NCBI GenBank assembly: GCA_027482245.1
Contig: JAIXWG010000049.1
Coordinates: 1 to 64,000 of the forward strand
Length of the DNA stretch: 64,000 nucleotides
Direction: 5' to 3'
Source of the DNA: Acetobacteraceae bacterium
GTDB taxonomy: Bacteria; Pseudomonadota; Alphaproteobacteria; Acetobacterales; Acetobacteraceae
The translations under genes were made by a program, and so were the position numbers. The notes beneath the pieces were generated by a model. That model saw only the letters and a program-made list of their open reading frames with translations, did no database searches and was not told where the DNA came from. Of this stretch, positions 1 through 64,000 are shown piece by piece (the stretch's first letter is position 1; every line of letters starts with the position of its first letter).

Positions 1-1455
1 CTCCAGCGGCCCCATCGCCGCCAGGGCATCGAGCGTCGCCTGGGGCAGGCGGCGGTCGGCGGTGGCGCCTTCCGGCCCGCTGACATCGATGCGCGGGAAG
101 TGCGCCGCAGCGTCCGGATCCATCCCGAAGCCGGCCACAAGCGCCAGGGTCTGGTACACGGCGGCCAGGATCCGCCGCCCGCCGGAGGCGCCAAGTGCCA
201 TCTCCGGCACCCCCGCGGGGTCGGAGACCAGCACGGGCGACATGTTGGTCAGCGGCCGCTTGCTCGGCCCGATCTGGTTGGGGGAACCCGGCCGCGGGTC
301 GAACCACATGACGCCGTTGTTCATCAGCACGCCGGACCCCGGCAGCACCACCCGGCTGCCCATGGAGGACAGCAGCGTGGTGGTCATCGCCACCATCATC
401 CCGTCCTCGTCGCAGACGGTCAGGTGGGTGGTGCAGCTGTCGGCGCCCTTGGGCTCCGCATCGCCCAGGCCTTCCAGCCGCTCCGCATAGGCGGCCTGCA
501 TCGCCTTGGCGAAGGCGATGTGCCAGGCGGTGGCGGGCTCGCTGCCGGACCAGTCCGCGCCCTCCATCAGCTCCATCACGCGCCTGAAGGTCGGCGTGGC
601 CGTCAGGCCGTTGGAGAGGTGCAGCGTCCGCCCCCGCCAGGGCACGGAGACCGCCGGCAGCACCCGCGCCCGGCAGCCCGCGAGGTCGGCGGCGGAGAGC
701 ACGCCCCCCATCGCCTTCACATCGGCCGCGATGGAGGCCGCGATGTCGCCCTCATAGAAGTCGCGGAAGCCCGCGCTCTGCAGCCGCTCCAGCGTCGCCG
801 CCAGGTTGCCCAGCTGGAAGAAGCCCGGCGTGCCCTGGTAGGGCGCCACGGGCGGCAGCCCGCCCGGCAGGTAGATGCGCGCCGATTCGGCATAGAGCTT
901 CAGCGTGGAGGCCGCATTCGCGATCTTCAGCGTCGTGAACCAGTCCTGCGCGAGGCCCCGCTTCGCCAGCGCCACCGCCGGTGCCAGCACGTCCCGCGCC
1001 GGCAGCCGGCCCCGCTTCTCATGCAGCAGCGCATAGCCCGCGACGGAGGACGGGATGACGAAGCTCATCGGCCCGTGGATGTTGCGGTCGCCCTCTACCT
1101 CCGGCCAGGCAAACAGGTCCTGCTTCATCCGCCCGGTGGTGGGGAAGTCCTTGGCATCGAGGCCGGCGGGCGAGACGGGGCCGAAATCGAAGGTCTCGGC
1201 TGCGCTGCCGGGCGCCGCGACCTGCGCAAAGCCGATGCCGCCGAGGCCGCTGTTCCAGGGCTCCATGGCAGCAAGGGCGAAGGCCATGCCGACGGCGGCG
1301 TCCGCCGCATTGCCGCCGGCGTCGAGGATCGCGATCCCGGCCTCCGCCGCGTCGCGCGACTGGCTGGCGACCATGCCGCGGCTGCCCGTCGCGGCGGGCT
1401 TCGTGACCTGCCAGTGCTGGCTGACATGGACGGGCGGGGTGTAGGTGAGCGGCAT
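1..1455 (-). CDS. gamma-glutamyltransferase family protein (C-terminus cut by window edge)
   Basis: This is an Ntn-hydrolase of the gamma-glutamyltranspeptidase family, which hydrolyses or transfers gamma-glutamyl groups (some relatives act as acylases). The frame reads from an ATG at 1455 and is still open at base 1, giving 485 visible residues. The self-cleaving nucleophile is visible as the first Thr of a CTTHL motif (about Thr342), followed by the usual VCDEDG stretch. Past it lies a GSGVLMNNGVMWFDPRPG-type oxyanion region. The early DAGGNAADAA motif is also typical of the family. No N-terminal signal peptide is obvious, so a cytoplasmic form is possible. It is divergent from the kinase at 1752. 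Substrate cannot be told from sequence. Confidence 0.9.
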   Translation of the reverse strand, partial: MPLTYTPPVHVSQHWQVTKPAATGSRGMVASQSRDAAEAGIAILDAGGNAADAAVGMAFALAAMEPWNSGLGGIGFAQVAAPGSAAETFDFGPVSPAGLDAKDFPTTGRMKQDLFAWPEVEGDRNIHGPMSFVIPSSVAGYALLHEKRGRLPARDVLAPAVALAKRGLAQDWFTTLKIANAASTLKLYAESARIYLPGGLPPVAPYQGTPGFFQLGNLAATLERLQSAGFRDFYEGDIAASIAADVKAMGGVLSAADLAGCRARVLPAVSVPWRGRTLHLSNGLTATPTFRRVMELMEGADWSGSEPATAWHIAFAKAMQAAYAERLEGLGDAEPKGADSCTTHLTVCDEDGMMVAMTTTLLSSMGSRVVLPGSGVLMNNGVMWFDPRPGSPNQIGPSKRPLTNMSPVLVSDPAGVPEMALGASGGRRILAAVYQTLALVAGFGMDPDAAAHFPRIDVSGPEGATADRRLPQATLDALAAMGPLE

Positions 1456-1751
1456 CAGGCGGTGTCCTCCGGGGCGTGCAGGATCGACCCGCCGGGCGCG
1501 ATCGACAACCCCGGCGCGAGCTGGCCGTCCGGATCGGGCCGGGATCGCGCGGGGAACCTCTCCGGTTGCATTTCTTCGTTGCCTGCCAACGAAAGTTTCG
1601 CAGGCCCCGAAACACCTTCATCGCGTCCCGGGCAATTCCCTCCTCGCCGGAGACCCCCTAGGGTGGTGCCGTGCCGGCCCCGCGCGGCACGCCCTGATCC
1701 CCCCGGCGCCTTTCCTGCGGCAGCGCCTGTCGAAGCAGTCGAGGCCTTGGG
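1456..1751. promoter_or_regulatory. divergent intergenic region between ggt-like gene and kinase gene
   Basis: A 296-bp gap lies between two divergently transcribed genes, so it must hold promoters for both. A small inverted repeat, TTCGTT and AACGAA separated by 7 bases, sits at 1575-1593. I see no convincing -35/-10 pair and no coding frame supported by a start and ribosome site. Confidence 0.4.
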
Positions 1752-2660
1752 ATGTCGGGCGTGATCGCCGGTCGCTACGAGTTGCGTGAGATCATCGGCC
1801 ACGGGGCCTCCGGCGTGGTGGTGGAGGCGGTGGACCGCCGGCTGGGCCGCCTGGTCGCGCTGAAGATGATGCGCGGCCGCACCAGTGCGGAAGAACGCCA
1901 GCGCATGGAGCGGGAGGTCAGCGTTTCCGCCCGGCTGAACCACGGCAACCTGGTCACCGTGCATGACGCGGGGATGCATGAGGGCCTGTTCTACATCGTC
2001 ATGGAACTGGTGATCGGGGAGCCGCTGGGCGCGCCCATGCGGCGCGGGGAGATCTCGCCGCGGCAGGCGGTGGCGATCGTGGCGGCGCTTCTGGACGGGC
2101 TGGCGCATGCCCATGCCCGCGGCGTGGTCCACCGCGACGTGAAGCCGGCCAACATCCTGCTGACGATGAGCGAGCATGCCGGGCACGGCACGCCGAAGCT
2201 GACGGATTTCGGGATCGCGCGCACGGAGGCGAGCGACCTGACGCTGGCCGGCACGCTGGCCGGCACCCCGGCCTACATGGCCCCCGAGCAGCTGCGGGGC
2301 GAGACCGCCGATGCGCGCGCGGATCTCTGGGGCCTGGGCGTCGTGCTGTTCGAGATGCTGGCGGGCCGGCACCCCTTCCGGCCGCCCGGCGATTTCTTCG
2401 CCGTGACCCATGCGATCGTCCATCGTCCGATCCCGGCGCTGGACAGCCTGGTGCCCGGCCTGCCGCCGGGGCTTTCAGCCGTGGTGGCGCGGGCGACTGC
2501 CAAGGCCGCCGCGGAGAGGTTCGGCGATGCGTCCGGCATGGCCGCCGCCCTGCGGGCCGTCCTGGCCTCGCCGGCATCCTGGCCGGAGCGCAGCGCCTAC
2601 CTGCCGGCGGAGGAGTCGGAGGACACCACGAGGCGGGTCGGCGCGGCAGGCTGCGCCTGA
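1752..2660 (+). CDS. soluble Ser/Thr protein kinase (Hanks type)
   Basis: A 302-residue eukaryotic-type protein kinase that transfers ATP phosphate to Ser/Thr of unknown targets. Visible elements in order are a glycine-rich loop (GHGASGVVV, residues 16-24), the ATP lysine (ALK, Lys38), the catalytic HRDVKPAN loop (127-134), the metal-binding DFG (152-154) and a TPAYMAPEQ activation-segment end. The protein stops soon after the kinase fold: there is no transmembrane helix, PASTA or other sensor domain, unlike many bacterial PknB-type kinases, so it is predicted to be cytosolic. It converges with the small gene at 2671, leaving only 10 bp. Confidence 0.92.
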   Translation: MSGVIAGRYELREIIGHGASGVVVEAVDRRLGRLVALKMMRGRTSAEERQRMEREVSVSARLNHGNLVTVHDAGMHEGLFYIVMELVIGEPLGAPMRRGEISPRQAVAIVAALLDGLAHAHARGVVHRDVKPANILLTMSEHAGHGTPKLTDFGIARTEASDLTLAGTLAGTPAYMAPEQLRGETADARADLWGLGVVLFEMLAGRHPFRPPGDFFAVTHAIVHRPIPALDSLVPGLPPGLSAVVARATAKAAAERFGDASGMAAALRAVLASPASWPERSAYLPAEESEDTTRRVGAAGCA

Positions 2661-2670
2661 CCCCGGCGGC

Positions 2671-3138
2671 TCAGCCCTTCTGGCTGTCCGCGAGTCCCTT
2701 GCCCATCAGCAGCCCCATCTCCCCGGGCCGGTCGCTGTGAGCGCGCATGGTGCGGTAGGGCACGTCCGTGATCTCCGCGATCAGGTTCAGCTTCTGCGCA
2801 ACATCCAGCGCGCTGAACTTGCCCGCCCGCGGCCGCTTCTCATACAGCGCGGCCACGGCCTGCACGGTGCGGGGCGGGATCAGGCCCAGCACCCGCACAT
2901 GCTCCGGCGTGATGTCGGACGCGATCAGGGTGCGGTCGACCATGGAATAGGGGACGGAAGCCGCGGCCCGGTGCGCCGGCGTCGCCGCGGCGGGCGCCGT
3001 CACGCTCAGCTCGCGGGCGGGAAAGTCCAGCTCCGCGCCGTTCTCCTGCTCGATGAAGACACGATCGCCATCGCTGTCCAGGACGACGCCGCTGCGCTTG
3101 CCGTCGCGGTGCCAGACCTTCTGCCCAACCTGGAACAT
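2671..3138 (-). CDS. hypothetical protein with N-terminal SH3-like segment
   Basis: A 155-residue protein I do not recognise. The N-terminal 45 residues (MFQVGQKVWHRDGKRSG...) look like a small KOW/SH3-like beta barrel, with alternating hydrophobic and turn residues. A helical C-terminal half follows an Ala/Pro-rich linker. The start at 3138 is preferred because AGGAGGA sits 8 bases upstream; the frame stays open further upstream but encodes a low-complexity, unlikely extension. It is encoded just downstream of the GntR regulator on the same strand with a 49-bp gap, so the two may be co-transcribed. Function unknown. Confidence 0.6.
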   Translation of the reverse strand: MFQVGQKVWHRDGKRSGVVLDSDGDRVFIEQENGAELDFPARELSVTAPAAATPAHRAAASVPYSMVDRTLIASDITPEHVRVLGLIPPRTVQAVAALYEKRPRAGKFSALDVAQKLNLIAEITDVPYRTMRAHSDRPGEMGLLMGKGLADSQKG

Positions 3139-3187
3139 GCACCGATCCTCCTCAGCCAGGCCGCGGGCGAGGATCGCCGGCGGGTCG

Positions 3188-3934
3188 TCAGGCCCGGTTC
3201 TTGCCGAGCCGCCGGCGTTCGACCTGGCGTTCGAAGTCCAGGTCCTCATGCCAGGCGAGGTGCGCATCGAGCGCCGCCTGCGCGCCGGCCGCGTCGCCGC
3301 GGGACAGGCGTTCCAGGATGTCCCGGTGTTCCTGCGCGATCCGGGGCTTCGGCCGCACATCATGGCCCAGGCCCCAGACCACGGAAAGCTGCCGCGCCAC
3401 GCTCAGCCACAGGCCGTGCAGCACCCCGTTGCCGGACAGGCGGCAGAGCTCACCGTGATAGGCCTCATCCGCCGCGACGATCGCGGCCGCGTCGGGGCCC
3501 TGCGCCGCGGCCTCGTACCGCTCCGCCGCCCGCCAGGCCGGCGCCAGCCGTTCCGCCGTGGCGGGGCCGCTCGAGGAGATCTCCCGCAGCGCCAGCGTCT
3601 CCAGCGCCGTGCGCACGCGCATCAGCTCCGCCACGTTGCGGTTGGTGATCTGCATCAGCCGCATGCCCTTGTAGGGCGTGCTGACGACGATGCCCTGGGA
3701 TTCCAGCAGGCGCAGCGCCTCCCGCACCGGGACGCGGGAGATGCCGAGGTCGCGGGCGATCTCGGCCTCCACCAGGCGGTCGCCGGGCAGGAAGATGCCG
3801 CGGGCGGCGGCGGCGACGATGGCCTCGGCGGCCTGTTCGACCATGGTGCGCGGCTGCACCGGCGCCAGGCGGCGCGAATCAGGCGCGGCATCGAGGCTCG
3901 GCGCCTCGGCTGCGTCGGGGGAGAGGGTGATCAC
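3188..3934 (-). CDS. GntR-family transcriptional regulator, FCD subfamily
   Basis: This is a DNA-binding repressor or activator of about 248 residues if the GTG at 3934 is used (GAGG lies about 10 bases upstream). A downstream ATG near 3843 is the alternative. The winged helix-turn-helix is clear (EAEIARDLGISRVPVREALRL). It is followed by an all-helical FCD ligand domain with metal-binding-type His residues (DEAYHGELCRLSGN, AQEHRDILERLSRGDA, ALDAHLAWH). FCD regulators usually sense small carboxylates or amino acids. Its target is not evident; the adjacent 233-bp AT-richer region (3935-4167) probably contains its own operator and the promoter of the divergent TerB-like gene. Confidence 0.88.
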   Translation of the reverse strand: MITLSPDAAEAPSLDAAPDSRRLAPVQPRTMVEQAAEAIVAAAARGIFLPGDRLVEAEIARDLGISRVPVREALRLLESQGIVVSTPYKGMRLMQITNRNVAELMRVRTALETLALREISSSGPATAERLAPAWRAAERYEAAAQGPDAAAIVAADEAYHGELCRLSGNGVLHGLWLSVARQLSVVWGLGHDVRPKPRIAQEHRDILERLSRGDAAGAQAALDAHLAWHEDLDFERQVERRRLGKNRA

Positions 3935-4167
3935 GATGCGGGGGGCCTCGGTCAATCGTATCCAGTCTAAATTCAATCTATTGGTTCGGTAAGCCCGGAG
4001 TTCTGGTCTTTGTCTGCGACCACGGCGGTAACAGCGCGGTGTCGCATTCCTGCAACACGTTGCCCCCTTGCCCCGCGCGCGAATCCCTGGCTGTTGCGGC
4101 AGCGGCGCGACCGGCACCGGAAGACGTGCCCGGCGCGCCATCACAACCCTGCCGGGAGACACCAACC
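3935..4167. promoter_or_regulatory. divergent promoter region, locally AT-rich
   Basis: The bases at about 3950-3990 are clearly more AT-rich than the surrounding DNA and include the short inverted repeat CAATctATTG at 3974-3983. As the gap lies between a GntR regulator and a divergent gene, an autoregulatory operator is plausible, but no palindrome strong enough to name is visible. Confidence 0.35.
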
Positions 4168-4590
4168 ATGTTCGGGATGTTCAAGACCCAGGCGCCAGCC
4201 TTCGACCTGACGCCGCGCAACTGCCTCGTCGCCAGCCTGCTCTACTGCATGGCCTCGGACGGCGAGATGGACCAGGAGGAGATCGGCCACCTCCTCTCCG
4301 TCATGGGCCCCAATGCCACGCGCCAGGCCCTCGACAACGCCCTGCGCTACTGCCGCGCGACGCCGGCCGAGCAGTTCGCCGCCGCCGCCGGGCCGAAGCT
4401 CCGCCACGACCAGAAGCTCTGCATCATCCTCAACATGATCGACAGCGCCATGTCGGACGGAGAGGCGGAGCCGGAGGAGCAGCGCCTGGTGATGGGCTTC
4501 GTGCAGGCCTTCGGGTTGAGCGAGGCGGAGCTGGAGCCGCATTTCCGCAGCCTGACCGCCAAGAACGACCGCGCGGTGCTCGACCGCTAG
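4168..4590 (+). CDS. TerB-like (tellurite-resistance TerB fold) protein
   Basis: A 140-residue all-helical protein. Two acidic helix-turn segments, [11 protein letters not shown] (about residues 31-41) and [10 protein letters not shown], resemble the paired acidic metal-binding motifs of TerB/DUF533-type proteins. It has no signal peptide or membrane segment, so it is predicted to be cytoplasmic. The start at ATG 4168 was chosen because the sequence before it is low-complexity. It is followed by a strong hairpin at 4603-4630, suggesting a monocistronic unit. Members of this fold are linked to metal or envelope stress, but the exact role here is unknown. Confidence 0.6.
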
Positions 4591-4602
4591 CGGCTCGGCG
4601 CT

Positions 4603-4630
4603 GGGGGATGGCTGCAAGCAGTCATCCCCC
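4603..4630 (+). terminator. strong hairpin after TerB-like gene
   Basis: A 13-bp stem (4603-4615 with 4618-4630, one G-T wobble) begins GGGGGATG and ends CATCCCCC, with only AA at the apex. It lies 13 bases after the stop codon. The tract downstream is TTGCC rather than a run of T, so it is either a weak intrinsic terminator or an mRNA-stabilising hairpin. Confidence 0.6.
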
Positions 4631-4712
4631 TTGCCACATCACCCAAATGCCCGCAGATGGCGCCGGGACGACGACCCCGGCGAGCCGGGAATGCAGGCAG
4701 GGAGATGATCCG

Positions 4713-6887
4713 GTGGCAGAGACCGTGAAGATCGGCAAGCTCGGCATGGAGGCGGCCTTCCGCGCCTTCATCGAGGACGAGGCCCTGCCCGGCACCGGGA
4801 TCGAGCCCGAGCGCTTCTGGTCCTCCTTCGAATCCATCCTGGCGGACTGGGCGCCCCGCAACGCGGAGCTGCTGGCCAAGCGCGACGAGCTGCAGGCGAA
4901 GATCGATGCCTGGCACCGCGCCAACCCCGCCCGCCCCGTGGACCTGCCCGCCTATACTGCCTTCCTGAAGGAGATCGGCTACCTGGCGCCCGCGCCGGAG
5001 CCCTTCACCGTCGGCACCACCGATGTCGATCCCGAGATCGCGACCATGGCCGGCCCGCAGCTGGTCGTCCCCGTCTCCAACGCCCGCTACGCACTGAACG
5101 CCGCCAATGCCCGCTGGGGCAGCCTGTATGACGCGCTCTACGGCACGGATGCGATCCCGGAGACGGACGGCGCCGAGCGTGGCCGCGGCTACAACCCGAA
5201 GCGCGGCGCCAAGGTCATCGCCTTCGCCCGCAAGGTGCTGGACCAGGCCGTGCCGCTGGCCGGCGGCGCCAGCCATGCCGACAGCACCTCCTACGCGATC
5301 GAGGGCGGCACCCTCGTCGTCACGCTGAAGGACGGCACCAAGGCGCACCTCGCCCGCCCCGGCCAGTGCATGGGCTACCAGGGGGAAACCTGGGCGCCCA
5401 ACGCCATCCTGCTGTCCAGCAACGGGCTGCGGATGGAACTGCACATCGACCGCGGCAGCGCGATCGGGCGGGAGGATCCGGCCGGCGTCAGCGACCTGGT
5501 GATGGAAGCCGCGCTGACGACGATCATGGATTGCGAGGACAGCGTCGCCGCCGTCGATGCCGCGGACAAGATCGACGTCTATCGCAACTGGCTCGGCCTG
5601 ATGAAGGGCGACCTGACGGCCGACCTGGAGAAGGGCGGCAAGACCATCACCCGCCGCCTGAACGCCGACCGCGTGTGGAAGACGCCGAATGGCGGCGCCA
5701 TCACGCTGCATGGCCGCTCCGTCATGCTGGTGCGCAATGTCGGCCACCACATGATGACGGATGTCGTGACGCTGGACGGGCAGGAGATCCCGGAGACCGC
5801 GCTCGACGCCATGGTCACCGTGATGATCGCGCTGCACGACATCCAGCCGCCTGGCCGCGGCAAGCGCATGAACAGCCGCACCGGCAGCGTCTATGTCGTG
5901 AAGCCGAAGATGCACGGGCCGGAGGAGGTCCGCCACGCGGACCTGCTGTTCAAGCGCGTCGAGGATGCGCTCGGCCTGCCGCGCTACACCGCCAAGCTCG
6001 GCATCATGGACGAGGAACGCCGCACCACGGTGAACCTGGCCGCCTGCATCCGCGCCGTGAAGGATCGCGTGGTGTTCATCAACACCGGCTTCCTGGACCG
6101 CACGGGCGATGAGATCCACACGGCCATGGAAGCCGGCCCCGTCGTGCGCAAGAACGACATGAAGGGCCTTCCCTGGATCAAGGCCTATGAGGAGTGGAAC
6201 GTCGATGTCGGCCTGGCCGCCGGCCTCCGCGGCCGCGCCCAGATCGGCAAGGGCATGTGGGCCATGCCGGACATGATGGCCGCGATGCTGGAACAGAAGG
6301 TCGGCCACCCCAAGGCCGGCGCCAACACAGCCTGGGTCCCCTCCCCCACCGCCGCCACGCTGCACGCGCTGCATTACCACCAGGTGGACGTCCCCGCCCG
6401 CCAGGCGGAGATCGCCGCCGGCGGCCCGCGCGGGAAGCTGGAGGACATCCTGACCGTCCCCGTCGCCACCAACACCAACTGGGCGCCGCAGGACGTGCAG
6501 GCGGAACTCGACAACAACGCGCAGGGCATCCTCGGCTACGTGGTGCGCTGGGTGGACCAGGGGGTCGGCTGCTCCAAGGTGCCGGACATCAACGATGTCG
6601 GCCTCATGGAGGACCGCGCCACGCTGCGCATCAGCAGCCAGCACATCGCCAACTGGCTGCGCCACGGCATCGTGACACGCGCCCAGGTGGAGGAGACGCT
6701 GAAGCGCATGGCGGCCGTGGTGGACCGCCAGAACGCGGGCGACCCGCTCTACACGCCGATGGCGCCGGGCTTCGACGGGCCGGCCTTCAAGGCGGCCTGC
6801 GACCTGGTCTTCGAGGGCGCGACGCAGCCGAACGGGTACACGGAGTTCATCCTGACCCGCAGGCGGCGGGAAGCCAAAGCCAAGTAA
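4713..6887 (+). CDS. glcB: malate synthase G
   Basis: This enzyme condenses glyoxylate with acetyl-CoA to give malate, in the glyoxylate shunt and glycolate use. The 724-residue length matches the long monomeric G isoform. The signature [21 protein letters not shown] region, the [15 protein letters not shown] segment and a C-terminal domain with [24 protein letters not shown] are characteristic. The GTG start at 4713 is chosen because GGAG lies 8 bases upstream; the frame is open much further upstream, but that part is the shadow of the TerB-like gene. It is predicted cytosolic. A canonical terminator follows, so it is probably transcribed alone. Confidence 0.97.
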
Positions 6888-6902
6888 TCGCCCCTCTCCC
6901 AA

Positions 6903-6931
6903 CCCTCTCCCCTCCGGGGAGAGGGCTTTTC
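6903..6931 (+). terminator. intrinsic terminator of glcB
   Basis: A perfect 10-bp stem, CCCTCTCCCC (6903-6912) with GGGGAGAGGG (6916-6925), has a 3-base loop and is followed by CTTTTC. It lies 15 bases after the malate synthase stop codon. Confidence 0.85.
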
Positions 6932-7018
6932 TAGGCTGCCGCGGCCTGATTCTCCGGCTGGTGGCGCCAGAGAGGGTGCCCTAGCCTCGCAGCGCGATCA
7001 CACTGCGGAGAGCGGACA

Positions 7019-7381
7019 CTGGCCCGATACGCCTTCCTGCTGCTGCCCCTGCTGGCCGCCTGCGCCACCCGGTCGGAGGTGGTGGAGCTGTCGCCGGAGG
7101 TCTTCGGCCTGACCACCCACGCCTCCACCCCCGCCACCGCGGCGCGGCGCGGCGTGGAACTGGCGCAAGCCTACTGCGCCCAGCGCGAACGCGGCTTCGA
7201 CGTCGTCCGCAGCGAGATCTGGCCGAACGAATACCGCATCGCCTTCCGCTGCCCGCGCATCATGCCGGACCCGGTGGCCGAAGCACTCACGGCGCCCGCC
7301 CTGCCGACCCCGCTTCCCGATCCCGCCCCCGCAACCCCGCGAAACCGCCGGGGCGTTCCCAGCAGCCCCGGGCTCTTCTAA
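7019..7381 (+). CDS. small lipoprotein, apparent CTG start
   Basis: A 120-residue lipoprotein of unknown function. The only start that gives a sensible N-terminus is CTG at 7019, with GGAG 8 bases upstream. From there the protein reads (M)ARYAFLLLPLLAAC, a textbook type-II signal peptide with the lipobox L-A-A-C and the lipidated Cys at residue 15. No ATG, GTG or TTG lies in frame upstream; the first conventional in-frame start, GTG 7079, would remove the whole signal. The mature part has a compact domain with two further Cys (AQAYCAQRERG, AFRCPR) and a Pro-rich C-terminus. It is followed 27 bases later by the PDZ-protein gene, probably the same transcript. Confidence 0.65.
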   Translation: MARYAFLLLPLLAACATRSEVVELSPEVFGLTTHASTPATAARRGVELAQAYCAQRERGFDVVRSEIWPNEYRIAFRCPRIMPDPVAEALTAPALPTPLPDPAPATPRNRRGVPSSPGLF

Positions 7382-7408
7382 GATGCCGCCTTGGCAGCGG
7401 AAGCAGTG

Positions 7409-8401
7409 ATGGCGGACGAGGACTGGACGATCCCCCCGGAAATGCGGCCCGACCCGGCCGAATACCGCTTCGACTTGGCACGCACCCTGGCTTCCGTGGT
7501 GGCCATCAAGTCGCGCGTGCCGGCCGATGCCTTCTCCGCCCGCACCCTCGGGACGGAACGGGAAGGCAGCGGCGTGGTCATCGGCGACCAGGGGCTGGTG
7601 CTCACCATCGGCTACCTGATCGGCGAGGCCGACAGCATATGGATCACGACCGCCACCGGCCGCGTCGTGCAGGGCCATGGCCTGGCCTATGATTTCGAGA
7701 CCGGCTTCGGCCTGGTCCAGGCGCTGGGCAAGCTGGAGGCACCGGCGATCCCGCTCGGCGCCACCACCCTGCCGGAGGCCGGCGCCACCACCATCCTGGC
7801 CGCCGCCCCCCATACCGGCCGCAACGCGGCGGAAGGAGGCGCGCTCGCCTGTTCCATCGTCGCGCGTGAACCCTTCGCCGGCTACTGGGAATACCTGCTG
7901 GAGGAAGCGCTCTTCACCGCGCCGGCCCATCCCTCCTGGGGCGGGGCCGCGCTGATCGGGGAGGATGGGGCCCTGATCGGCATCGGGTCGCTGGTGCTGC
8001 AGCACCGGGATTCGAAGGGCCGACGGCTAGACCTCAACATGGCGGTGCCGATCGGACTGCTGCACCCGATCCTGAACGACATGACCAGTTTCGGGCGCGT
8101 CAACAAGCCGGCGCGGCCCTGGCTCGGCCTCTACTGCGCGGACCAGGAGGAAGGCATCATCGTCGCCTCCGTCGCGGCCAAGGGGCCGGCCGAGAAGGCG
8201 GGGATCAAGCCCGGCGACCGCATCGTCGGCCTGGATGGAGAGGACGCCGCGGATCTGGCCGCGCTGTGGCGGCGCCTCTGGTCGCTCGGCCAGGCGGGGA
8301 TCCTGGTGCAGGTGGCGGTGGAACGGGATGGCCGCCGCTTCAGCCTGCCCGTCACCAGCGCGGACCGCACCAGCTTCATGAAGGCGCCCCGGCTGCACTG
8401 A
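7409..8401 (+). CDS. HtrA-like PDZ protein with degenerate protease domain
   Basis: A 330-residue protein built like a trypsin-like (S1C/Deg) domain (about 25-215) plus one PDZ domain (about 235-320, RPWLGLY...GIKPGDRIVGLDG). All three catalytic positions appear lost. The usual T-N-x-H-V motif is LTIGYLI (Tyr69 in place of His), the Asp position in DFETGFGLV is Gly99, and the Ser of G-N-S-G-G is Trp177 in PSWGG. It is therefore likely a non-catalytic binder or regulator. No signal peptide is seen from ATG 7409; a TTG at 7391 and a GTG at 7406 are alternative starts. It lies directly downstream of the lipoprotein gene. Confidence 0.75.
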   Translation: MADEDWTIPPEMRPDPAEYRFDLARTLASVVAIKSRVPADAFSARTLGTEREGSGVVIGDQGLVLTIGYLIGEADSIWITTATGRVVQGHGLAYDFETGFGLVQALGKLEAPAIPLGATTLPEAGATTILAAAPHTGRNAAEGGALACSIVAREPFAGYWEYLLEEALFTAPAHPSWGGAALIGEDGALIGIGSLVLQHRDSKGRRLDLNMAVPIGLLHPILNDMTSFGRVNKPARPWLGLYCADQEEGIIVASVAAKGPAEKAGIKPGDRIVGLDGEDAADLAALWRRLWSLGQAGILVQVAVERDGRRFSLPVTSADRTSFMKAPRLH

Positions 8402-8406
8402 CCCTC

Positions 8407-8432
8407 GGGCGTAAAGCCGATTTACCCTTTTT
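8407..8432 (+). terminator. intrinsic terminator of lipoprotein/PDZ unit
   Basis: A stem GGGcGTAAA (8407-8415, one bulged C) pairs with TTTACCC (8421-8427) and is followed by five T. It lies a few bases after the PDZ-protein stop codon. Confidence 0.75.
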
Positions 8433-8539
8433 AGCACCTTTAGCACCGATTCAGCGGCCCCTTCGGGGGTCGCCTGGATGCGGAAAGGGCGTTGGTCGTC
8501 AGAACATAGCGGGAACGGAAGCGCGCTGCCAGCCCTTCC

Positions 8540-10246
8540 TCAGCGCCGCCGCCAGCCCTGCGTCGCCCGCGCCGTCAGCGCCCCCACCCCCATCTGCGCC
8601 AGCTTGGCCAGGACGGCCACGCCCAGCAGCACGCAGGCCATGGCGGCGGCCGCGCTGGCCTGCCCGGCCTCATCCATGTGGACCACAGAGACGGAGGCCG
8701 GCTTGGTCCCCGGCCCGTAGAGGAAGATCACCGCGCTGACCGTCGTCATGGCGTTGACGAAGAGGTAGACCCAGATCTCCAGGATCGCCGGCAGGCAGAT
8801 CGGCAGCGTCACGCGGCGGAAGGTCTCCACGACCGGGACCTTCAGGCTGGCGCCCACGGCCTCGAACTCCGGGTCCAGCTGGCGGATCGCCGTCGTCGCG
8901 GTCAGGTGGCCGACGGTGTAGAAATGCACCGGCGAGTTCAGCACCAGGATCGCCAGCGTCCCGTAAAGGAAGCCGAGCGGGTTGGCGGGGTGATTGAAGA
9001 ACAGGATGTAGGCGAGGCCCAGCACCAGCCCCGGGATCGCCAGCGGCACCGTCGCCAGCAGCCCGACCGCGCCGCGCAGCGATGCATCGAGGCCCGTCAG
9101 CCGCGGCGCCCTTTCCATCACATAGGCGCCCAGGAAGACGATGGCGGTGCCGAGGCAGGCGGTGGCGAGCGCCATGCGGATGGAGGTGCCGACCGCGCCC
9201 CAGCCCGAGGAATCGAAGCGGCCGAAATCGTAGTTGTCGAGCGTCAGCGACAGGTTCCAGGGCCAGAAGCGCAGCAGCGAACCCCAGGCGGCGACGGCGA
9301 CGATGCCGACCAGCACGCCGGCCATGGCCAGGCAGAACAGCGTCAGCGGCAGGTCGCGCGCGATCCGCGGCTTCGGCACCAGCGGCACGGCGCGGCCCGT
9401 CAGCGTCGCGGCACGCTTGCCTTCCGCCCAGCGTTGCAGCGCGAAGGCCAGCAGGGCGGGCAGCAGCAGCACGAGGCCCACCACCGCGCCCATGTTGAAG
9501 TCCTGCAGCCCGACCACCTGCTTGTAGACATCGGTCGCCAGCACCGGGAACTGCCCGCCGATGACCTTCGGGATGCCGAAATCCGTGACCACGGCGGTGA
9601 AGGTGACGACGGCGGCGGAAACCAGGCCGAAGCGCGCGCCCGGCAGCGTGACGGTCGCGAAGATGCGCGCGCGCCCCGCCTTCAGCGCCGCCGCGGCCTC
9701 GTACAACCGCGCATCGGCGGTGGTGAGCGCGACGGACAGGATGATGGCCGCGGAGGGAAAGGTGCTGAACACCTGCGCCACGATGATGCCCGGCGCGCCA
9801 TAGATGTTGTCCATCGGCAGCATCCAGCGGAGCATGCCCTGGTTGCCGAAGAGATAGATGAGGGAGAGCGCCGGCAGCAGCGACGGCGCCAGGATGGGCA
9901 GCAGCATCACCGCGCGGAAGACGGGCTTCAGCGGCAGGCAGGACCGCGCCAGCGCATAGGCGTAGGTGAAGGCCAGCGGCACGACGATCGCCATGGTCAG
10001 CGCCGCGGTCCAGACACTGTTCCAGGCGGATCGCAGCAGCGCCGGCGTGCTGACATAGGTCGCGAAGTTGGCCAGCCCGACGAAGTGGCCGGCCTGGTCC
10101 TCGAAGGCGCGGGACAGCAGCACGGCCATGGGCAGGCCGAGGGCCAGCAGCAGGAAGGCGCCGGCCAGCCACAGGCCCGCGCGCATCAGGCGCTGGTCGG
10201 CGGAGGCCTCCACCCGGACGAGGGGGCCGGCCAGGGCCTCACTCAT
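8540..10246 (-). CDS. 2-aminoethylphosphonate-type ABC transporter permease (double-length)
   Basis: A 568-residue inner-membrane permease with about 12 predicted helices: two fused ABC permease modules of the iron(III)/phosphonate type. The EAA coupling loops are visible (EAAAALKAGRARIFATVTLP in the first half, EAVGASLKVPVVETFRRVTLP in the second). Fused permeases of this kind accompany the AEP-binding protein family. Its start overlaps the ATPase stop by 8 bp, so the two are translationally coupled. It is the last gene of the AEP locus. Iron(III) transport is the alternative, but the PhnX gene in the same unit argues for phosphonate. Confidence 0.82.
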   Translation of the reverse strand: MSEALAGPLVRVEASADQRLMRAGLWLAGAFLLLALGLPMAVLLSRAFEDQAGHFVGLANFATYVSTPALLRSAWNSVWTAALTMAIVVPLAFTYAYALARSCLPLKPVFRAVMLLPILAPSLLPALSLIYLFGNQGMLRWMLPMDNIYGAPGIIVAQVFSTFPSAAIILSVALTTADARLYEAAAALKAGRARIFATVTLPGARFGLVSAAVVTFTAVVTDFGIPKVIGGQFPVLATDVYKQVVGLQDFNMGAVVGLVLLLPALLAFALQRWAEGKRAATLTGRAVPLVPKPRIARDLPLTLFCLAMAGVLVGIVAVAAWGSLLRFWPWNLSLTLDNYDFGRFDSSGWGAVGTSIRMALATACLGTAIVFLGAYVMERAPRLTGLDASLRGAVGLLATVPLAIPGLVLGLAYILFFNHPANPLGFLYGTLAILVLNSPVHFYTVGHLTATTAIRQLDPEFEAVGASLKVPVVETFRRVTLPICLPAILEIWVYLFVNAMTTVSAVIFLYGPGTKPASVSVVHMDEAGQASAAAAMACVLLGVAVLAKLAQMGVGALTARATQGWRRR

Positions 10247-11360
10247 CCGCGGGGAAGATCATGATGCGGTCGGGCGGCACGGCGGCCAGGACCGAAGCCC
10301 CCGGCAGGGCGCCGGTGGCGCGCACCAAATCGGGGGGCGCATCGGCCTCCAGCCGGAAGCCGCCGCGTTCCAGCGCGATGCGGCAGGTGGGGCCGAGGAA
10401 TTCCAGATGCGTGACGGTCATCGGCGCCGCCCCGGGCAGGCCTTCCGCCGCCGGGCCCAGGCGCACATCCTCCGGCCGCAGGAAGGCGCGGATGGCGGTG
10501 CCATAGACCAGGCCGCGCGCGGCATCGGCGGCCAGCGTCACGCCATGCGCGCTGATGGTCCCGGGCGTTGCCTGCACCACCGCGTCGAAGGCGCTGGACC
10601 GGCCGACGAAGCCGGCGACGAAGGCGGTGGCGGGGGCGCTGTACACCTCCTCCGGCGTGCCGATCTGCTGCACGCGCCCGGCGCTCATCACCAGGATGCG
10701 GTCGGAGACGCTCATCGCCTCCTCCTGGTCATGGGTCACCATGATGGTGGTGACGCCGAGGCGGCGCTGCAGGTCGCGGATCTCCTGCCGCAGATGCACG
10801 CGGACGATGGCATCGAGGGCGGAGAGCGGTTCGTCCAGCAGCAGCAGCCCGGGCTCCGGCGCCAAGGCGCGAGCAAGGGCCACGCGCTGCTGCTGCCCGC
10901 CCGACAGCTGCGCCGGGTACTTCTTCGCGTGCTCCGCGAGGCCGACGAGGTCGAGCAGTTCGGCCACCCGCGCCACCACCCGCGTCTTCGGCCAGGCGGC
11001 GCCGCGCAGGCCATAGGCGATGTTGTCGCTCACGGAAAAATTGGGGAACAGCGCGTAGCTCTGGAAGACGATGCCGAAATCGCGCGCCGCCGGCGGCAGG
11101 CCGGTGATGTCCCGCCCCGCCTGCCGGATCACGCCCGTCGTCGCGGGATCGAGTCCCGCGATGGCGCGCAGCAGCGTCGTCTTGCCGCAGCCGGACGGGC
11201 CGAGGAAGGAGATGAACTCCCCTTCCCCGATCGAGAGGCTGACATCCTTCAGCGCGACGAAGGTGCCGAACTGCTTGCCCACCCCCGCGATGTCGAGATA
11301 GGGCGCCTGCGTCGCCGCGCGGCGAAGGCCGCCCTGCAACAGCGTGTCGAGGGCGGTCAT
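10239..11360 (-). CDS. 2-aminoethylphosphonate-type ABC transporter ATP-binding protein
   Basis: A 373-residue ATPase that energises the adjacent permease. Visible are Walker A (GPSGCGKTT), the Q-loop (VFQSYALFP), the signature LSGGQQQRVALARAL, Walker B (LLLLDEPLSALD) and the H-loop (MVTHDQEEAMS). A C-terminal TOBE-like beta domain (about 285-373) is typical of the spermidine/iron/phosphonate importer class. The start at ATG 11360 gives a short N-terminal lead before the nucleotide fold. It lies between the binding protein (11 bases upstream) and the permease (overlap). Confidence 0.88.
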   Translation of the reverse strand: MTALDTLLQGGLRRAATQAPYLDIAGVGKQFGTFVALKDVSLSIGEGEFISFLGPSGCGKTTLLRAIAGLDPATTGVIRQAGRDITGLPPAARDFGIVFQSYALFPNFSVSDNIAYGLRGAAWPKTRVVARVAELLDLVGLAEHAKKYPAQLSGGQQQRVALARALAPEPGLLLLDEPLSALDAIVRVHLRQEIRDLQRRLGVTTIMVTHDQEEAMSVSDRILVMSAGRVQQIGTPEEVYSAPATAFVAGFVGRSSAFDAVVQATPGTISAHGVTLAADAARGLVYGTAIRAFLRPEDVRLGPAAEGLPGAAPMTVTHLEFLGPTCRIALERGGFRLEADAPPDLVRATGALPGASVLAAVPPDRIMIFPADE

Positions 11361-11370
11361 TTGCGCGCCC

Positions 11371-12390
11371 TCAGCGCGGCGCCGACTTGCCGTCGAAGCG
11401 CTGCGACCATTCGCGCAGGATGCGGTCCCGCTGCAGCGCCGTCTCCCGGAAATCCACATTCACCAGGCGCTGCGCGAATTCCGGCGGGTAGTTGCGTACC
11501 GTCGCATCGACGCCCGGCATCGCGAGCAGCGCGTAGAAGCGGCCATACTGTTCCATGGCGGGGCGGGAGACGGCGAAATCCGCCAGCCGCTTCGCCGCAT
11601 CCAGGTTGCGCGTGCCCCGCAGGATGGCCGTGCCCTCCAGGTCGAAGCCCACGCCATCGGTCGGGATGATGACCTCGATCGGCGCACCCTGGTTGCGCAG
11701 CGTGACGGCGCGCATGTCGAGCGAGATGCCGACGCCGTATTCGCCGCGCGCCGCGTTGTTGCAGGGGGCGCTGCCGGAATGGGTGTAGACCTGCGCATTC
11801 TCATGCAGGCGGGTCATGTAGGTCCAGGCATTCGCCTCCCCCATCGCGCCGATCCAGCCGGCCACGGTCAGGAAGCCGGTGCCGGAGGATGACGGGTTGG
11901 GCATGGCGACCTGGTTGCGGAAGCGCGGGTCCAGCAGGTCCGCCCAGGTGGACGGCCGCGGCAGGTTGCGCTGCGCGGCGACGGCCGTGTTGAAGCAGAT
12001 GGTGGAGACGAAGGCATCCATGCCCGTCCAGGTCATGGGGCTGCGGTCGCTGCGCATGTTGGGGCGCAGCGCATCGGCGCCGGCGGGGGTGTAGCCCTCC
12101 AGCATCTCCAGCGCTTCCATCTGCAGCAGCGAATAGACGGAGAGGCCCCAGACGACATCGGCGCGGGGGTTCTGGCGTTCCGCGATCAGGCGCGCGGTGA
12201 TGACGCCGGTGCTGTCGCGCACCCAGACGATCTCGATGTCCCGCACCGCGGCCTCGGCCGCCGCCTTGAAGGGGGCGAGCTGCTCATTCTCCAGCGCGGT
12301 GTAGACGGTCAGCCGGGTTCGCGACTGGGCGTCGGCCTCGGCAAGCGGAAGCGCGGCCAGCAGGCCGGCGGCGAAAACGGCGAAACGCAT
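11371..12390 (-). CDS. 2-aminoethylphosphonate-type periplasmic binding protein
   Basis: A 339-residue type-2 periplasmic binding protein with a cleavable signal (hydrophobic core at residues 4-17, cleavage near ADA-QS). It resembles the iron-Fbp/AEP-binding family: LTVYTALENEQL at the mature N-terminus, a WGLSVYSLLQME segment and a PNPSSSGTGF phosphate-contact-like loop. The context (PhnX and a phosphonate-associated flavoprotein upstream, fused permease downstream) makes 2-aminoethylphosphonate or an N-substituted derivative the best ligand guess. It is separated from phnX by 104 bp, so it may have its own promoter. Confidence 0.82.
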   Translation of the reverse strand: MRFAVFAAGLLAALPLAEADAQSRTRLTVYTALENEQLAPFKAAAEAAVRDIEIVWVRDSTGVITARLIAERQNPRADVVWGLSVYSLLQMEALEMLEGYTPAGADALRPNMRSDRSPMTWTGMDAFVSTICFNTAVAAQRNLPRPSTWADLLDPRFRNQVAMPNPSSSGTGFLTVAGWIGAMGEANAWTYMTRLHENAQVYTHSGSAPCNNAARGEYGVGISLDMRAVTLRNQGAPIEVIIPTDGVGFDLEGTAILRGTRNLDAAKRLADFAVSRPAMEQYGRFYALLAMPGVDATVRNYPPEFAQRLVNVDFRETALQRDRILREWSQRFDGKSAPR

Positions 12391-12494
12391 GCGGGTGGGG
12401 TCCTTCCCTGGCGTGCGTTACCTGCCCTAGCCGCGATCTGACGTCGCTGTGATGACGATACTGTTTCAGTTCGATGGCGGGCGTCAATCAGCGG
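12391..12494 (-). promoter_or_regulatory. gap inside the AEP locus with a short inverted repeat
   Basis: This is the only gap over 100 bp in the AEP unit. It carries ACTGtttCAGT (12460-12470), a perfect 4-bp inverted repeat with a 3-base centre, upstream of the binding-protein gene. It may be a secondary promoter or operator that raises binding-protein expression; no clear -10 is visible. Confidence 0.3.
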
Positions 12495-13286
12495 TTAAGG
12501 CCCCTCCCCGGCCGCCATCCGCTCCTCGATCGCATCGATGGCCCAGGGCAGGTCGGCGATGCTGTCGATGACGAGGTGTGCGCCGGATTCCACCAGTTCC
12601 GTCGTCGCGCGGCTGCGGATGGCGTCGCGATCGGCCTCCGTCAGCGCGGCGAGTTCCTCCGCCGACAGGCCGGCGATGTTGCCGGAGAGCGCCAGGCCCA
12701 CGGTCCAGGTGCCGGCGGCGCGGCCCTCCCCGATTCCCGGCGGCGTGTCGTCCACCTTCACCACGGCGGAGGCCGGCCAGACGCCCATTTCCGCCATCGC
12801 CTTCCACATCTGGAGCGGCGCCGGGCGGCCGGCGGCGAGGTCGCCGGCGCAGACCATGATCTCCGGCGTGAAGCCCTGGGCCGCGGCCAGAGGTGCCAGG
12901 CGCTGCATGATGGGGCGGGTGTAGCCGGTGGTGGAGCCCACGCGGATGCCGCGTCCGGCCAGCACCGCGAGCGTCTCCCGCGCGCCGGGGATCAGGGCGG
13001 AATGGGCCTCGACGGCGGCGATGTTCAGGGGCTCGAACACCTCGAAGATCGCCTGCACATCGGCTTCGCTGAAGTCGCGGCCGTGCCGCGCGCGCCAGGA
13101 ATCGTTGACGGCCCCGCCGACCATGCGGATGTGGTCCGCCTTCGCCATGCCCATGGGGCCGCGGGCATCGGCGATGGAGATGCTGACGCCAAACTGGCGA
13201 AAAGCCTCGACGAAGGCGCCCATGGGCGCGCGGCTGCCATGGTCCAGCACCGTGCCGGCCCAGTCCAGGATGACGGCCTTGATCAT
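12495..13286 (-). CDS. phnX: phosphonoacetaldehyde hydrolase (phosphonatase)
   Basis: A HAD-superfamily enzyme cleaving the C-P bond of phosphonoacetaldehyde to acetaldehyde and phosphate. Diagnostic features are the nucleophile motif DWAGT (Asp8, with Ala in place of the second Asp, as in phosphonatases), the cap-domain Schiff-base lysine in MGMAKADHI (Lys49) and a GSTTGYTRPIM stretch. KVDDTPPGIGEGRAAG supplies the metal-binding acidic residues. The length, 263 residues, is typical. It overlaps the upstream flavoprotein gene by 4 bp (ATGA). No AEP transaminase (PhnW) is in the window, so the aldehyde presumably comes from the flavoprotein or from a gene elsewhere. Confidence 0.95.
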   Translation of the reverse strand: MIKAVILDWAGTVLDHGSRAPMGAFVEAFRQFGVSISIADARGPMGMAKADHIRMVGGAVNDSWRARHGRDFSEADVQAIFEVFEPLNIAAVEAHSALIPGARETLAVLAGRGIRVGSTTGYTRPIMQRLAPLAAAQGFTPEIMVCAGDLAAGRPAPLQMWKAMAEMGVWPASAVVKVDDTPPGIGEGRAAGTWTVGLALSGNIAGLSAEELAALTEADRDAIRSRATTELVESGAHLVIDSIADLPWAIDAIEERMAAGEGP

Positions 13287-14392
13287 GCGGGAAGCCCCCA
13301 GGCGGTGAAGACATCGGCGGCCAGGCCGAAGGCGGTGGAGGCGCCGGTGCCGGAGGTGACGGAGACGAGCATGACGCCCGGGGCCACCTCCTCGAAGAAC
13401 GCATCCTCGGGGCCGGAGGGATAGATTCCGATCCAGCGGTCGATGGTGGCCGGCGGCGTGCCCAGCACCTTCGCGTATTCGTCGAGGATCAGCGCATCCA
13501 CGGCTTCGGGCTGGAAGGGATCGGGCGTCGGGTCGTAGTGGTGGCTGTCGCCGACCACGAGCGATCCATCCGCCGACTGGACGACGATGAGGTGCACGCC
13601 GTTGTCGAGATGCGGCTGCTGGTCCCGCGCAAGTTCCGCCCGCAGCGCGGGCAGCGAGGCGCAGCCATGATAGCCCCGGTAGCGATGCAGGCCGAGGTCG
13701 CTCATGACGGCGGCCGGCAGCCGCCAGCCGGGATCGGCGAGGCGCAGCATGTGCAGCTTGCAGAGCGTCACCTGGCGCTTGGCGAAGGCGTCGGGGAACA
13801 GGGAAACCAGGTCCGTGCCCGGGCAGACGGCGATGCGGTCCGCCAGCAGCGGACCCTGTGGCGTCTCGACCCGGCCCGCCTCGACCGCAAGCGCGGCGCG
13901 GCCAGGGAAGAAGGTGACGCCCTGCCCGGCGAGCCAGTGTCGCAGCTTCGGGATGGCATCACGGCTTTCGACGCGGAGTTCGTGCGGGGAGTGCAGCGCG
14001 GCCCGGACGGCGCCGTCCTGTCGGAGCGGTTCGGGCAGCGCGTCACCGCGGAGCACCGTGCAGCCCTCTCCCATCGGGCCGGCGGCGAATTCCTCGATCA
14101 CCGCGACGGCTTCCGGCCGGCGCGCGGCCATCAGCGTGCCGCGGTGGATGACGGGGATGCCGGCTTTCGGCGCGACATCGGCCCACACATCGCGGGCATG
14201 GCGGGCGCGGCGCCAGGTGTCAGGCGCGCCCTGGCCGGTGACGGTGACGAAGCCGAAATTGCGGATGGAGGCGCCATTGGCGCGGACGTCGCGGTCCAGC
14301 ACGCCGACGCGCAGACCCGCCCGCGCGCCCTTCAGCGCATGGGCGAGCCCCACGATGCCGTGGCCGATGACGAGGAGGTCGAAGCGGTTCAT
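13283..14392 (-). CDS. phosphonate-locus FAD-dependent oxidoreductase (TIGR03364-like)
   Basis: A 369-residue DAO-fold flavoenzyme with an N-terminal Rossmann motif (VIGHGIVGL) and the RNFGFVTVTGQ segment of flavoproteins that recur in phosphonate operons. Family work describes such enzymes as oxidising AEP or its N-alkyl derivatives to phosphonoacetaldehyde. That fits its 4-bp overlap with phnX, which would consume the product. The C-terminus has the usual SVTSGTGASTAFGLA flavin-contact loop. It lies 43 bp downstream of the large fusion gene on the same strand. Assignment to this family is from memory of the motif, not from a search. Confidence 0.78.
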   Translation of the reverse strand: MNRFDLLVIGHGIVGLAHALKGARAGLRVGVLDRDVRANGASIRNFGFVTVTGQGAPDTWRRARHARDVWADVAPKAGIPVIHRGTLMAARRPEAVAVIEEFAAGPMGEGCTVLRGDALPEPLRQDGAVRAALHSPHELRVESRDAIPKLRHWLAGQGVTFFPGRAALAVEAGRVETPQGPLLADRIAVCPGTDLVSLFPDAFAKRQVTLCKLHMLRLADPGWRLPAAVMSDLGLHRYRGYHGCASLPALRAELARDQQPHLDNGVHLIVVQSADGSLVVGDSHHYDPTPDPFQPEAVDALILDEYAKVLGTPPATIDRWIGIYPSGPEDAFFEEVAPGVMLVSVTSGTGASTAFGLAADVFTAWGLPA

Positions 14393-14435
14393 CCCCGCAG
14401 CATCGGCACGCCTTCGCAACCGCACAAGCGACAAT

Positions 14436-17303
14436 TCAGAAACGGTTGGGGGAGAAGACCCTCGGCGCGCCCGTCCGCCCTCTGATGCCGTCGGCGACCA
14501 GCTGCCCCGCGATGGGGCCGAGCGTCCAGCCGTTGAAGGTGACGGCGTGGTGCAGGCCGGGCACGCGGGCATCGGCGCCGATGATGGGCCCCGGCAGCTG
14601 GACATTCACCCCGGTCCAGGCGCGGATGACATGCAGCCCCGCCAGCGCCGGCAGCACGGTGCGCGCGACGTAGAGGTTGCCCTCGATCGAGGCGCGCAGG
14701 TTGCGCGGGCGGCCGGCGCTGTCCGTCACACCCGGCCAGGCACCGCCGATCACGAGATGCCCCGCATCGCCCTGCTTGACGGAGAGGTGCCGCCCGGAAT
14801 GCAGCACCAGGTGGCGCATGATCTCGCCGCCCGCGGCTTCCGTCGCCATCACCTGCTGCACGGCGGCCTTCACGGGGATGGACGCGCCGAGCATGGCGCC
14901 GAGCTGCGCGGCCCAGGGGCCGGTCGCGTTCACCACATGGCCGGCGCGGATGCGAAGGCCGTCGGCGGTGTCAGCGACGAAGCCCGCGCCGTCGCGCCCG
15001 ATCGCGGCGATGGCGGTGGCGCCGCGGATGCGGGCACCGCCCCGCGTCGCGGCGCGCAGCAGGACGGAGAGGCCGCGCAGCGGATCCATCTGGCCCTCAT
15101 CCGGGCAGAAGGCCGCGCCGGCGAAACCGGGGGCGAGGTAGGGCGCCATCGCATACAGCTCGTTCGGGCCGAGCACATCGTTGGCCAGGCCGAACTGGCG
15201 CTCCATCGCGACCTTGGCGGTCAGGGCGCGCATCTGCTCGGCCGTCTCGGCCAGCATGATGCCGCCTTCCGTGCGGATGCCGAGATGCTCGCCGGACTCG
15301 GCGGCGATGGCGCGCCAGAGGCGGATGCTCTCCGGCCCGATGGCGAGGACCTGCGCCGCCGCGCTGTCCGGGCCCTCCGCCGCGCCGGCGCTGTCATAGG
15401 CGTGAAGCTGGACGTGGAGGCTGCCGGCATTGGCCGTGGTGGCGCCCTGACCGGGCTCCGCGCGCTCCACCACCAGCACGTCCATGCCTTCGCGGGCGCA
15501 GGCGAGCGCGGTGGAAAGGCCGAGCGCGCCGCCGCCGACGACCAGCACGTCGCAGGTGAGCGTCTCCCCCGTCGGCGGCTTGCGCGTGGCGGGCGCGGTC
15601 GGGCCGGGATCGGCGGAGGGGCCTTCCATCCATTCCGGCTTCTCCATCGCCAGCGCGATGGCGGGCACGGGCTTGAGAGGCGCGCGCGGCGCGGCGAAGC
15701 CTGCTTCCTCCGAGGCGCCGACGAGCCGCGCGACCGTCGCGCCGCACATCCGCCCCTGGCAGCGCCCCATGCCGGCACGCGTCGCCTTCTTGACCGCGCC
15801 GAGCGAAGACGCACCCTCCGCTTTCGCGGCGCGGAGCGTGCCGGCGGTGACTTCCTCGCAGCGGCAGACGGTCGTCGTATCGGCGATGGCGGTGACATCG
15901 AAGGCGGGGACGGCGAAGAAGCGCCAGAGCGCATCCTGGAAATCGATCGCGCGGGCAAGCGCTCGGCGCGATGCCGCATCCTCCGCGACGTTGGGCAGCA
16001 GGTCCCGCGCCGCCGCCAGGCCCGCCAGGCGGCCGCGGGACAGCGCGATGCGCGATCCGCCGACCTGCGCGCCATCGCCGACGGCGAAGACGGTGGGCAG
16101 GCTGGTGCGGCCATCCTCGTCGGTGATGGTCTCCAGCCGCCCGAGGCCGGAATCGGTGAAGCGATGCGCGCAGCCGAGCGCGCGGGCGAGGCCTGTCTCC
16201 GGCTGGAAGCCGAGGTTCAGCGCCAGCGCATCGGCCTCGATCGTGATCTCGCCGGTGGGGGTGGCGGCGCGGAGGTGCGTGAAGCGGGCCTCCCCTTCCG
16301 CCGCCACGGGCGTCGCGCCCCAGATCAGGGGCACGCCGGCGCGCTTGAGGGTCGCGAGGTAGCGCGCGCCGTCCCAGGCCAGGTCGGGCGCCTTCGCGGC
16401 CAGGCGGAGCGCCTGGCGCCAGGCGCGAAAGCCGGGCTTGGGCGCGGCTTCCAGTACCGCCGCGACCTTCACGCCGCCCTCCACCAGCTCGCAGGCGAGT
16501 TGCAGGTTGAGCGGGCCGTTGCCGGCGATGACCACGCGTTCGCCGGGCGAGACGCGGTTGGCGCGCGCCAGCGTCTGCAGGCAGCCCGTCGTCATCACGC
16601 CCGGCAGCGTCCAGCCCGGGATGGGCACGGGGCGTTCATGAGCGCCCGCGGCGATGAGGAGACGGCGCGGGCGGAACAGGACGTTGCGGCCCTCGACCAG
16701 CGCCGCGATCTCGTTCTCGGCAAAGCCGCCCCAGACGGTGGCGCCGAAGTGGAACACCACGCCCGCCGCCTTCGCGCGGTCCCGCAGCGCATCGCCCTGG
16801 CGGAACTGGCGGTCCGGCGCGGCGTGGCTGTGGCTCTTCGCCAGCGGCTTCAGGTACTGGCCGCCGGGCGCGTCGCGTTCATCGAGGGCGATGACGCTGG
16901 CCCCCGCCTCCGCCGCGGCGATGGCGGCAGCCAGGCCCGCGGGGCCGGCGCCCACCACCAGCAGGTCGCAGCCCCGCTGCTCCCCCTGATGCTCCGCCGC
17001 CGGCGCGAGGGGCGCGGGGCGTTCGGGCGCGGCGCGTTCGACCTTCATGCCCGGCTCCACCTTGGCGAGGCAGGCGCGCTGGTTGGCGCGGCCATCGATG
17101 GTGACGAGGCAGTCGAAGCAGGCGCCCATGCCGCAATGCAGCCCGCGCGGCGCGCCGGATGCCGTATACCTCAACACCATTTCGCCAGCGGCGGAGAGCG
17201 CGGCGGCCACCGTTTCCCCGGGCAGCGCGGGAATCGGGCGGCCATCGAAGGTGATGCCCACGGCTTCGGCAGCGGGATGGATGTCCGGATGGGTCAGGCG
17301 CAT
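14436..17303 (-). CDS. three-subunit amine dehydrogenase fusion (ferredoxin + FAD/NAD + DAO domains)
   Basis: A 955-residue polypeptide joining parts that are normally three proteins in opine oxidases, HCN synthase (HcnA, B, C) and D-hydroxyproline dehydrogenase. Residues 1-90 are a 2Fe-2S ferredoxin-like domain (Cys57, 62, 65, 78). Residues 112-535 are a pyridine-nucleotide-disulfide-type FAD domain (GAGPAG at 118-123) ending in a BFD-like 2Fe-2S site (Cys480, 482, 515, 520). Residues 584-955 are a D-amino-acid-oxidase-type FAD domain (GGGALG at 590-595). It would oxidise a secondary amine or opine in the cytoplasm or at the membrane face. It is divergent from a DapA-family gene and precedes the AEP genes. 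Substrate unknown. Confidence 0.88.
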   Translation of the reverse strand: MRLTHPDIHPAAEAVGITFDGRPIPALPGETVAAALSAAGEMVLRYTASGAPRGLHCGMGACFDCLVTIDGRANQRACLAKVEPGMKVERAAPERPAPLAPAAEHQGEQRGCDLLVVGAGPAGLAAAIAAAEAGASVIALDERDAPGGQYLKPLAKSHSHAAPDRQFRQGDALRDRAKAAGVVFHFGATVWGGFAENEIAALVEGRNVLFRPRRLLIAAGAHERPVPIPGWTLPGVMTTGCLQTLARANRVSPGERVVIAGNGPLNLQLACELVEGGVKVAAVLEAAPKPGFRAWRQALRLAAKAPDLAWDGARYLATLKRAGVPLIWGATPVAAEGEARFTHLRAATPTGEITIEADALALNLGFQPETGLARALGCAHRFTDSGLGRLETITDEDGRTSLPTVFAVGDGAQVGGSRIALSRGRLAGLAAARDLLPNVAEDAASRRALARAIDFQDALWRFFAVPAFDVTAIADTTTVCRCEEVTAGTLRAAKAEGASSLGAVKKATRAGMGRCQGRMCGATVARLVGASEEAGFAAPRAPLKPVPAIALAMEKPEWMEGPSADPGPTAPATRKPPTGETLTCDVLVVGGGALGLSTALACAREGMDVLVVERAEPGQGATTANAGSLHVQLHAYDSAGAAEGPDSAAAQVLAIGPESIRLWRAIAAESGEHLGIRTEGGIMLAETAEQMRALTAKVAMERQFGLANDVLGPNELYAMAPYLAPGFAGAAFCPDEGQMDPLRGLSVLLRAATRGGARIRGATAIAAIGRDGAGFVADTADGLRIRAGHVVNATGPWAAQLGAMLGASIPVKAAVQQVMATEAAGGEIMRHLVLHSGRHLSVKQGDAGHLVIGGAWPGVTDSAGRPRNLRASIEGNLYVARTVLPALAGLHVIRAWTGVNVQLPGPIIGADARVPGLHHAVTFNGWTLGPIAGQLVADGIRGRTGAPRVFSPNRF

Positions 17304-17371
17304 GGAGTGGGCTTGATGCTTTCGCGGAAACTGGGCTGGATGGCGCCCGCCTTGCAGATGGGAGTCATTCG
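17304..17371. promoter_or_regulatory. short divergent promoter region
   Basis: Only 68 bp separate the start codons of the fusion oxidoreductase (minus) and the DapA-family gene (plus). Both promoters must overlap here or lie in the coding ends, which suggests co-regulation. A ribosome site (GGGAG) precedes the plus-strand start. Confidence 0.4.
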
Positions 17372-18283
17372 ATGGCCGGCGAGCCTTTTCGCGGCTGCTA
17401 CACGGTGTTGATCACGCCGTTCACGGAAGATGGCAGCGCCGTCGATGTCAAGGCGCTGGAGCGGCTGGTGGAATTCCAGATCCGCGAAGGTATACGCGGC
17501 CTCATCCCGCTCGGCTCCACCGGCGAGTTCCTGTCCGTGTCGCCCGATGAACGCACGCAGATCGTGGAGACGGTGGTGAAGACCGCCGCCGGCCGCGTGC
17601 CCGTCCTCATCGGCACCGGCGCCGAGGATACGCGGGAGGTCGTGCGCACCTCGAAGGAAGCCGAGGCGCTGGGCGCCGATGGCGTGATGATCATCCCGCC
17701 CTTCTATTCCGTGCCGACGCTGCCCGAACTCATGCACCACTACGACACGGTGGCGAAGGCGATCGGCATCCCGATCATGGTCTACAACAACCCTGCCACG
17801 GCAAATGTGGACATGACGGCGGCCATGCTGGCCGAGATCTCCCGCATCCCGAACTGCAAGTACGTCAAGGAAAGCACGCTGGAAGTGACCCGCGTGCGCG
17901 ACATCGTCGATCTCTGCGGCGACCGCATGGAAGTCTTCGCGGGCGTGCTCGGCTACGAAAGCGCCTGGCTGGGTGCCATCGGCTGGGTCGCGGTGTGCAG
18001 CAACCTGGCGCCGAAGCTCTCGACCGAGATGTTCCATGCCGCGGCCTTCGACAAGGACATGGACAAGGCACTGCCCATGTACCGCAAGCTGATGCCGCTG
18101 CTGCCCTTCGTCGGCGGCCCGCGCTACGTCAGCGGCACGAAGATGGGCTTCAAGCTGATGGGCATGGGCATGGGGAATCCCCGCCCGCCGCGGCTGCCGC
18201 TGCCGGGCGCCGATACGGCCGCGCTGTCGGCCGTGCTGCAGAAGCTGGGGCTGCTATCCGAGGGCGCCCGACAGGTTGCCTGA
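17372..18283 (+). CDS. dihydrodipicolinate synthase (DapA) family lyase
   Basis: A 303-residue class-I aldolase-fold protein. The Schiff-base lysine is Lys166 (KYVKEST), the catalytic tyrosine is Tyr138 (MVYNNP) and the substrate loop is GSTGEF (48-53). The family includes DHDPS, N-acetylneuraminate lyase and pyrroline-4-hydroxy-2-carboxylate deaminase, a step in hydroxyproline breakdown. Its position next to a hydroxyproline-dehydrogenase-like fusion makes that last activity worth testing, though dedicated lysine biosynthesis is unlikely in this setting. It appears to head a plus-strand unit with an importer and a hydantoinase. Exact substrate not determined. Confidence 0.8.
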   Translation: MAGEPFRGCYTVLITPFTEDGSAVDVKALERLVEFQIREGIRGLIPLGSTGEFLSVSPDERTQIVETVVKTAAGRVPVLIGTGAEDTREVVRTSKEAEALGADGVMIIPPFYSVPTLPELMHHYDTVAKAIGIPIMVYNNPATANVDMTAAMLAEISRIPNCKYVKESTLEVTRVRDIVDLCGDRMEVFAGVLGYESAWLGAIGWVAVCSNLAPKLSTEMFHAAAFDKDMDKALPMYRKLMPLLPFVGGPRYVSGTKMGFKLMGMGMGNPRPPRLPLPGADTAALSAVLQKLGLLSEGARQVA

Positions 18284-18311
18284 CGTCAACGACTGCACAG
18301 GGAGAATACAC

Positions 18312-19133
18312 ATGCGTCGCCTTCTGCTTGCCGCGGCCCTTGCCGCCATCGCCACGCCTTCCATGGCCCAGACGCCCGCCTGTACGCCCCGCGTGGCGGA
18401 CAGCGAACTCACGAAGTCCCGCACGCTGGTGATGTCGATCAACCCGACGCTGCCGCCGCTGCAATTCGTCAACGCCCAGGGCCAGCTGCAGGGCCTGCGC
18501 GTCGATCTCGGCGTGGAGATCGCGCGTCGCCTCTGCCTGACGCCGGAATGGGTGCGGATCGAGTTCAGCGCCATGATCCCGGGCCTGGCCGCCCGCCGCT
18601 GGGACATGATCAATTCCGGCACCTTCTACACCGAGCAGCGCGCGCAGATGATGCAGATGCTGCGGTATGAGAATGCGGCCGTCGCGCTCTCCGCCGCCCG
18701 CGGCAACCCGCTGAACATCCGCAGCGTGGATGACCTGGCCGGCCGTACCGTCGGCGTGGAACTCGGCGGGTTCGAGGAAGCGCGTACGCGCCAGATCAGC
18801 ACCGACCTGGTGGCCAAGGGCCTGCGCCCGCTGACCATCCGCACCTTCGACAACTTCGCCATCGCCTTCCAGGCGCTGCGCGCGGGCCAGGTCGAGGTCG
18901 TGACCAGCGTCGATGCGGTTGCCGCGGAATACGACCAGCGCGGCGACTTCCCCCGCGTGCTGCACGGCCTGTTCCCGACGCCCGCGAGCCTCGCCTTCCG
19001 CAGCCGCGTGCTGGCCAATGAAGTCGCCAAGGTGCTGAACGAGATGAAGGCGGATGGCAGCTACGACGCGCTGTTCGACCGCTACGGCGTCGCCAAGTAC
19101 ACCGCCGGCTTCGAAGTCGTCGGCCCGCAATAA
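18312..19133 (+). CDS. amino-acid-type ABC transporter substrate-binding protein
   Basis: A 273-residue periplasmic protein of the polar-amino-acid binding family (SBP_bac_3). It has an N-terminal signal peptide (MRRLLLAAALAAIA..., cleavage near SMA-QT). The mature domain has the typical LVMSINPTLPPLQF opening and a SVDDLAGRTVGVELG hinge-region motif. The start at ATG 18312 is preceded by GGGAG. It is followed by a stem-loop and a permease gene but no ATPase gene. The ligand is probably related to the substrate of the neighbouring lyase or hydantoinase. Confidence 0.85.
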   Translation: MRRLLLAAALAAIATPSMAQTPACTPRVADSELTKSRTLVMSINPTLPPLQFVNAQGQLQGLRVDLGVEIARRLCLTPEWVRIEFSAMIPGLAARRWDMINSGTFYTEQRAQMMQMLRYENAAVALSAARGNPLNIRSVDDLAGRTVGVELGGFEEARTRQISTDLVAKGLRPLTIRTFDNFAIAFQALRAGQVEVVTSVDAVAAEYDQRGDFPRVLHGLFPTPASLAFRSRVLANEVAKVLNEMKADGSYDALFDRYGVAKYTAGFEVVGPQ

Positions 19134-19148
19134 ATTGCGGCGTTCCCA

Positions 19149-19205
19149 GGCGGCGGGCAACCTTCGTGGCCTCGGCCGCCTGTGGCGGCCGCAGGTTGCG
19201 CCGCC
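19149..19205 (+). other. two-tier intercistronic stem-loop after binding-protein gene
   Basis: An outer inverted repeat (19149-19163 with 19193-19205, one small bulge) encloses an inner perfect 7-bp stem, GGCCGCC-tgt-GGCGGCC (19174-19190). There is no T tract. Such hairpins between a binding-protein gene and its permease often protect the upstream mRNA and lower downstream expression; that role is inferred. Confidence 0.6.
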
Positions 19206-19233
19206 CGGGCATTGTCGTCAGGAGGATTGAGCC

Positions 19234-19923
19234 ATCCATATCTGGAGCTGGTCGGGGTTTCTCGACTACCTGTTCAACCCCTTCCTGCTGGAAGGCGCGG
19301 TCATCACGCTGTGGTTGACCGCCGCCTCCCTGATCTGCGGGCTCATCCTCGGCGTCGTCATCGCGCTGATGCGGCTGTCCGGCAACAAGGTGCTGGCCGG
19401 CATCGCGGGGGTCTATTGCTGGATCTTCCGCGGCACGCCGCTGCTGGTGCAGCTGCTGATCATCTATACGGGCCTGCCACTCTTCGGCATCCGCTTCAGC
19501 GTGACGACCGCGGCGCTGCTCGGCCTCGCGCTGAACGAGGCCGCCTATCTCAGTGAGATCGTGCGGTCGGGCATCTCCGCCGTCAGTGCGGGGCAGCGGG
19601 AGGCCGGGCTGGCGCTTGGCCTGTCGCGCATCCAGGTCTTCCGCACCATCACCTGGCCGCAGGCCTTCCGCATCATCATCCCGCCGCTCGGCAACAGCGT
19701 GAACGGGCTGCTCAAGACCACCTCCGTCGCCAGCGTCATCTCCATGGAGGAGCTGCTGCGGCGGACGCAGATCCTGATCCAGGAGAAGTTCCTGGTGCTG
19801 GAGCTCTTCATCGCCGCCGCCATCTGGTACCTGGTGATGACCACCGCCTGGGAACTGGTGCAGCGGCAGCTCGAGAAACGCTATGGCCGCGGCTTTGCGG
19901 GCCATGCAGCAGACCGACGATAG
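19234..19923 (+). CDS. amino-acid-type ABC transporter permease, no canonical start codon
   Basis: An inner-membrane permease of the His/Glu/Gln/Arg type, about 229 residues. The first helix (FLLEGAVITLWLTAASLICGLILG) and the coupling loop EAGLALGLSRIQVFRTITWPQA are clear. The family-typical N-terminus can only begin just after an in-frame TGA at 19228-19230, where AGGAGG (19220-19225) sits 8 bases before ATC at 19234. No ATG or GTG exists between that stop and the TTG at 19315, which would cut helix 1. Either ATC is the initiator or the base is a miscall for ATG. Its partner binding protein is at 18312; no ATPase is nearby. Confidence 0.78.
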   Translation: MHIWSWSGFLDYLFNPFLLEGAVITLWLTAASLICGLILGVVIALMRLSGNKVLAGIAGVYCWIFRGTPLLVQLLIIYTGLPLFGIRFSVTTAALLGLALNEAAYLSEIVRSGISAVSAGQREAGLALGLSRIQVFRTITWPQAFRIIIPPLGNSVNGLLKTTSVASVISMEELLRRTQILIQEKFLVLELFIAAAIWYLVMTTAWELVQRQLEKRYGRGFAGHAADRR

Positions 19924-19933
19924 GAGGGTCACG

Positions 19934-21400
19934 ATGAGCACCTACGACATCGCCATCCGTGGCGGCCAGGTCGCCACCAGCTTCGGCGTCACGCGCTGCG
20001 ACATCGGCATCAAGGATGGCCGCATCGCCGCCATCGCGGAAAGCATCACGGACGCCGCCCAGATGATCGATGCCGGTGGGCTGCTGGTGCTGCCCGGCGG
20101 CGTGGACAGCCACTGCCACATCGAGGAGACGTCGCGCGGCGGCTACACGATGAGCGACGGCGAGCCGCAGGTGACGGTGAACGAGGAAAGCTTCGTCACC
20201 GCGTCCGCCAGCGCCTTCGCCGGCGGCACCACCAGCGTCGTCTGCTTCATCCCGCAATGGAAGGGCTTCGGCGTCTGGGAACGCTACGTCGATGCGCGCC
20301 GCCGCGGCGAGACGGGGATGCTGGACTTTGCCTTCCACCAGATCATCAGCGACCCGACCGAGGCCGTCCTGAAGGACGAGGTGCCGAAGCTGGTGGCCGA
20401 CGGCGTGCGGAGCCTCAAGGTCTTCCTGACCTATGAACCGCTGCACCTCAGCGACGCCGAATACATCAAGGTGCTGCTGACGGCCCGCGAGCATGGCTGC
20501 CTCGTCACCGTGCATTGCGAGAACTACGACGCCATCGGCTGGCGCACCCGCGCGCTGCTGGATGCGGGCCTGACGGGGCCGAAGTATCACGCCTGGTCCC
20601 GCCCGCGCGTGGTCGAACGCGAAGCGACGCACCGCGCCATCGCGCTGGCGGAACTCGTGGACCAGCCGATCCAGGTCTTCCACGTGTCCTGCGAGGATGC
20701 GGCGGAGGAGATCGCCCGCGCCCAGGCACGCGGCGTGAAGGTGTGGGGGGAGACGTGTCCTCAGTACGTCACGCTGACCGCTGCCGACATGGACCGGCCG
20801 GGCTTCGAGGGCGCGAAGTTCATGTGCTCGCCCTCTCCGCGCGATACGGCGGAGCATGCGCGGATCTGGGAGATGATCCGGCGCGGGACGCTCGATGTCG
20901 TCTCCTCCGACCATTGCGGCTTCAGCTACGAAGGCGACAAGGGCAAGGGCTCCTCCGGCCGCGATGCGAGCTTCGAGAAGATCCCGAACGGCATCCCCGG
21001 TCTCGCCGCGCGGCTGCCGATCATCTTCAGCGAGGGCGTGTCGAAGGGCCGCATCTCCATCGAGAAGTTCGTGGAGCTGACGAGCACGAACCCCGCGCGG
21101 CTGATGGGCCTCTATCCGCGGAAGGGCGCGATCCAGCCGGGCGCGGATGCGGACCTGGCGCTGTGGGACCCGAAGAAGAAGGTCACCATCACCAACGCGC
21201 TGATGCAGCATGCCATCGACTACACGCCCTATGAGGGGCTGGAAGTCACGGGCTGGCCGGTGACGACGATCCGGCGCGGCGAGGTCGTGATGCGCGACGG
21301 AAAGGTGCAGGCGGAGCCGGGCACCGGGCGCTTCCTGGCCCGAGGGCCCTACGACATGGTGAAGCCGCGGGGGATCACGCCGGAAGGGTTCGGGGCGTAG
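19934..21400 (+). CDS. dihydropyrimidinase/hydantoinase family hydrolase (first copy)
   Basis: A 488-residue cyclic-amide hydrolase with a binuclear metal centre: HxH at His60/His62 (GVDSHCH), the carbamylated lysine Lys162 (SLKVFLTYE), further His ligands in VHCEN and VFHVSC, and the Asp in SSDHCGF. It would open hydantoin, dihydropyrimidine or allantoin-like rings in the cytosol. The start at ATG 19934 has GGAGGG upstream. It is the last gene of the DapA-importer unit. A clear paralog is encoded at 55117-56547, sharing the C-terminal DYTPxEGxxVTGWP block. Substrate not defined. Confidence 0.88.
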   Translation: MSTYDIAIRGGQVATSFGVTRCDIGIKDGRIAAIAESITDAAQMIDAGGLLVLPGGVDSHCHIEETSRGGYTMSDGEPQVTVNEESFVTASASAFAGGTTSVVCFIPQWKGFGVWERYVDARRRGETGMLDFAFHQIISDPTEAVLKDEVPKLVADGVRSLKVFLTYEPLHLSDAEYIKVLLTAREHGCLVTVHCENYDAIGWRTRALLDAGLTGPKYHAWSRPRVVEREATHRAIALAELVDQPIQVFHVSCEDAAEEIARAQARGVKVWGETCPQYVTLTAADMDRPGFEGAKFMCSPSPRDTAEHARIWEMIRRGTLDVVSSDHCGFSYEGDKGKGSSGRDASFEKIPNGIPGLAARLPIIFSEGVSKGRISIEKFVELTSTNPARLMGLYPRKGAIQPGADADLALWDPKKKVTITNALMQHAIDYTPYEGLEVTGWPVTTIRRGEVVMRDGKVQAEPGTGRFLARGPYDMVKPRGITPEGFGA

Positions 21401-21438
21401 GCGCGCCCGCCGCAGAGCGCGTCAAACCCCCACCCCGA

Positions 21439-21464
21439 CCCTCCCCGGCAATCGCGGGGGAGGG
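21439..21464. terminator. hairpin between convergent genes
   Basis: CCCTCCCC (21439-21446) pairs perfectly with GGGGAGGG (21457-21464) across a 10-base loop. It sits between the hydantoinase stop and the Nudix stop, a position suited to a bidirectional terminator, but lacks a T run on either side. Confidence 0.5.
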
Positions 21465-21466
21465 AG

Positions 21467-21910
21467 TCAAGCCGACAGGCTGCGCAGCAGGCGGGCGAGG
21501 TCGGGTTCGAGGACCAGGGCGGCGGCGGCCTCGGGGCGGAACAGGCGGCGTTCGCGCTGGTGTCGCTCCGGCCATTCGGCCAGCATCCGCGTCACGCGGT
21601 AGCGGAAGACCAGCACCTCGCAGGGCAGCAGCACGCCATTGGCCTTGCGCTTGTCATAGGCATAGGTGCCGAGGGGGTCGGGCTCGGCCTCGCCCTCCAG
21701 CCCCGCCTCCTCGAAGGCCTCGCGCGCGGCACTGACGTGGGGCGCCTCGCCGGGCTCGACCCAGCCCTTGGGCACCACCCAGCGCCGCGTCTCCCGGCTG
21801 GTGACCAGCACCACGCGCAGATCGCCCTGCGCCCCCGTCAACGGCACCGCGGCGCATTGGCGGCGCAGATCGCCCGAAGGCCTGCCGCCCAGCATCACTC
21901 CATCAGGCAT
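21467..21910 (-). CDS. Nudix hydrolase
   Basis: A pyrophosphohydrolase of about 147 residues acting on nucleoside-diphosphate-linked compounds. A complete Nudix box is present: G(x5)E(x7)REAFEEAGL, starting at GWVEPGE. The preceding RRWVVPKG strand is typical of the diadenosine-polyphosphate/inositol-pyrophosphate type. The start at ATG 21910 is preferred; an upstream ATG at 21979 would add a poorly structured 23-residue lead and has no visible ribosome site. It stands alone between converging transcription units. Confidence 0.85.
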   Translation of the reverse strand: MPDGVMLGGRPSGDLRRQCAAVPLTGAQGDLRVVLVTSRETRRWVVPKGWVEPGEAPHVSAAREAFEEAGLEGEAEPDPLGTYAYDKRKANGVLLPCEVLVFRYRVTRMLAEWPERHQRERRLFRPEAAAALVLEPDLARLLRSLSA

Positions 21911-22060
21911 GGCCAGCCCTGTTCCCCAACCAGGCCGGGCCGGGACCTCTTGCCCCGGTGAACCGCTCTGATTCCACATGGAGAATCATGGGGCGGTTGT
22001 GAAGGCCGCATGAACGCGCCGCCGCGGTTTCCGTATACAACGACCAAATTCATCGAGGTG

Positions 22061-23626
22061 TCACGAAGCCAGGCCCAGCACCTCCAGCGCATGGGCCCGC
22101 AGCTTCACCTTCTGCACCTTGCCGCTGGCCGTCATGCCGATGGCCTCGAAATCCGGGACGATCCGCAGGTGCCGGGGCAGGCGGAAATTCGCGACCTGCG
22201 GCTTCAGCCAGGCGAGAAGCTCCCCGGCCTCGATGGCCGCGCCGTCGCGCAGCTGCACGAAGGCGGCGCAGACCTCGCCGAGGCGCGCATCGGGGACGCC
22301 GACGACCTGGGCCAGCGCGACGGCGGGGTGGGCGGACAGGACCTCCTCCACCTCCGCCGGGGCCACATTCTCCCCGCCCACGCGGATCACGTCCTTGATG
22401 CGGCCCGCCATGCGGAGGCGGCCTTCGGCATCCATGGTCCCGAGGTCGCCGGTGCGGAGGAACCCGTCGGGCGTGAAGGCCTTGGCCGAGTTGTCGGGGT
22501 CGTTGAGGTAACCCTTCATCACCGACCAGCCCTTCACCTGGATCTCGCCGGCCGTGCCGGGCGGGAGGGGGGCGAAGGTCTCGGGGTGGGCGATCCGCAC
22601 CTGGAGGCCTTCATGCGGCACGGCGCCGCCGGCGATGCGGGCGGCGACGGGCTCGCGATGGTCGGAGAGAGCGACGTTGGGCGATGCCTCGCTGAGGCCA
22701 TAGGCCCAACAGAGGTCGCGCACGCCCATCTCCTCCACGATGCGGCGCATCGTCTCCGGCCCCGCCGCCGCCCAGCCGCCGCGGAGATGGATGCGCGCGC
22801 GATCGAAGGCGGGATGGGCGAGCATCAGCTGGAAGATGGCGTCGTTGCCGGAGGTGACGGTGCAGCGCTCCCGCTCCAGCAGCGCCAGCGCCTCCCCGGC
22901 CTCGAAGGTCGGCGGCGTGACGAGGACGGCGCCGGTGACGAGGCAGACAAGGAGGGAGAGGGTGGAGCCCGCGACGTGGAAGAAGGGGCGGCAGTTGAGG
23001 TAGCGGTCGTCGCCGCGCACGCCGAGTTTCCGCGCGCAGACCGCGGCGTTGCGGAGCATGTTGTGATGCGTCAGCAGCACGCCCTTGGGATGGGCGGTGG
23101 TGCCGGAGGTGTATTGCACCAGCAGCGCGTCGTCGGCGCCGACCTGCGCGATGGCGGCCTCCAGCGCCGCTTCCGGCGCCTGCTGCGCGCGGAAATCCTC
23201 CCAGGATGGCTCGCCGCTGACGATGATGTGCGCGAGGTCCGGCAGTTCCGGCGCCACCTGGCGCACCGCGGCGGCGAAGTCGATGCCGAGGAAGTTGCCG
23301 GCCAGCAGCACGGCCTTGCAGCGGGCACGTGAGAGCGCGAAGGCGATCTCCGGCGCCTTGAAGCGCGTGTTGATCGGCACGGTGACGGCGCCGACCAGGG
23401 CGCAGGCGTAGAAGCTGCTGACCCAGCGCGCGTCGTTGCCCATCAGCAGGCCGACGAAGTCGCCCTTGCCGATGCCGCGCGCGATAAGGCTGCGGGCGAT
23501 GGCGCGGGCCTCGTCACGCAGCTGCGCGTGGGTCAGCCGCGCATCGCGGGCGACCACGGCTTCCTCGCCACCGCGTTCGCGTGCGTTGGCGTCGAGGAAG
23601 TCGGCGAGGCGCTTCGTCCATGTCAT
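22061..23626 (-). CDS. AMP-forming acyl-CoA synthetase
   Basis: A 521-residue ANL-superfamily ligase that activates a carboxylic acid with ATP and CoA. Visible are the P-loop-like YTSGTTAHPKGV, the A5-type YGLSEASPN, the hinge motif GRIKDVIRVGGENV and the catalytic lysine near the C-terminus (ASGKVQK). Its start codon overlaps the stop of the upstream enoyl-CoA hydratase (ATGA at 23623-23626). It is the last gene of the four-gene unit nitronate monooxygenase, CoA transferase, hydratase, ligase. Substrate is probably a medium or branched-chain acid; not resolvable from sequence. Confidence 0.9.
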   Translation of the reverse strand: MTWTKRLADFLDANARERGGEEAVVARDARLTHAQLRDEARAIARSLIARGIGKGDFVGLLMGNDARWVSSFYACALVGAVTVPINTRFKAPEIAFALSRARCKAVLLAGNFLGIDFAAAVRQVAPELPDLAHIIVSGEPSWEDFRAQQAPEAALEAAIAQVGADDALLVQYTSGTTAHPKGVLLTHHNMLRNAAVCARKLGVRGDDRYLNCRPFFHVAGSTLSLLVCLVTGAVLVTPPTFEAGEALALLERERCTVTSGNDAIFQLMLAHPAFDRARIHLRGGWAAAGPETMRRIVEEMGVRDLCWAYGLSEASPNVALSDHREPVAARIAGGAVPHEGLQVRIAHPETFAPLPPGTAGEIQVKGWSVMKGYLNDPDNSAKAFTPDGFLRTGDLGTMDAEGRLRMAGRIKDVIRVGGENVAPAEVEEVLSAHPAVALAQVVGVPDARLGEVCAAFVQLRDGAAIEAGELLAWLKPQVANFRLPRHLRIVPDFEAIGMTASGKVQKVKLRAHALEVLGLAS

Positions 23627-24363
23627 GATCCGAAGCCCGCCATGGTCTTGCGCCATTCGGCGGCGGCCAGGCTTTCCTCGATGGCGAGGAGTTCGGTGGC
23701 CAGCGCGCCACGGGGATCGCGCTCCAGCCCCTCATCGATGCTGCGCTTGGCGAGGGCCAGGCCGGTGACGGGGGCCTTGAGGATCGTGGCGGTGATCTCC
23801 GCCAGCGCGGCCTCCAGCGCTTCCGGCGCGAGCAGTCGTGTGACGAAGCCGGCGGCCAGCGCTTCCTCCGCCGTCAGCGTGCGGCCGGTGAACATCATGT
23901 CCTTGGCGAGCCGCTTGCCGAGGATGCGGGGCAGCCGTTGCGTCGCGCCGACCGTGCCCCACAGCGCCTCGGGCGTGCGGAAGCTGGCCTTGGGGGTCGC
24001 GACGATGAAGTCGCAGGCGCCGGCGATCTCGACACCGGATCCGATGGCGGGCGCCTCGACCACCGCGATGGACGGCATGGGCAGCCGTTCGATCAATTCA
24101 TACGCCAGGAAACCCTTGATGCGCCGCGCGCGGACGGCGTCGTCGCTCATGCCCTGGCGTTCCTTGAGGTCCGCGCCGGCGCAGAAGACGGGGCCGTTGG
24201 CGCGGATCACGACCAGCTTCGCGGCCTCCGCCGCGGCGCGGCGGCAGGAGGCGGCCAGCGATTCCGCCAGCGCGGTGTTCAGCGCGTTGCGGGCGGCCGG
24301 GCGGTTCAGCGTCAGCGTCACCAGGCCGTCATCATTCGTGTAGAGCAGGACGTCATCGGTCAT
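23623..24363 (-). CDS. enoyl-CoA hydratase/isomerase family protein
   Basis: A 246-residue crotonase-fold enzyme. The oxyanion-hole motifs are present (FCAGADLKE near residue 60 and APAIGSGVEIAGACD near 105), and an acidic residue sits in RTPEALWG where a catalytic Glu is expected. It probably hydrates or isomerises a CoA ester produced by its neighbours. It is translationally coupled on both sides: ATGA overlaps with the CaiB gene upstream and the acyl-CoA synthetase downstream. Confidence 0.88.
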   Translation of the reverse strand: MTDDVLLYTNDDGLVTLTLNRPAARNALNTALAESLAASCRRAAAEAAKLVVIRANGPVFCAGADLKERQGMSDDAVRARRIKGFLAYELIERLPMPSIAVVEAPAIGSGVEIAGACDFIVATPKASFRTPEALWGTVGATQRLPRILGKRLAKDMMFTGRTLTAEEALAAGFVTRLLAPEALEAALAEITATILKAPVTGLALAKRSIDEGLERDPRGALATELLAIEESLAAAEWRKTMAGFGS

Positions 24364-25541
24364 AGCGCGGATTCCTCGCGCAGCGTGGTGATGCGCGCGG
24401 CGTCGTAGCCGAGTTCGGACAGGATCGTGTCGGTATCGGCGCCGAGTGCGGGGGCGGGCCGCGGCACGGGGTCGTCGAAACCGTCGAAGCGGAAGGGCAG
24501 GCGCAGTGCGGGGTGCGTCGCCTCTCCATGCGCAACATCCGTGATGCAGCCGCGGGCCTGGACGTGGGGGTCGGCCACGACCTCGTCCAGCGCCAGCACG
24601 GGGCCGTTGGGGACATCGACCGCATCCAGCGCGGCGACGGCCTCCGCCCGCGTCATCGCTTCCATCGCCGCCGTCATCGCCGCCATCACGCGGTCGCGCT
24701 GCGCAAGCCGCCCGGCATTGGTGGACAGCGCCGCATCCGCCAGCAACTCCTGCAGGCCGAGCGCGGTGCAGAGCGGCGCCCAGTGCTGGTCGCTGGCGGT
24801 GATGTGCAGGAAGCGGCCGTCGCGGCAGCGGAAGCTGGCGGTCGGCACACGGCCGGGATGTTCGGTGCCGAGGCGCGGCGGGACTTCCCCCAGCGCGAAC
24901 AGCCGCGCGGCGGCGATGGTCAGCAGCGCCACCTGGCCGTCCAGCATGCTGAAATCGACATGTGCCCCCTGCCCCGTCGCATCCCGCCCGCGCAGCGCCG
25001 CCAGCAGCCCGATCGCGACCCAGAGGCCGGAGGTCAGGTCGGCGACGGGAAGGCCGGGCTTCACCGGGCCGCCGCCGCGCTCGCCCGTCAGGCCCATCAG
25101 CCCGCCCATGGCCTGAAAGACGGTGTCGTAGCCCTTGCGCTTCGCATAGGGCCCGGTCTGGCCGAAGCCGGTGCAGGAGAGATAGACGAGCCGCGGGTTC
25201 ACTTCCTTCAGCGACGCGTAATCCAGCCCGCGCCGCATCAGCGCGCCGGTCGGGAAGTTCTCCACGACCACATCGGCCCGCGCGGCCAGGTCGCGGATCA
25301 CCTGGCGCCCGCCCTCCTTCCGCATGTCCACGGTGATGCTGCGCTTGGCGCGGTTGCAGGCGAGGTAGTAGCCGCTGACGCCGAAATCGAAGAAGGGCTC
25401 GAAGCTCCGCGTCTCGTCGCCGGCGCCGGGCTGTTCCACCTTGATGACCTCGGCGCCCATCTCGGCCAGCAGCATGGTGGCGAAGGGGCAGGCCAGCACG
25501 CGTGAGAGGTCGAGGATACGGACGCCCTCCAGCGGCTTCAT
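24360..25541 (-). CDS. CaiB/BaiF family (class III) CoA-transferase
   Basis: A 393-residue enzyme that moves CoA between carboxylic acids. The N-terminal LEGVRILDLSRVLACPF, the EVIKVEQPGAGDETR segment and the catalytic aspartate in GLPVADLTSG (about residue 168) are family hallmarks. It overlaps both neighbours by 4 bp. Together with the ligase and the hydratase it forms an acid-degradation route; having both a ligase and a transferase suggests one acts on the entry substrate and the other on a product. Confidence 0.92.
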   Translation of the reverse strand: MKPLEGVRILDLSRVLACPFATMLLAEMGAEVIKVEQPGAGDETRSFEPFFDFGVSGYYLACNRAKRSITVDMRKEGGRQVIRDLAARADVVVENFPTGALMRRGLDYASLKEVNPRLVYLSCTGFGQTGPYAKRKGYDTVFQAMGGLMGLTGERGGGPVKPGLPVADLTSGLWVAIGLLAALRGRDATGQGAHVDFSMLDGQVALLTIAAARLFALGEVPPRLGTEHPGRVPTASFRCRDGRFLHITASDQHWAPLCTALGLQELLADAALSTNAGRLAQRDRVMAAMTAAMEAMTRAEAVAALDAVDVPNGPVLALDEVVADPHVQARGCITDVAHGEATHPALRLPFRFDGFDDPVPRPAPALGADTDTILSELGYDAARITTLREESAL

Positions 25542-26518
25542 GCGGCATCTCCCGCCAGGCGGAGGCGCATGGCCTCGGCCTCCTGCACCAGGCGCGCCAC
25601 CAGTTCCTCCGCGCCGGGAATGTCGTCGATCAGGCCGGCGGATTGCCCGGCCTCGGTCTTGCCGTTCGCGACATCGCCGTCCAGCGCGGCATCCTTCAGC
25701 GTGCGCGCCTTGAACATCTCGTCCAGCGCCTCCTTCGTCGCGCCCGCGCGCTCCGCCGCTTCCATCGCGCGGGCGAAGTCGTTGCGGAGCTGGCGGATGG
25801 GCAGGCCCTGCCTGCCGACCAGCGCCGTGTCGGCGATGCCGGCCGCCAGCACGGCCTGCTTGTAGGCGTCGTGCACCGTCGCCTCCCGCGTCATCAGGAA
25901 GCGCGTGCCGAGCTGCGCGCCCTCCGCCCCCAGCGCGAAGGCGGCGCAGATGCCGGCGCCATCCGCGATGCCGCCGGCGGCCACCACGGGGATGGTCACG
26001 GCCTTCACGACGGCGCGGACCAGCACGAGGGTCGAGACCTCATGCGGCGGCGGGTGGCCGCCGGCCTCGCCGCCCACGACGATCAGCGCATCGACGCCAG
26101 CGGCCTCCGCCTTCACCGCATGCTCCGGCGCCGCCACCACATGCAGCCAGCGCGCGCCGAGGCGCTGGAACCGCTCCACATGGCCGCGCGGACCGCCCTG
26201 GCTGCCGATCATCACCGGCACGCGCTCCGCCGCCGCGATGTCGAGGAATTCGGCAGATCGCTTGTTGTAGAGCGGCACGTTGACGGCGAAGGGGGCGTCC
26301 GTGCCTGCGCGCACGGTGCGGATGGCGGCGACCAGGTCGTCCGGCCGCATCGGCCCCGCCGCGATAACGCCGAGCCCGCCCGCCCGGCTGACGGCCAGCG
26401 CCAAGGCGGGGCTGGATGACGCCCAGCTCATGCCGCCCTGGATGATCGGGTGGCGGATGCCCAGCAGGCGCGGCAGGCGCGATCGGAATCCCATGCGGTC
26501 CATGCGGCGGTCCCCCAT
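25538..26518 (-). CDS. nitronate monooxygenase family FMN enzyme
   Basis: A TIM-barrel flavoprotein of up to 326 residues, of the 2-nitropropane dioxygenase/nitronate monooxygenase family. Visible signatures are HPIIQGGMSWASS, GGEAGGH (active-site His and phosphate contact) and VVAAGGIADG. ATG 26518 (AAGGG upstream) is used; 26503 and 26494 are later options. Within CoA-type operons, members of this family may act as enoyl reductases or isomerases rather than on nitronates, so the activity here is open. It heads the four-gene unit and overlaps caiB by 4 bp. Confidence 0.85.
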   Translation of the reverse strand: MGDRRMDRMGFRSRLPRLLGIRHPIIQGGMSWASSSPALALAVSRAGGLGVIAAGPMRPDDLVAAIRTVRAGTDAPFAVNVPLYNKRSAEFLDIAAAERVPVMIGSQGGPRGHVERFQRLGARWLHVVAAPEHAVKAEAAGVDALIVVGGEAGGHPPPHEVSTLVLVRAVVKAVTIPVVAAGGIADGAGICAAFALGAEGAQLGTRFLMTREATVHDAYKQAVLAAGIADTALVGRQGLPIRQLRNDFARAMEAAERAGATKEALDEMFKARTLKDAALDGDVANGKTEAGQSAGLIDDIPGAEELVARLVQEAEAMRLRLAGDAA

Positions 26519-26581
26519 CCAGGCCCTTGCCGGTTTCGGCCAGATTGGTTGATGATGTCAACCACCAGGGAGGAACCGAGA

Positions 26582-27544
26582 ATGACGCGCCTGACCCGCC
26601 GTGCCCTCATGGCCGCCGCCGCAGCCCTCCCGATGCCGGTCCTCGCCCAGGCGCCCTGGCCCAGCCGCACCATCCGCTTCATCGTCCCCTTCGCCCCCGG
26701 CGGCCCGGTGGAGGTGCCGGCGCGCTTCCTGGCGGACCATCTCGGCCGGGCGCTGGGCCAGACCGTGCTGGTGGAGACGCGCCCCGGCGCGGGCGGGTCG
26801 ATCGGGGCGCGGGAGGTGGTGGCGGCGAATGATCCGCACACGCTGCTGGTCTCGACCTCCGGCGTCGCCATCGCGCCGGCGCTGATGCGCAACCCGGGCT
26901 ATGACCCGATCAACGATCTGGTGCCGATCACCGTCATCAGCGACGCGCCGATGGTCATCATGACGCGGCCGGACCACCCGATCCGCAACCTCGCGGACCT
27001 GGTGGCGCGGGCCAAGGCGCGGCCGGACGGCATCACCTACGGCACCTCCGGCGTCGGATCGACGACGCATATGGGCGGCGCGCTCTTCGCCACGCGGGCG
27101 GGGATCGAGCTGCTGCACGTGCCCTATCGCGGCGCGGCCCAGGCCACCACCGCGCTGCTGTCAGGCGACACGGACCTGGTGGTCGCGGGCACCATCGACG
27201 CGCTGCCGCACCTGCGGGACGGGCGGCTGCGCGGCCTCGGCATCACGAGCGGGGAGCGCAGCGCGGCGCTGCCGGAGGTGCCGAGCCTGTCGGAGGTCGC
27301 GCCGGGCTTCGACCTGGCCATCTGGTACGGCATGTTCGGCCCGCGCGGCACGCCGCCCGCCATCGTGCAGCGCCTGGCGGCGGAGATGGCGCCGCTCGCC
27401 CGCGGCAATGTCCTGGCGACGCGGATGGAGGAGAGCGGCGCCAAGCTGCTGCTGGATGGCCCGGCGCGGCTGGCGGAGCGCATGCGCGTCGAGGTCCCGC
27501 AGTGGCGGGAGGTCGCGACGCGCGCGCGGATCACCGCCGACTAG
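26582..27544 (+). CDS. Bug/TctC-type periplasmic binding protein (copy 1)
   Basis: A 320-residue tripartite-tricarboxylate-transporter-type binding protein. A twin-arginine-like signal (RRALMAAAAALPMPVLAQ) precedes the mature start APWPSRTIRFIVPFAPGG, whose PFAPGG loop binds a carboxylate. The start is ATG 26582, with GGAGGAA about 10 bases upstream. It is divergent from the CoA operon at 26518, so it may deliver the acid that operon degrades. Its 3' end overlaps the convergent hydrolase gene by 14 bp. No TctA or TctB membrane genes are in the window. Confidence 0.88.
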   Translation: MTRLTRRALMAAAAALPMPVLAQAPWPSRTIRFIVPFAPGGPVEVPARFLADHLGRALGQTVLVETRPGAGGSIGAREVVAANDPHTLLVSTSGVAIAPALMRNPGYDPINDLVPITVISDAPMVIMTRPDHPIRNLADLVARAKARPDGITYGTSGVGSTTHMGGALFATRAGIELLHVPYRGAAQATTALLSGDTDLVVAGTIDALPHLRDGRLRGLGITSGERSAALPEVPSLSEVAPGFDLAIWYGMFGPRGTPPAIVQRLAAEMAPLARGNVLATRMEESGAKLLLDGPARLAERMRVEVPQWREVATRARITAD

Positions 27545-28340
27545 CGAGGTCCAGCAGCGCTTCCGCGATCTCCGCGGGCCGTTCCAGCGGCGTCAGGTGC
27601 CGCGCGCCCTCGAGCGGATGCAGCGTGGCGCCGGGGATGCGGCGAACGATCTCCTCCGCCATGGCGGGCGGCGTCGCGCCGTCATCGGTGCCGACCATGA
27701 CCAGCGTCGGCACGCGGATGGCCGTGATGGCCTCCCGCAGATCCGTCGTGCCCAGCATGCGGCAGGCGGCGGCGTAGGAGGCGACGTCGTTCGCCAGGAA
27801 CACCGCATCGGCGGCGGCCTCGACCTCCGGGTGCGCCGCGCGGAAGGCGGGGCTCAGCCAGCGGGCGTGCTGGAAGGGCAGCAGCGCGGCCATGCCGCCG
27901 GCCTCCGCCTTCGCGGCGCGGTCGTCCCAGGCGCGGGGGGCGTCCGGGCCGTACCAGGCGGTGGTGTCGATCGGGACGAGGGCCGTGCAGCGCGCGGGAT
28001 GCGCGGCGGCGAAGGCCAGCGCGATGGTGCCACCCATGGAACAGCCGCAGACCAGCGCGCGGTCCCAGCCGGCATGGTCCATCGCCGCCGCCAGGTCATT
28101 CGCCATGCGGGAGACGGGCACCGGCCCCGCATCGCGGCCGGAGGCGCCATGCCCGCGGCAATCCAGGGCCAGCAGCTCCGCCCGCCCATCAATCGCGGCG
28201 GCGACGCCGTTCCAGAAGCGGTGGTCCAGCGCGAGCGAATGCAGCAGCGCGATGCGCGGCGCCCCGGGCGCGGGGGCGATGGCGTAGGCGAGGCTCAGGC
28301 CATCGGCCGCGGTGGCGTGGCGCGTCTCGGACAGGGCCAT
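27531..28340 (-). CDS. alpha/beta hydrolase
   Basis: A 269-residue alpha/beta-hydrolase, an esterase or lactonase-like enzyme. The nucleophile elbow is G-C-S-M-G (CGCSMGG), the acid is probably the Asp pair in VGTDDGATPP and the catalytic His is in ARHLTPLE. An oxyanion region HSLALDHRFW and a DCRGHGAS turn resemble 3-oxoadipate enol-lactonase relatives. The start overlaps the stop of the upstream Bug gene (TGATG; a GTG one codon earlier is also possible), so the two are co-translated and probably handle the same compound. Confidence 0.85.
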   Translation of the reverse strand: MALSETRHATAADGLSLAYAIAPAPGAPRIALLHSLALDHRFWNGVAAAIDGRAELLALDCRGHGASGRDAGPVPVSRMANDLAAAMDHAGWDRALVCGCSMGGTIALAFAAAHPARCTALVPIDTTAWYGPDAPRAWDDRAAKAEAGGMAALLPFQHARWLSPAFRAAHPEVEAAADAVFLANDVASYAAACRMLGTTDLREAITAIRVPTLVMVGTDDGATPPAMAEEIVRRIPGATLHPLEGARHLTPLERPAEIAEALLDLASRR

Positions 28341-29296
28341 CACTCCACCTTCGCGCCGGACAGGGCGACGAGGTCGGCCCAGCGCGGGGCCTCCCGCGCC
28401 AGGAAGTCGCCGAAGGGCGCGGGGCCGGCGGCATCGGGCTCGAACCCCTGGGCGCGCAGCGCGGCCACCGTCGCGGGCTCGGCCAGCACGGTCGCGACCA
28501 CGGCGGCGATGCGTTCGCGGATGGCGGGATCGGTGCGGGACGGCGCCAGCACGCCGTACCAGGTATCGACGGCCACGCCCGGCACCGCATCGGCCATGGG
28601 CGGCACGGCAGGCAGGGCCTGGAAGCGCGTGGCGGAGGAAACGCCGAGCCCCACCACCTTGCCATCCCCGAGGAAGGGCAGGCAGGCCGGGATGCCGGTG
28701 CAGACCGTGTCCACCTGCCCGGCCAGAAGGTCCGTGATGGCAGGCGCGCCGCCGCGATAGGGCACATGGACCAGCCTGGCGCCGCTGCGGGACCGCAGCA
28801 GCTCCGCCGCCAGATGCCCCGGCGTGCCGACGCCCGCGGTCGCATAGGTGACGTCGCGGCGGCGCCCGGCTTCCAGCAGTGCGGGCAGCGTATCCAGCCC
28901 CCGCCCCGCGGCGGCGATCAGCACCTGCGGGCTCTGCGCGATGCGGGAGACGGGGGCGAAGTCACGCAGCGCCTCCCACGGCCGGGTCGGGAAGAGCGCC
29001 TGGTTGATCAGCAGCCCGTCGCCCCAGAGCAGCAGCGTGTGCCCATCCGGCGCCGCCTTGGCGACGACATCGGCGCCGAGATTGCCGCCGACGCCGGGCC
29101 GGTTGTCGATGACGACCGCCTGGCCGAAGGCCTCCGCCAGGGGGCGGGAGAGCAGGCGCGCGACGATGTCGTAGCTGCCGCCGGGCGGGAACGGGACGAC
29201 CAGGCGCAGCGGCCGGTCCGGGAAGCGCGGCTGCGCCCGCGCGAGGCGCGGCAGGGCAAGCAGGGCGATCCCCGCGGCAAGGGTCCGGCGACGCAT
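28340..29296 (-). CDS. Bug/TctC-type periplasmic binding protein (copy 2)
   Basis: A 318-residue solute-binding protein with a signal peptide (MRRRTLAAGIALLALPRLARAQ) and the carboxylate loop VPFPPGGSYD. The ATG at 29296 is preceded by GGAGG. It is coupled to the downstream hydrolase gene and divergent from a GntR/UTRA regulator 63 bp away, which likely controls it. A short palindrome, CTTTAAAG (29312-29319), lies in that gap. Confidence 0.88.
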   Translation of the reverse strand: MRRRTLAAGIALLALPRLARAQPRFPDRPLRLVVPFPPGGSYDIVARLLSRPLAEAFGQAVVIDNRPGVGGNLGADVVAKAAPDGHTLLLWGDGLLINQALFPTRPWEALRDFAPVSRIAQSPQVLIAAAGRGLDTLPALLEAGRRRDVTYATAGVGTPGHLAAELLRSRSGARLVHVPYRGGAPAITDLLAGQVDTVCTGIPACLPFLGDGKVVGLGVSSATRFQALPAVPPMADAVPGVAVDTWYGVLAPSRTDPAIRERIAAVVATVLAEPATVAALRAQGFEPDAAGPAPFGDFLAREAPRWADLVALSGAKVE

Positions 29297-29359
29297 GGTA
29301 ATCCTCCACTTCTTTAAAGGACCATTGCACCGAAGGCGGGTGGCGTGCAAGCTCCGCCC
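29297..29359. promoter_or_regulatory. divergent promoter region with CTTTAAAG palindrome
   Basis: This 63-bp gap between the Bug gene (minus) and the GntR regulator (plus) contains the only AT-rich stretch nearby, centred on the perfect 8-bp palindrome CTTTAAAG at 29312-29319. It is a candidate operator for the adjacent regulator, though short. Confidence 0.4.
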
Positions 29360-30112
29360 ATGTCGAACTCGGCCCCCCGTGCCCTACCCGCCGCCGATGC
29401 GCGCCTGCCGCTGCATGCGCGGCTGCGGGATGCGCTGGCGGCGCGCATCGCGGCGCAGGAATGGCCGGCCGATGGGCGCATCCCGTCGGAGACGCAGCTG
29501 GCCGCGGAATACGGGGTGGCACCCAACACGCTGCGCCGGGCGCTGGAGCAACTGGTGCATGAGCGGCTGCTGGAACGCCGCCAGGGCCGCGGCACCTTCG
29601 TTCGTCGCCCGGCCTTCCAGGCGCCGCTGTTCCGCTTCTTCCACTTCCAGGACCAGCAGGGCGGCGGCGTGGTCATCCCGGAAAGCCGCATCATCGGCCG
29701 CGCCGTGACCACCCTGCCCGACGCCGCCGCCACCGCGCTGCGCCTGCCGCCGGGCCATGCGGCGCTGCGGCTGGACCGGCTGCGGTACTGGGCCGGCGCG
29801 CCGGTGGTGATGGAGGAGATCCACCTGCCCCTGCCCCGCTTCGCGGCTCTCCGCGACCGCGCGCTGTCGGATTTCGAGACGCTGCTCTACCCCCTCTACG
29901 AGCGCGAATTCGGCCTGGTGGTCGGCGGCGTGGAGGATGAGTTGCGCGTCGGCCTGGCCGATGCCCGCCGCGCCGAGCTGCTGGCGGTGGCGGAGGGCAG
30001 CGCGGTCGCGATCATCGACCGCCTCAGCCTGGCGGTGGATGGCTCGCCCATCGAATGGCGCCGCGCCTGGGGGCATGGCGACCGCTTCGCCTATCGCGTC
30101 AGCCTGCGCTGA
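29360..30112 (+). CDS. GntR-family regulator, HutC/UTRA subfamily
   Basis: A 250-residue regulator. The N-terminal winged helix (residues about 25-85) shows the typical PSETQLAAEYGVAPNTLRRAL helix-turn-helix and the RRQGRGTFV wing. A UTRA ligand domain follows (about 100-245; LRYWAGAPVVMEE, WGHGDRFAYRV). It is divergent from the Bug/hydrolase unit and directly upstream of an amidohydrolase gene, so it probably regulates both. A GTG at 29345 is an alternative start. Confidence 0.88.
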   Translation: MSNSAPRALPAADARLPLHARLRDALAARIAAQEWPADGRIPSETQLAAEYGVAPNTLRRALEQLVHERLLERRQGRGTFVRRPAFQAPLFRFFHFQDQQGGGVVIPESRIIGRAVTTLPDAAATALRLPPGHAALRLDRLRYWAGAPVVMEEIHLPLPRFAALRDRALSDFETLLYPLYEREFGLVVGGVEDELRVGLADARRAELLAVAEGSAVAIIDRLSLAVDGSPIEWRRAWGHGDRFAYRVSLR

Positions 30113-30138
30113 CGCCATCACCGGAGGAAACAACGACC

Positions 30139-30960
30139 ATGACCCTCAGCCGACGCGGCCTGCTGGCGATGGGGGCGGCACTGGTCGCCGCACCCGCTGC
30201 GGCGCAGGCGCCCGAACCCATCTTCGACAGCCACCTGCACATCATCGACCCCGCCTACCCGCTGGTGGAGAACCAGGGCTACATGCCGCCACCCTTCGCG
30301 CTGCCGGCCTACCTGGCGGCGGCGCGGCCGCTGGGCGTGCAGGGCGGCGCGGTGGTCTCGGGCAGCTTCCACGGGTTCGACCAGACCTACCTGCTGGCGG
30401 CCTTGCAGGCGCTGGGCGCGGGCTGGGTCGGCGTGACCCAGGTGCCGGCGGACATCCCGGATGCGGAGATCGCGTCCCTGTCCCGCGCCGGCGTGCGGGC
30501 GCTGCGCTTCAACATGTTCAGGGGCCGCATCGACAGCGTCGACGAATTGGTGGCGCTGGCCAGCCGCGCCCATGCGGTGGGCGGCTGGCATCCTGAGATC
30601 TATGCGGATGCCGCGGCGCTCGCCCCGCATGTCGCGAAGCTGCAGCGCCTGCCGGCGCCGCTGATGATCGACCACCTCGGCATGACGGAGACCGGGCTGC
30701 CGGTGGTGCTGGACCTCGTCGCCGCCGGCGCGCGGGTGAAGGCGACGGGCTTCGGCCGCGTGACGATGGATGTGCCGAAGGCGCTGGAGGCGATCGCGGC
30801 AAAGAGCCCGGATGCGCTGGTCTTCGGCACGGACATGCCCTCCACCCGCGCGCGCCGGCCCTTCGAGACCGGCGACATCGACCTGGTGAAGCGGGTGCTG
30901 GGGCCGGAGCTGGCGCGGAAGGCGCTGTGGGAGAATGCCCGCCGCGCCTACCGCATCTGA
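30139..30960 (+). CDS. exported amidohydrolase-2 family metal-dependent hydrolase
   Basis: A 273-residue TIM-barrel hydrolase (amidohydrolase_2) with a likely Tat signal (LSRRGLLAMGAALVAAPAAAQ), so it is probably periplasmic. The metal motif HLHI, seen as FDSHLHIID at the mature N-terminus, the IDHLGM His and the Asp of FGTDMPS are present. Relatives are lactonases and decarboxylases of aromatic-ring breakdown. GGAGGAA precedes the start. It follows the GntR gene by 26 bp. Substrate unknown. Confidence 0.8.
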   Translation: MTLSRRGLLAMGAALVAAPAAAQAPEPIFDSHLHIIDPAYPLVENQGYMPPPFALPAYLAAARPLGVQGGAVVSGSFHGFDQTYLLAALQALGAGWVGVTQVPADIPDAEIASLSRAGVRALRFNMFRGRIDSVDELVALASRAHAVGGWHPEIYADAAALAPHVAKLQRLPAPLMIDHLGMTETGLPVVLDLVAAGARVKATGFGRVTMDVPKALEAIAAKSPDALVFGTDMPSTRARRPFETGDIDLVKRVLGPELARKALWENARRAYRI

Positions 30961-30963
30961 CCC

Positions 30964-31587
30964 CTAGTGATGTTCCCAATCGTCCAGTGAATCGGTGTTG
31001 GGCGGCGAGGTGCCGAGGATGTCCCCGGCCGTCGTCACGCCCAGCCCGTTCAGCAGGCGGTTGGAGTAGTTGAAATAGGCGCAGACCTGGTTGGCCTCCA
31101 GGATCTCCCCGTCATTGGCGCCGGCCTCGCGCAGCGCGTTAATGTCGGCCTCGACCATGCCCTGGGGGTCGAGCGTGAGCTTGCGGACATAGCGCAGCAG
31201 GGCGAGTTCCTTGCCGTCGAAGACGCGTTCGGGCTGCGCGGCGGCGAAGGCCTTGTAGATGGAGCCGGCGCGGGCCTCGTCCTTCAGCAGGCGCGACAGG
31301 CCGGCGAAGTGGTGCGCGACCGAATAGTCGCAGCGGTTCGATAGCGACGTGTAGACCGCGAGGCATTCCAGGAACCAGACCGGCATGGAATTGCCGGTGT
31401 GGTGCAGCACGGATTTGTAGAGCGCGCTGTGCCCTTCCATCGTGTGCGGCCGCAGGCTGTGGGCGCGCATCACGTTGTCGATCTTGCCGCCGGGGCCCTT
31501 CACGCGGTCATAGAGCGTGCGCAGGTAGCCCTCGCTTTCGTCGTAGGGCACCAGGCGGATCCAGGCGGGGTTCGCTTCGTCGGTCAT
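30964..31587 (-). CDS. AhpD-like/carboxymuconolactone decarboxylase-fold protein
   Basis: A 207-residue all-helical protein of the AhpD/CMD superfamily. The family CxxCxxxH motif appears as C-D-Y-S-V-A-H-H (Cys86, Ser89, His92/93), so the second cysteine is replaced by Ser; classical disulfide peroxidase cycling is therefore doubtful. It is the last gene of a seven-gene minus-strand unit and overlaps the upstream permease stop by 4 bp. It may act as an antioxidant or as a decarboxylase or hydrolase on the pathway's product. Confidence 0.72.
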   Translation of the reverse strand: MTDEANPAWIRLVPYDESEGYLRTLYDRVKGPGGKIDNVMRAHSLRPHTMEGHSALYKSVLHHTGNSMPVWFLECLAVYTSLSNRCDYSVAHHFAGLSRLLKDEARAGSIYKAFAAAQPERVFDGKELALLRYVRKLTLDPQGMVEADINALREAGANDGEILEANQVCAYFNYSNRLLNGLGVTTAGDILGTSPPNTDSLDDWEHH

Positions 31588-32486
31588 GAGTTCCTCTGAC
31601 GAAAACGCCGTTCCAGCCGCGCGGCGGCGGCGGAGAGCACGGCGCAGATGATGAAGTAGAAGAGCGCCACGATGATCCAGGTCTCGAAGACCCGGTTGGT
31701 GGTGGCGGCGACCTCGGCGCCCAGGAAGGACAGGTCCTGGATGGAGACGAGGGAGATGATGGAGCTGTCCTTCACCAGGCTGATCCCCTGCCCCGCCAGC
31801 GGCGGCACCACGCGCGCCACCGCCTGCGGCAGGATCACCAGGCGGAAGAGCTTCAGGCGCGAAAGCCCCAGCGCCTGCCCGGCCTCCCACTGCCCGCGCG
31901 GCAGGGACTGGATGCCGGCGCGGACGATCTCCGCGACATAGGCGCCCTCGAACAGGCCGAGGCAGAGGATGGCGGCGATGACGCCGGCCGCCTGCTGCGG
32001 CGGGCCGAAGAGCCAGGCGATGAGGCGGAGCGTGTCGGCATCCTGGCGCCTGATCCAGTCCTCGATGCCGAGTGCCGGGACGATCTGCGCGGTGACGAAG
32101 AAGTAGAAGACGAAGATGAAGACCAGCGGCGGGATGTTGCGGATGGTCTCGACATAGGCGCCGGCGATGAGGCGCGGCAGCAGGGCGGTGGCGCTGCGCG
32201 CGATGCCCATGAGCGTGCCGACCACGGCGGCGACGATGGCGGCCCAGAAGGAGACGCGGAGCGTCGTCATCACGCCCTGCAGCAGCAGGTTCGCGACCCA
32301 GGCGCCGGTCGCGTCCTGCCGTGCGACGAAGCCCAGCACCGGCCCGAAGTTCCAGCGATAATCCAGCGCCGCGCCGGCACGCCAGGCGAGGAAGCCCAGC
32401 GCGCCGACCACGACAGCCAGCAGAGCCGCGTCCAGCAGGCCGAAGCGCGGGGTGCCCCGCGCATAGGGTCCTCCTGGACGGTGCAT
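31584..32486 (-). CDS. amino-acid-type ABC transporter permease (AapQ-like)
   Basis: A 300-residue inner-membrane permease of the long PAAT subtype, with an extra N-terminal periplasmic stretch (DYRWNFGPVLGF) as in AapQ-type proteins. The coupling loop EAGQALGLSRLKLFRLVILPQA is intact. The ATG at 32486 overlaps the binding-protein stop (TGATG). It works with the binding protein at 32486 and the second permease at 33355. No ATPase gene accompanies them. Confidence 0.87.
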   Translation of the reverse strand: MHRPGGPYARGTPRFGLLDAALLAVVVGALGFLAWRAGAALDYRWNFGPVLGFVARQDATGAWVANLLLQGVMTTLRVSFWAAIVAAVVGTLMGIARSATALLPRLIAGAYVETIRNIPPLVFIFVFYFFVTAQIVPALGIEDWIRRQDADTLRLIAWLFGPPQQAAGVIAAILCLGLFEGAYVAEIVRAGIQSLPRGQWEAGQALGLSRLKLFRLVILPQAVARVVPPLAGQGISLVKDSSIISLVSIQDLSFLGAEVAATTNRVFETWIIVALFYFIICAVLSAAAARLERRFRQRNS

Positions 32487-33331
32487 CAGCCCGGAACCTG
32501 GTCCCGCCATTCGCGGTTCTGGAACCAGTAGGCCTGGCGTTCCTCAAGGAAGCCGTCCAGCTGCCGCGATGCGATCCAGTTGTTGAGGAAGTTCAGCGCA
32601 TCCGGGTCGCCCTTGCGCACCGCCATGCTGTCGATCTGGCGGGCGAGCGGCTGCGGGAAGGGGCTGAACAGCGCGGCCTCATTCTCCAGCACCGCGAAGC
32701 GCGGGCGGGGCATGGAGCCGACCATGCCATGGGCGCGGCCGTTGACCACTTCCAGGATCGACTGCGCGTCGTCGTCGAACTGCCGGAAGGTGGCGCGGGG
32801 AAAGAGGCGCTGCGCGGCGGCGAGCGCGGAGGTGCCGCGGCGGCCGCTGATCGTGATGTTGGGGCGGTTCCAGGCCTCCATCGTCGTCATGCCCTCCGCC
32901 AGGCGGCGGCTGGCGGCGAGATCGACGCCGGAGGCGGAGTAGGAACTGGTGAAGTTGGCGGAGAGGTTGCGCGCCGCCGTCACCGTCATGCCGCCGATGA
33001 TCATGTCGAAGCGCCCGGCCAGCAGCGCGGGGACGATGCCGTCCCAGGCGGTGGGGACGAATTCCGGCCGCACGCCCATGTCCTGCGCGAGACGCGTGGC
33101 GACGTCGATCTCGTAGCCGATGAGGTCGCCCGCGCGGTTGCGGAAGGCCCAGGGCACGAAGGTGGACATGCCGACGCGCAGCGTGTTGCGGCGCTTGATC
33201 TCCTCGATCACCGAGGTCGCGGCCAGCGCGGCGCGCGCATCCGTCGTCTGCGCCTGCGCGGTGCCGGTGATGGACACGGCGGCGCCGGCGGCGGCGGCGG
33301 GTGCCAGGAAGCGTCTCGTGATCCAGCCCAT
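32486..33331 (-). CDS. amino-acid-type ABC transporter substrate-binding protein
   Basis: A 281-residue periplasmic binding protein with a signal peptide (MGWITRRFLAPAAAAGAAVS..., cleavage near TAQA-QT). The mature part has the family motif LRVGMSTFVPWAFRNRAGDLIGYEIDVA, including the Gly-Tyr-Glu-Asp segment that contacts the amino-group end of ligands. GGAGA lies upstream of ATG 33331. It lies between its two permease genes, an arrangement that suggests heterodimeric membrane subunits. Confidence 0.88.
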   Translation of the reverse strand: MGWITRRFLAPAAAAGAAVSITGTAQAQTTDARAALAATSVIEEIKRRNTLRVGMSTFVPWAFRNRAGDLIGYEIDVATRLAQDMGVRPEFVPTAWDGIVPALLAGRFDMIIGGMTVTAARNLSANFTSSYSASGVDLAASRRLAEGMTTMEAWNRPNITISGRRGTSALAAAQRLFPRATFRQFDDDAQSILEVVNGRAHGMVGSMPRPRFAVLENEAALFSPFPQPLARQIDSMAVRKGDPDALNFLNNWIASRQLDGFLEERQAYWFQNREWRDQVPG

Positions 33332-33354
33332 GGTCGTCTCTCCGTGTTGGTGGT

Positions 33355-34167
33355 TCAGGCGATGCCGCCGCGCAGCCGGCGTTCCAGCCCCTGCACGGCG
33401 AGGGATAGCGTGACCGTGACGCATAGATAGAGCGCGGCGACGGTCAGCCAGATCTCGAAGGTCATGAAGGTGTCGCTGATGACGTTGCGGCCTTCATTGG
33501 TCAGGTCGAAGATGGCGATGACGCTGACGATGGCGGAATGCTTGATCAGCGACACGCCAAGACCGGCGAGCGGCGGCAGGATGACGCGGAGCGCCTGCGG
33601 CAGCACGATGAGGCGATAGGCCTGGGCGCGCGACAGGCCGAGCGTCCACGCCGCCTCCCACTGCCCGAGCCGCACCGCCTGGATGCCACTGCGGAAGATC
33701 TCGGCGGCGAAGGCGCCCTCGAAGATCGCCAGCGCCAGCACGCCGGCCCAGAAGCGGTCCATCCCCAGGATCGGCGCCAGGATGAAATAGACGATGTAGA
33801 GTTGCACGAGCAGCGGCGTGTTGCGGATGGCCTCGACATAGGCAGCCACGACCCAGCGTCCGGCGACGGAGCCCGACAGCCGCAGGATGGCGGCGCCGAG
33901 GCCGATGAGGATGGTGAGCAGCAGCGCGATGGCGCTGATCTCCAGCGTCACGGCCAGGCCCTTCAGCAGGGGGCCCGGGAAGAACTCGCCTTCGAAGAGC
34001 TGGAACAGGTACCGCGGCACGCGGTGCCATTGCCAGTTGTAGCCCATCCCCGCGGCGCCGGAGACGACCAGCCAGACCAGCGCGCCCGCGAAGAGGGCGA
34101 ATTGCAGGATGTCGGCCAGGGCGCGGCGGCGGCCCTGCCATCGCGCGGCGGCGGGGGGCGGCCTCAC
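33355..34167 (-). CDS. amino-acid-type ABC transporter permease (AapM-like)
   Basis: A 270-residue inner-membrane permease, partner of the one at 31584. An N-terminal helix (FALFAGALVWLVVSG) and periplasmic MGYNWQWHRVP segment precede the usual core. The coupling loop EAAWTLGLSRAQAYRLIVLPQA is clear. Its ATG overlaps the stop of the HD-protein gene (34164-34167), physically tying the transporter to the oxygenase genes. Confidence 0.87.
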   Translation of the reverse strand: MRPPPAAARWQGRRRALADILQFALFAGALVWLVVSGAAGMGYNWQWHRVPRYLFQLFEGEFFPGPLLKGLAVTLEISAIALLLTILIGLGAAILRLSGSVAGRWVVAAYVEAIRNTPLLVQLYIVYFILAPILGMDRFWAGVLALAIFEGAFAAEIFRSGIQAVRLGQWEAAWTLGLSRAQAYRLIVLPQALRVILPPLAGLGVSLIKHSAIVSVIAIFDLTNEGRNVISDTFMTFEIWLTVAALYLCVTVTLSLAVQGLERRLRGGIA

Positions 34168-34775
34168 GGCGGAAGGATGCGACGCGGGGGGCGGGCGAGG
34201 ATACGCGCGACCATGGGGGCGAAGACGGCGATCGGCGCCTCCGGCAGGCCGGCGGCGATGGTGGTGATGTCGTAGCGCTCCACGAATTCGGCCGTGGCGG
34301 CGAAGTGTTCGTGGCCGCGCCAGCGGTCGCGGCCATCGGGGTCCACCGCCTCATCCGGGTGGTCGTGGCAGTGGTGGGACTGGAAGATCTGGTGCCGTTC
34401 CAGGATCCAGCGGCTGGCGTCGCTGACATAGGGTGCCAGCATCGCGGCAGCGAAGGCGCCATGGCTGTTCGGGCAGATGGTGAAGCCGACATCGTGGAAC
34501 AGCGTGACGACGACGTATTCCTCGTCCCGTCCATCCTGCATCGCGGCCGTCGCGGCCTGGATGCTGTGGCGGTAGTTGTTGACCTGGTAGCCGAAGCCGG
34601 GATCGGCGGCGGTCGCCTCCAGAAGCCGCAGCGCATGCGCCGCCTGCTGCCCGGCGTCGAAGACCTGGCGCTGGCGGGCCAGCAATTCCCAATCCCCGCG
34701 TCGGAAGGCGTCGAGGCGCGGGGCCTCGACATACCGCCAGCCTGGCTCCAGCAGGGGGGACCGATCCGCCGCCAT
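34164..34775 (-). CDS. HD-domain protein with PhnZ-like diiron oxygenase ligand pattern
   Basis: A 203-residue HD protein (COG4341-like). Candidate metal ligands are His70 (NYRHSIQAA), His94-Asp95 (LFHDVGF), His105, His128 (ERHQIF) and Asp169. The His-to-HD spacing of 24 equals that of the C-P-cleaving mixed-valent diiron oxygenase PhnZ, and HSIQAA matches its HSLQCA rather than the HSLRVA usual in HD phosphohydrolases. With a 2-oxoglutarate oxygenase gene 8 bp upstream, the pair resembles PhnY/PhnZ and TmpA/TmpB. What is seen is the motif; oxygenase activity and C-P cleavage are inferred. A nucleotide phosphohydrolase is the main alternative. Confidence 0.7.
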   Translation of the reverse strand: MAADRSPLLEPGWRYVEAPRLDAFRRGDWELLARQRQVFDAGQQAAHALRLLEATAADPGFGYQVNNYRHSIQAATAAMQDGRDEEYVVVTLFHDVGFTICPNSHGAFAAAMLAPYVSDASRWILERHQIFQSHHCHDHPDEAVDPDGRDRWRGHEHFAATAEFVERYDITTIAAGLPEAPIAVFAPMVARILARPPRRILPP

Positions 34776-34783
34776 CGCGCGGT

Positions 34784-35767
34784 TCAGCCCGTGGGTGCCC
34801 GGTAGCGGAAGGCCTTGTCGAAGCGGCCCACCACCCATTCCCCGCAGGCCACCGGCGGATGCTTCGCCTGGGAAGGATCGTCCAGCAGGTCACGCGGATC
34901 GACCACGGTGTGGAAGCCGGGGTCGTAGAAGACGGCGATGCTCTGCCGGGCCTTGCCGGAGGTGTTCACGACGCGATGGGGGTTGGAATGGAAGCGGTCA
35001 TTCGTCCAGCGATGCATCAGGTCGCCGATATTGACGACGAAGGTGCCCTCGATCGGGTGGGCCATCACCCATTCGCCGCTGGCGCTGCGCACCTGCAGTC
35101 CGCCCGTCATGTCCTGGTAGAGGAAGGTCAGCCCGCCGTAATCCGTGTGGGGCGCGACGCCGAACTGGTCCTGGCCGAGGTCGGGCGGCTGCGGCGGGTA
35201 CCAGATGAGCGAACCGCGGGCGAGCGGCCGGGCGAAGCGCTCCGCGAAGAAGCCGGCATCGCGGCCGAGGCTGAGCGCGAGCCCGCGCAGCACGGATTGC
35301 CCGAGGCCGAGCACCGCCTCGTAATAGGGATAGACGGTGTCGCGCAGCGCGGGAAGCGCTTCGGGCCACTGGTTCGGGCCCATCAGCGGCGTGCCGGCGG
35401 CGACGTCCGGATCATCCTCCGGCAGTTCCAGGCCGAAGACGAAGCTCTCCTTCAGGTCGACCTTGGCGCCCGTATACATCTTGGCGCCGCCATGGCCGAT
35501 CCAGCCGCGATGGCGCTTGTTGACCTTCACCGCGGCCTTCGCGTCCTCCGGCAGGGCGAAGAAGTCGCGCGCGCGGGCAAAGACGCCATCGATCAGCGGC
35601 TGCGGGATGCCGTGGTTGGCGACGTAGAAGAAGCCGATCCGCTCGCTGGCTTCCCGCATCGCTTGGCCGGCCGCGGCGCTGCCCGCCGGGTCGCCGGCCA
35701 CGAGCGCGGCGATGTCGATGACGGGGATCTCGCTGACGGCGATCTGCTTCGCGGTCGCATAGGCCAT
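34784..35767 (-). CDS. Fe(II)/2-oxoglutarate-dependent oxygenase (isopenicillin-N-synthase-like)
   Basis: A 327-residue cytosolic oxygenase. The facial triad is His207, Asp209 (APHTDYGG) and His264 (NPHRVVN), and the 2-oxoglutarate-binding R-x-S is Arg274/Ser276. The DIOX_N-type N-terminus (IPVIDIAALVAGD..., GFFYVANHGIP) places it in the IPNS/flavonol-synthase superfamily, a different branch from PhnY (PhyH type) or TmpA. GGAGA precedes ATG 35767. It sits between a sarcosine-oxidase-like flavoenzyme and the HD protein, suggesting that it hydroxylates the same small substrate before the HD enzyme acts. Confidence 0.88.
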   Translation of the reverse strand: MAYATAKQIAVSEIPVIDIAALVAGDPAGSAAAGQAMREASERIGFFYVANHGIPQPLIDGVFARARDFFALPEDAKAAVKVNKRHRGWIGHGGAKMYTGAKVDLKESFVFGLELPEDDPDVAAGTPLMGPNQWPEALPALRDTVYPYYEAVLGLGQSVLRGLALSLGRDAGFFAERFARPLARGSLIWYPPQPPDLGQDQFGVAPHTDYGGLTFLYQDMTGGLQVRSASGEWVMAHPIEGTFVVNIGDLMHRWTNDRFHSNPHRVVNTSGKARQSIAVFYDPGFHTVVDPRDLLDDPSQAKHPPVACGEWVVGRFDKAFRYRAPTG

Positions 35768-35793
35768 GGTGACAGTCTCCTCTGTCGCCATTG

Positions 35794-36954
35794 TCATGCG
35801 GAAGGCGCGTGGCCGCCAGCCCAGAAGGCGAGTTCCTCGCCCGTGACGTGTCCCTCCACCGCCGCCGCCAGGCCCAGCGCCATCAGCGGCGCCAGCTTGA
35901 AGCCGTGGCCGGAACAGGCGCTGGCCAGCGTCACGCCGGGCGCGACCTGGCGCAGAACGAAGCGGTCCTCCGGCGCCATGGTGTAGAGGCAGTGGCGCGC
36001 CGCGATCAGGCGATACGCCCCGAATCCGGCGATGGCGCGGGCGCCGGCCTCCATCAGCGCAGCGACGCGCCCGGTCCGCGGCGGGTCGCGCGGCGCGGCC
36101 GGGTCGACGGTGATCGAGGTGTCGTAGTCCCCGATCTTGAGGCGCGTGCCCGCCCGCGGCGGCAGCACATAGACGCCGCCCGTCGCATGCCCCGGCAGGC
36201 GGCAGAGCAGCATCGGCGCCTCCTCCCACAGCCCAGGCGGCGGTTCGAGATAGGCGACGGTCTGAAGCGACGCCCGCAGCCCGAATCGCCGCGCGGCGTC
36301 GGGCAACAGCCGCAGCACGCCGGCGCCGGCGGCGACCAGCGTCACATCGGCGGCGACGCGCGTGCCATCGGCGAGCACGGGCCCGCCTTCCGGGCAGGAT
36401 GCGACATGGGTGTGGCCGCGCAGTTCCACGCCGAGGCGCGGCAGCAGCCGCACCAGGTCCATCAGGATGGGCGCGGCGAGCAGCATGCCCGAACCCCCGA
36501 CCTCCATCGCGCGGATCACGCCATCCGGGTTGAGGACGGGGATGGAGGCGGGATCGACCTCCGTGAAGGGCAGGCCGTGGCGCGCCTGGCTGCGCGCCAC
36601 CGCGCCCTGCCAGGGCGTCTCCTCCCGCAGCGCGTAGATGGCACGCGCCGGCACCAGCCGGTCCTCCCCCGTCTCGGCGAAGAGGGTGCGCCAGGCGGTG
36701 AAGGCCGCCGGCATCATCGCGGCGTAGCCCTCCATCGTCCCATAGGCGTGGCGGATGATCCGGCCCTCATCGGCGGAGGAGCTGCCGGGGTTGGGGATCA
36801 GCCCGCCCTCCAGCACCGTCACCGCATGGCCCCGCCGCGCCAGCGCCCAGGCGGTGGTGAGGCCGAGGATGCCGGCACCGACCACGGCGATGCGCAGCGG
36901 CCGGTCCGTGCGATCCTGCAGCAGCACAGCGATTCGGCATGTCAGGGAATCCAT
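35794..36954 (-). CDS. sarcosine oxidase-like FAD enzyme, probable covalent flavin
   Basis: A 386-residue DAO-family amine oxidase close to monomeric sarcosine/N-methyltryptophan oxidase. It has the Rossmann motif VVGAGILG (about 24-31) and, near the C-terminus, ACSGHGFK, whose Cys347 matches the covalent-flavin cysteine of that group. It would oxidise a secondary or N-methyl amine to an imine, releasing H2O2. It is the first gene of the seven-gene unit with the two oxygenases and the importer. Its start is only two bases from the divergent creatininase start. A GTG about ten codons in is an alternative start. Confidence 0.85.
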   Translation of the reverse strand: MDSLTCRIAVLLQDRTDRPLRIAVVGAGILGLTTAWALARRGHAVTVLEGGLIPNPGSSSADEGRIIRHAYGTMEGYAAMMPAAFTAWRTLFAETGEDRLVPARAIYALREETPWQGAVARSQARHGLPFTEVDPASIPVLNPDGVIRAMEVGGSGMLLAAPILMDLVRLLPRLGVELRGHTHVASCPEGGPVLADGTRVAADVTLVAAGAGVLRLLPDAARRFGLRASLQTVAYLEPPPGLWEEAPMLLCRLPGHATGGVYVLPPRAGTRLKIGDYDTSITVDPAAPRDPPRTGRVAALMEAGARAIAGFGAYRLIAARHCLYTMAPEDRFVLRQVAPGVTLASACSGHGFKLAPLMALGLAAAVEGHVTGEELAFWAGGHAPSA

Positions 36955-36956
36955 GG

Positions 36957-37751
36957 ATGCGTCTCGACCGGATGAGCGTCTCGGCGCTGGAGGCGCGCTT
37001 CGCCGCGGGCAGGCGCGGCATCATCCTGCCCCTTGGCAGCCTTGAACAGCATGGCGCGCCGGGGCTGCTGGGGACGGATGCGATCTGCGCGCAGGCGGTG
37101 GCGGATGGCGCGGCGGCGCGGGCGGATGGCATCAGCGCGCCCGTCCTCGCCTATGGCCAGGCGCAGTTTCATCTGCGCCGCGCCGGCACGGCGAGCCTCC
37201 GGCCCTCGACGCTGATGGCCGTGCTGGTCGATGTGCTGGAAAGCCTGGCGCTGGGCGGCTTCACGCGAGTGCTGCTGCTGACCGGCCATGGCGGGAACGT
37301 CGCACCGGCGCAGGCCGCGATGCAGGAGGTGATGGCGGATGTCTCGACGGGGCGCCTCGCTTTGCCCGCGCCGCTGACGGTGAAGCTGCGGGCCTGGTGG
37401 GAGGGCCCGCGCCTGGCCGCGCTGCGGCGGGAGCTTTACGGCGACCGCGAAGGTTTCCATGCCACGCCGTCCGAGGTCGCGATCGCCATGGCGCTGCACC
37501 CGGAGGCCGCCGCGCCGCCTGAATCCTGGCCCGCCTTCCGCCCCCTGCCCGCCGACCCGCTGCATGATGCCGGCGGCGACCGCCACCTGGATGCGGCGCG
37601 CCACCGCGCCATGTTCCCGGACGGGGTGATCGGCAGCGACCCCTCCCTCGCCCGCGCGGAACACGGCCATGCGCTGCTGGAGGCCGCGGTCGCCGACGTC
37701 GCGGAAACCTTCGCGGCCTTCCAGGCGGCGCAGGATCATGCCGCGCGGTAG
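36957..37751 (+). CDS. creatininase family amidohydrolase
   Basis: A 264-residue metal-dependent amidohydrolase of the creatininase/FAPy-hydrolase family. Metal ligand candidates are Glu30, His32 and Asp41 (LEQHGAPGLLGTD) and the His of TGHGGN. The usual GPHLPL after EQH is GAPGLL, so one conserved His is missing. ATG 36957 has AGGGA upstream and starts with the family-typical MRLDRM; ATG 36939 would overlap the divergent gene. Related enzymes open cyclic amides (creatinine, formamides), consistent with processing an amine-oxidase product. Its 3' end overlaps the ridA-like gene by 16 bp. Confidence 0.82.
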   Translation: MRLDRMSVSALEARFAAGRRGIILPLGSLEQHGAPGLLGTDAICAQAVADGAAARADGISAPVLAYGQAQFHLRRAGTASLRPSTLMAVLVDVLESLALGGFTRVLLLTGHGGNVAPAQAAMQEVMADVSTGRLALPAPLTVKLRAWWEGPRLAALRRELYGDREGFHATPSEVAIAMALHPEAAAPPESWPAFRPLPADPLHDAGGDRHLDAARHRAMFPDGVIGSDPSLARAEHGHALLEAAVADVAETFAAFQAAQDHAAR

Positions 37752-38128
37752 GCCGTCGCCTCCACCTCCACCGTGATGCCGGGGGCGAAGAAGCTGCTCA
37801 TGTAGATCCAGCCGAGGGCGGGGCGGATGCTGGCGAAAACCTCCCCATGCGCGCGGCCGCTTTCCTTCCAATGCTCCGGGTTGACGACGTAGATGCGGGT
37901 CTTGACCACATCCGCCATCGTCATGCCCACGGCCTCCAGGCTCTCCCGGATGATGTCGAGGCAGACGAGCGTTTGCCGGTAGACATCGCCGGGGTGCAGC
38001 ACCGTGCCATCCGGCGCGCAGGGGCTGCACAGCGCGGTTTCCGCATAGGGGCCCACGCGCACCGCCCGGCTGTAGCCGCAGGCGACCTCCCACGGCCGGT
38101 CCGTGGCATGCGCCGTCCGAGGGCTCAC
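37736..38128 (-). CDS. RidA (YjgF) family imine deaminase
   Basis: A 130-residue Rid-family protein that hydrolyses reactive enamines or imines to ketones and ammonia. The IIRESLEAVGMTMADVVKTRIYV stretch (about 75-97) is diagnostic, although the canonical C-terminal CxP-E region is here ITVEVEATA. The GTG at 38128 overlaps the binding-protein stop (GTGA), so it is translated together with that gene. Imine clearance fits the amine oxidase nearby. Confidence 0.82.
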   Translation of the reverse strand: MSPRTAHATDRPWEVACGYSRAVRVGPYAETALCSPCAPDGTVLHPGDVYRQTLVCLDIIRESLEAVGMTMADVVKTRIYVVNPEHWKESGRAHGEVFASIRPALGWIYMSSFFAPGITVEVEATAYRAA

Positions 38129-38925
38129 GCCTGCACGATGCCCCACTTCGCATTGATCTCCGCGAAGAAACCGTTGGCCGTGGAGATGGTGATCCAGGCG
38201 TTCAGGAAGTTCGCGAAGATCACGTCGTTCAGCGGGCTCAGGAAGGCCATCGGGATCGGGTTGCGCGGGTTGTCCTGGAAGATGGCGACGAGGTCCGGGT
38301 ATTCCTTCGTCAGGAAGGCGGCCTCGATCATGGACGACATGGTCGCGTCCACGCGGCCGCCCAGCAGTTCCTGCCAGTCCCGCGCCGGGCTTTCCACGCG
38401 GCGCAGCGTGGCGTTGGGCAGGCCCTGCTGCACGAACTGCTCCATGGTGGTGCCGAGGTTGGTGCCGATGGTGACGCCGCGCTGGTTCAGCGCATCCCAG
38501 TTGGCGAAGCGCGTCGCATTGCGGCGATGCACCAGCGGCACGAAGGCGTTGCGCCCCCAGGGGATGGTGAAGCTGGCCGCCATGGCGCGGGCCACGGACA
38601 TGGAGGTGCCGGTGCAGACGATGTCATACTGGTCCGCCACCAGCCCGTTGATCAGGGTGCGCCAGTCCGTCGCGACGAATTCGGCCCGCACACCCATGTC
38701 CCGCGCCAGGCGCTGGCCGCATTCGATCTGGTGGCCGCGGTATTCGCGGCTGGCCGGGTCGCGGAAGCTCATCGGGTTGAAGTCGCCGGTGGTGCCGATG
38801 CGGATGCGCCCGGAGGACTGGATGGCCTGGAGGCGGGAGGATCCGGCCGCCTGGGCCAGGGCCTGGCCCGGGACGGCCACGGCGGCAGCCGCCGCGGCGG
38901 CGGCGGGGAGGAAGCGGCGTTGCAT
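38125..38925 (-). CDS. amino-acid-type ABC transporter substrate-binding protein
   Basis: A 266-residue periplasmic binding protein with an Ala-rich signal (MQRRFLPAAAAAAAAVAVPGQALAQ) and the mature motif IRIGTTGDFNPMSFRDPASREYRGHQIE. That region is closer to cyclohexadienyl-dehydratase-like SBP_bac_3 members than to the one at 32486. GAGGAGA lies upstream of ATG 38925. It is coupled to ridA and divergent from a permease gene 104 bp away that is its probable partner. Confidence 0.85.
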   Translation of the reverse strand: MQRRFLPAAAAAAAAVAVPGQALAQAAGSSRLQAIQSSGRIRIGTTGDFNPMSFRDPASREYRGHQIECGQRLARDMGVRAEFVATDWRTLINGLVADQYDIVCTGTSMSVARAMAASFTIPWGRNAFVPLVHRRNATRFANWDALNQRGVTIGTNLGTTMEQFVQQGLPNATLRRVESPARDWQELLGGRVDATMSSMIEAAFLTKEYPDLVAIFQDNPRNPIPMAFLSPLNDVIFANFLNAWITISTANGFFAEINAKWGIVQA

Positions 38926-39029
38926 GGGGGTCTCCTCAGGTCGCAAGCGGGGCTTGCTTCGAGAGGTAAGGTTGCGACATCGATTGAACAGGTGCAACGG
39001 GTGGGCTGGTTGGCATCGGCAGGAATCGG
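38926..39029. promoter_or_regulatory. divergent promoter region between binding-protein and permease genes
   Basis: A 104-bp gap between divergent transporter genes. It contains relatively AT-rich sequence (about 38955-38990, including GGTTGCGACATCGATTGAAC) suitable for promoters in either direction. I see no clear operator. Confidence 0.35.
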
Positions 39030-39809
39030 ATGGCAGGGCTTGGCATGAACCTCAAGGCGCGCGCCTTCCTCCTGCTGCTGGTGGCGATGCCGCTGCTGTC
39101 GGCCTGCAGCGGCAACTGGGGCTGGCACGTGGTGGACCCCCGCGACGCCCGCGGCCAGGCCAACCTGTCCTTCATGCTGTCGGGCTTCTGGGCGACGATC
39201 TCGCTCAGCCTGGCGACCATGCTGCTGTCGGTCGTGCTGGGCCTGGCGGTCGCGATGATGGGCATGGCGCGGTTCCGCCTGCTCCGCTGGACCAACCGCG
39301 TCTATGTGGAGCTGTTCCGCTCCATCCCCATCCTGGTGATGATCCTCTGGGTCTTCTACGGCCTGCCCGTCGTGCTCGACATCCGGCTCGACGTCTTCGT
39401 CGCCGCGATGCTGGCGATCGCGATCTGCGACAGCGCCTTCGAGGCGGAGATCTTCCGCGCCGGCATCCAGTCCGTGGAACAGGGGCAGCGGGAGGCCGCG
39501 ATGGCGCTCGGCCTGTCGCCCTGGCAGCGCATGCGCTTCGTCATCCTGCCGCAGGCCATCCGCCGCGTCCTGCCGCCGATCGCCAACCAGTTCATCTACG
39601 TCGTGAAGATGTCCTCCCTCGCCAGCGTCATCGGCTACCAGGAGCTCACCCGCAAGGCCAATGAGCTGGTGGTGACGGTGTTTCGGCCGCTGGAACTCTA
39701 CACCATCCTCATCCTCGAGTACCTTGTGCTGATCCTCTGCATCTCCTTCGCCGTGCGCTGGCTGGAGAAGAGGATGGGCGCGGACCAGGGCGTGCGGCGG
39801 GTGGGATAG
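39030..39809 (+). CDS. amino-acid-type ABC permease with lipobox-like N-terminus
   Basis: A 259-residue inner-membrane permease. The coupling loop EAAMALGLSPWQRMRFVILPQA and the FWATISLSLATMLLSVVLGLAV core are standard. Unusually, the N-terminus reads like a lipoprotein signal: LKARAFLLLLVAMPLLSAC with lipobox L-S-A-C (Cys26), followed by the exported-looking SGNWGWHVVDP. If processed, the permease would be lipidated in the periplasm. ATG 39045 is an alternative start that keeps the signal. It is divergent from its probable binding protein; no ATPase gene adjoins. Confidence 0.83.
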   Translation: MAGLGMNLKARAFLLLLVAMPLLSACSGNWGWHVVDPRDARGQANLSFMLSGFWATISLSLATMLLSVVLGLAVAMMGMARFRLLRWTNRVYVELFRSIPILVMILWVFYGLPVVLDIRLDVFVAAMLAIAICDSAFEAEIFRAGIQSVEQGQREAAMALGLSPWQRMRFVILPQAIRRVLPPIANQFIYVVKMSSLASVIGYQELTRKANELVVTVFRPLELYTILILEYLVLILCISFAVRWLEKRMGADQGVRRVG

Positions 39810-39812
39810 GGA

Positions 39813-40778
39813 TCACTTATCCACCGCATCGGCGGCGATGATCATCGGCCGCCAGGTCTCGATCTGCTCGGCCACGAAGGCCGGGAATTCGGCGCCTGCC
39901 ATCGGCGCGTAGTAGTTGCCGATGGTGGCGAATTGCGCCGTGGTCGCGGGGCGCGTGCAGATCTCCGCCAGGCCCCGCTGCAGCCGTTCCGCGATGGCGG
40001 GCGGCAGGCCGGCGGGCGCGCTCAGCCCGTGCCAGTTCTTGATGACGATGTCATGGCCCAGCTCCCGGAAGGTGGGCAGGGCGGGCGCGGCGGGGATGCG
40101 GTCCTCCGCCGCCACGGCCAGGCCCACCAGCTGCCCGGCCGCGATGGCGGGCAGGCTGCCCACGATTCCCTCGAAGTTCAGCGCCACCACGCCCGTCGTC
40201 AGGTCGATGCGCAGCGGCCCCGCCCCGCGATAGGGGACATGCACCATGTCGATGCCCGCGCGCAGGCAGAAATTCACCCCCGTGATGTGGCCGATGCTGC
40301 CGATGCCGGAGGAGCCGAAATTGATCGTGCCCGGCGCGGCCTTCGCCTTCGCCACCAGTTCCGCCAGCGTGCCCACACCCAGCGAGGGATGCGCCACGCA
40401 GCCGCCGAAGGTGCTGCCGAGATAGGCGACATGGGCGAAATCGCGCACCGCATTGTAGGTGATGCGCGGGAACATGGTCGGCGCGATGGTGAAGGGCGCG
40501 TTGTTGGACAGCAGGAAGGTGTGCCCGTCCGCGGGTTCGCGCTTCAGCGCCTCCGCCGCCAGCATCCCGCCGGCGCCGGGGCGGTTGTCCACCACGAAGG
40601 ACTGCCCGAACATCTCCGCCATCTGCGGCGCGATGACGCGGGCCACGAAGTCGCTCGACCCGCCCGGGGGGAAAGAGATCAGGATCCGCACCGGGCGCGA
40701 GGGCCAGGCGGGCTGCGCCAGGGCGGGCGCGGCAAGGGTCGCGGCGGTGGCGGCCAGCAGGGCCCGGCGGCTCGTCAT
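39813..40778 (-). CDS. Bug/TctC-type periplasmic binding protein (copy 3)
   Basis: A 321-residue solute-binding protein with signal RRALLAATAATLAAPALAQ and the carboxylate loop ISFPPGGSSD. It converges with the permease gene (3-bp gap) and is divergent from the tandem SsuA-like genes at 40868. No membrane components are nearby. Confidence 0.87.
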   Translation of the reverse strand: MTSRRALLAATAATLAAPALAQPAWPSRPVRILISFPPGGSSDFVARVIAPQMAEMFGQSFVVDNRPGAGGMLAAEALKREPADGHTFLLSNNAPFTIAPTMFPRITYNAVRDFAHVAYLGSTFGGCVAHPSLGVGTLAELVAKAKAAPGTINFGSSGIGSIGHITGVNFCLRAGIDMVHVPYRGAGPLRIDLTTGVVALNFEGIVGSLPAIAAGQLVGLAVAAEDRIPAAPALPTFRELGHDIVIKNWHGLSAPAGLPPAIAERLQRGLAEICTRPATTAQFATIGNYYAPMAGAEFPAFVAEQIETWRPMIIAADAVDK

Positions 40779-40867
40779 CAGGCGGCTCCGTCGTCATCGG
40801 TACGGTCCTTGCATGCCAATCCCGTGCCACGCCTTCCCTTCACCACGAGGAAGACCGAAGCCCGCCC

Positions 40868-41785
40868 ATGCCGCGCCTCTCGATGCTGCTGAACGCCGGC
40901 TTCTCGGGCCCACAGGCCTGGCTGCTGCTGGCCATCCGCCGGGGATACCTGGCGGAAGCGGGGATCGACCTTGCCCTCACGCCCGGCACCGGCGCCTGGA
41001 ACGCCGCCCCCGGGCTGGCGGCCGGGGGCCATGACCTGGCCTATGGCGACATCCATTCGCTGATGGAGGTCGCGGCGCGCGATCCCGTGGCGGCGCCGGT
41101 CGGCATCTTCGCCGTGCACAATGCCTCCCCCTGCGCCATCGCGGTGCCGGCGGCGGGGCCGGTGCGGGCGCCTGCCGACCTGGCGGGGCGGCGGGTCATG
41201 GGCCATGCCTCCGACGTCGCGCTGCGCTGCTTCCCCACCTATGCGGCCGCCACCGGCATCGACCCGGCCGCCACCGCCATCGCCGTGGCGGAGGGTCCGA
41301 TGGCCGGGCTGGTCGCGCGGCTATTGGCCGGGGAATCCGATGGCCTGTTCGGCTATGTCAGCACCATCACCGCTGCGATCGGGGCGCCGGCCACGGCCGG
41401 GCTGCGCTTCCTGCGCTACGACGCCGCCCTGCCCGACAGCCTGGGCAGCCTGGTGATGGCCTCGCCCCGGCTGGTGGCCGAAGCCCCGGCGATGCTGCGC
41501 GCCCTCTGCACCGCCCTCGCCCGCGGGCTGCGGGGAGCAATCGCGGAGCCAGAGGCGGCGATGGAGGCCGTGCTGGCCTTCGCCCCGGGCGCGGACCCGG
41601 CGGCGGAGCGCCTGCGCTGGGAGACGACGCTGGCGGTGGAGATGGCGGGGCCCCTGCCCGCCATGCCTGGCGCCGTCGATCCCGGGCGCCTCGCCCGTTC
41701 CGCGGCCGGCTTTGCCGCCAGCCGCGGCCTGCCACCACCCGATCCCGCGCGGCTGTTCACCCCCCGCTTCCTGGGTGCCGCCTGA
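40868..41785 (+). CDS. SsuA/NMT1-like binding-fold protein without signal peptide (first of tandem pair)
   Basis: A 305-residue protein with the nitrate/sulfonate/thiamine-precursor binding fold (NMT1). It starts directly with the ligand strand (SMLLNAGFSGPQAWLLLA), with no signal peptide, and contains the GDIHSLMEVA and DLAGRRVMGHASD motifs. It is therefore predicted cytoplasmic, as for enzymes such as THI5/NMT1-type proteins or decarboxylase-like relatives rather than classical importers. It is followed by a paralog whose start overlaps its stop by one base (TGATG). Function unknown. Confidence 0.72.
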   Translation: MPRLSMLLNAGFSGPQAWLLLAIRRGYLAEAGIDLALTPGTGAWNAAPGLAAGGHDLAYGDIHSLMEVAARDPVAAPVGIFAVHNASPCAIAVPAAGPVRAPADLAGRRVMGHASDVALRCFPTYAAATGIDPAATAIAVAEGPMAGLVARLLAGESDGLFGYVSTITAAIGAPATAGLRFLRYDAALPDSLGSLVMASPRLVAEAPAMLRALCTALARGLRGAIAEPEAAMEAVLAFAPGADPAAERLRWETTLAVEMAGPLPAMPGAVDPGRLARSAAGFAASRGLPPPDPARLFTPRFLGAA

Positions 41786-42744
41786 TGCGCCGGCTTCGCA
41801 TCCGGCTGAATGCCGGCTTCTCCGGCCCCCATGCCGGCTTCCTGCTGGCGGAGGAGATGGGGCTGCTGGCGGCGGCGGGGATCGCGGTGGACTGGCAGCC
41901 CGGCAACGGCGCCGCGGCGGTGATTGCCGACATGGCGGAGGATGTCTGCGACCTCGCCTATGGGGACCTCTCCGCGCTGGTCATGCGGCTCGGCCACAGC
42001 GCGCCGGGCAGCGGGCCGCAGGCGGTGTTCATCGGCTTCAACCGCACGCCGCTGACCATCGCCGTGCCCCTCGCCGGCGGGGTGCAGCACCCCGTGGAGC
42101 TGGCGGGCAGGCTGCTGACGGGCCATGCGCGGGATGCCGCGCTGCTGGCCTTCCCGGCACTGGCGCGCGCGGTCGGGCTCGATGCCCGCACGGTCCGCAT
42201 CCAGCCTTCCGAGGCATCGCTGGCGGAGCAGGTGCGGCGGATGATCCTGGGCGATGCGGCCGATGGCGTCTTCGGCTTCGCCAACACCATCATCGCGTCG
42301 CTGGAGGGGGCCAGGCTGGACCTGGCGGGGTCGCTCCGCTTCCTGGACTACGCCGCCTGGCTGCCCGATCTCTACGGCAATGCGCTGGTCGCCTCCCGCC
42401 ACCTGGTGGAGCGGGAGCCCGAGGTGCTGAAGGCGCTGGTGGCGGCGGTGGCGCGGGGCTTCGCCGCCGCGGTGGCCGACCCGGAGCGGGGGGTGGAGGC
42501 CGTGCGCCGCGTGGCGCCCGCCATCGACCTCCGCATCGAGACGAAGCGCTGGCGCGGCACCATCGCGCGGGAGATGGCGCATCCCGAGGGCGCGATCCTC
42601 GGCCTGGGGGATGCGCATCCCGCCCGCCTGGCCCAGGGCATCGCGCAGCTGGCGGAGGCGCTGGACCTGCCCCGGAAGCCCGGCGCGGCGGAGGTCTTCA
42701 CGCCGGATTTCCTGCCGGCGGTGGAGCTGCGCCAGGCCCGGTAG
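41785..42744 (+). CDS. SsuA/NMT1-like binding-fold protein without signal peptide (second of tandem pair)
   Basis: A 319-residue paralog of the preceding protein. It shares the opening LNAGFSGPxA block, the YGDLSALV region and the LAGRLLTGHARD hinge segment, and likewise lacks a signal peptide. The one-base stop/start overlap implies co-translation, perhaps a heterodimer. It ends one base before the stop of the IclR gene on the other strand. A relative with a signal peptide is encoded at 56556-57572. Confidence 0.72.
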   Translation: MRRLRIRLNAGFSGPHAGFLLAEEMGLLAAAGIAVDWQPGNGAAAVIADMAEDVCDLAYGDLSALVMRLGHSAPGSGPQAVFIGFNRTPLTIAVPLAGGVQHPVELAGRLLTGHARDAALLAFPALARAVGLDARTVRIQPSEASLAEQVRRMILGDAADGVFGFANTIIASLEGARLDLAGSLRFLDYAAWLPDLYGNALVASRHLVEREPEVLKALVAAVARGFAAAVADPERGVEAVRRVAPAIDLRIETKRWRGTIAREMAHPEGAILGLGDAHPARLAQGIAQLAEALDLPRKPGAAEVFTPDFLPAVELRQAR

Positions 42745-43497
42745 TCAGGCCGCGTCCAGCGCCGGCGCCAGGCCCGCGGCCAGCGCGCGCACCGCCTCCG
42801 CCACCGGACCCGCCAGCAGTTCCGGCGTGACGACCGACACCGCGCCCCCGCAATTCAGCGCCATCACCCGCGACCCGTCCGGGGAGGCGACGGGAACGCC
42901 GATGGAATTCACGTCGGGATGCGCGCGGCGCAGGTTCATGACGAAGCCGTGGTGCACGAAGTGGTCCAGCGCGGCCTCGATCTCCGCACGGTTGGCCGCG
43001 TCGAGCCGCGCCAGCATTGCCCGCCGCTCGGGTGCGCCGACGCCAGCGAGGTATGCCCAGCCGAGGGCCGTGGTCGCGATGGGCAGCGTGGCGCCGACGG
43101 TGAAGGACAGGCGGAGGATGGTCGGTGCCTCCGCCCGCGCCACGATCAGCATCGTGTCGTCCTGCCGTGTGGCGAGCGACAGCTGCACGCCGAAGCGGTC
43201 CGCGATGCGCTGCATGCCGGGCTGCGCGGCTTCCGCGATGCCGCCCTTGGCCAGCGCGGCATAGCCCAGCGACAGCAGCCCGTAGCCAGGCCGCAGCCGC
43301 CCGGGGTCGCGCCCCGGCACCAGCACGCCCATGCCGATCAGCGTGTGGCACAGCCGCCAGACCGTGGACTGCGCCAGGCCCGTCATCGCCGCGATCTCCG
43401 TCGTGCCGAGTTCCGGCCGCGCGGCGGTGAAGCAGCGCATCACCTGCACGCCGCGGGCGAGCGCGGTGACGAATTGCCGGTCCTTCGCTTCCTCCAC
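42745..43497 (-). CDS. IclR-family transcriptional regulator
   Basis: A regulator of about 250 residues. The N-terminal winged helix (GTTEIAAMTGLAQSTVWRLCHTL) and a C-terminal IclR effector domain (LRLSFTVGATLPIATTALGWAYLAG, NSIGVPV) are clear. The GTG at 43497 gives the usual short lead before FVTALARGVQVMRCF; an ATG at 43575 would add a basic, unlikely extension. It is divergent from the acyl-CoA operon starting at 43581 and is its obvious candidate regulator. Confidence 0.88.
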   Translation of the reverse strand: MEEAKDRQFVTALARGVQVMRCFTAARPELGTTEIAAMTGLAQSTVWRLCHTLIGMGVLVPGRDPGRLRPGYGLLSLGYAALAKGGIAEAAQPGMQRIADRFGVQLSLATRQDDTMLIVARAEAPTILRLSFTVGATLPIATTALGWAYLAGVGAPERRAMLARLDAANRAEIEAALDHFVHHGFVMNLRRAHPDVNSIGVPVASPDGSRVMALNCGGAVSVVTPELLAGPVAEAVRALAAGLAPALDAA

Positions 43498-43580
43498 CCG
43501 CGCGCCCCCCGTCCCGTGATGCTGCACCGCATGGGCAGCCGGTTGACGGCGGCCCGGGGCGGCGCGAGGCTCCACCCACG

Positions 43581-45758
43581 ATGCAAATAGCCAATCCGCA
43601 CAGCGAATTCAAACCCGGAGCGCTGACCGGCCACGGCTTCCCGGACCTTAGGCCCTTCTTCGCGCCTAAGGCGGTGGCGCTGCTGGGCGCGACGGAGGAC
43701 CTGGGCAAGTTCGGCGGGCGCTGCCTGAAGCAGATGCTGGATTTCGGCTTTGCCGGTGATGCCTTCCCGGTGAACCCGAACCGCAGCAGCGTCTTCGGCC
43801 GCCCCTGCTTCCCGAACCTCTCGGCGCTGCCCGCCCGCCCCGACCATGTCGGCATCGTGCTGCCGGCCAAGGCGTGCATCGAGGCGGTGGCGGAATGCGG
43901 GCGGCTCGGCATCCCCTACGCCACCGTCTTCTCCTCCGGCTTCGGGGAGCTGGGGACGGAGCAGACACTGGCGGCGCAGGCGGAGCTGGTGCGGGTGGCG
44001 CGCGCGGGCGGCGTCCGGATCATGGGCCCGAACTGCAACGGCATGATCAACTTCGTCGATGGCTTCGCCCTGACCTCCACCGCCACCATCAGCGGGCCGC
44101 GGCGCGCGGCGGGCGATATCGGCGTGGTGGGGCAGAGCGGCGGCGCGGCGCAGGTCAACGTGATGTGGCGCGCGCAGGAGATGGGGCTCGGCATCTCCTA
44201 CCAGGTCAGCAGCGGCAATGACGCGGATATGGACCTGCTGGACTACGCCGCCTTCATGCTGGAGGACCCGCACACCAAGGTCGTGCTGATGCTGGCGGAG
44301 CGCATCCGGGACGGTGCCCGCCTGCGCCTTCTGGCCGCGCGCGCGGCGGAACTTGAGAAGCCCATCGCACTGGTGAAATTCGGCAGGACGGAAGCGGGCG
44401 CGCGGGCCGCCGCGTCCCATACCGGCGCCATCACGGGATCGGATGCGGTCTTCGATGCCGCGGCCCGGCAGCTTGGCCTGATCCGCGTGAATGACGCTCG
44501 CGAACTCTACGAGGTCGCGATGCTGCTGCGCCGCCGGCAGCGCCCCGCGGGGCATGGCGCGGCGGCTCTGGCGATTTCCGGCGGCAATCTGGTGGCGCTG
44601 ACGGACCAGGCGGCCAGCGTCGGCATCGGCTTTCCCGACTATGCGACGGAGACGGCGGCGAAGCTGCGGACGCTGATCCCTGGCTTCGCCGCGGTGAACA
44701 ACCCGACCGACCTCAGCGCCGGCGCCATCGGCACCAAGGACACCTTTGCCAAGGCCGCGGCGATCATCCTGGACGATCCCGCCGTGGATGTGCTGGTGCC
44801 CGTCATCACCATCGCGCCGAATGACGACATCCGGTCGATCACCGCGCTGTCGGAGGCCTCCGACAAGCCCGTCGCCATCCTGTGGACCGGCCGCTCCGCC
44901 GCCGATCCTACGCTGACGCCGGAGGTGCTGGTGCGGGAGGGTCATGCGGTGTTCCGCGACGCCCTGCCCTGCGCGCAGGCGCTGGCGCGAAGCATGGACT
45001 GGGCGGCCTTCCTGCGCCGCCGCACCGCGCCGCCAGAGCGCCCCGCCGGGCTGGATGCCGCCCGCGCGCGCCAGTTGCTGGACGCCGCGCCGCCCGGCAC
45101 GCTGACGGAAGCGGCGTCCCGCGCCGTGCTCGCCTGCTACGGCCTGCACGGGCCACGGGAGGCCGTTGCGACGACAGCGGACGAGGCGGTGGCGCAGGCC
45201 GCGCGCATCGCTGGGCCGGTCGCGCTGAAGATCCTCTCCCCCGACATCCCCCACAAGACGGAAGCGGGTGGCGTGCGCCTTGGCGTCCAGGGCGCGGACG
45301 CCGTGCACGACGCCTTCGCCGCCATCATCGCCAATGCCCGTGCCTACGCGCCAACGGCGCGGATCGAGGGCGTGCTGGTGCAGGAGATGGTGGCGGGCGG
45401 GCAGGAGATGCTGCTCGGCCTGACGCGCGACATCACCTTCGGCCCGGTACTCACCATCGGCTTCGGCGGCACACTCGTGGAAGTGCTGCGCGACGTGACC
45501 TTCCGCTTGCCGCCCCTCTCCCCGGCCGAAGCGGCGGAGGCGCTGGAGGGGCTTCGCCTGTCTCCCCTGCTGCACGGCCATCGCGGCGCGCCCGCCTGCG
45601 ACATCCCGGCGATGGCGGATGCCGTCGCGCGCTTCTCCTGGCTCGCCACCGATCTCGGCGACCGGGTCGAGGAGATCGACGTGAACCCCATCACCGTGCT
45701 GCCGCAGGGCGTGCGGGTGCTGGACGCGCTGGTCGTGACGCGGGACCCTGCGGCATGA
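43581..45758 (+). CDS. ADP(NDP)-forming acyl-CoA synthetase, fused subunits
   Basis: A 725-residue ligase combining, in order, a CoA-binding domain (about 20-140), a succinyl-CoA-ligase-like domain with the phospho-histidine loop (ASHTGAITGSD, about His276) and a C-terminal ATP-grasp domain (about 490-720; GPVALKILSPDIPHKTEAGGV, GFGGTLVEVLRD). It activates an acid with ATP and CoA, as in acetate, pimelate or feruloyl-CoA ligases. It heads a plus-strand operon of CoA-ester enzymes; its stop overlaps the next start (ATGA). Confidence 0.92.
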   Translation: MQIANPHSEFKPGALTGHGFPDLRPFFAPKAVALLGATEDLGKFGGRCLKQMLDFGFAGDAFPVNPNRSSVFGRPCFPNLSALPARPDHVGIVLPAKACIEAVAECGRLGIPYATVFSSGFGELGTEQTLAAQAELVRVARAGGVRIMGPNCNGMINFVDGFALTSTATISGPRRAAGDIGVVGQSGGAAQVNVMWRAQEMGLGISYQVSSGNDADMDLLDYAAFMLEDPHTKVVLMLAERIRDGARLRLLAARAAELEKPIALVKFGRTEAGARAAASHTGAITGSDAVFDAAARQLGLIRVNDARELYEVAMLLRRRQRPAGHGAAALAISGGNLVALTDQAASVGIGFPDYATETAAKLRTLIPGFAAVNNPTDLSAGAIGTKDTFAKAAAIILDDPAVDVLVPVITIAPNDDIRSITALSEASDKPVAILWTGRSAADPTLTPEVLVREGHAVFRDALPCAQALARSMDWAAFLRRRTAPPERPAGLDAARARQLLDAAPPGTLTEAASRAVLACYGLHGPREAVATTADEAVAQAARIAGPVALKILSPDIPHKTEAGGVRLGVQGADAVHDAFAAIIANARAYAPTARIEGVLVQEMVAGGQEMLLGLTRDITFGPVLTIGFGGTLVEVLRDVTFRLPPLSPAEAAEALEGLRLSPLLHGHRGAPACDIPAMADAVARFSWLATDLGDRVEEIDVNPITVLPQGVRVLDALVVTRDPAA

Positions 45759-46474
45759 CCCTCCTCACCGAACGCCTCGATGGCGGCGTGCTCCGCCTCA
45801 CCCTCAATCGCCCGCAGGCCGCGAATGCGCTGTCGCGCGCCCTGCAGGATGCCCTCGTCGCCGCGCTGGCCGAGGCCGCGACGGACAGCGCCGCGCGCGC
45901 CGTGGTGCTGACCGGCGCCGGCGGGCGCGTCTTCAGCGCCGGCGCCGATTTGCGCGAGGATCTCGGCCTGCCGGTGCCGGAGGCGAAGAAGCTCCGCCGC
46001 GCGCTGCTGCTGCGGAGCATCCTGGCCGTGCTGGACTGCCCGAAGCCGCTGGTCGCGATGGTGCGCGGCAAATGCGTCGGCGGCGGCGCGATGCTGGCGC
46101 TGATGGCGGATGAGGTGCTGCTGGAAGCCAGCGCCTCAATCGCCATGCCGGAGATCGCGCTGGCCATGCCCTCGCCGCTTGGCATCACCATCATCAGCGC
46201 GCGTGGCGGACGGCAGGCGGCGCATCGGCTGATGCAGGCGAACCTGCCGATGGATGCCGGCGCCGCGCTGGCCTGCGGCCTGGCCGATGCGGTGCAGGCG
46301 GATGCGGCGCTGGATGCGGCCGCGGAGGCCCGTGCCGCCGCGCTCGGCGCGATGGATTCCACCGCCTATGCCACCAACAAGCGATGGCTGAACGGCCCGC
46401 TGCGCGCGCGCATCATCGCCGCCGCGCAGGCGGCCGAGGCCGCCCATGCGACAGGTCCCCATGATGCGCATTGA
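45755..46474 (+). CDS. enoyl-CoA hydratase/isomerase family protein
   Basis: A 239-residue crotonase-fold protein. The oxyanion-hole motifs are FSAGADLRED and GKCVGGGAMLALMAD; the region expected to hold the first catalytic Glu reads ASIAMPEIALAMPSPLG, with Glu in PEIAL. It is translationally coupled to the ligase upstream and overlaps the acyl-CoA dehydrogenase start by 14 bp. It probably acts on the enoyl-CoA made by that dehydrogenase. Confidence 0.86.
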   Translation: MTLLTERLDGGVLRLTLNRPQAANALSRALQDALVAALAEAATDSAARAVVLTGAGGRVFSAGADLREDLGLPVPEAKKLRRALLLRSILAVLDCPKPLVAMVRGKCVGGGAMLALMADEVLLEASASIAMPEIALAMPSPLGITIISARGGRQAAHRLMQANLPMDAGAALACGLADAVQADAALDAAAEARAAALGAMDSTAYATNKRWLNGPLRARIIAAAQAAEAAHATGPHDAH

Positions 46475-47606
46475 ACTCTCCCCCGAACTCGCCGAACTCC
46501 GCGGCCCGATCCGCCGCTTCGTGACGGAACAGCTGGAGCCCATCGCCGCCCGCATCGATGCGGAAGGGGAGATCCCCGATGTCGCCTGGGACCTGATGCG
46601 CCGCCAGGGCTGGCTCGGCATGCTGCTGGCGGAGGCCGATGGCGGCGGCGGCGCCGACCTGCCCACCTACTGCCTGGTGATGGAGGAGGTGGCGCGCAGC
46701 CATCGCTGCTTTACGCTGCTGCTGGACGCGACCAGCGGGCTGACGCCCATCGCCATCGCGCGGCACGGCACATCAGCGCAGAAGGATCGCTGGCTGAAGG
46801 GCCTGGCCACCGGGCGGCTGCGCGCCGCCTTCGGCCTGACGGAGCCTGGCGCGGGATCCGATGCCGCGGCCATCACCACCCGCGCGACGAAGGTCGATGG
46901 CGGCTGGAAGATCGAGGGCCGCAAGCAGTGGATCAGCGGCGGCCACGCCGCCGACGTCGTGATGGTCATGGCCGTCACCGATCCCGCGAAGCGCGCCCGC
47001 GGCGGCATCGGCGCCTTCCTGGTCCCGCGCGGCACGCCGGGCTTCGACGTCACGCGCGTGGACACCACCATCGGGTCGGAGGCGATCAAGCTCGGCGAGC
47101 TGACCTTCACGGATTGCGTGGTGCCGGATGACGCGCTGCTCGGCGATGCCGGCCAGGGCTTCGCCATCGCCATGGGATCGCTGAGCAATGGTCGCCTCGG
47201 CGTTTCCGCCGCCTGCGTCGGCGCCGCGGACCGGCTGCTGGAGATGTCGATCGCCCATGCGAAGGACCGCAGCACCTTCGGCCAGCGCCTGGCGGACCGC
47301 CAGGCCATCCAGTGGATGCTGGCCGACAGCAAGGCGGAGATCGAGGTCTCCCGCGCCTTCCTCTACGAGACGCTGCGCAAGGCCGCGGCGGGGGAGGACC
47401 TCGGCAACCTCGCCGCCATCTGCAAGCTCCAATGCAGCGAGATGGTGGGCCGCGTCGCCGATCGCGCGGTGCAGATCCATGGCGGCGCCGGGCTGATGCG
47501 CGGCGTGCCGGTGGAGCGCTTCTACCGCGATGTCCGCCACTACCGCGTCGGCGAAGGCGCCTCCGAAGTGCTGCGCATGGTCATCGCGCGGGAACTCGTG
47601 AAGTGA
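46461..47606 (+). CDS. acyl-CoA dehydrogenase
   Basis: A flavoenzyme of about 381 residues that introduces a 2,3 double bond into an acyl-CoA. Typical segments are the FAD/substrate motif FGLTEPGAGSDAAAI, the KQWISGG strand, RSTFGQRLADRQAIQWMLAD, VQIHGGAGLMRGVPVERFYRDVR and the terminal EGASEVLRMVIARELV. Starts at 46446, 46461 and 46464 are all possible. Its stop overlaps the GTG of the next hydratase gene (GTGA). Confidence 0.93.
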   Translation: MMRIELSPELAELRGPIRRFVTEQLEPIAARIDAEGEIPDVAWDLMRRQGWLGMLLAEADGGGGADLPTYCLVMEEVARSHRCFTLLLDATSGLTPIAIARHGTSAQKDRWLKGLATGRLRAAFGLTEPGAGSDAAAITTRATKVDGGWKIEGRKQWISGGHAADVVMVMAVTDPAKRARGGIGAFLVPRGTPGFDVTRVDTTIGSEAIKLGELTFTDCVVPDDALLGDAGQGFAIAMGSLSNGRLGVSAACVGAADRLLEMSIAHAKDRSTFGQRLADRQAIQWMLADSKAEIEVSRAFLYETLRKAAAGEDLGNLAAICKLQCSEMVGRVADRAVQIHGGAGLMRGVPVERFYRDVRHYRVGEGASEVLRMVIARELVK

Positions 47607-48379
47607 CCACTGTCCTGACCGAGACGCGCGACCACATCGCCTGGGTCACGCTGAACCGGCCAGAGGCGATGAACGCGCTGTCCATGCAGCTGCGCGCGGA
47701 CCTGGCCGCCGCGATCCGTGCGGCGGAGGCCGATCCGGAGGTGCGCGTGGTGGTGGTGCGCGGCGCCGGCGACCGAGCCTTCTGCGCCGGTGCGGACATC
47801 AAGGAATTCGTCGAGGTCCCCTCACCCCCCGCCTATCGCCAGGCGCGCGTGCCCGACAGCTGGATCTCGCCCTTCGACCTGACGAAGAAGCCCATCATCG
47901 CCAGCATCCATGGATTCTGTTTAGGCGGTGGCCTTGAAGTCGCACTCGCCTGCGACATCCGCATCGCGGCGGAGGATGCGCAGTTCGGCCTGCCGGAAAC
48001 CGGGCTCGGCATCATGACCGGCGTCGGTGGGTCCCAGCGCCTGCCGCGGATGGTGGGGCTGGCGCAGGCGCTGGACATGATCCTGACCGGCGACCGCATC
48101 GACGGGAAGCGCGCGCGGGAGATCGGGCTGGTGACGCGCGTGGTGCCGCGCGCCGACCTGGCGGCGGAGACGGAGGCGCTGGCCCAGCGCCTGGCCGCGC
48201 GGCCGCCCACCGCCATGGCCTTCGCCAAGGAAGCCGTGCGCGCGGCGCAGGACCTGCCGCTGCGCGACGGCATGCGGCTGGAAGTCGACCTGCTGACGCA
48301 TCTGCTCAACACCGAGGACCGGCTCGAGGCCGCGCGGGCCTTCCGGGAGAAACGAAAACCGCAATTCACCGGCCGCTGA
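47603..48379 (+). CDS. enoyl-CoA hydratase
   Basis: A 258-residue crotonase-family hydratase with a full motif set: FCAGADIKEF, HGFCLGGGLEVALACD and the catalytic-Glu region GLPETGLGIMTGVGGSQRL. It is closer to classical hydratases than the protein at 45755, so the two probably act on different intermediates. GTG start within the upstream stop (GTGA). The first of two Bug genes in the unit follows 28 bp later. Confidence 0.9.
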   Translation: MTTVLTETRDHIAWVTLNRPEAMNALSMQLRADLAAAIRAAEADPEVRVVVVRGAGDRAFCAGADIKEFVEVPSPPAYRQARVPDSWISPFDLTKKPIIASIHGFCLGGGLEVALACDIRIAAEDAQFGLPETGLGIMTGVGGSQRLPRMVGLAQALDMILTGDRIDGKRAREIGLVTRVVPRADLAAETEALAQRLAARPPTAMAFAKEAVRAAQDLPLRDGMRLEVDLLTHLLNTEDRLEAARAFREKRKPQFTGR

Positions 48380-48407
48380 TGCGGCAGGGATGGGGAGGAA
48401 GAAAGCA

Positions 48408-49382
48408 ATGCCAGGAACCACACGCCGGATGCTGCTGGGCGCGGGCGCCGCGCTGTCCCTTCCCCGCCTGGCGCGCGCGCAGCCCGCCTGGCCGGCGCGG
48501 CCGATCCGCCTAATCAACCCCTGGACGCCGGGCGGGCCCGCCGATGTGGTGGCGCGCCCCGTCGCGCAGAAACTGTCGGAATCGCTCGGCCAGCCCGTGG
48601 TGATGGAGAACCGGCCCGGCGCCAACGGCACCATCGGTGCCGCCGCCGTCGCCCGCGCGGCGCCGGATGGCTACACGCTGTTCTTCAGCCATGTGGGGCC
48701 CATCGCCATCAGCCCGAATTTTTCGTCGAGCGTCCCCTTCGACCCGGTGCGCGACTTCGCGCCGATCACCCAGTTGGTCTCCGGCCCGATCGTGCTGGTG
48801 GTGCGGCCGGACGTGCCGGCGAACAGCGTGGCGGAATTGCTGGCGCTGGCCCGCGCGCAGCCCGGCGCGCTGTCCTACGGCTCCGTCGGGCCCGCCAGCA
48901 CCACGCATCTGGCCGGGGAGATGCTGGCCATGATGGGCGGCGTGCAGCTGCTGCACGTGCCCTACCAGGGCGCCGCGCCGGTGGTGACGGATCTGCTGGG
49001 CGGGCGGCTGCACTTCGCCTTCATCAACTTCGCCGGGGCGGTGGCGCAGATGCAGGCGGGCACGCTGCGCGCCATCGCGGTGTCCACCGAACGGCGATCG
49101 AGCGGCCTGCCTAATCTGCCGACGGTGGCGGAGACGCTGCCGGGCTTCGAGGTCAACAGCTGGTACGGCGTCATGGCCCCCGCCAACACGCCCTCCGCCA
49201 TCGTGGACCACCTGTACCGCGACATCGCGGCGGCGCTGCACGCGCCGGACCTGACCGCCGCGCTGCGCGCCCAGGGCTTCGACATCGAGGCGACGACCCC
49301 CGCGCAATACGCGGCCAAGATCGCCGCTGACCTGCAACGCTGGGGCGAGCTCGCGCGCGCCACCGGCATCAAGGTGGGATGA
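48408..49382 (+). CDS. Bug/TctC-type periplasmic binding protein (copy 4)
   Basis: A 324-residue solute-binding protein with signal TRRMLLGAGAALSLPRLARAQ and a variant ligand loop, NPWTPGGPAD. GGAGG precedes ATG 48408. It is part of the acyl-CoA operon, so it probably captures the carboxylate that the operon degrades. An intercistronic hairpin follows. Confidence 0.88.
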   Translation: MPGTTRRMLLGAGAALSLPRLARAQPAWPARPIRLINPWTPGGPADVVARPVAQKLSESLGQPVVMENRPGANGTIGAAAVARAAPDGYTLFFSHVGPIAISPNFSSSVPFDPVRDFAPITQLVSGPIVLVVRPDVPANSVAELLALARAQPGALSYGSVGPASTTHLAGEMLAMMGGVQLLHVPYQGAAPVVTDLLGGRLHFAFINFAGAVAQMQAGTLRAIAVSTERRSSGLPNLPTVAETLPGFEVNSWYGVMAPANTPSAIVDHLYRDIAAALHAPDLTAALRAQGFDIEATTPAQYAAKIAADLQRWGELARATGIKVG

Positions 49383-49448
49383 CCCTTCGGTCGCCGCAGG
49401 GCGCAGGCGGCGCAGCCGCCGAGCACCCGGAGGCGTGAATCGAAGGGT
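49382..49448 (+). other. nested intercistronic stem-loop after Bug gene
   Basis: ACCCTTCG (49382-49389) pairs with CGAAGGGT (49441-49448), enclosing a perfect inner hairpin GGCGGC-gca-GCCGCC (49406-49420). There is no T run. The design matches the stem-loop at 19149-19205, which also follows a binding-protein gene, and may stabilise the upstream mRNA. Confidence 0.55.
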
Positions 49449-49468
49449 GCTTCAGGGAGGAAACCCTC

Positions 49469-50299
49469 ATGGCGATGAAGATCTGGCACCAGGGGCTCGT
49501 CATCTTCGAGGACCTGCCGGAATACGCGGCGGCGACGAAGAAGCACCTCGCCTCCGTCGTACGGCCCGACACGGAGATCGTCATGCACGGCATCCTGAAG
49601 GGCACCTACGCCACCGACTATCCGATCGACGAATTGCAGTTCCGCCCGCTGGCGCTGATGCATCGCGCGCAGCCCATGGCGGCGGCCTATGCCGCGGAAC
49701 GGCAGGGCTACGATGCCTTCGTGATGAGCTACCTCTCCGGCGTCATGCTGCCGGAAATCCGCGCGCTGGTGGACATCCCCGTCGCCAACTACCTGGAAGC
49801 GGCCGCGCATCTCGCGACCATGTATGGCTACCGCTTCGGCATCACGCGCTTCGCGCCGCAGCTGGGCAATGAGATCAAGGATTTTCTCGACAGCATCGGC
49901 CTCGGCGCCTGCTTCGCCGGCACGGTGGCCTCCGGCTACTCCTACAAGGAGATCTTCGGCGGCTTCGCCACGCCCGATGCGGTGATCAGCCGGTTCAAGG
50001 AGACGGTGCGCGACTTCGCCAAGAACACAGGATGCGACGTCATCATCCCTGGCGAGATGCCGCAGAACGTCTTCCTGACGACCAACGGCGTGCATCGCGT
50101 GGACGACATCCCCGTCATCGACGGCATCGCCGCCACCTACAAGCTGGCGGAGATGATGGTGGACATGAAACGTCAGTTCGGCCTGACGCGCAGCCGCCAC
50201 GGGCAGAAGAACTGGCGCCCGCCGCCGGATCGCGTCGCCGATGTCATGCGCTTCTACGGCATGGACAAGGCGTGGAAGGCGATCGGGGCGCTGGAATGA
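49469..50299 (+). CDS. Asp/Glu/hydantoin racemase-superfamily protein lacking both cysteines
   Basis: A 276-residue protein with the two-domain Asp/Glu racemase/maleate isomerase-like fold pattern (KIWHQGLVIFEDLPEY at the N-terminus, VDIPVANYLEAAAHLA, YRFGITRFA). The two catalytic cysteine positions appear replaced: DAFVMSYLSG where D-x-x-x-x-x-C-F is expected, and GCDVIIPGEMP where GADxIxLGC is usual. It is therefore unlikely to be a two-base cysteine racemase. It lies between two Bug genes in the acyl-CoA operon, and its stop overlaps the next start. Role unknown. Confidence 0.65.
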   Translation: MAMKIWHQGLVIFEDLPEYAAATKKHLASVVRPDTEIVMHGILKGTYATDYPIDELQFRPLALMHRAQPMAAAYAAERQGYDAFVMSYLSGVMLPEIRALVDIPVANYLEAAAHLATMYGYRFGITRFAPQLGNEIKDFLDSIGLGACFAGTVASGYSYKEIFGGFATPDAVISRFKETVRDFAKNTGCDVIIPGEMPQNVFLTTNGVHRVDDIPVIDGIAATYKLAEMMVDMKRQFGLTRSRHGQKNWRPPPDRVADVMRFYGMDKAWKAIGALE

Positions 50300-51267
50300 T
50301 CACGCTCCACCGCCGCGCGCTGCTGGCCAGCGCCATCCTCGCCCCCGCCATCGCCCGCGCGCAGGATGGCTACCCCACGCGCCCCATCCGCCTGGTGGTG
50401 CCCTGGCCGCCGGGCGGGCCGATCGACCTGGCCGCGCGGCCCATCGCCGCGCGGATGGCGGAACTGCTGGGCCAGCCCGTCGTCATCGAGAACCGGGGCG
50501 GCGCCAATGGCACCATCGGCGCGCTGCATGTCAGCCAGGCCGCGCCGGATGGCTACACGCTGCTGGTCGCCTCGCCGGGGCCGGTCTCGATCAGCCCGCT
50601 GGCGCGCGGCCAGGCGGCGCTGGAGCCGCTGCGCCTCTTCGCGCCGGTCTGCCAGCTGGTCTCCTCGCCCTCCGCGCTGGTCGTGCGGCGTGACCTGCCG
50701 GCGCGGGACATCCCCTCCCTCGTCGCGCTGGCGAAGGCGCAGCCGGGGGTGCTGACCTACGGTTCCGCCGGGCCCGCCAGCATCAACCACCTCAGCGCCG
50801 CGACTCTCGCCGCGCGGGGCGGCGTGGAGATGCTGCACATCCCCTACCAGGGCGCGGCGCCGCTGCTGACGGACCTGATCGCGGGCCGCATCGACATGGC
50901 CTTCCTCGGCATCGGCGTCGCCCTGCCGCTGGTGACGCAGGGGAATGCGCGGGCGCTGGCCGTCGGCAACCTGAAGCGCGCCGCCATCATGCCTGACGTG
51001 CCGACGGTGGCGGAGACCTATCCCGGTTTCCAGGCCGACAACTGGTACGGCATCCTGGCGCCCGCCGGCACGCCGCGCCCGATCATCGAAAGGCTGCACC
51101 GGGACGCCGCCGCCGTGGTGCGCAGCCCGGCCGTCACGCGGGCGATGGTGGAGGCGGGGAACGAGGTCGCGCCCTCGGAATCGCCCGACGCCTTCTCGGC
51201 GATGATGGCGGAGGACCTGGAGCGCTGGCGCGACTCCGTCCGTGCGGCGGGGCTGCGGCCGGAGTAG
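50296..51267 (+). CDS. Bug/TctC-type periplasmic binding protein (copy 5)
   Basis: A 323-residue solute-binding protein with signal MITLHRRALLASAILAPAIARAQ and loop VVPWPPGGPID. It is closest in the window to copy 4 (shared PWxPGGPxD and NRxGANGTIGA segments), suggesting duplication within the operon. It is translationally coupled to the racemase-fold gene (ATGA). It is the last gene of the unit and converges with the epimerase gene after 3 bp. Confidence 0.88.
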   Translation: MITLHRRALLASAILAPAIARAQDGYPTRPIRLVVPWPPGGPIDLAARPIAARMAELLGQPVVIENRGGANGTIGALHVSQAAPDGYTLLVASPGPVSISPLARGQAALEPLRLFAPVCQLVSSPSALVVRRDLPARDIPSLVALAKAQPGVLTYGSAGPASINHLSAATLAARGGVEMLHIPYQGAAPLLTDLIAGRIDMAFLGIGVALPLVTQGNARALAVGNLKRAAIMPDVPTVAETYPGFQADNWYGILAPAGTPRPIIERLHRDAAAVVRSPAVTRAMVEAGNEVAPSESPDAFSAMMAEDLERWRDSVRAAGLRPE

Positions 51268-51270
51268 CGG

Positions 51271-52158
51271 TCAGGCGTCGCGATCAACGCGCAGGATCGC
51301 GCCGAAATCCGCATCGGCCAGGTCGGCGGAGAAGGCCGGGAAGCGCGTCGCCAGCCGGCGCGGCCAGCCCGCGACCAGCGTCTCGACGCTCGGGTCGGGC
51401 GCGAAATCGACCAGGCTGCGCGCCGGCACGCCCTCCGCCTCCAGCGCCGCGATGGCGACCGCGGCGCTGACGGCCAGGGAGGGCACATGCAGCAGCCGCG
51501 CCGGCAGCGCCGGCATCAGCGCGGCGCGGCAGGCCAGCGCGACGCCCGCGCGTACGCTGGCGATGGGCAGGGCGTGGTCCGGGCCGAGCGGCGCGGTGAA
51601 GCGGGCGCCGCGCCGGGCATGGGCGACCAGGTCGCTGATGAAGCCGGCGCCCGGCGGGCCGCTTCGCGTCGTGCGCAGGACCGAGATCGGCAGGCGCAGC
51701 ACCACCGCATCCCCGTCGCCCCGCCGCGTGGCATCGGCCAGCAGCGCCTCCGCCACCATCTTGGTCATGCCGTAGGTGGAGGCGGGGCGCGGCGGGCTGG
51801 CCTCGTCCGGCTCGGCCTCCCCGCCGCCGAAGACGCCGATCGAGGAGAGCAGGACGAAGCGCGCCCCCCGCGCCAGGCGCAGCGCGGCGCGCGTGCCCTC
51901 CACATTGATCACCCAGGCGGCGTCGGGATCGGCCTCGCTCGCCTGGGTGGTGATGGCGGCGGCGTGGATGACGGCGTCGAAGCGCGTGGCGGGCGGGAAG
52001 GCCTCCGCGATGCGCGCGATGTCGCCTGCCACCACGCCCGGCGCGGCGACGCGGTCGAAACGCGTGACCGCGGCGCCACCTTCCTCCAGCGCCTGCGCGA
52101 TGCGGCCGCCGAGGAAGCCCGCGCCACCGGTGACGAGGACGCTACTCCGCCGTGACAT
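51271..52158 (-). CDS. NAD(P)-dependent epimerase/dehydrogenase (extended SDR)
   Basis: A 295-residue Rossmann enzyme: VTGGAGFLGGRIA nucleotide motif, HAAAITTQ, the catalytic LLSSIGVFG serine and Y-G-M-T-K tyrosine/lysine pair. The length and pattern recall D-erythronate dehydrogenase-like (DenD) sugar-acid dehydrogenases, though sugar-nucleotide epimerases are related. Its start overlaps the end of the upstream Bug gene by 17 bp, and it closes the minus-strand operon that begins at 57572. Confidence 0.82.
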   Translation of the reverse strand: MSRRSSVLVTGGAGFLGGRIAQALEEGGAAVTRFDRVAAPGVVAGDIARIAEAFPPATRFDAVIHAAAITTQASEADPDAAWVINVEGTRAALRLARGARFVLLSSIGVFGGGEAEPDEASPPRPASTYGMTKMVAEALLADATRRGDGDAVVLRLPISVLRTTRSGPPGAGFISDLVAHARRGARFTAPLGPDHALPIASVRAGVALACRAALMPALPARLLHVPSLAVSAAVAIAALEAEGVPARSLVDFAPDPSVETLVAGWPRRLATRFPAFSADLADADFGAILRVDRDA

Positions 52159-53119
52159 TCGCGGTGCGCACGACCTCCGCCCAGCGCTGCACATCCTCCG
52201 CCAGGAAGGACGCGAAGGCCGCGCCCTCCCGCAGGTTGGGCGCCATGCCGAGGCGGATGCACTCTGCACGCACGCTCTCCTTCCCCATGGCCTGGGCGGC
52301 GAGCGCCCGGTAGCGCGCCACGGCCGCTTCCGGCACGCCGGCGGGGGCGAAGAAGGCGAGCCAGGCATCGGCTTCCACGCCCGCGACGCCGGCCTGCGCC
52401 AGGGTCGGCAGTTCGGGCAGGTGGGGCGAGCGGTTGGGGGAGGCCACGGCCAGCGCCCGCACCCGCCCGGCCTGCACCTGCGACAGCACGGTGGGGGTGG
52501 TGGCGAAGCTGGCGTCGATGTGGCCGCCGAGCAGGTCCTGCATCAGCGGCGCCGATCCGCGATAGGCGATATGGTTCATCTGCAGGCCCGTCCGCGCACG
52601 GAACAGCTCCAGCGTCAGATGCGCCGCCGATCCCTGGCCGGTGGAGCCGCAGTTCAGCCGGCCCGGCTGGGCGCGCAGCAGGTCGAGAAACTCCGGCATG
52701 GTCCGCGCCGGCAGGTCGTTCTTCACGACCAGGATGTGCTGCAGGTCCACCAGCAGGGCGATCGGCGTGAAGTCGTTGATGGGGTGGTAGCCGCCGCCCT
52801 GCGGGATCAGGGAGATGTTGGTGGCATGGGTCTGGTTGGTGCCGAAGACCAGCTGCGTGCCGTCCTTCACCCCCTGCGCCACGCGGCGCGTCCCGATGGC
52901 GCCGGCGCCACCGCCGACATTCTCCACCACCATGGGCTGGCCGAGATCGGCGGAGAATTCCTGCGCCATCATGCGGGCGATCAGGTCCGTCGGCCCGCCC
53001 GCGGGATAGGGCACGACCAGCGTCACGGGCCGCGGCGGCACCCAGGGGGCCTGCGCGAGTGCAGGGGTGGCGAGGGCGGCGAGGCCCGTTCCGGCGATCA
53101 GGTGGCGACGCGACAGCAT
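52142..53119 (-). CDS. Bug/TctC-type periplasmic binding protein (copy 6)
   Basis: A 325-residue solute-binding protein with signal MLSRRHLIAGTGLAALATPALAQ and ligand loop VPYPAGGPTD. A good ribosome site (GGGAGGA) lies before ATG 53119. It lies between the GlcG-like gene (63-bp gap) and the epimerase gene (overlap) in the hydantoinase operon. Confidence 0.88.
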   Translation of the reverse strand: MLSRRHLIAGTGLAALATPALAQAPWVPPRPVTLVVPYPAGGPTDLIARMMAQEFSADLGQPMVVENVGGGAGAIGTRRVAQGVKDGTQLVFGTNQTHATNISLIPQGGGYHPINDFTPIALLVDLQHILVVKNDLPARTMPEFLDLLRAQPGRLNCGSTGQGSAAHLTLELFRARTGLQMNHIAYRGSAPLMQDLLGGHIDASFATTPTVLSQVQAGRVRALAVASPNRSPHLPELPTLAQAGVAGVEADAWLAFFAPAGVPEAAVARYRALAAQAMGKESVRAECIRLGMAPNLREGAAFASFLAEDVQRWAEVVRTANVTAE

Positions 53120-53182
53120 GGTTCCTCCCGGGGTTCGGCGTTGGGGCCGCACCCTGGCCAAGCCCGCTGCCGGGCGCAATAG

Positions 53183-53593
53183 CTACCCGAAGACGGCCTT
53201 GATGGCGGCTTCCGCCACTTCCTTGTCCTGGTCGCCGGTGCCCGAGCCCACGCCGATGCCACCGACGACCGTGCCGTCGATGACGATCGGCACGCCACCC
53301 TTGAGGTTGGTCATCCGCCCCTCGGTCGCGATGGCGAGCTTGATCTCGAGCTCCGGCCCCATCCCGCCCGTGGCCCGCCCGGTGGAGGCCGCGGTTTCCG
53401 CCTTGCGGCGCGCGGATTCCACCGACAGCACGCGGGCGCCGTCCATCCGGATGAAGGACAGCAGGTTGCAGCCCTCATCCACCACCGCGATGCATTGCGG
53501 CTGGCCCATGGAAGCCGCGTGGTCCACGGCGGCGCGGATCAGCGCGATCGCGGCCTCATGCGTCAGCTTCGTCGCGGGGCGGGTCAGCGCCAT
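53183..53593 (-). CDS. GlcG/HbpS family small protein
   Basis: A 136-residue protein of the heme-degrading/GlcG family (CIAVVDEGCNLLSFIRMDGA; KGGVPIVIDGTVVGGIGVGSGTGDQDKEVAEA split over two motifs). Its members occur in many catabolic operons (glycolate, diol, nicotinate) as accessory or cobalamin/heme-associated proteins. It lies 5 bp downstream of the DUF1445 gene. Specific role unknown. Confidence 0.82.
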   Translation of the reverse strand: MALTRPATKLTHEAAIALIRAAVDHAASMGQPQCIAVVDEGCNLLSFIRMDGARVLSVESARRKAETAASTGRATGGMGPELEIKLAIATEGRMTNLKGGVPIVIDGTVVGGIGVGSGTGDQDKEVAEAAIKAVFG

Positions 53594-53598
53594 GGAAA

Positions 53599-54357
53599 CT
53601 ATCCTTCCTGGAGGTCCGTCACCAGCATGCAGCCTGGCGCATGCGTGGCGTAGTAGGGCAGGCCTGAATTCTCCAGCGCGGTCAGCGCCGTCAGCCCGCA
53701 GGCCCAGAACAGGCATTCCTCCCCGGGGTCGGGCAGCAGCACCTCCCCCCAATCCGGCTTCTGGATGTCGAGGATGCCGAGATGCGCGGCATGGCCGCGA
53801 TGGATCGGCGCGCCATGGCTGCGCGGCAGGCGCCCGGTGATGAAGGAGACGCGGCGCACGTCATCGACCGCGAAGGGCCGCATGGAGACGACGAGGTTGC
53901 CGCTGAAGCGCCCGGCGGGCACCGCGGGAATCCAGGTCCGGAACAGCGGGCCCTGGATGCCGAGCTCGACATGGCGCATCCGGATGCCGGCGCGGGCCAG
54001 CGCGGCTTCCGCGCCGAACCAGCAGCCGATGGCGACCGCCACCATGTCCTTCCGCCAGGCCGCCATCAGGTGTTCGACCGGCGTCGCGACGCCGTCGCGA
54101 TAGAGCATGTAGCCCGGCAGGTCCGTCCGAACATCGAGGTCCGCGCCCAGTTCCGGCAGCCTGGGATCGCCCTTCTTGCCGACGGCCAGCAGCGGACAGG
54201 CGGCCGGATTCTCCTCGCAGAAGCGGACGAATTCCTTCGCCGCGTCGGCCGGCAGGATCACCAGATTGGCTTGAACATGGCCGCGGGCCCGGCCGACGCT
54301 GAGCCCGCGATACCCCCCCCGCACAAGCTGGCGAAACGCCAGCCCGGATTCAGACAT
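53599..54357 (-). CDS. DUF1445/D-glutamate cyclase-like putative hydro-lyase
   Basis: A 252-residue protein of the DUF1445 family. Visible markers are GYMLYRDG, AIGCWFGAEAALARAGI, SMRPFAVDDV and the C-terminal CGLTALTAL...THAPGCMLVTD pair of cysteine-containing loops. A mitochondrial homolog converts 5-oxo-D-proline to D-glutamate, i.e. it opens a cyclic amide. That chemistry parallels the hydantoinase two genes upstream, so a lactam or imide substrate for the operon is a reasonable inference. The start overlaps the SDR gene by 8 bp. Confidence 0.78.
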   Translation of the reverse strand: MSESGLAFRQLVRGGYRGLSVGRARGHVQANLVILPADAAKEFVRFCEENPAACPLLAVGKKGDPRLPELGADLDVRTDLPGYMLYRDGVATPVEHLMAAWRKDMVAVAIGCWFGAEAALARAGIRMRHVELGIQGPLFRTWIPAVPAGRFSGNLVVSMRPFAVDDVRRVSFITGRLPRSHGAPIHRGHAAHLGILDIQKPDWGEVLLPDPGEECLFWACGLTALTALENSGLPYYATHAPGCMLVTDLQEG

Positions 54358-55126
54358 GACGAATGAAGCCCCCATCCACGCGCAGCACCGTGCCCGTGAC
54401 ATAGGATGCGGAATCGGAACAAGCAAAGGCCGCCATCGCCGCGACCTCCTCCGGCCGCGCATAGCGGCCCATCGGAATCTGCGCCCAGGACCGCGCGCGC
54501 ACCTCGTCCTGGCTGATCCCCTCCCGCGCCGCGGCGGCGGCATCGGTCAGGTGGACGCGATCGGTGCCGACGCGGCCGGGCATCAGGATGTTGACCGTGA
54601 CGCCCTGCCTGGCGACCTCGGCCGACAGGGTCTTGGACCAGGCGATGATGCCGGCGCGGATGGCGTTGGAGATGCCAAGCACGGGCAGCGGCTGCACCGC
54701 CCCTGTGGAGACGACGGTGAGGATGCGCCCCCACCCCGCCGCGCGCATCGCGGGCAGAAAGAGGTCGGTCAGGCGATAGACCGCCAGCGCCATCCCCTGG
54801 AAGGCTTCCGTCCAATCCTTCGGGTCGCGCCCCGCCGCGCCGCCATAGGCGGGGCCGCCAGTGTTGTTGATGAGGATCTCGGGCGCGCCGAAGCTGTCCT
54901 GCACGCGCGCGGCGAAGGCATCGAGGCCGGCGGTGTCCATCAGGTCCAGCGCGAAGCCCGCGGCGCCAGGGCCGAGCGTTGCCACCGCCTGCGCCGTGGT
55001 TCCCTGGTCCCGCGCCGCGATGGCCACGCGCGCGCCCTCCGCGGCCAGCGCCTGCGCGATGGCGAGCCCCATGCCGCGATTGCCGCCGAGCACCAGCGCG
55101 CGACGGCCGCGAATCCTCAGATCCAT
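54350..55126 (-). CDS. short-chain dehydrogenase-like protein with altered active site
   Basis: A 258-residue SDR-fold protein with a nucleotide motif (LGGNRGMG, 13-20), NNTGG and the C-terminal VTGTVLRVDGG. The catalytic Ser140 (VVSTGA) is present, but the positions of the YxxxK pair, 13 and 17 residues later, are Ser153 and Arg157 (SNAIR). Some SDR subgroups carry SNAxR here, so it may use another acid or be non-catalytic. It overlaps both neighbours (10 bp with the hydantoinase, 8 bp with DUF1445). Confidence 0.8.
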   Translation of the reverse strand: MDLRIRGRRALVLGGNRGMGLAIAQALAAEGARVAIAARDQGTTAQAVATLGPGAAGFALDLMDTAGLDAFAARVQDSFGAPEILINNTGGPAYGGAAGRDPKDWTEAFQGMALAVYRLTDLFLPAMRAAGWGRILTVVSTGAVQPLPVLGISNAIRAGIIAWSKTLSAEVARQGVTVNILMPGRVGTDRVHLTDAAAAAREGISQDEVRARSWAQIPMGRYARPEEVAAMAAFACSDSASYVTGTVLRVDGGFIRHV

Positions 55127-56547
55127 GCGCGGGGCCCGAAGGCGGACGAGACGGATTGCTCGATGAAGCGCCCGCGCCCCGGCCTGGCGCGCAACTCGCC
55201 CTGTTCCACGATCACCTCCCCGCGTGACAGCACGCGCTCGGGCCAGCCGGTCACGGCCATGCCCTCCCACGGCGTGTAGTCCACGTCATGGTGCAGCAGG
55301 TCATTGGTGATGGTCACGCGGCGTTCGGGGTCCCAGATGGCGATGTCGGCATCGGCGCCGATGGCGATCCGTCCCTTGCGGTCTAGCCCATAGGTCGCGG
55401 CGTTATTGGCCGCCGTCAGGGCGACGAAGCGCGGCAGGCTGATGCGGCCCGCCACCACCCCCTCGCTGAACAGGATCGGCAGGCGGGTCGCCAGACCCGG
55501 CACGCCGTTCGAAACCTTGCGGAATGGCGCGTTCGGGCCCGCGCGCAGCTTGCCCTCCCCATCGAAACGGTAGGGCGCGTGGTCGCTGTTGAAGAGGTCG
55601 AAAGTGCCATCCTCGATCCCCCGCCAGCAGGCGGCCTGGGATGCCGTGTCGCGCGGCGGCGGGCTGCACATCACCTTGGCGCCGAGCATGTCGGGCTGGT
55701 CGAGGTCCTGCTCCGTCAGGGTGAGATACTGCGGGCAGGTTTCCGCGATCACCGTCACGCCGCGGGCCCGCGCGCGCCTGATTTCCTCCAGCGGCTCGGC
55801 GCCGGAGACATGGACGATGACGAGGGGGACGCCCGCGATCTCGCCGAGCGTCAGCGCGCGATGCGTCGCCTCCCGCTCCACCGGCAGCGGCCGCGACGTC
55901 GCGTGGAAGCGGGGCGCGGTGTCGCCGCGCCGTTCCAGCCGATCCGCGAGCCAGCTGATGATCTCGTGGTTCTCGGCATGCACCAGCACCACCGCGCGCT
56001 CGGCGCGCGCAACCTCCAGCACATCGAGGATCTGCGTGTCGGACAGGCGCATCGCCTCATAGGTCATGTAGACCTTGAGGCTGCGGTGGCCGCGCGCGAT
56101 CAGCGCGGGCAGTTCCTGGCCCAGCACCTCCGGCCGCGGGTCCGCCAGCACCAGGTGGAAGCTGTAGTCGAGGAAGGCGTTGCCCTCCGCGCGGCGGTGG
56201 TAGTCCTCAACCGCCGCGCGCAGCGACGCGCCGCGATGCTGCACGGCGAAGGACAGGGTGCAGGTGGTGCCGCCGAAGGCCGCGCTGCGCGTGCCGGAGA
56301 GGAACCCATCCGCCATGCGCGCACCCGCCGAGGCCAGGCCCGGCGCCTGCACCTGGTCGATATGGACATGCGCATCGATGCCGCCCGGCAGCACGAGGCG
56401 GCCGGTGGCATCGATCACGCGCTCCGCATCGCCGAGGCGATCCGCGATGGCGGTGATGACGCCATCGCGGATGCCGATATCGGCGCGGAACACGTCGGCG
56501 GCGGTGGCGACGGTGCCGCCGCGGATCACGGTGTCGAAGCGGGTCAT
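55117..56547 (-). CDS. dihydropyrimidinase/hydantoinase family hydrolase (second copy)
   Basis: A 476-residue binuclear-metal cyclic-amide hydrolase: His60/His62 (GIDAHVH), carbamylated Lys159 (SLKVYMTYE), VHAEN, VIVHVSG and the Asp in NSDHAPY. It is a paralog of the protein at 19934-21400, with a different binding-loop composition (HIDQVQAPG here, HIEETSRGG there), which suggests a different ring substrate. It is the second gene of the minus-strand operon, 8 bp after the binding-protein gene. Confidence 0.88.
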   Translation of the reverse strand: MTRFDTVIRGGTVATAADVFRADIGIRDGVITAIADRLGDAERVIDATGRLVLPGGIDAHVHIDQVQAPGLASAGARMADGFLSGTRSAAFGGTTCTLSFAVQHRGASLRAAVEDYHRRAEGNAFLDYSFHLVLADPRPEVLGQELPALIARGHRSLKVYMTYEAMRLSDTQILDVLEVARAERAVVLVHAENHEIISWLADRLERRGDTAPRFHATSRPLPVEREATHRALTLGEIAGVPLVIVHVSGAEPLEEIRRARARGVTVIAETCPQYLTLTEQDLDQPDMLGAKVMCSPPPRDTASQAACWRGIEDGTFDLFNSDHAPYRFDGEGKLRAGPNAPFRKVSNGVPGLATRLPILFSEGVVAGRISLPRFVALTAANNAATYGLDRKGRIAIGADADIAIWDPERRVTITNDLLHHDVDYTPWEGMAVTGWPERVLSRGEVIVEQGELRARPGRGRFIEQSVSSAFGPRAWI

Positions 56548-56555
56548 GCGCTGGG

Positions 56556-57572
56556 CTAGGCCGGCAGTCGGCGGATGTCCATCGACGGGAGGAAGGACGG
56601 GTCGAAGACATCGGCCGGCGCGACCGGCGTCGTCAGGCCGAAGGCGCGGGAGACGGTGGCGACGGAGGTCGCGAAGCGATCCGCGCGCACGCCGCCCATG
56701 CCATCGGCCCGGCTTTCGTCGGTCCTCATCTGCTTCTCGATCAGCCAGCGCAGCTTCTCCGTCTCCAGCGCCACGTCGGTCAGCGGCTCCTTCCGGCGGA
56801 GTGCGGCGATGGCGGCGGCGGGATCGGCGGCGGCGGCCTGCCAACCGCGCGCGGCGGCGGCGGTGAAGCGGCGAACGGCCTCCGGGTTCGTCTCCAGCAT
56901 GCGCTTCGAGGCCAGGATGCCGTTGCCGTAGAGCGGCAGGCCGGTATCGGCGAAGTACTGGAAGCGGATGTCCTCCGGCTTCGCGCCGGCGCGGGTCAGG
57001 CCGAAATACATGGTGCTGTCGAAGCCGAGGATGGCGTCCACATCGCCCCGCATCAGGAAGGCCTCCCGCAGCCGCAGGTCGCCATACTGCCAGCGGACGG
57101 TGCCGGCATCGATGCCGGCCGTCGCGGCGAAGGCGGGGAAGATGCGGTAGGCGCCGTCCGTCAGCGCGGCGCCGATGCGCTTGCCCGCCAGGTCGCGCGG
57201 TGTTGCGATGCCGGCGCGCGGGAAGGACGCGGCGGAGAGCGGGCTGCGGTAATAGACCATGTAGACACAGCGCGCGGCGCTACCCGGGTTCTTGGCGTTG
57301 AACTCCAGCAGCACGTTGATGTCGCCGATGCCGAATTCGTAGGTGCCGGAACCCACGCGCGTCACGGCCTCGCCCGACCCGCCGCTGCTGTCGAAGGTGC
57401 AGCGCAGCCCGGCCTCCCGGAACCAGCCGCGTTCCTCGGCCAGGAAGAAGGCGGCGTTCGACCCATCGAAGGGCGCGGCGAGGGAGACCTTCACCTCCAG
57501 CGCCTGGGCGCGGACGGTGCCGGCGGCCAGGATGGCGGGGGCGGCGAGCAGCAGGGAACGGCGGGTCGGCAT
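56556..57572 (-). CDS. SsuA/NMT1-like periplasmic binding protein
   Basis: A 338-residue solute-binding protein of the nitrate/sulfonate/pyrimidine-precursor family with a signal peptide (MPTRRSLLLAAPAILAAGTVRAQ). The mature region shows FFLAEERGWFREAGL, GGSGEAVTRVGSGTYEFGIGD and TPRDLAGKRIGA. RutX/ThiY-type relatives bind heterocycles, fitting the hydantoinase next to it. It is the first gene of the operon, facing the GntR gene across a 118-bp gap with a palindromic operator candidate. No permease or ATPase gene adjoins. Confidence 0.85.
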   Translation of the reverse strand: MPTRRSLLLAAPAILAAGTVRAQALEVKVSLAAPFDGSNAAFFLAEERGWFREAGLRCTFDSSGGSGEAVTRVGSGTYEFGIGDINVLLEFNAKNPGSAARCVYMVYYRSPLSAASFPRAGIATPRDLAGKRIGAALTDGAYRIFPAFAATAGIDAGTVRWQYGDLRLREAFLMRGDVDAILGFDSTMYFGLTRAGAKPEDIRFQYFADTGLPLYGNGILASKRMLETNPEAVRRFTAAAARGWQAAAADPAAAIAALRRKEPLTDVALETEKLRWLIEKQMRTDESRADGMGGVRADRFATSVATVSRAFGLTTPVAPADVFDPSFLPSMDIRRLPA

Positions 57573-57654
57573 CGGGGTTGCTCCTCGGGGTGGCCCGGGG
57601 CGCGCTGCAACCGCCGTGCCAGCGCCGGATTGCCCGGAAAGGCGATCCCGCGCA

Positions 57655-57670
57655 GGATTGTGCACAATCC
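57655..57670. promoter_or_regulatory. perfect 16-bp palindrome, probable GntR operator
   Basis: GGATTGTGCACAATCC is a perfect inverted repeat lying 21 bases upstream of the GntR start and 83 bases from the divergent binding-protein start. The core TTGTGCACAA agrees with the T-x-G-T...A-C-x-A style of FadR/FCD-type GntR sites. It is positioned to control both the regulator and the hydantoinase operon. Confidence 0.75.
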
Positions 57671-57690
57671 GGTGCGCGAAGGAGCGGCAG

Positions 57691-58419
57691 ATGGCGGGCG
57701 ATCCGCATCGCCTGGTGGGCGTCATCAACACGGCCAACCGCCCGAAGGCGGAGGATGCCGATGCCGTCCACGCCCATCTCTTCGAGGCGATCGTGGACCA
57801 GCGCCTGCCGCCCGGGACGCGGCTGACGGAGCAGTCCCTGGTCGAGACCTTCGACCTCGGCCGCCGCGCCATCAACGACGCGCTGCGCCGCCTGGTGTGG
57901 GAGAGGCTGGCCGTCGCGCCGCCCAATCGCGGCGTCATCGTCGCCGCGCCCGATGCCGAGGAAGCCCGCGCCATCTTCACCGCCCGCCGCGCCATCGAGG
58001 GCGGTTGCGTGGAGGCCGTGGCCCGCCGCGGCAACCCCGCCGATGCGGCCCTGCTGCTGGAGAATCTGGCGGAGGAACATCGCCTCCGCCGCGCCGGCCG
58101 GGTGCGGGAGGCGATCCGGCTTTCGGGCGGCTTCCACACCCTCGTGGCGCGGCTGTCCGGCAACCCGATCCTGGAGGAACAGGTGCGGCTGCTGGTGGCG
58201 CGGACCAGCCTGGTGGTGGCGCTGTACGAGGACCGCGCGGGGCTCGCCTGCTGGCATGACGACCATGGGGAGTTGGTGGCGCTGATCCGCGCGAGGCGCC
58301 ACCGCGCGGCCGTGACGCTGATGCAGAAGCACCTGAGCGACATCGAGCGGGGGCTGCGGCTGGACCGTCCCTCCGCGGCGGGCATCGACATCCGCCTGAT
58401 GCTGGCCCGCGCCCCTTGA
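57691..58419 (+). CDS. GntR-family transcriptional regulator, FCD subfamily
   Basis: A 242-residue regulator. The winged helix (RLTEQSLVETFDLGRRAINDALRRL) precedes an FCD helical domain with metal-type residues (FHTLVARLSGNPIL, HDDHGELVALIRAR, MQKHL). AAGGAG lies 8 bases before ATG 57691. It is the obvious regulator of the divergent operon through the palindrome at 57655-57670 and probably autoregulates. The effector is likely the operon's carboxylate or ureido substrate. Confidence 0.9.
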   Translation: MAGDPHRLVGVINTANRPKAEDADAVHAHLFEAIVDQRLPPGTRLTEQSLVETFDLGRRAINDALRRLVWERLAVAPPNRGVIVAAPDAEEARAIFTARRAIEGGCVEAVARRGNPADAALLLENLAEEHRLRRAGRVREAIRLSGGFHTLVARLSGNPILEEQVRLLVARTSLVVALYEDRAGLACWHDDHGELVALIRARRHRAAVTLMQKHLSDIERGLRLDRPSAAGIDIRLMLARAP

Positions 58420-58472
58420 CGGGGCCGCCGGGTTCCGTGGGAGGCTTCCGGCACAACGGGGGAGACGGCGCG

Positions 58473-59123
58473 ATGGATGGGCTGGTGCTGCAGGGCTATT
58501 TCCGCTCGACCGCCGCCTGGCGCGTGCGCATCGCGCTGAACCTCAAGGGGCTGCACTACGACAGGGTGGCGCGCCACCTGCGGAAACGCGAACAGGCGGC
58601 GCCGGACTACGTCGCCAAGAACCCGCAGGGGCTGGTGCCGGCGCTGGAGGTGCCGGGCCAGGGCGTGCTGACGCAGTCGCTGGCCATCATCGAATGGCTG
58701 GAGGAGACCAAGAAGCTGCCGCCGCTGCTGCCGATGGATCCCTGGGGCCGCGCAAGGGTGCGGTCGCTGGCACAGATCGTCGCCTGCGACATCCATCCGA
58801 TCCAGAACCTCCGCGTGCTGGCCTACCTCAAGCACGAACTCGGACAGGAACAGCCGGCGATCGACGCCTTCGCGCGGCACTGGATCGAGACGGGGCTCTC
58901 GGCGCTGGAGGCGCGCCTGGCGCGGGAGGCGGAGACGGGCCGCTTCTGCCACGGGGATGGCCCGGGCCTCGCTGACCTTTGCCTGGTGCCGCAGCTCGGC
59001 AATGCGCGGCGCTTCGGGGTGGACCTCGCCCCCTACCCCACCGTGCTGCGCATCGAGGCCGCCTGCGCCGTCCTGCCCGCCTTCCAGGCGGCCGCGCCGG
59101 ACCGGCAGCCCGACGCGGAGTGA
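58473..59123 (+). CDS. zeta-class glutathione transferase / maleylacetoacetate isomerase-like
   Basis: A 216-residue GST. The N-terminal motif FRSTAAWRVRIALNLKGL (residues 10-27) resembles the glutathione-activating SSCSWRVRIAL region of maleylacetoacetate/maleylpyruvate isomerases, with Ser12-Thr13 kept and Cys absent. The G-site segment QSLAIIEWLEE and the NLRVL region of the C-terminal helical domain are also typical. It would isomerise a cis-enoyl diketo acid using glutathione. It converges with an FAH-family gene 3 bp away, the usual partner enzyme in such pathways. Confidence 0.87.
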   Translation: MDGLVLQGYFRSTAAWRVRIALNLKGLHYDRVARHLRKREQAAPDYVAKNPQGLVPALEVPGQGVLTQSLAIIEWLEETKKLPPLLPMDPWGRARVRSLAQIVACDIHPIQNLRVLAYLKHELGQEQPAIDAFARHWIETGLSALEARLAREAETGRFCHGDGPGLADLCLVPQLGNARRFGVDLAPYPTVLRIEAACAVLPAFQAAAPDRQPDAE

Positions 59124-59126
59124 GGC

Positions 59127-59918
59127 TCAGCCGACGCTGTTGCGCAGCACGCCGACGGCATCGACCTCGAATTCCAGCGTGTCGCCGCTGCGGAGGAAGC
59201 GCGGCGGCTTCTGCGTGGCACCGGTGCCCTCCGGCGATCCCGTCGCGATGACGTCGCCGGGCAGCAGCGGCGTGATGGTGGAGAGGTAGGCGATCAGCGC
59301 CGGGATGCCGAAGAACATCGCACCCGCCTTGCTGTCCTGCACAACCTTCCCGTTCAGCCGTGTGCGCAGCGTGAGGTCCTGCCAGTCGGACACTTCGTCG
59401 GACGTCACGACCCAGGGCCCGATGCTGCCCGATTCGAAAAAATTCTTGCCGGCGGTGACGCTGTGGGCCTGCCAGTCGCGAACGGAGCCATCGTTGAGGA
59501 TGGTGTAGCCGCCGACATGCTCCATCGCATCGGCCTCCGCGATGCGGTGGCCGCCGCGGCCGATGACGACGGCCAATTCGCATTCATAGTCGAACTGGTC
59601 GGATACGCCGGGCAGCCGCAGCGCCTGGCCCGGCCCGACCAGCGCCGCCTGGTGCTTGAGGAAGTAGGAGATGTTGGCCGGGCCCTTCACCTCCCCGCCC
59701 AGGGGATGCGGCTTCGGGTAGTTGAGGCCGATGCAGAACAGCCTTGCCTCCGGCAGCGGGTTCAGCAGGGTGATGGCGGCAAGGCGGTAGCGCGGGCCGT
59801 TGGCATCCGTGCAGGCCATCGCCTCCGCCATCGTCTCCGCCGGCAGGGCGACGACTTCCGCGCCCTCCAGCAGCCCGTAGCGCGCGGCACCGCCGGTCGA
59901 GAATCGCAGAAGCTTCAT
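59127..59918 (-). CDS. fumarylacetoacetate hydrolase (FAH) family protein
   Basis: A 263-residue FAH-fold enzyme. Metal ligands are Glu112, Glu114 (YECELAVV) and Asp143 (LNDGSVRD), with the family GDVIATGSPEGTG loop. Members hydrolyse acylpyruvates or isomerise/decarboxylate ring-cleavage products. It lies 16 bp downstream of the last oligopeptide-transporter gene on the same strand, so it could be the final gene of that operon, while facing the GST gene head-on. Confidence 0.9.
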   Translation of the reverse strand: MKLLRFSTGGAARYGLLEGAEVVALPAETMAEAMACTDANGPRYRLAAITLLNPLPEARLFCIGLNYPKPHPLGGEVKGPANISYFLKHQAALVGPGQALRLPGVSDQFDYECELAVVIGRGGHRIAEADAMEHVGGYTILNDGSVRDWQAHSVTAGKNFFESGSIGPWVVTSDEVSDWQDLTLRTRLNGKVVQDSKAGAMFFGIPALIAYLSTITPLLPGDVIATGSPEGTGATQKPPRFLRSGDTLEFEVDAVGVLRNSVG

Positions 59919-59934
59919 CGCCCTCTCCCCATTG

Positions 59935-60726
59935 TCAGTCGGGCACCACCACTTCCGGCATGGCCGCCAGCAGCGTGCGCGTCACCTCATGCCGTGGCGC
60001 GTCGAAGATCGCGGCCGTCGGCCCCTGCTCCACCAGTTCGCCCCGATGCAGCAGGGCGACACGGTCGCAGATATAGCGGATGACGGAAAGATCGTGGCTG
60101 ATGAAGAAGTAGGTGAGGCCGAGGCGCGCCTGGAGGTCCACCAGCAGGTTCAGCACCTGCGCCTGGACGGAGACGTCGAGCGCGCTGGTCGGCTCGTCCA
60201 GCAGCAGCAGCGCGGGTTCCGTCACCAGGGCGCGGGCGATGCCGATGCGCTGGCGCTGGCCGCCGCTGAATTCATGGGGGTAGCGGTGCAGGTGCTGCGG
60301 CCCGAGCCCGACCTGCGCCAGGATCTGCGCCGCGCGCTCCGTACGGCCGCGCGCGTCCAGCCCGATGGCCGCGCGGTGCACCACCAGCGGCTCCGTCACG
60401 ATGTCATGCACCGACATGCGCGGGTTGAGCGAGGCGTAGGGATCCTGCCAGACGACCTGGATGCGGGCCCGCAGACGCCGCATGGCGGCGGGGGAGAGCC
60501 GCGCCATGTCCTCGCCCTCGAACAGGATGCGGCCCGATGTCGGCTGGTCGAGCCGCAGGATGCAGCGGGCCAGCGTTGACTTGCCGGAGCCGGATTCACC
60601 GACCAGGCCGAAGCTTTCTCCCTTCGCGACACGAAGGGAAACGTCGCGCAGCGCGGTGACCGGTGCGGATTTGCGTAGAAGTCCGCCGCGCACGAAGGTC
60701 TTGGTGAGGCCCTCGATCTCAAGCAT
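59935..60726 (-). CDS. dipeptide/oligopeptide ABC transporter ATPase (DppF-like)
   Basis: A 263-residue ATPase: Walker A GESGSGKST, signature FSGGQRQRIGIARAL, Walker B LLLLDEPTSALD and the H-loop FISHDL. The VWQDPYASLNPRM Q-loop is typical of the F-type peptide ATPase. It is shorter than usual and lacks the C-terminal cysteine-rich oligo_HPY extension seen in its partner. Its start overlaps the DppD-like gene by 8 bp. Confidence 0.92.
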   Translation of the reverse strand: MLEIEGLTKTFVRGGLLRKSAPVTALRDVSLRVAKGESFGLVGESGSGKSTLARCILRLDQPTSGRILFEGEDMARLSPAAMRRLRARIQVVWQDPYASLNPRMSVHDIVTEPLVVHRAAIGLDARGRTERAAQILAQVGLGPQHLHRYPHEFSGGQRQRIGIARALVTEPALLLLDEPTSALDVSVQAQVLNLLVDLQARLGLTYFFISHDLSVIRYICDRVALLHRGELVEQGPTAAIFDAPRHEVTRTLLAAMPEVVVPD

Positions 60727-61711
60727 GGGCGAGCACGCAGGCCACGCGGTGGCCGTCCTCCACCGCCACGGCCTCAGGCAGCACCGCGCATTCGGCGCGC
60801 GCATGCGCGCAGCGCGGCGCGAAGCGGCAGCCCGGCGGGGGAGAGAGCAGGTCCGGCACGCTGCCAGCCAGGCCCTGCAGAGCGCCGCGCATGACCTGGC
60901 GCGTCGGGATCGCGGCCAGAAGGGCCTTGGTATAGGGATGCGTCGGCCGGCGGATGACCTGCGCGACGCGGCCGCTTTCGACGATGTTGCCGGCATACAT
61001 GACCGCGACATGCGTGCAGCTCTGCGCCACCACGCCAAGGTTGTGGGTGATGAGCATCACCGCCATCCCCGTCTCCGCCACCATCCCCTTCAGCAGCGCC
61101 AGCACCTGCGCCTGGACGGAGACGTCGAGCGCCGTCGTCGGTTCGTCCGCGATCAGCAGCGAGGGCCGGCCGATCAGCGCCATCGCGATCAGCACGCGCT
61201 GCCGCATGCCGCCGGAGAACTGATGGGGATAGTCGTCGAGCCGCGAGGCGGCGTTGGGGATGCCGACCTTGTCGAGCATCCGCGCGGCCAGGTCCCGCGC
61301 CGCCGCGCGCGTCGGCTTCGGCCCGAGGATGTCGGCGCTATGCCGGGCGGCGGCCAGCGCGACATCGACCAGCTGGTCACCGATGCGGAAACTCGGGTTG
61401 AGGTTCGTCGTCGGGTCCTGGAAGATCATGCCGATGCGGCGGCCGCGGAGCTTTCGCAGCTCGCCCTCCGGCAGCGCGAGCACATCCTGGCCCTCGAACA
61501 GGATGCGCCCGCCGCGGTAGCGCGCGGGCGGCGTGGGGACGAGGCGGGAGACGGAAAGGCCGGTCAGGGACTTGCCGCACCCCGTCTCCCCCACCACGCC
61601 CCAGACCTCGCCACAGTTGATGGTGAGATCGATGCCGTTGAGGACATGCGCCTCCCCATCGAAGGACTGCATGCCGAGATACAGGCCCTGGATCTCCAGC
61701 AGCGCCGTCAT
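60719..61711 (-). CDS. dipeptide/oligopeptide ABC transporter ATPase (DppD-like)
   Basis: A 330-residue ATPase with Walker A GETGCGKSL, signature FSGGMRQRVLIAMAL, Walker B LLIADEPTTALD and H-loop LITHNL. The C-terminal extension contains GCRFAPRCAHARAECA and a later Cys, the four-cysteine pattern that binds an Fe-S cluster in DppD-type proteins. It overlaps the upstream permease gene (ATGA) and the downstream ATPase gene. Confidence 0.93.
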   Translation of the reverse strand: MTALLEIQGLYLGMQSFDGEAHVLNGIDLTINCGEVWGVVGETGCGKSLTGLSVSRLVPTPPARYRGGRILFEGQDVLALPEGELRKLRGRRIGMIFQDPTTNLNPSFRIGDQLVDVALAAARHSADILGPKPTRAAARDLAARMLDKVGIPNAASRLDDYPHQFSGGMRQRVLIAMALIGRPSLLIADEPTTALDVSVQAQVLALLKGMVAETGMAVMLITHNLGVVAQSCTHVAVMYAGNIVESGRVAQVIRRPTHPYTKALLAAIPTRQVMRGALQGLAGSVPDLLSPPPGCRFAPRCAHARAECAVLPEAVAVEDGHRVACVLAHA

Positions 61712-62577
61712 CGCCGGGCCTTGGGGTCGAAGAGGTCGCGCAACCCGTCGCCGAGCAGGTTGAAGCCGAAGACGGCGACGAAGATCGCCATGCCCGGCGC
61801 CAGCGCCATCCACCAGAAGTCCGGCATGTAGCCGCGCGCGACGGACAGCATGGCACCCCATTCCGGTGTCGGCGGCCTTACGCCGATGCCGATGAAGCCG
61901 AGCGAGGCGACTGTCAGGATCGCGAACCCCATGTCGAGCGACATCTTCACGATCACCGGCGTGGCCACGTTCGGCAGGATGTGGCGGAACAGGATGCGCC
62001 CACCGCTGGCGCCGATGGCGCGTGCGGCGGTGACGAACATCTCCTCCTTCCGCGCCATGACTTCCGCGCGCACGAGCCGCGCATAGCCGGGCCACCAGGA
62101 GAGCGCGATAGCGAAGACCATGTTGGCCATGCCCGCACCGAGTGCCGCCGCGACTGCCATCGCCAGCATCAACCCGGGGATGGTGAGCTTGAGGTCGGCG
62201 AGGCGCATCAGCACCTCATCCACCCAGCCGCCCGCATAGCCCGCGATGGCACCGATGACGGTGCCGACCAGCGTGCCGAGCATCACCACCGCGAGCCCCG
62301 CGACGATGGAAACGCGCGCGCCTGCCATGACCAGCGACAGCACGTCCTGCCCGACCTCGTTCGTGCCGAAGGGATGCGCGAAGCTGGGCGGACGGAAGCG
62401 CGCGGCGGTGTTCACGCTGCCCGCGACATGATCGGGGAAGGGCGCGAGCCACGGTCCCGCCACCGCCAGCAGCAGCAGCCCCGCGACCATTACGAGGCCG
62501 AGCACCGACAGCCAGCTGCGCGTGAAGCGATAGGCGGCGCGGCGGAAGGCCTGGCGCGGCGCGACTGTCGCACTCAT
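61708..62577 (-). CDS. dipeptide/oligopeptide ABC transporter permease (DppC-like)
   Basis: A 289-residue inner-membrane permease. An N-terminal helix (SWLSVLGLVMVAGLLLLAVAGPWLAPF), the LGTDxxGRD-like segment here read as FGTNEVGQDVLS and the coupling loop AARAIGASGGRILFRHILPN are characteristic. It is coupled to both neighbours by 4-bp overlaps. Confidence 0.92.
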   Translation of the reverse strand: MSATVAPRQAFRRAAYRFTRSWLSVLGLVMVAGLLLLAVAGPWLAPFPDHVAGSVNTAARFRPPSFAHPFGTNEVGQDVLSLVMAGARVSIVAGLAVVMLGTLVGTVIGAIAGYAGGWVDEVLMRLADLKLTIPGLMLAMAVAAALGAGMANMVFAIALSWWPGYARLVRAEVMARKEEMFVTAARAIGASGGRILFRHILPNVATPVIVKMSLDMGFAILTVASLGFIGIGVRPPTPEWGAMLSVARGYMPDFWWMALAPGMAIFVAVFGFNLLGDGLRDLFDPKARR

Positions 62578-63581
62578 TCGACGCGGACCCGCGGATTGAC
62601 CAGGCCCTGCGCCATATCGACGAGCAGGTTGGAGGAGACGAAGATCGTCCCGATGACGAGGGTGACGCCGATCACCGGCATGAAGTCCTGGCTGACGACC
62701 GACTTCGTCGCATAGAGGCCGACGCCCGGCCAGTCGAACACCGTCTCCACCAGCACCGTGCCGCCGAGCAGCCAGCCGAAATAGAGGCCGATCACCGTCA
62801 GCGTCGCCGCCACCGCATTGCGGCTGACATACTTGAACAGGATGAGCGAGCGGGAGAGGCCGAGCGCGCGTTCCGTCAGCACGTAATCCTGCTGCAGCAC
62901 CTCCAGCGTCGAGGCGCGCATCATGCGCATGATGGTGGCGAGCGGCGACAGCGACATCGCCAGCGCCGGCAGCAGCAGGTGCTGGCAGGCGACGCCGAAG
63001 GCGTAGATATCACCAGCGGCAAGCGCATCGATGGTGAGGAATCCTGTCACCCAGGGCGGCGGATCCTCCGTGATCGGGAAGCGGCCGGACAGCGGCAGCC
63101 AGCCCAGCCACATCGCGAAGCCGAGCTGCAGCAGCAGGCCGAGGAAGAAGCGCGGCATGGAGATGGCACCGAGCGCCGCGACGCGGGACACCGCATCTGG
63201 CCAGCGGTCGCGCCACACCGCGGTGGCGAGGCCCATCGGCAGGCCGACACCCACCGCGATGATCATCGCGGCGAAGACGAGCTCCAGCGTCGCCGGCAGG
63301 AAGGCCGCGAGATCCTCCGCCACCGGACGCCGCGTGAAGATGGAGACGCCGAAATCGCCGCGCAGCAGGCCCGAGAGGTAGCTGCCATATTGCGTCAGTA
63401 GCGGACGATCCAGGCCGAATTCCCGCGCGACGTCGGCGATCTCCGCCGCGCTGGCATTTGGCCCGGCAGCCAGCGCCACCGGGTCCCCCGGCAGCATCCG
63501 GCCGATGACGAAGACGAGGACGGTGAGCCCGAGCAGCACCGGCACCGTCAGCAGCAGGCGCCGCAGCAGGAAGCGGATCAT
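62574..63581 (-). CDS. dipeptide/oligopeptide ABC transporter permease (DppB-like)
   Basis: A 335-residue inner-membrane permease with the hallmark N-terminus FLLRRLLLTVPVLLGLTVLVFVI, RMLPGDP and a coupling loop (TERALGLSRSLILFKYVSRN). It pairs with the DppC-like protein to form the membrane channel. The binding-protein gene lies 22 bp upstream. Confidence 0.93.
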   Translation of the reverse strand: MIRFLLRRLLLTVPVLLGLTVLVFVIGRMLPGDPVALAAGPNASAAEIADVAREFGLDRPLLTQYGSYLSGLLRGDFGVSIFTRRPVAEDLAAFLPATLELVFAAMIIAVGVGLPMGLATAVWRDRWPDAVSRVAALGAISMPRFFLGLLLQLGFAMWLGWLPLSGRFPITEDPPPWVTGFLTIDALAAGDIYAFGVACQHLLLPALAMSLSPLATIMRMMRASTLEVLQQDYVLTERALGLSRSLILFKYVSRNAVAATLTVIGLYFGWLLGGTVLVETVFDWPGVGLYATKSVVSQDFMPVIGVTLVIGTIFVSSNLLVDMAQGLVNPRVRVE

Positions 63582-63603
63582 GCGGTGCTCCCTGCCGCGA
63601 GCC

Positions 63604-64000
63604 TCATCGCAGCGACAGGCCCGCGACCTCGATCGCGTTGGACGCGACGGGGACGAAGCGGAAGCCCTGGACGTTGTCGCGCAGCGCCAGCTTGCGGCGT
63701 TCCAGCACGCCGAAGATGTCCGGCGCGTCGGCCACCACCTTCTCCTGGAACTGGCGATAGATCGCGATGCGCTTCGCCTCGTCAGGCTCCGATCGCCCGG
63801 CCTCGATCAGCGCATCCACTTCCGGGCTGTTGTAGACGGCGTTCTGCCAATTGCCGTTGCGGGACGAGTGATAGGCGGCGAAGGCGATGTTGTCGGGATC
63901 GCCGTAATTCGCGGTCTGGTAGACCGGGAACAGGTCGGGGAAGGTCTCCGGCGATCGGCAGGCGGCGACCATGTCCGGCCAGTTCATCGGGCGGATCTCC
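63604..64000 (-). CDS. peptide/solute-binding protein, SBP_bac_5 (C-terminal part only)
   Basis: Only the last about 132 residues are in the window; the frame is open through base 64000 (EIRPMNWPDM...). The VYQTANYGDPDNIAF and DALIEAGRSEPDEAKRIAIYRQFQEKVVADAPDIFGV segments, split here, are typical of the C-terminal lobe of dipeptide/nickel-type binding proteins (family 5). It is the binding component of the downstream dpp-like transporter genes. Ligand unknown. Confidence 0.88.
   Translation of the reverse strand, partial: EIRPMNWPDMVAACRSPETFPDLFPVYQTANYGDPDNIAFAAYHSSRNGNWQNAVYNSPEVDALIEAGRSEPDEAKRIAIYRQFQEKVVADAPDIFGVLERRKLALRDNVQGFRFVPVASNAIEVAGLSLR

Follow-up and report, generated by a model that had tools for sequence, protein, structure and literature searches.

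What does a PhnZ-like HD-domain protein act on when its gene stands beside genes for an Fe(II)/2OG oxygenase and a flavoenzyme, and is the substrate a phosphonate, as an earlier note on this DNA supposed? The window, by which we mean the whole stretch analysed, comprises 64,000 nucleotides from an Acetobacteraceae bacterium, a Roseomonas relative (contig JAIXWG010000049.1, positions 1 to 64,000). The features relevant to this question are as follows.

30964..31587, minus strand: CMD/AhpD-like protein (TIGR01926 87.2 bits, cut-off 81.8; PDB 6k40; alignment of 13)
31584..32510, minus strand: second polar-amino-acid-type ABC permease (PF00528; TIGR01726 48.7 bits)
32486..33331, minus strand: family 3 solute-binding protein, SBP1 (PF00497; closest solved relative 9e2b, 273.7 bits)
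33355..34167, minus strand: polar-amino-acid-type ABC permease (PF00528; TIGR01726 86.1 bits)
34164..34775, minus strand: HD-domain putative diiron oxygenase, 203 aa (ligand positions H70, H94, D95, H105, H128, D169)
34784..35767, minus strand: EFE/PaIPNS-like Fe(II)/2OG oxygenase, 327 aa (Pfam DIOX_N and 2OG-FeII_Oxy; H207, D209, H264, R274-x-S276)
35794..36954, minus strand: FAD-dependent MSOX-like amine oxidase, 386 aa, probable covalent Cys322 (PF01266; MSOX alignment)
36939..37751, plus strand: creatininase-family amidohydrolase, divergent (PF02633; possible start 36957)
37736..38146, minus strand: RidA-family protein (PF01042)
38125..38925, minus strand: family 3 solute-binding protein, SBP2, cyclohexadienyl-dehydratase-like (PF00497; 5kkw 202 bits)
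39030..39809, plus strand: polar-amino-acid-type ABC permease adjoining SBP2 (TIGR01726 94.4 bits)

The flavoenzyme, 2OG oxygenase and HD genes are intact ORFs adjacent to one another on the minus strand, as the earlier note had described. Its extent of 34164 to 36954 is correct for these three genes but misses the importer and the CMD/AhpD-like gene; the apparent operon consists of seven minus-strand genes running from 36954 to 30964, the HD gene being followed by a permease, a binding protein, a permease and the CMD/AhpD-like gene. The gap between the 2OG and HD genes is 8 bases, the HD/permease and permease/CMD pairs overlap by 4 bases each, and the ATG of the 2OG ORF is preceded by AGAGGAG.

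Conservation of this arrangement was surveyed around a core clade of HD proteins, whose threshold was set after a gap in the scores had been seen (12 core matches at E 4.8e-52 or better, the next at 2.2e-34). The 2OG gene is present at 11 of 21 core loci (12 counting L062, where the copy is cut off) and the CMD gene at 13, compared with one and none, respectively, of 77 more distant HD loci, a set that was not de-duplicated, includes ten similar SAR11 loci and some short flanks, and had 38 members placed in the tree. Among 299 genomes, the core HD protein occurs in 12, the CMD protein in 8 and both in 6 (Fisher p 2.6e-8; by genus, p 0.0019), and the linked set includes Roseomonas/Elioraea-type, Comamonadaceae and actinomycete (Leekyejoonella) genomes. 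At one locus (L061), the 2OG gene lies on the opposite strand, 7.6 kb from the HD gene. A search of 398 genomes of the phylum added nothing to the core by score: apart from the window, its best match had E 2.8e-37. Plasmid relatives amount to 14 records, all below 60% identity; the four plasmid stretches examined fall at 38-41%, and the Cupriavidus stretch is unannotated.

The suggested pairing of HD and 2OG genes thus extends to part of the clade, since both the 2OG and CMD genes are missing from the stretch read at seven of the 21 core loci (L040, L041, L045, L046, L047, L048 and L059), three of which (L040, L046 and L047) have one flank of just 2.1-2.6 kb. The L045 genome carries a 50% relative of the 2OG enzyme about 15 kb away on the same contig, beyond the stretch read. 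Loci of this kind would be expected if the HD protein were a genuine oxygenase that acts alone, with the 2OG and CMD-like proteins serving other steps in catabolism of the same compound. That some other core members adjoin aminotransferase- or amidohydrolase-type genes favours the same view, as does the occurrence of 2OG and CMD genes without HD: L187 has a cluster of CMD, aminotransferase-like and 2OG genes in a genome that is 82% complete and gave no match in the HD search. There is also a genome (G119) with CMD and no match in the HD search, and relatives of the 2OG enzyme at 50-58% identity are likewise found without HD. However, HD, CMD and 2OG genes adjoin one another in distant taxa (L064, L067 and L068), which argues for a joint function, and we regard independent action of the HD protein as unlikely.

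The HD protein itself was assessed through its metal ligands and predicted fold. His70, His94-Asp95, His105, His128 and Asp169, whose proposed numbering fits the 203-aa start, do not vary in either of two alignments, one of 20 and one of 44 sequences, and the spacing of 24 residues from His70 to His94 equals that from His34 to His58 of PhnZ, as numbered in the accessible part of PMC7916636. When the AF2 model (pLDDT 94.2) was compared with the PDB by Foldseek, the top ten matches were all PhnZ or TmpB chains (E 5.3e-5 to 6.8e-4), followed by MIOX (probability 0.99, E 0.27); beyond those ten chains no match had an E-value of 0.1 or better, and no hydrolase was significant. A profile of 20 sequences (A1) recovered PhnZ (E 1e-12) and TmpB (E 2e-11), with the next best match at 0.055, and a Pfam scan at E 0.01 matched no family, neither HD nor MIOX (PF05153). 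The resemblance to PhnZ that had been noticed is therefore upheld, and the ligands and modelled fold support placing the HD protein among the diiron oxygenases of the PhnZ/TmpB/MIOX group rather than the HD hydrolases. An enzyme of another kind, a dinuclear phosphohydrolase built on the PhnZ scaffold, might nevertheless look similar: according to the portion of PMC11203657 available, the H...HD...H...H...D pattern is not absolutely reliable for oxygenases, some bimetallic phosphohydrolases being exceptions. The order of the Foldseek matches, the absence of a Pfam HD match and the gene's place in a cluster that also encodes an importer and two further redox-type enzymes speak against such an enzyme, to which we assign a rather low probability.

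The putative substrate pocket departs from that of the phosphonate enzymes. The positions of PhnZ Tyr24, Glu27 and His62 are changed in all 21 distinct core sequences, and those of Lys108 and Arg158 in all 13 core sequences checked. Where PhnZ and TmpB have their YxxE substrate loop, 21 of 21 core sequences read [GSATC]-F-G-Y, such that the Tyr24 site never holds Tyr (Tyr in 15/15 Phn-HD rows) and the Glu27 site is invariably Tyr (Glu in 13/15). The residue at HD+4, taken here as PhnZ His62, the fifth His described for Phn-HD in the available part of PMC11203657, is Phe in all 21 distinct core sequences and His in all 15 Phn-HD rows, and the HD protein lacks the segment aligning with the PhnZ QGG loop. 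In PhnZ, the roles given are binding of the amino group for Glu27, binding of the hydroxyl for His62 and gating for Tyr24. Because key substrate-holding residues are changed, the HD protein probably acts on some non-phosphonate compound. The Phn-HD model TIGR03276 scores it at 27.1 bits (cut-off 214.6) and four other core members at 24.8 to 29.2 bits, the TmpB model NF049941 gives 22.1 bits (cut-off 300), and of ten window proteins scanned, not one reaches a cut-off for phosphonate families.

The flavoenzyme had been assigned a covalent flavin at Cys347. That residue does sit in ACSGHGFK, but it was rejected as the flavin link, since alignment with MSOX favours Cys322 (HCLYT), the counterpart of MSOX Cys315, which binds FAD. 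The score against TIGR01377 (monomeric sarcosine oxidase) is 90.4 bits, below the cut-off of 479.65. Six of the 21 core loci have the flavoenzyme gene, and every one of the six belongs to Roseomonas or to the family of the window's organism; the postulated sarcosine step therefore falls outside any widely conserved module. A PhnY/PhnZ-type pathway, in which the HD protein would cleave the C-P bond of an N-methylated aminophosphonate to give sarcosine for the flavoenzyme, agrees with the PhnZ-like fold and ligands, the 2OG partner, the MSOX-like neighbour and sub-cut-off hits of the window permeases to PhnE and of a nearby GntR regulator to PhnF and PhnR (both below its HutC hit), but is improbable given the altered pocket, the low family scores, the amino-acid-type importer, the restricted flavoenzyme and the location of canonical Phn-HD and PhnJ elsewhere in the source genome. 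A homarine pathway, a guess only, was dropped. A MIOX search of the source genome carries no weight, its control having matched nowhere.

The 2OG enzyme matches DIOX_N and 2OG-FeII_Oxy at 110.3 and 85.9 bits and contains HxD...H and RxS, with the numbering previously given for His207, Asp209, His264, Arg274 and Ser276 fitting the 327-aa ORF. PaIPNS, the closest natural protein among its solved relatives, has no known function according to the accessible text of PMC12329707, and thus offers no substrate that could be transferred to the window enzyme. The activities in this paper on EFE ancestry, to which 9OVH and 6JYV led, could not be transferred either.

The CMD-like protein bears the motif N-x-C-x-Y-S-x-x-HH, in which Ser takes the place of the second CxxC Cys in all 13 CMD-like sequences, so that the CxxC redox pair of AhpD is not present. 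A creatininase-family gene accompanies 9 of the 21 core loci. SBP1 aligns a Ser with an Asp of AncCDT-1, and SBP2 has Ser, as does its nearest relative, at the corresponding position; Asp there usually holds the ligand amino group. For PDB 9E2B, the SBP1 relative, no related paper was among the matches listed.

Our preferred reading is based on four observations: the six ligand positions are invariant, the fold resembles that of PhnZ, TmpB and MIOX, the genes are linked in some members of the clade, and the residues reported to orient the PhnZ substrate are replaced. We consider it moderately likely that the HD protein represents a new subfamily of mixed-valent-diiron-type oxygenases and acts in tandem with an EFE/PaIPNS-like 2OG oxygenase, often joined by a CMD/AhpD-like protein. 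Together they would break down a small carboxylate that the cell imports, probably one other than a phosphonate. The 2OG enzyme would hydroxylate a C-H, after which a diiron Fe-superoxo species would remove the H atom from the hydroxylated carbon. A four-electron oxidation by the HD enzyme would then break a C-X bond, C-C being the most likely, to leave a carboxylate as in MIOX. The CMD-like protein may work on the intermediate or product, and in the lineage of the window a secondary-amine fragment could be handled by the FAD oxidase. More tentatively, the bond that the module cleaves might be C-C or some other bond that is not C-P, in a keto carboxylate or one derived from an amino acid. The module would then be the first HD-oxygenase tandem not devoted to phosphonates and the founder of a subfamily recognisable by FGY and HD-x-x-F.

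If correct, a clade combining PhnZ-type ligand positions with a different pocket and a link to an EFE-like 2OG enzyme would widen the chemistry of HD oxygenases and provide a genetic handle on two orphan enzymes, the HD protein and its 2OG neighbour; ligands alone would be insufficient to count PhnZ-like HD genes as phosphonate genes. The HD-domain oxygenases named in the available part of a 2020 review are MIOX, PhnZ and TmpB, three in all (PMC8177086); in that of a 2023 review, the PhnY/PhnZ route comes in four versions, each directed at phosphonates (PMC10574752). Among the open-licence papers listed by the searches, none was recognisable by its title and the start of its abstract as a description of such a module.

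Compared with known systems, the locus shares with PhnY*/PhnZ and GmPhnY/GmPhnZ (TIGR03276, NF052439) the HD fold, the six ligand positions, the 24-residue H-to-HD spacing and a 2OG neighbour. It differs from them in lacking the YxxE loop, the HD+4 His, Lys108, Arg158 and the QGG-loop segment, in scoring far below the cut-offs, and in adding an importer and a CMD-like partner; we take PhnY-type hydroxylases to belong to a different 2OG branch. TmpA/TmpB (NF049941, PDB 6npa) likewise has the HD fold, ligand positions and a 2OG partner, but TmpA is TauD/GBBH-like, whereas the window 2OG enzyme is EFE/IPNS-like, and the TmpB model score is low. Myo-inositol oxygenase shares the fold and six-ligand pattern, and its C-C cleavage is a non-phosphonate precedent, yet the window protein has no Pfam MIOX match and carries Phe at HD+4, where MIOX has Lys. 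For the 2OG enzyme, the closest solved relatives are the EFE-like IPNS-family proteins Anc357 (9ovh, 254 bits) and PaIPNS (6jyv, 224 bits).

The observation in the earlier note that the HD protein, a putative diiron oxygenase, is encoded beside a 2OG oxygenase and a flavoenzyme is right and worth keeping. The cluster and its surroundings are as follows.

36954 to 30964, minus strand: in order, FAD oxidase, 2OG oxygenase, HD protein, ABC permease, solute-binding protein, ABC permease and CMD/AhpD-like protein
34164–34775, minus strand: the HD protein
32486–33331, minus strand: the solute-binding protein of the cluster (SBP1)
38125–38925, minus strand: second binding protein (SBP2), upstream of the cluster
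Upstream of the cluster: permease paired with SBP2; divergent creatininase-family gene; RidA gene

From their intergene spacing, we infer that the seven genes form a single operon; 4-base overlaps occur at HD/permease and permease/CMD. The gene set was found again in two loci of the same genus (L038 and L039) and in Roseomonas sp. AR75, whose locus, L058, is the closest named counterpart of the cluster. All ten tested partner genes are present in both L039 and L058; in L038, whose contig stops 1.3 kb past the HD gene, the genes seen are those of the upstream set plus 2OG and the first permease.

The HD protein matched no Pfam family at E 0.01. Its matches to TIGR03276, the phosphonate family that includes PhnZ (27.1 bits, cut-off 214.6), and to the TmpB model (22.1 bits, cut-off 300) are short, covering the first histidine and the HD region. 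A 20-sequence profile of its relatives, compared with solved proteins, recovered PhnZ (E 1e-12) and TmpB (2e-11), with the next best at 0.055, and 6/6 metal-ligand positions are invariant across 44 sequences. With an AF2 model (44-row input alignment; pLDDT 94.2), the first ten PDB matches were all PhnZ or TmpB (E 5.3e-5 to 6.8e-4; TM-score 0.53–0.63 by query), followed by mouse MIOX (prob 0.99, E 0.27); this structure search returned no significant hydrolase. These results support assigning the HD protein to the oxygenase group by its predicted anatomy, not by chemistry.

Among solved structures, the 2OG enzyme is closest to 9ovh (Anc357, a reconstructed ancestor in the EFE line) and to 6jyv (PaIPNS), for which no function is known (PMC12329707). 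The flavoenzyme is alignable to MSOX, with Cys322 opposite MSOX Cys315. The CMD-like protein scores above the TIGR01926 cut-off; because the CxxC of AhpD is replaced by N-x-C-x-Y-S-x-x-HH in 13/13 CMD-like proteins, a peroxidase role is doubtful. SBP1 is nearest to 9e2b, and SBP2, since it is nearest to cyclohexadienyl dehydratase (5kkw), may be an enzyme and not part of a transporter.

Conservation of the neighborhood was assessed at 21 non-redundant loci of the core, the clade of HD proteins closest to that of the window. CMD is found in 13 of these, 2OG in 11 (a twelfth copy, in L062, is cut by the contig end), creatininase in nine and FAD in six; seven have neither 2OG nor CMD within the stretch read. 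Counting L062, 11/13 CMD loci carry 2OG, and the two with none visible (L060 and L066) both end <1 kb from HD. The same-strand order HD-CMD-2OG occurs in L064, L067 (Comamonadaceae), L068 (the actinomycete Leekyejoonella) and L042, and in L061 the 2OG gene lies 7.6 kb from HD on the opposite strand. Among 77 more distant HD loci, a set holding redundant loci and some short flanks, a single locus has 2OG (L136, 35% identity) and none has CMD.

Across 299 genomes of the family, core HD is present in 12, CMD in 8 and both in 6 (Fisher p 2.6e-8), and 7 genera have core HD, 5 have CMD and 3 are common (p 0.0019), with relatedness controlled only roughly. HD and CMD share a contig in 5/6 genomes with both and occupy separate contigs in G287. 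There are also counter-examples: at L187 (G050:C386, 2531–5337), three genes stand in a row, a CMD-like one, one that looks by eye like an aminotransferase gene, and 2OG, with HD absent between them; G119 has CMD and no HD match, and its 2OG match reaches only 41% and lies on a different contig; and 2OG relatives of 50–58% identity are likewise found without HD.

Other settings are seen at further HD loci. Near the more distant HD genes (HDIGD or HDVGD) at L049, L050, L051, L055 and L056 is a dioxygenase of one family, TauD-type at L051, where it was scanned; the layout resembles TmpA/TmpB. At L072, L073, L078 and L096, distant HD genes adjoin an AraC/DJ-1-type regulator family (L073 scanned) and neighbors that by eye resemble sarcosine oxidase subunits. 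Ten Pelagibacteraceae loci (L094, L097, L106, L109, L111, L114, L115, L127, L132 and L135) share one conserved neighborhood around a distant HD gene, with the core partners absent. In the L025/L054 HD protein, the YxxE site is retained as YPGE.

The earlier note had further proposed a PhnY/PhnZ-like pathway in which C-P cleavage of an N-methylated aminophosphonate could yield sarcosine for the flavoenzyme. This account is not supported, and a phosphonate role for the HD protein is unlikely. In the tree, the core forms one clade (24 rows, support 100/98), separate both from the clade of TIGR03276 proteins (Phn-HD; support 100/100) and from a wide grouping in which most sequences read HDIGD. The same genome encodes a canonical Phn-HD on contig 27 (L186, G000:C27, 7217–7780; ~217 bits, 216.7–217.2, just above the cut-off of 214.6) and PhnJ on contig 67 (481.9 bits). 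By-eye inspection, confined to 16 kb around this Phn-HD, revealed no PhnY-like gene; an apparent LIV-type ABC transporter, also recognized by eye, adjoins it.

Most likely, a ligand would be imported and then hydroxylated by the 2OG enzyme, after which the diiron HD enzyme, in a four-electron oxidation that needs no reductant, would cut the bond adjoining the newly added hydroxyl. The CMD-like protein, creatininase and RidA would process the remainder, joined in some lineages by the FAD oxidase. What has been shown is limited to the fold, the conserved ligands, the diverged pocket and the gene linkage; the substrate, the bond cut and the order of steps we infer.

Reviews assign roles to four residues of PhnZ: the amino group of the substrate is held by Glu27 and the hydroxyl by His62, while the second iron is gated by Tyr24 and Arg158 is part of a proton chain (PMC8177086; PMC7916636). 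A fifth histidine, described as invariant in the TIGR03276 clade (PMC11203657), is taken to be His62. That position is His in 15/15 Phn-HD rows and Phe in 21/21 distinct core sequences, in which the Glu27 position is Tyr (21/21) and the Tyr24 position is never Tyr (0/21). Core rows lack the segment that aligns with the QGG loop of Phn-HD. The PhnZ lysine that contacts the phosphonate, Lys108, is K in all 15 Phn-HD rows, whereas the 13 core rows tabulated have Q9 L2 G2; at Arg158 the same rows read R15 versus A6 E3 D3 Y1. The HD clade is an uncharacterized subfamily of putative HD diiron oxygenases, in which the pocket has diverged and the 2OG/CMD context is recurrent, not universal.
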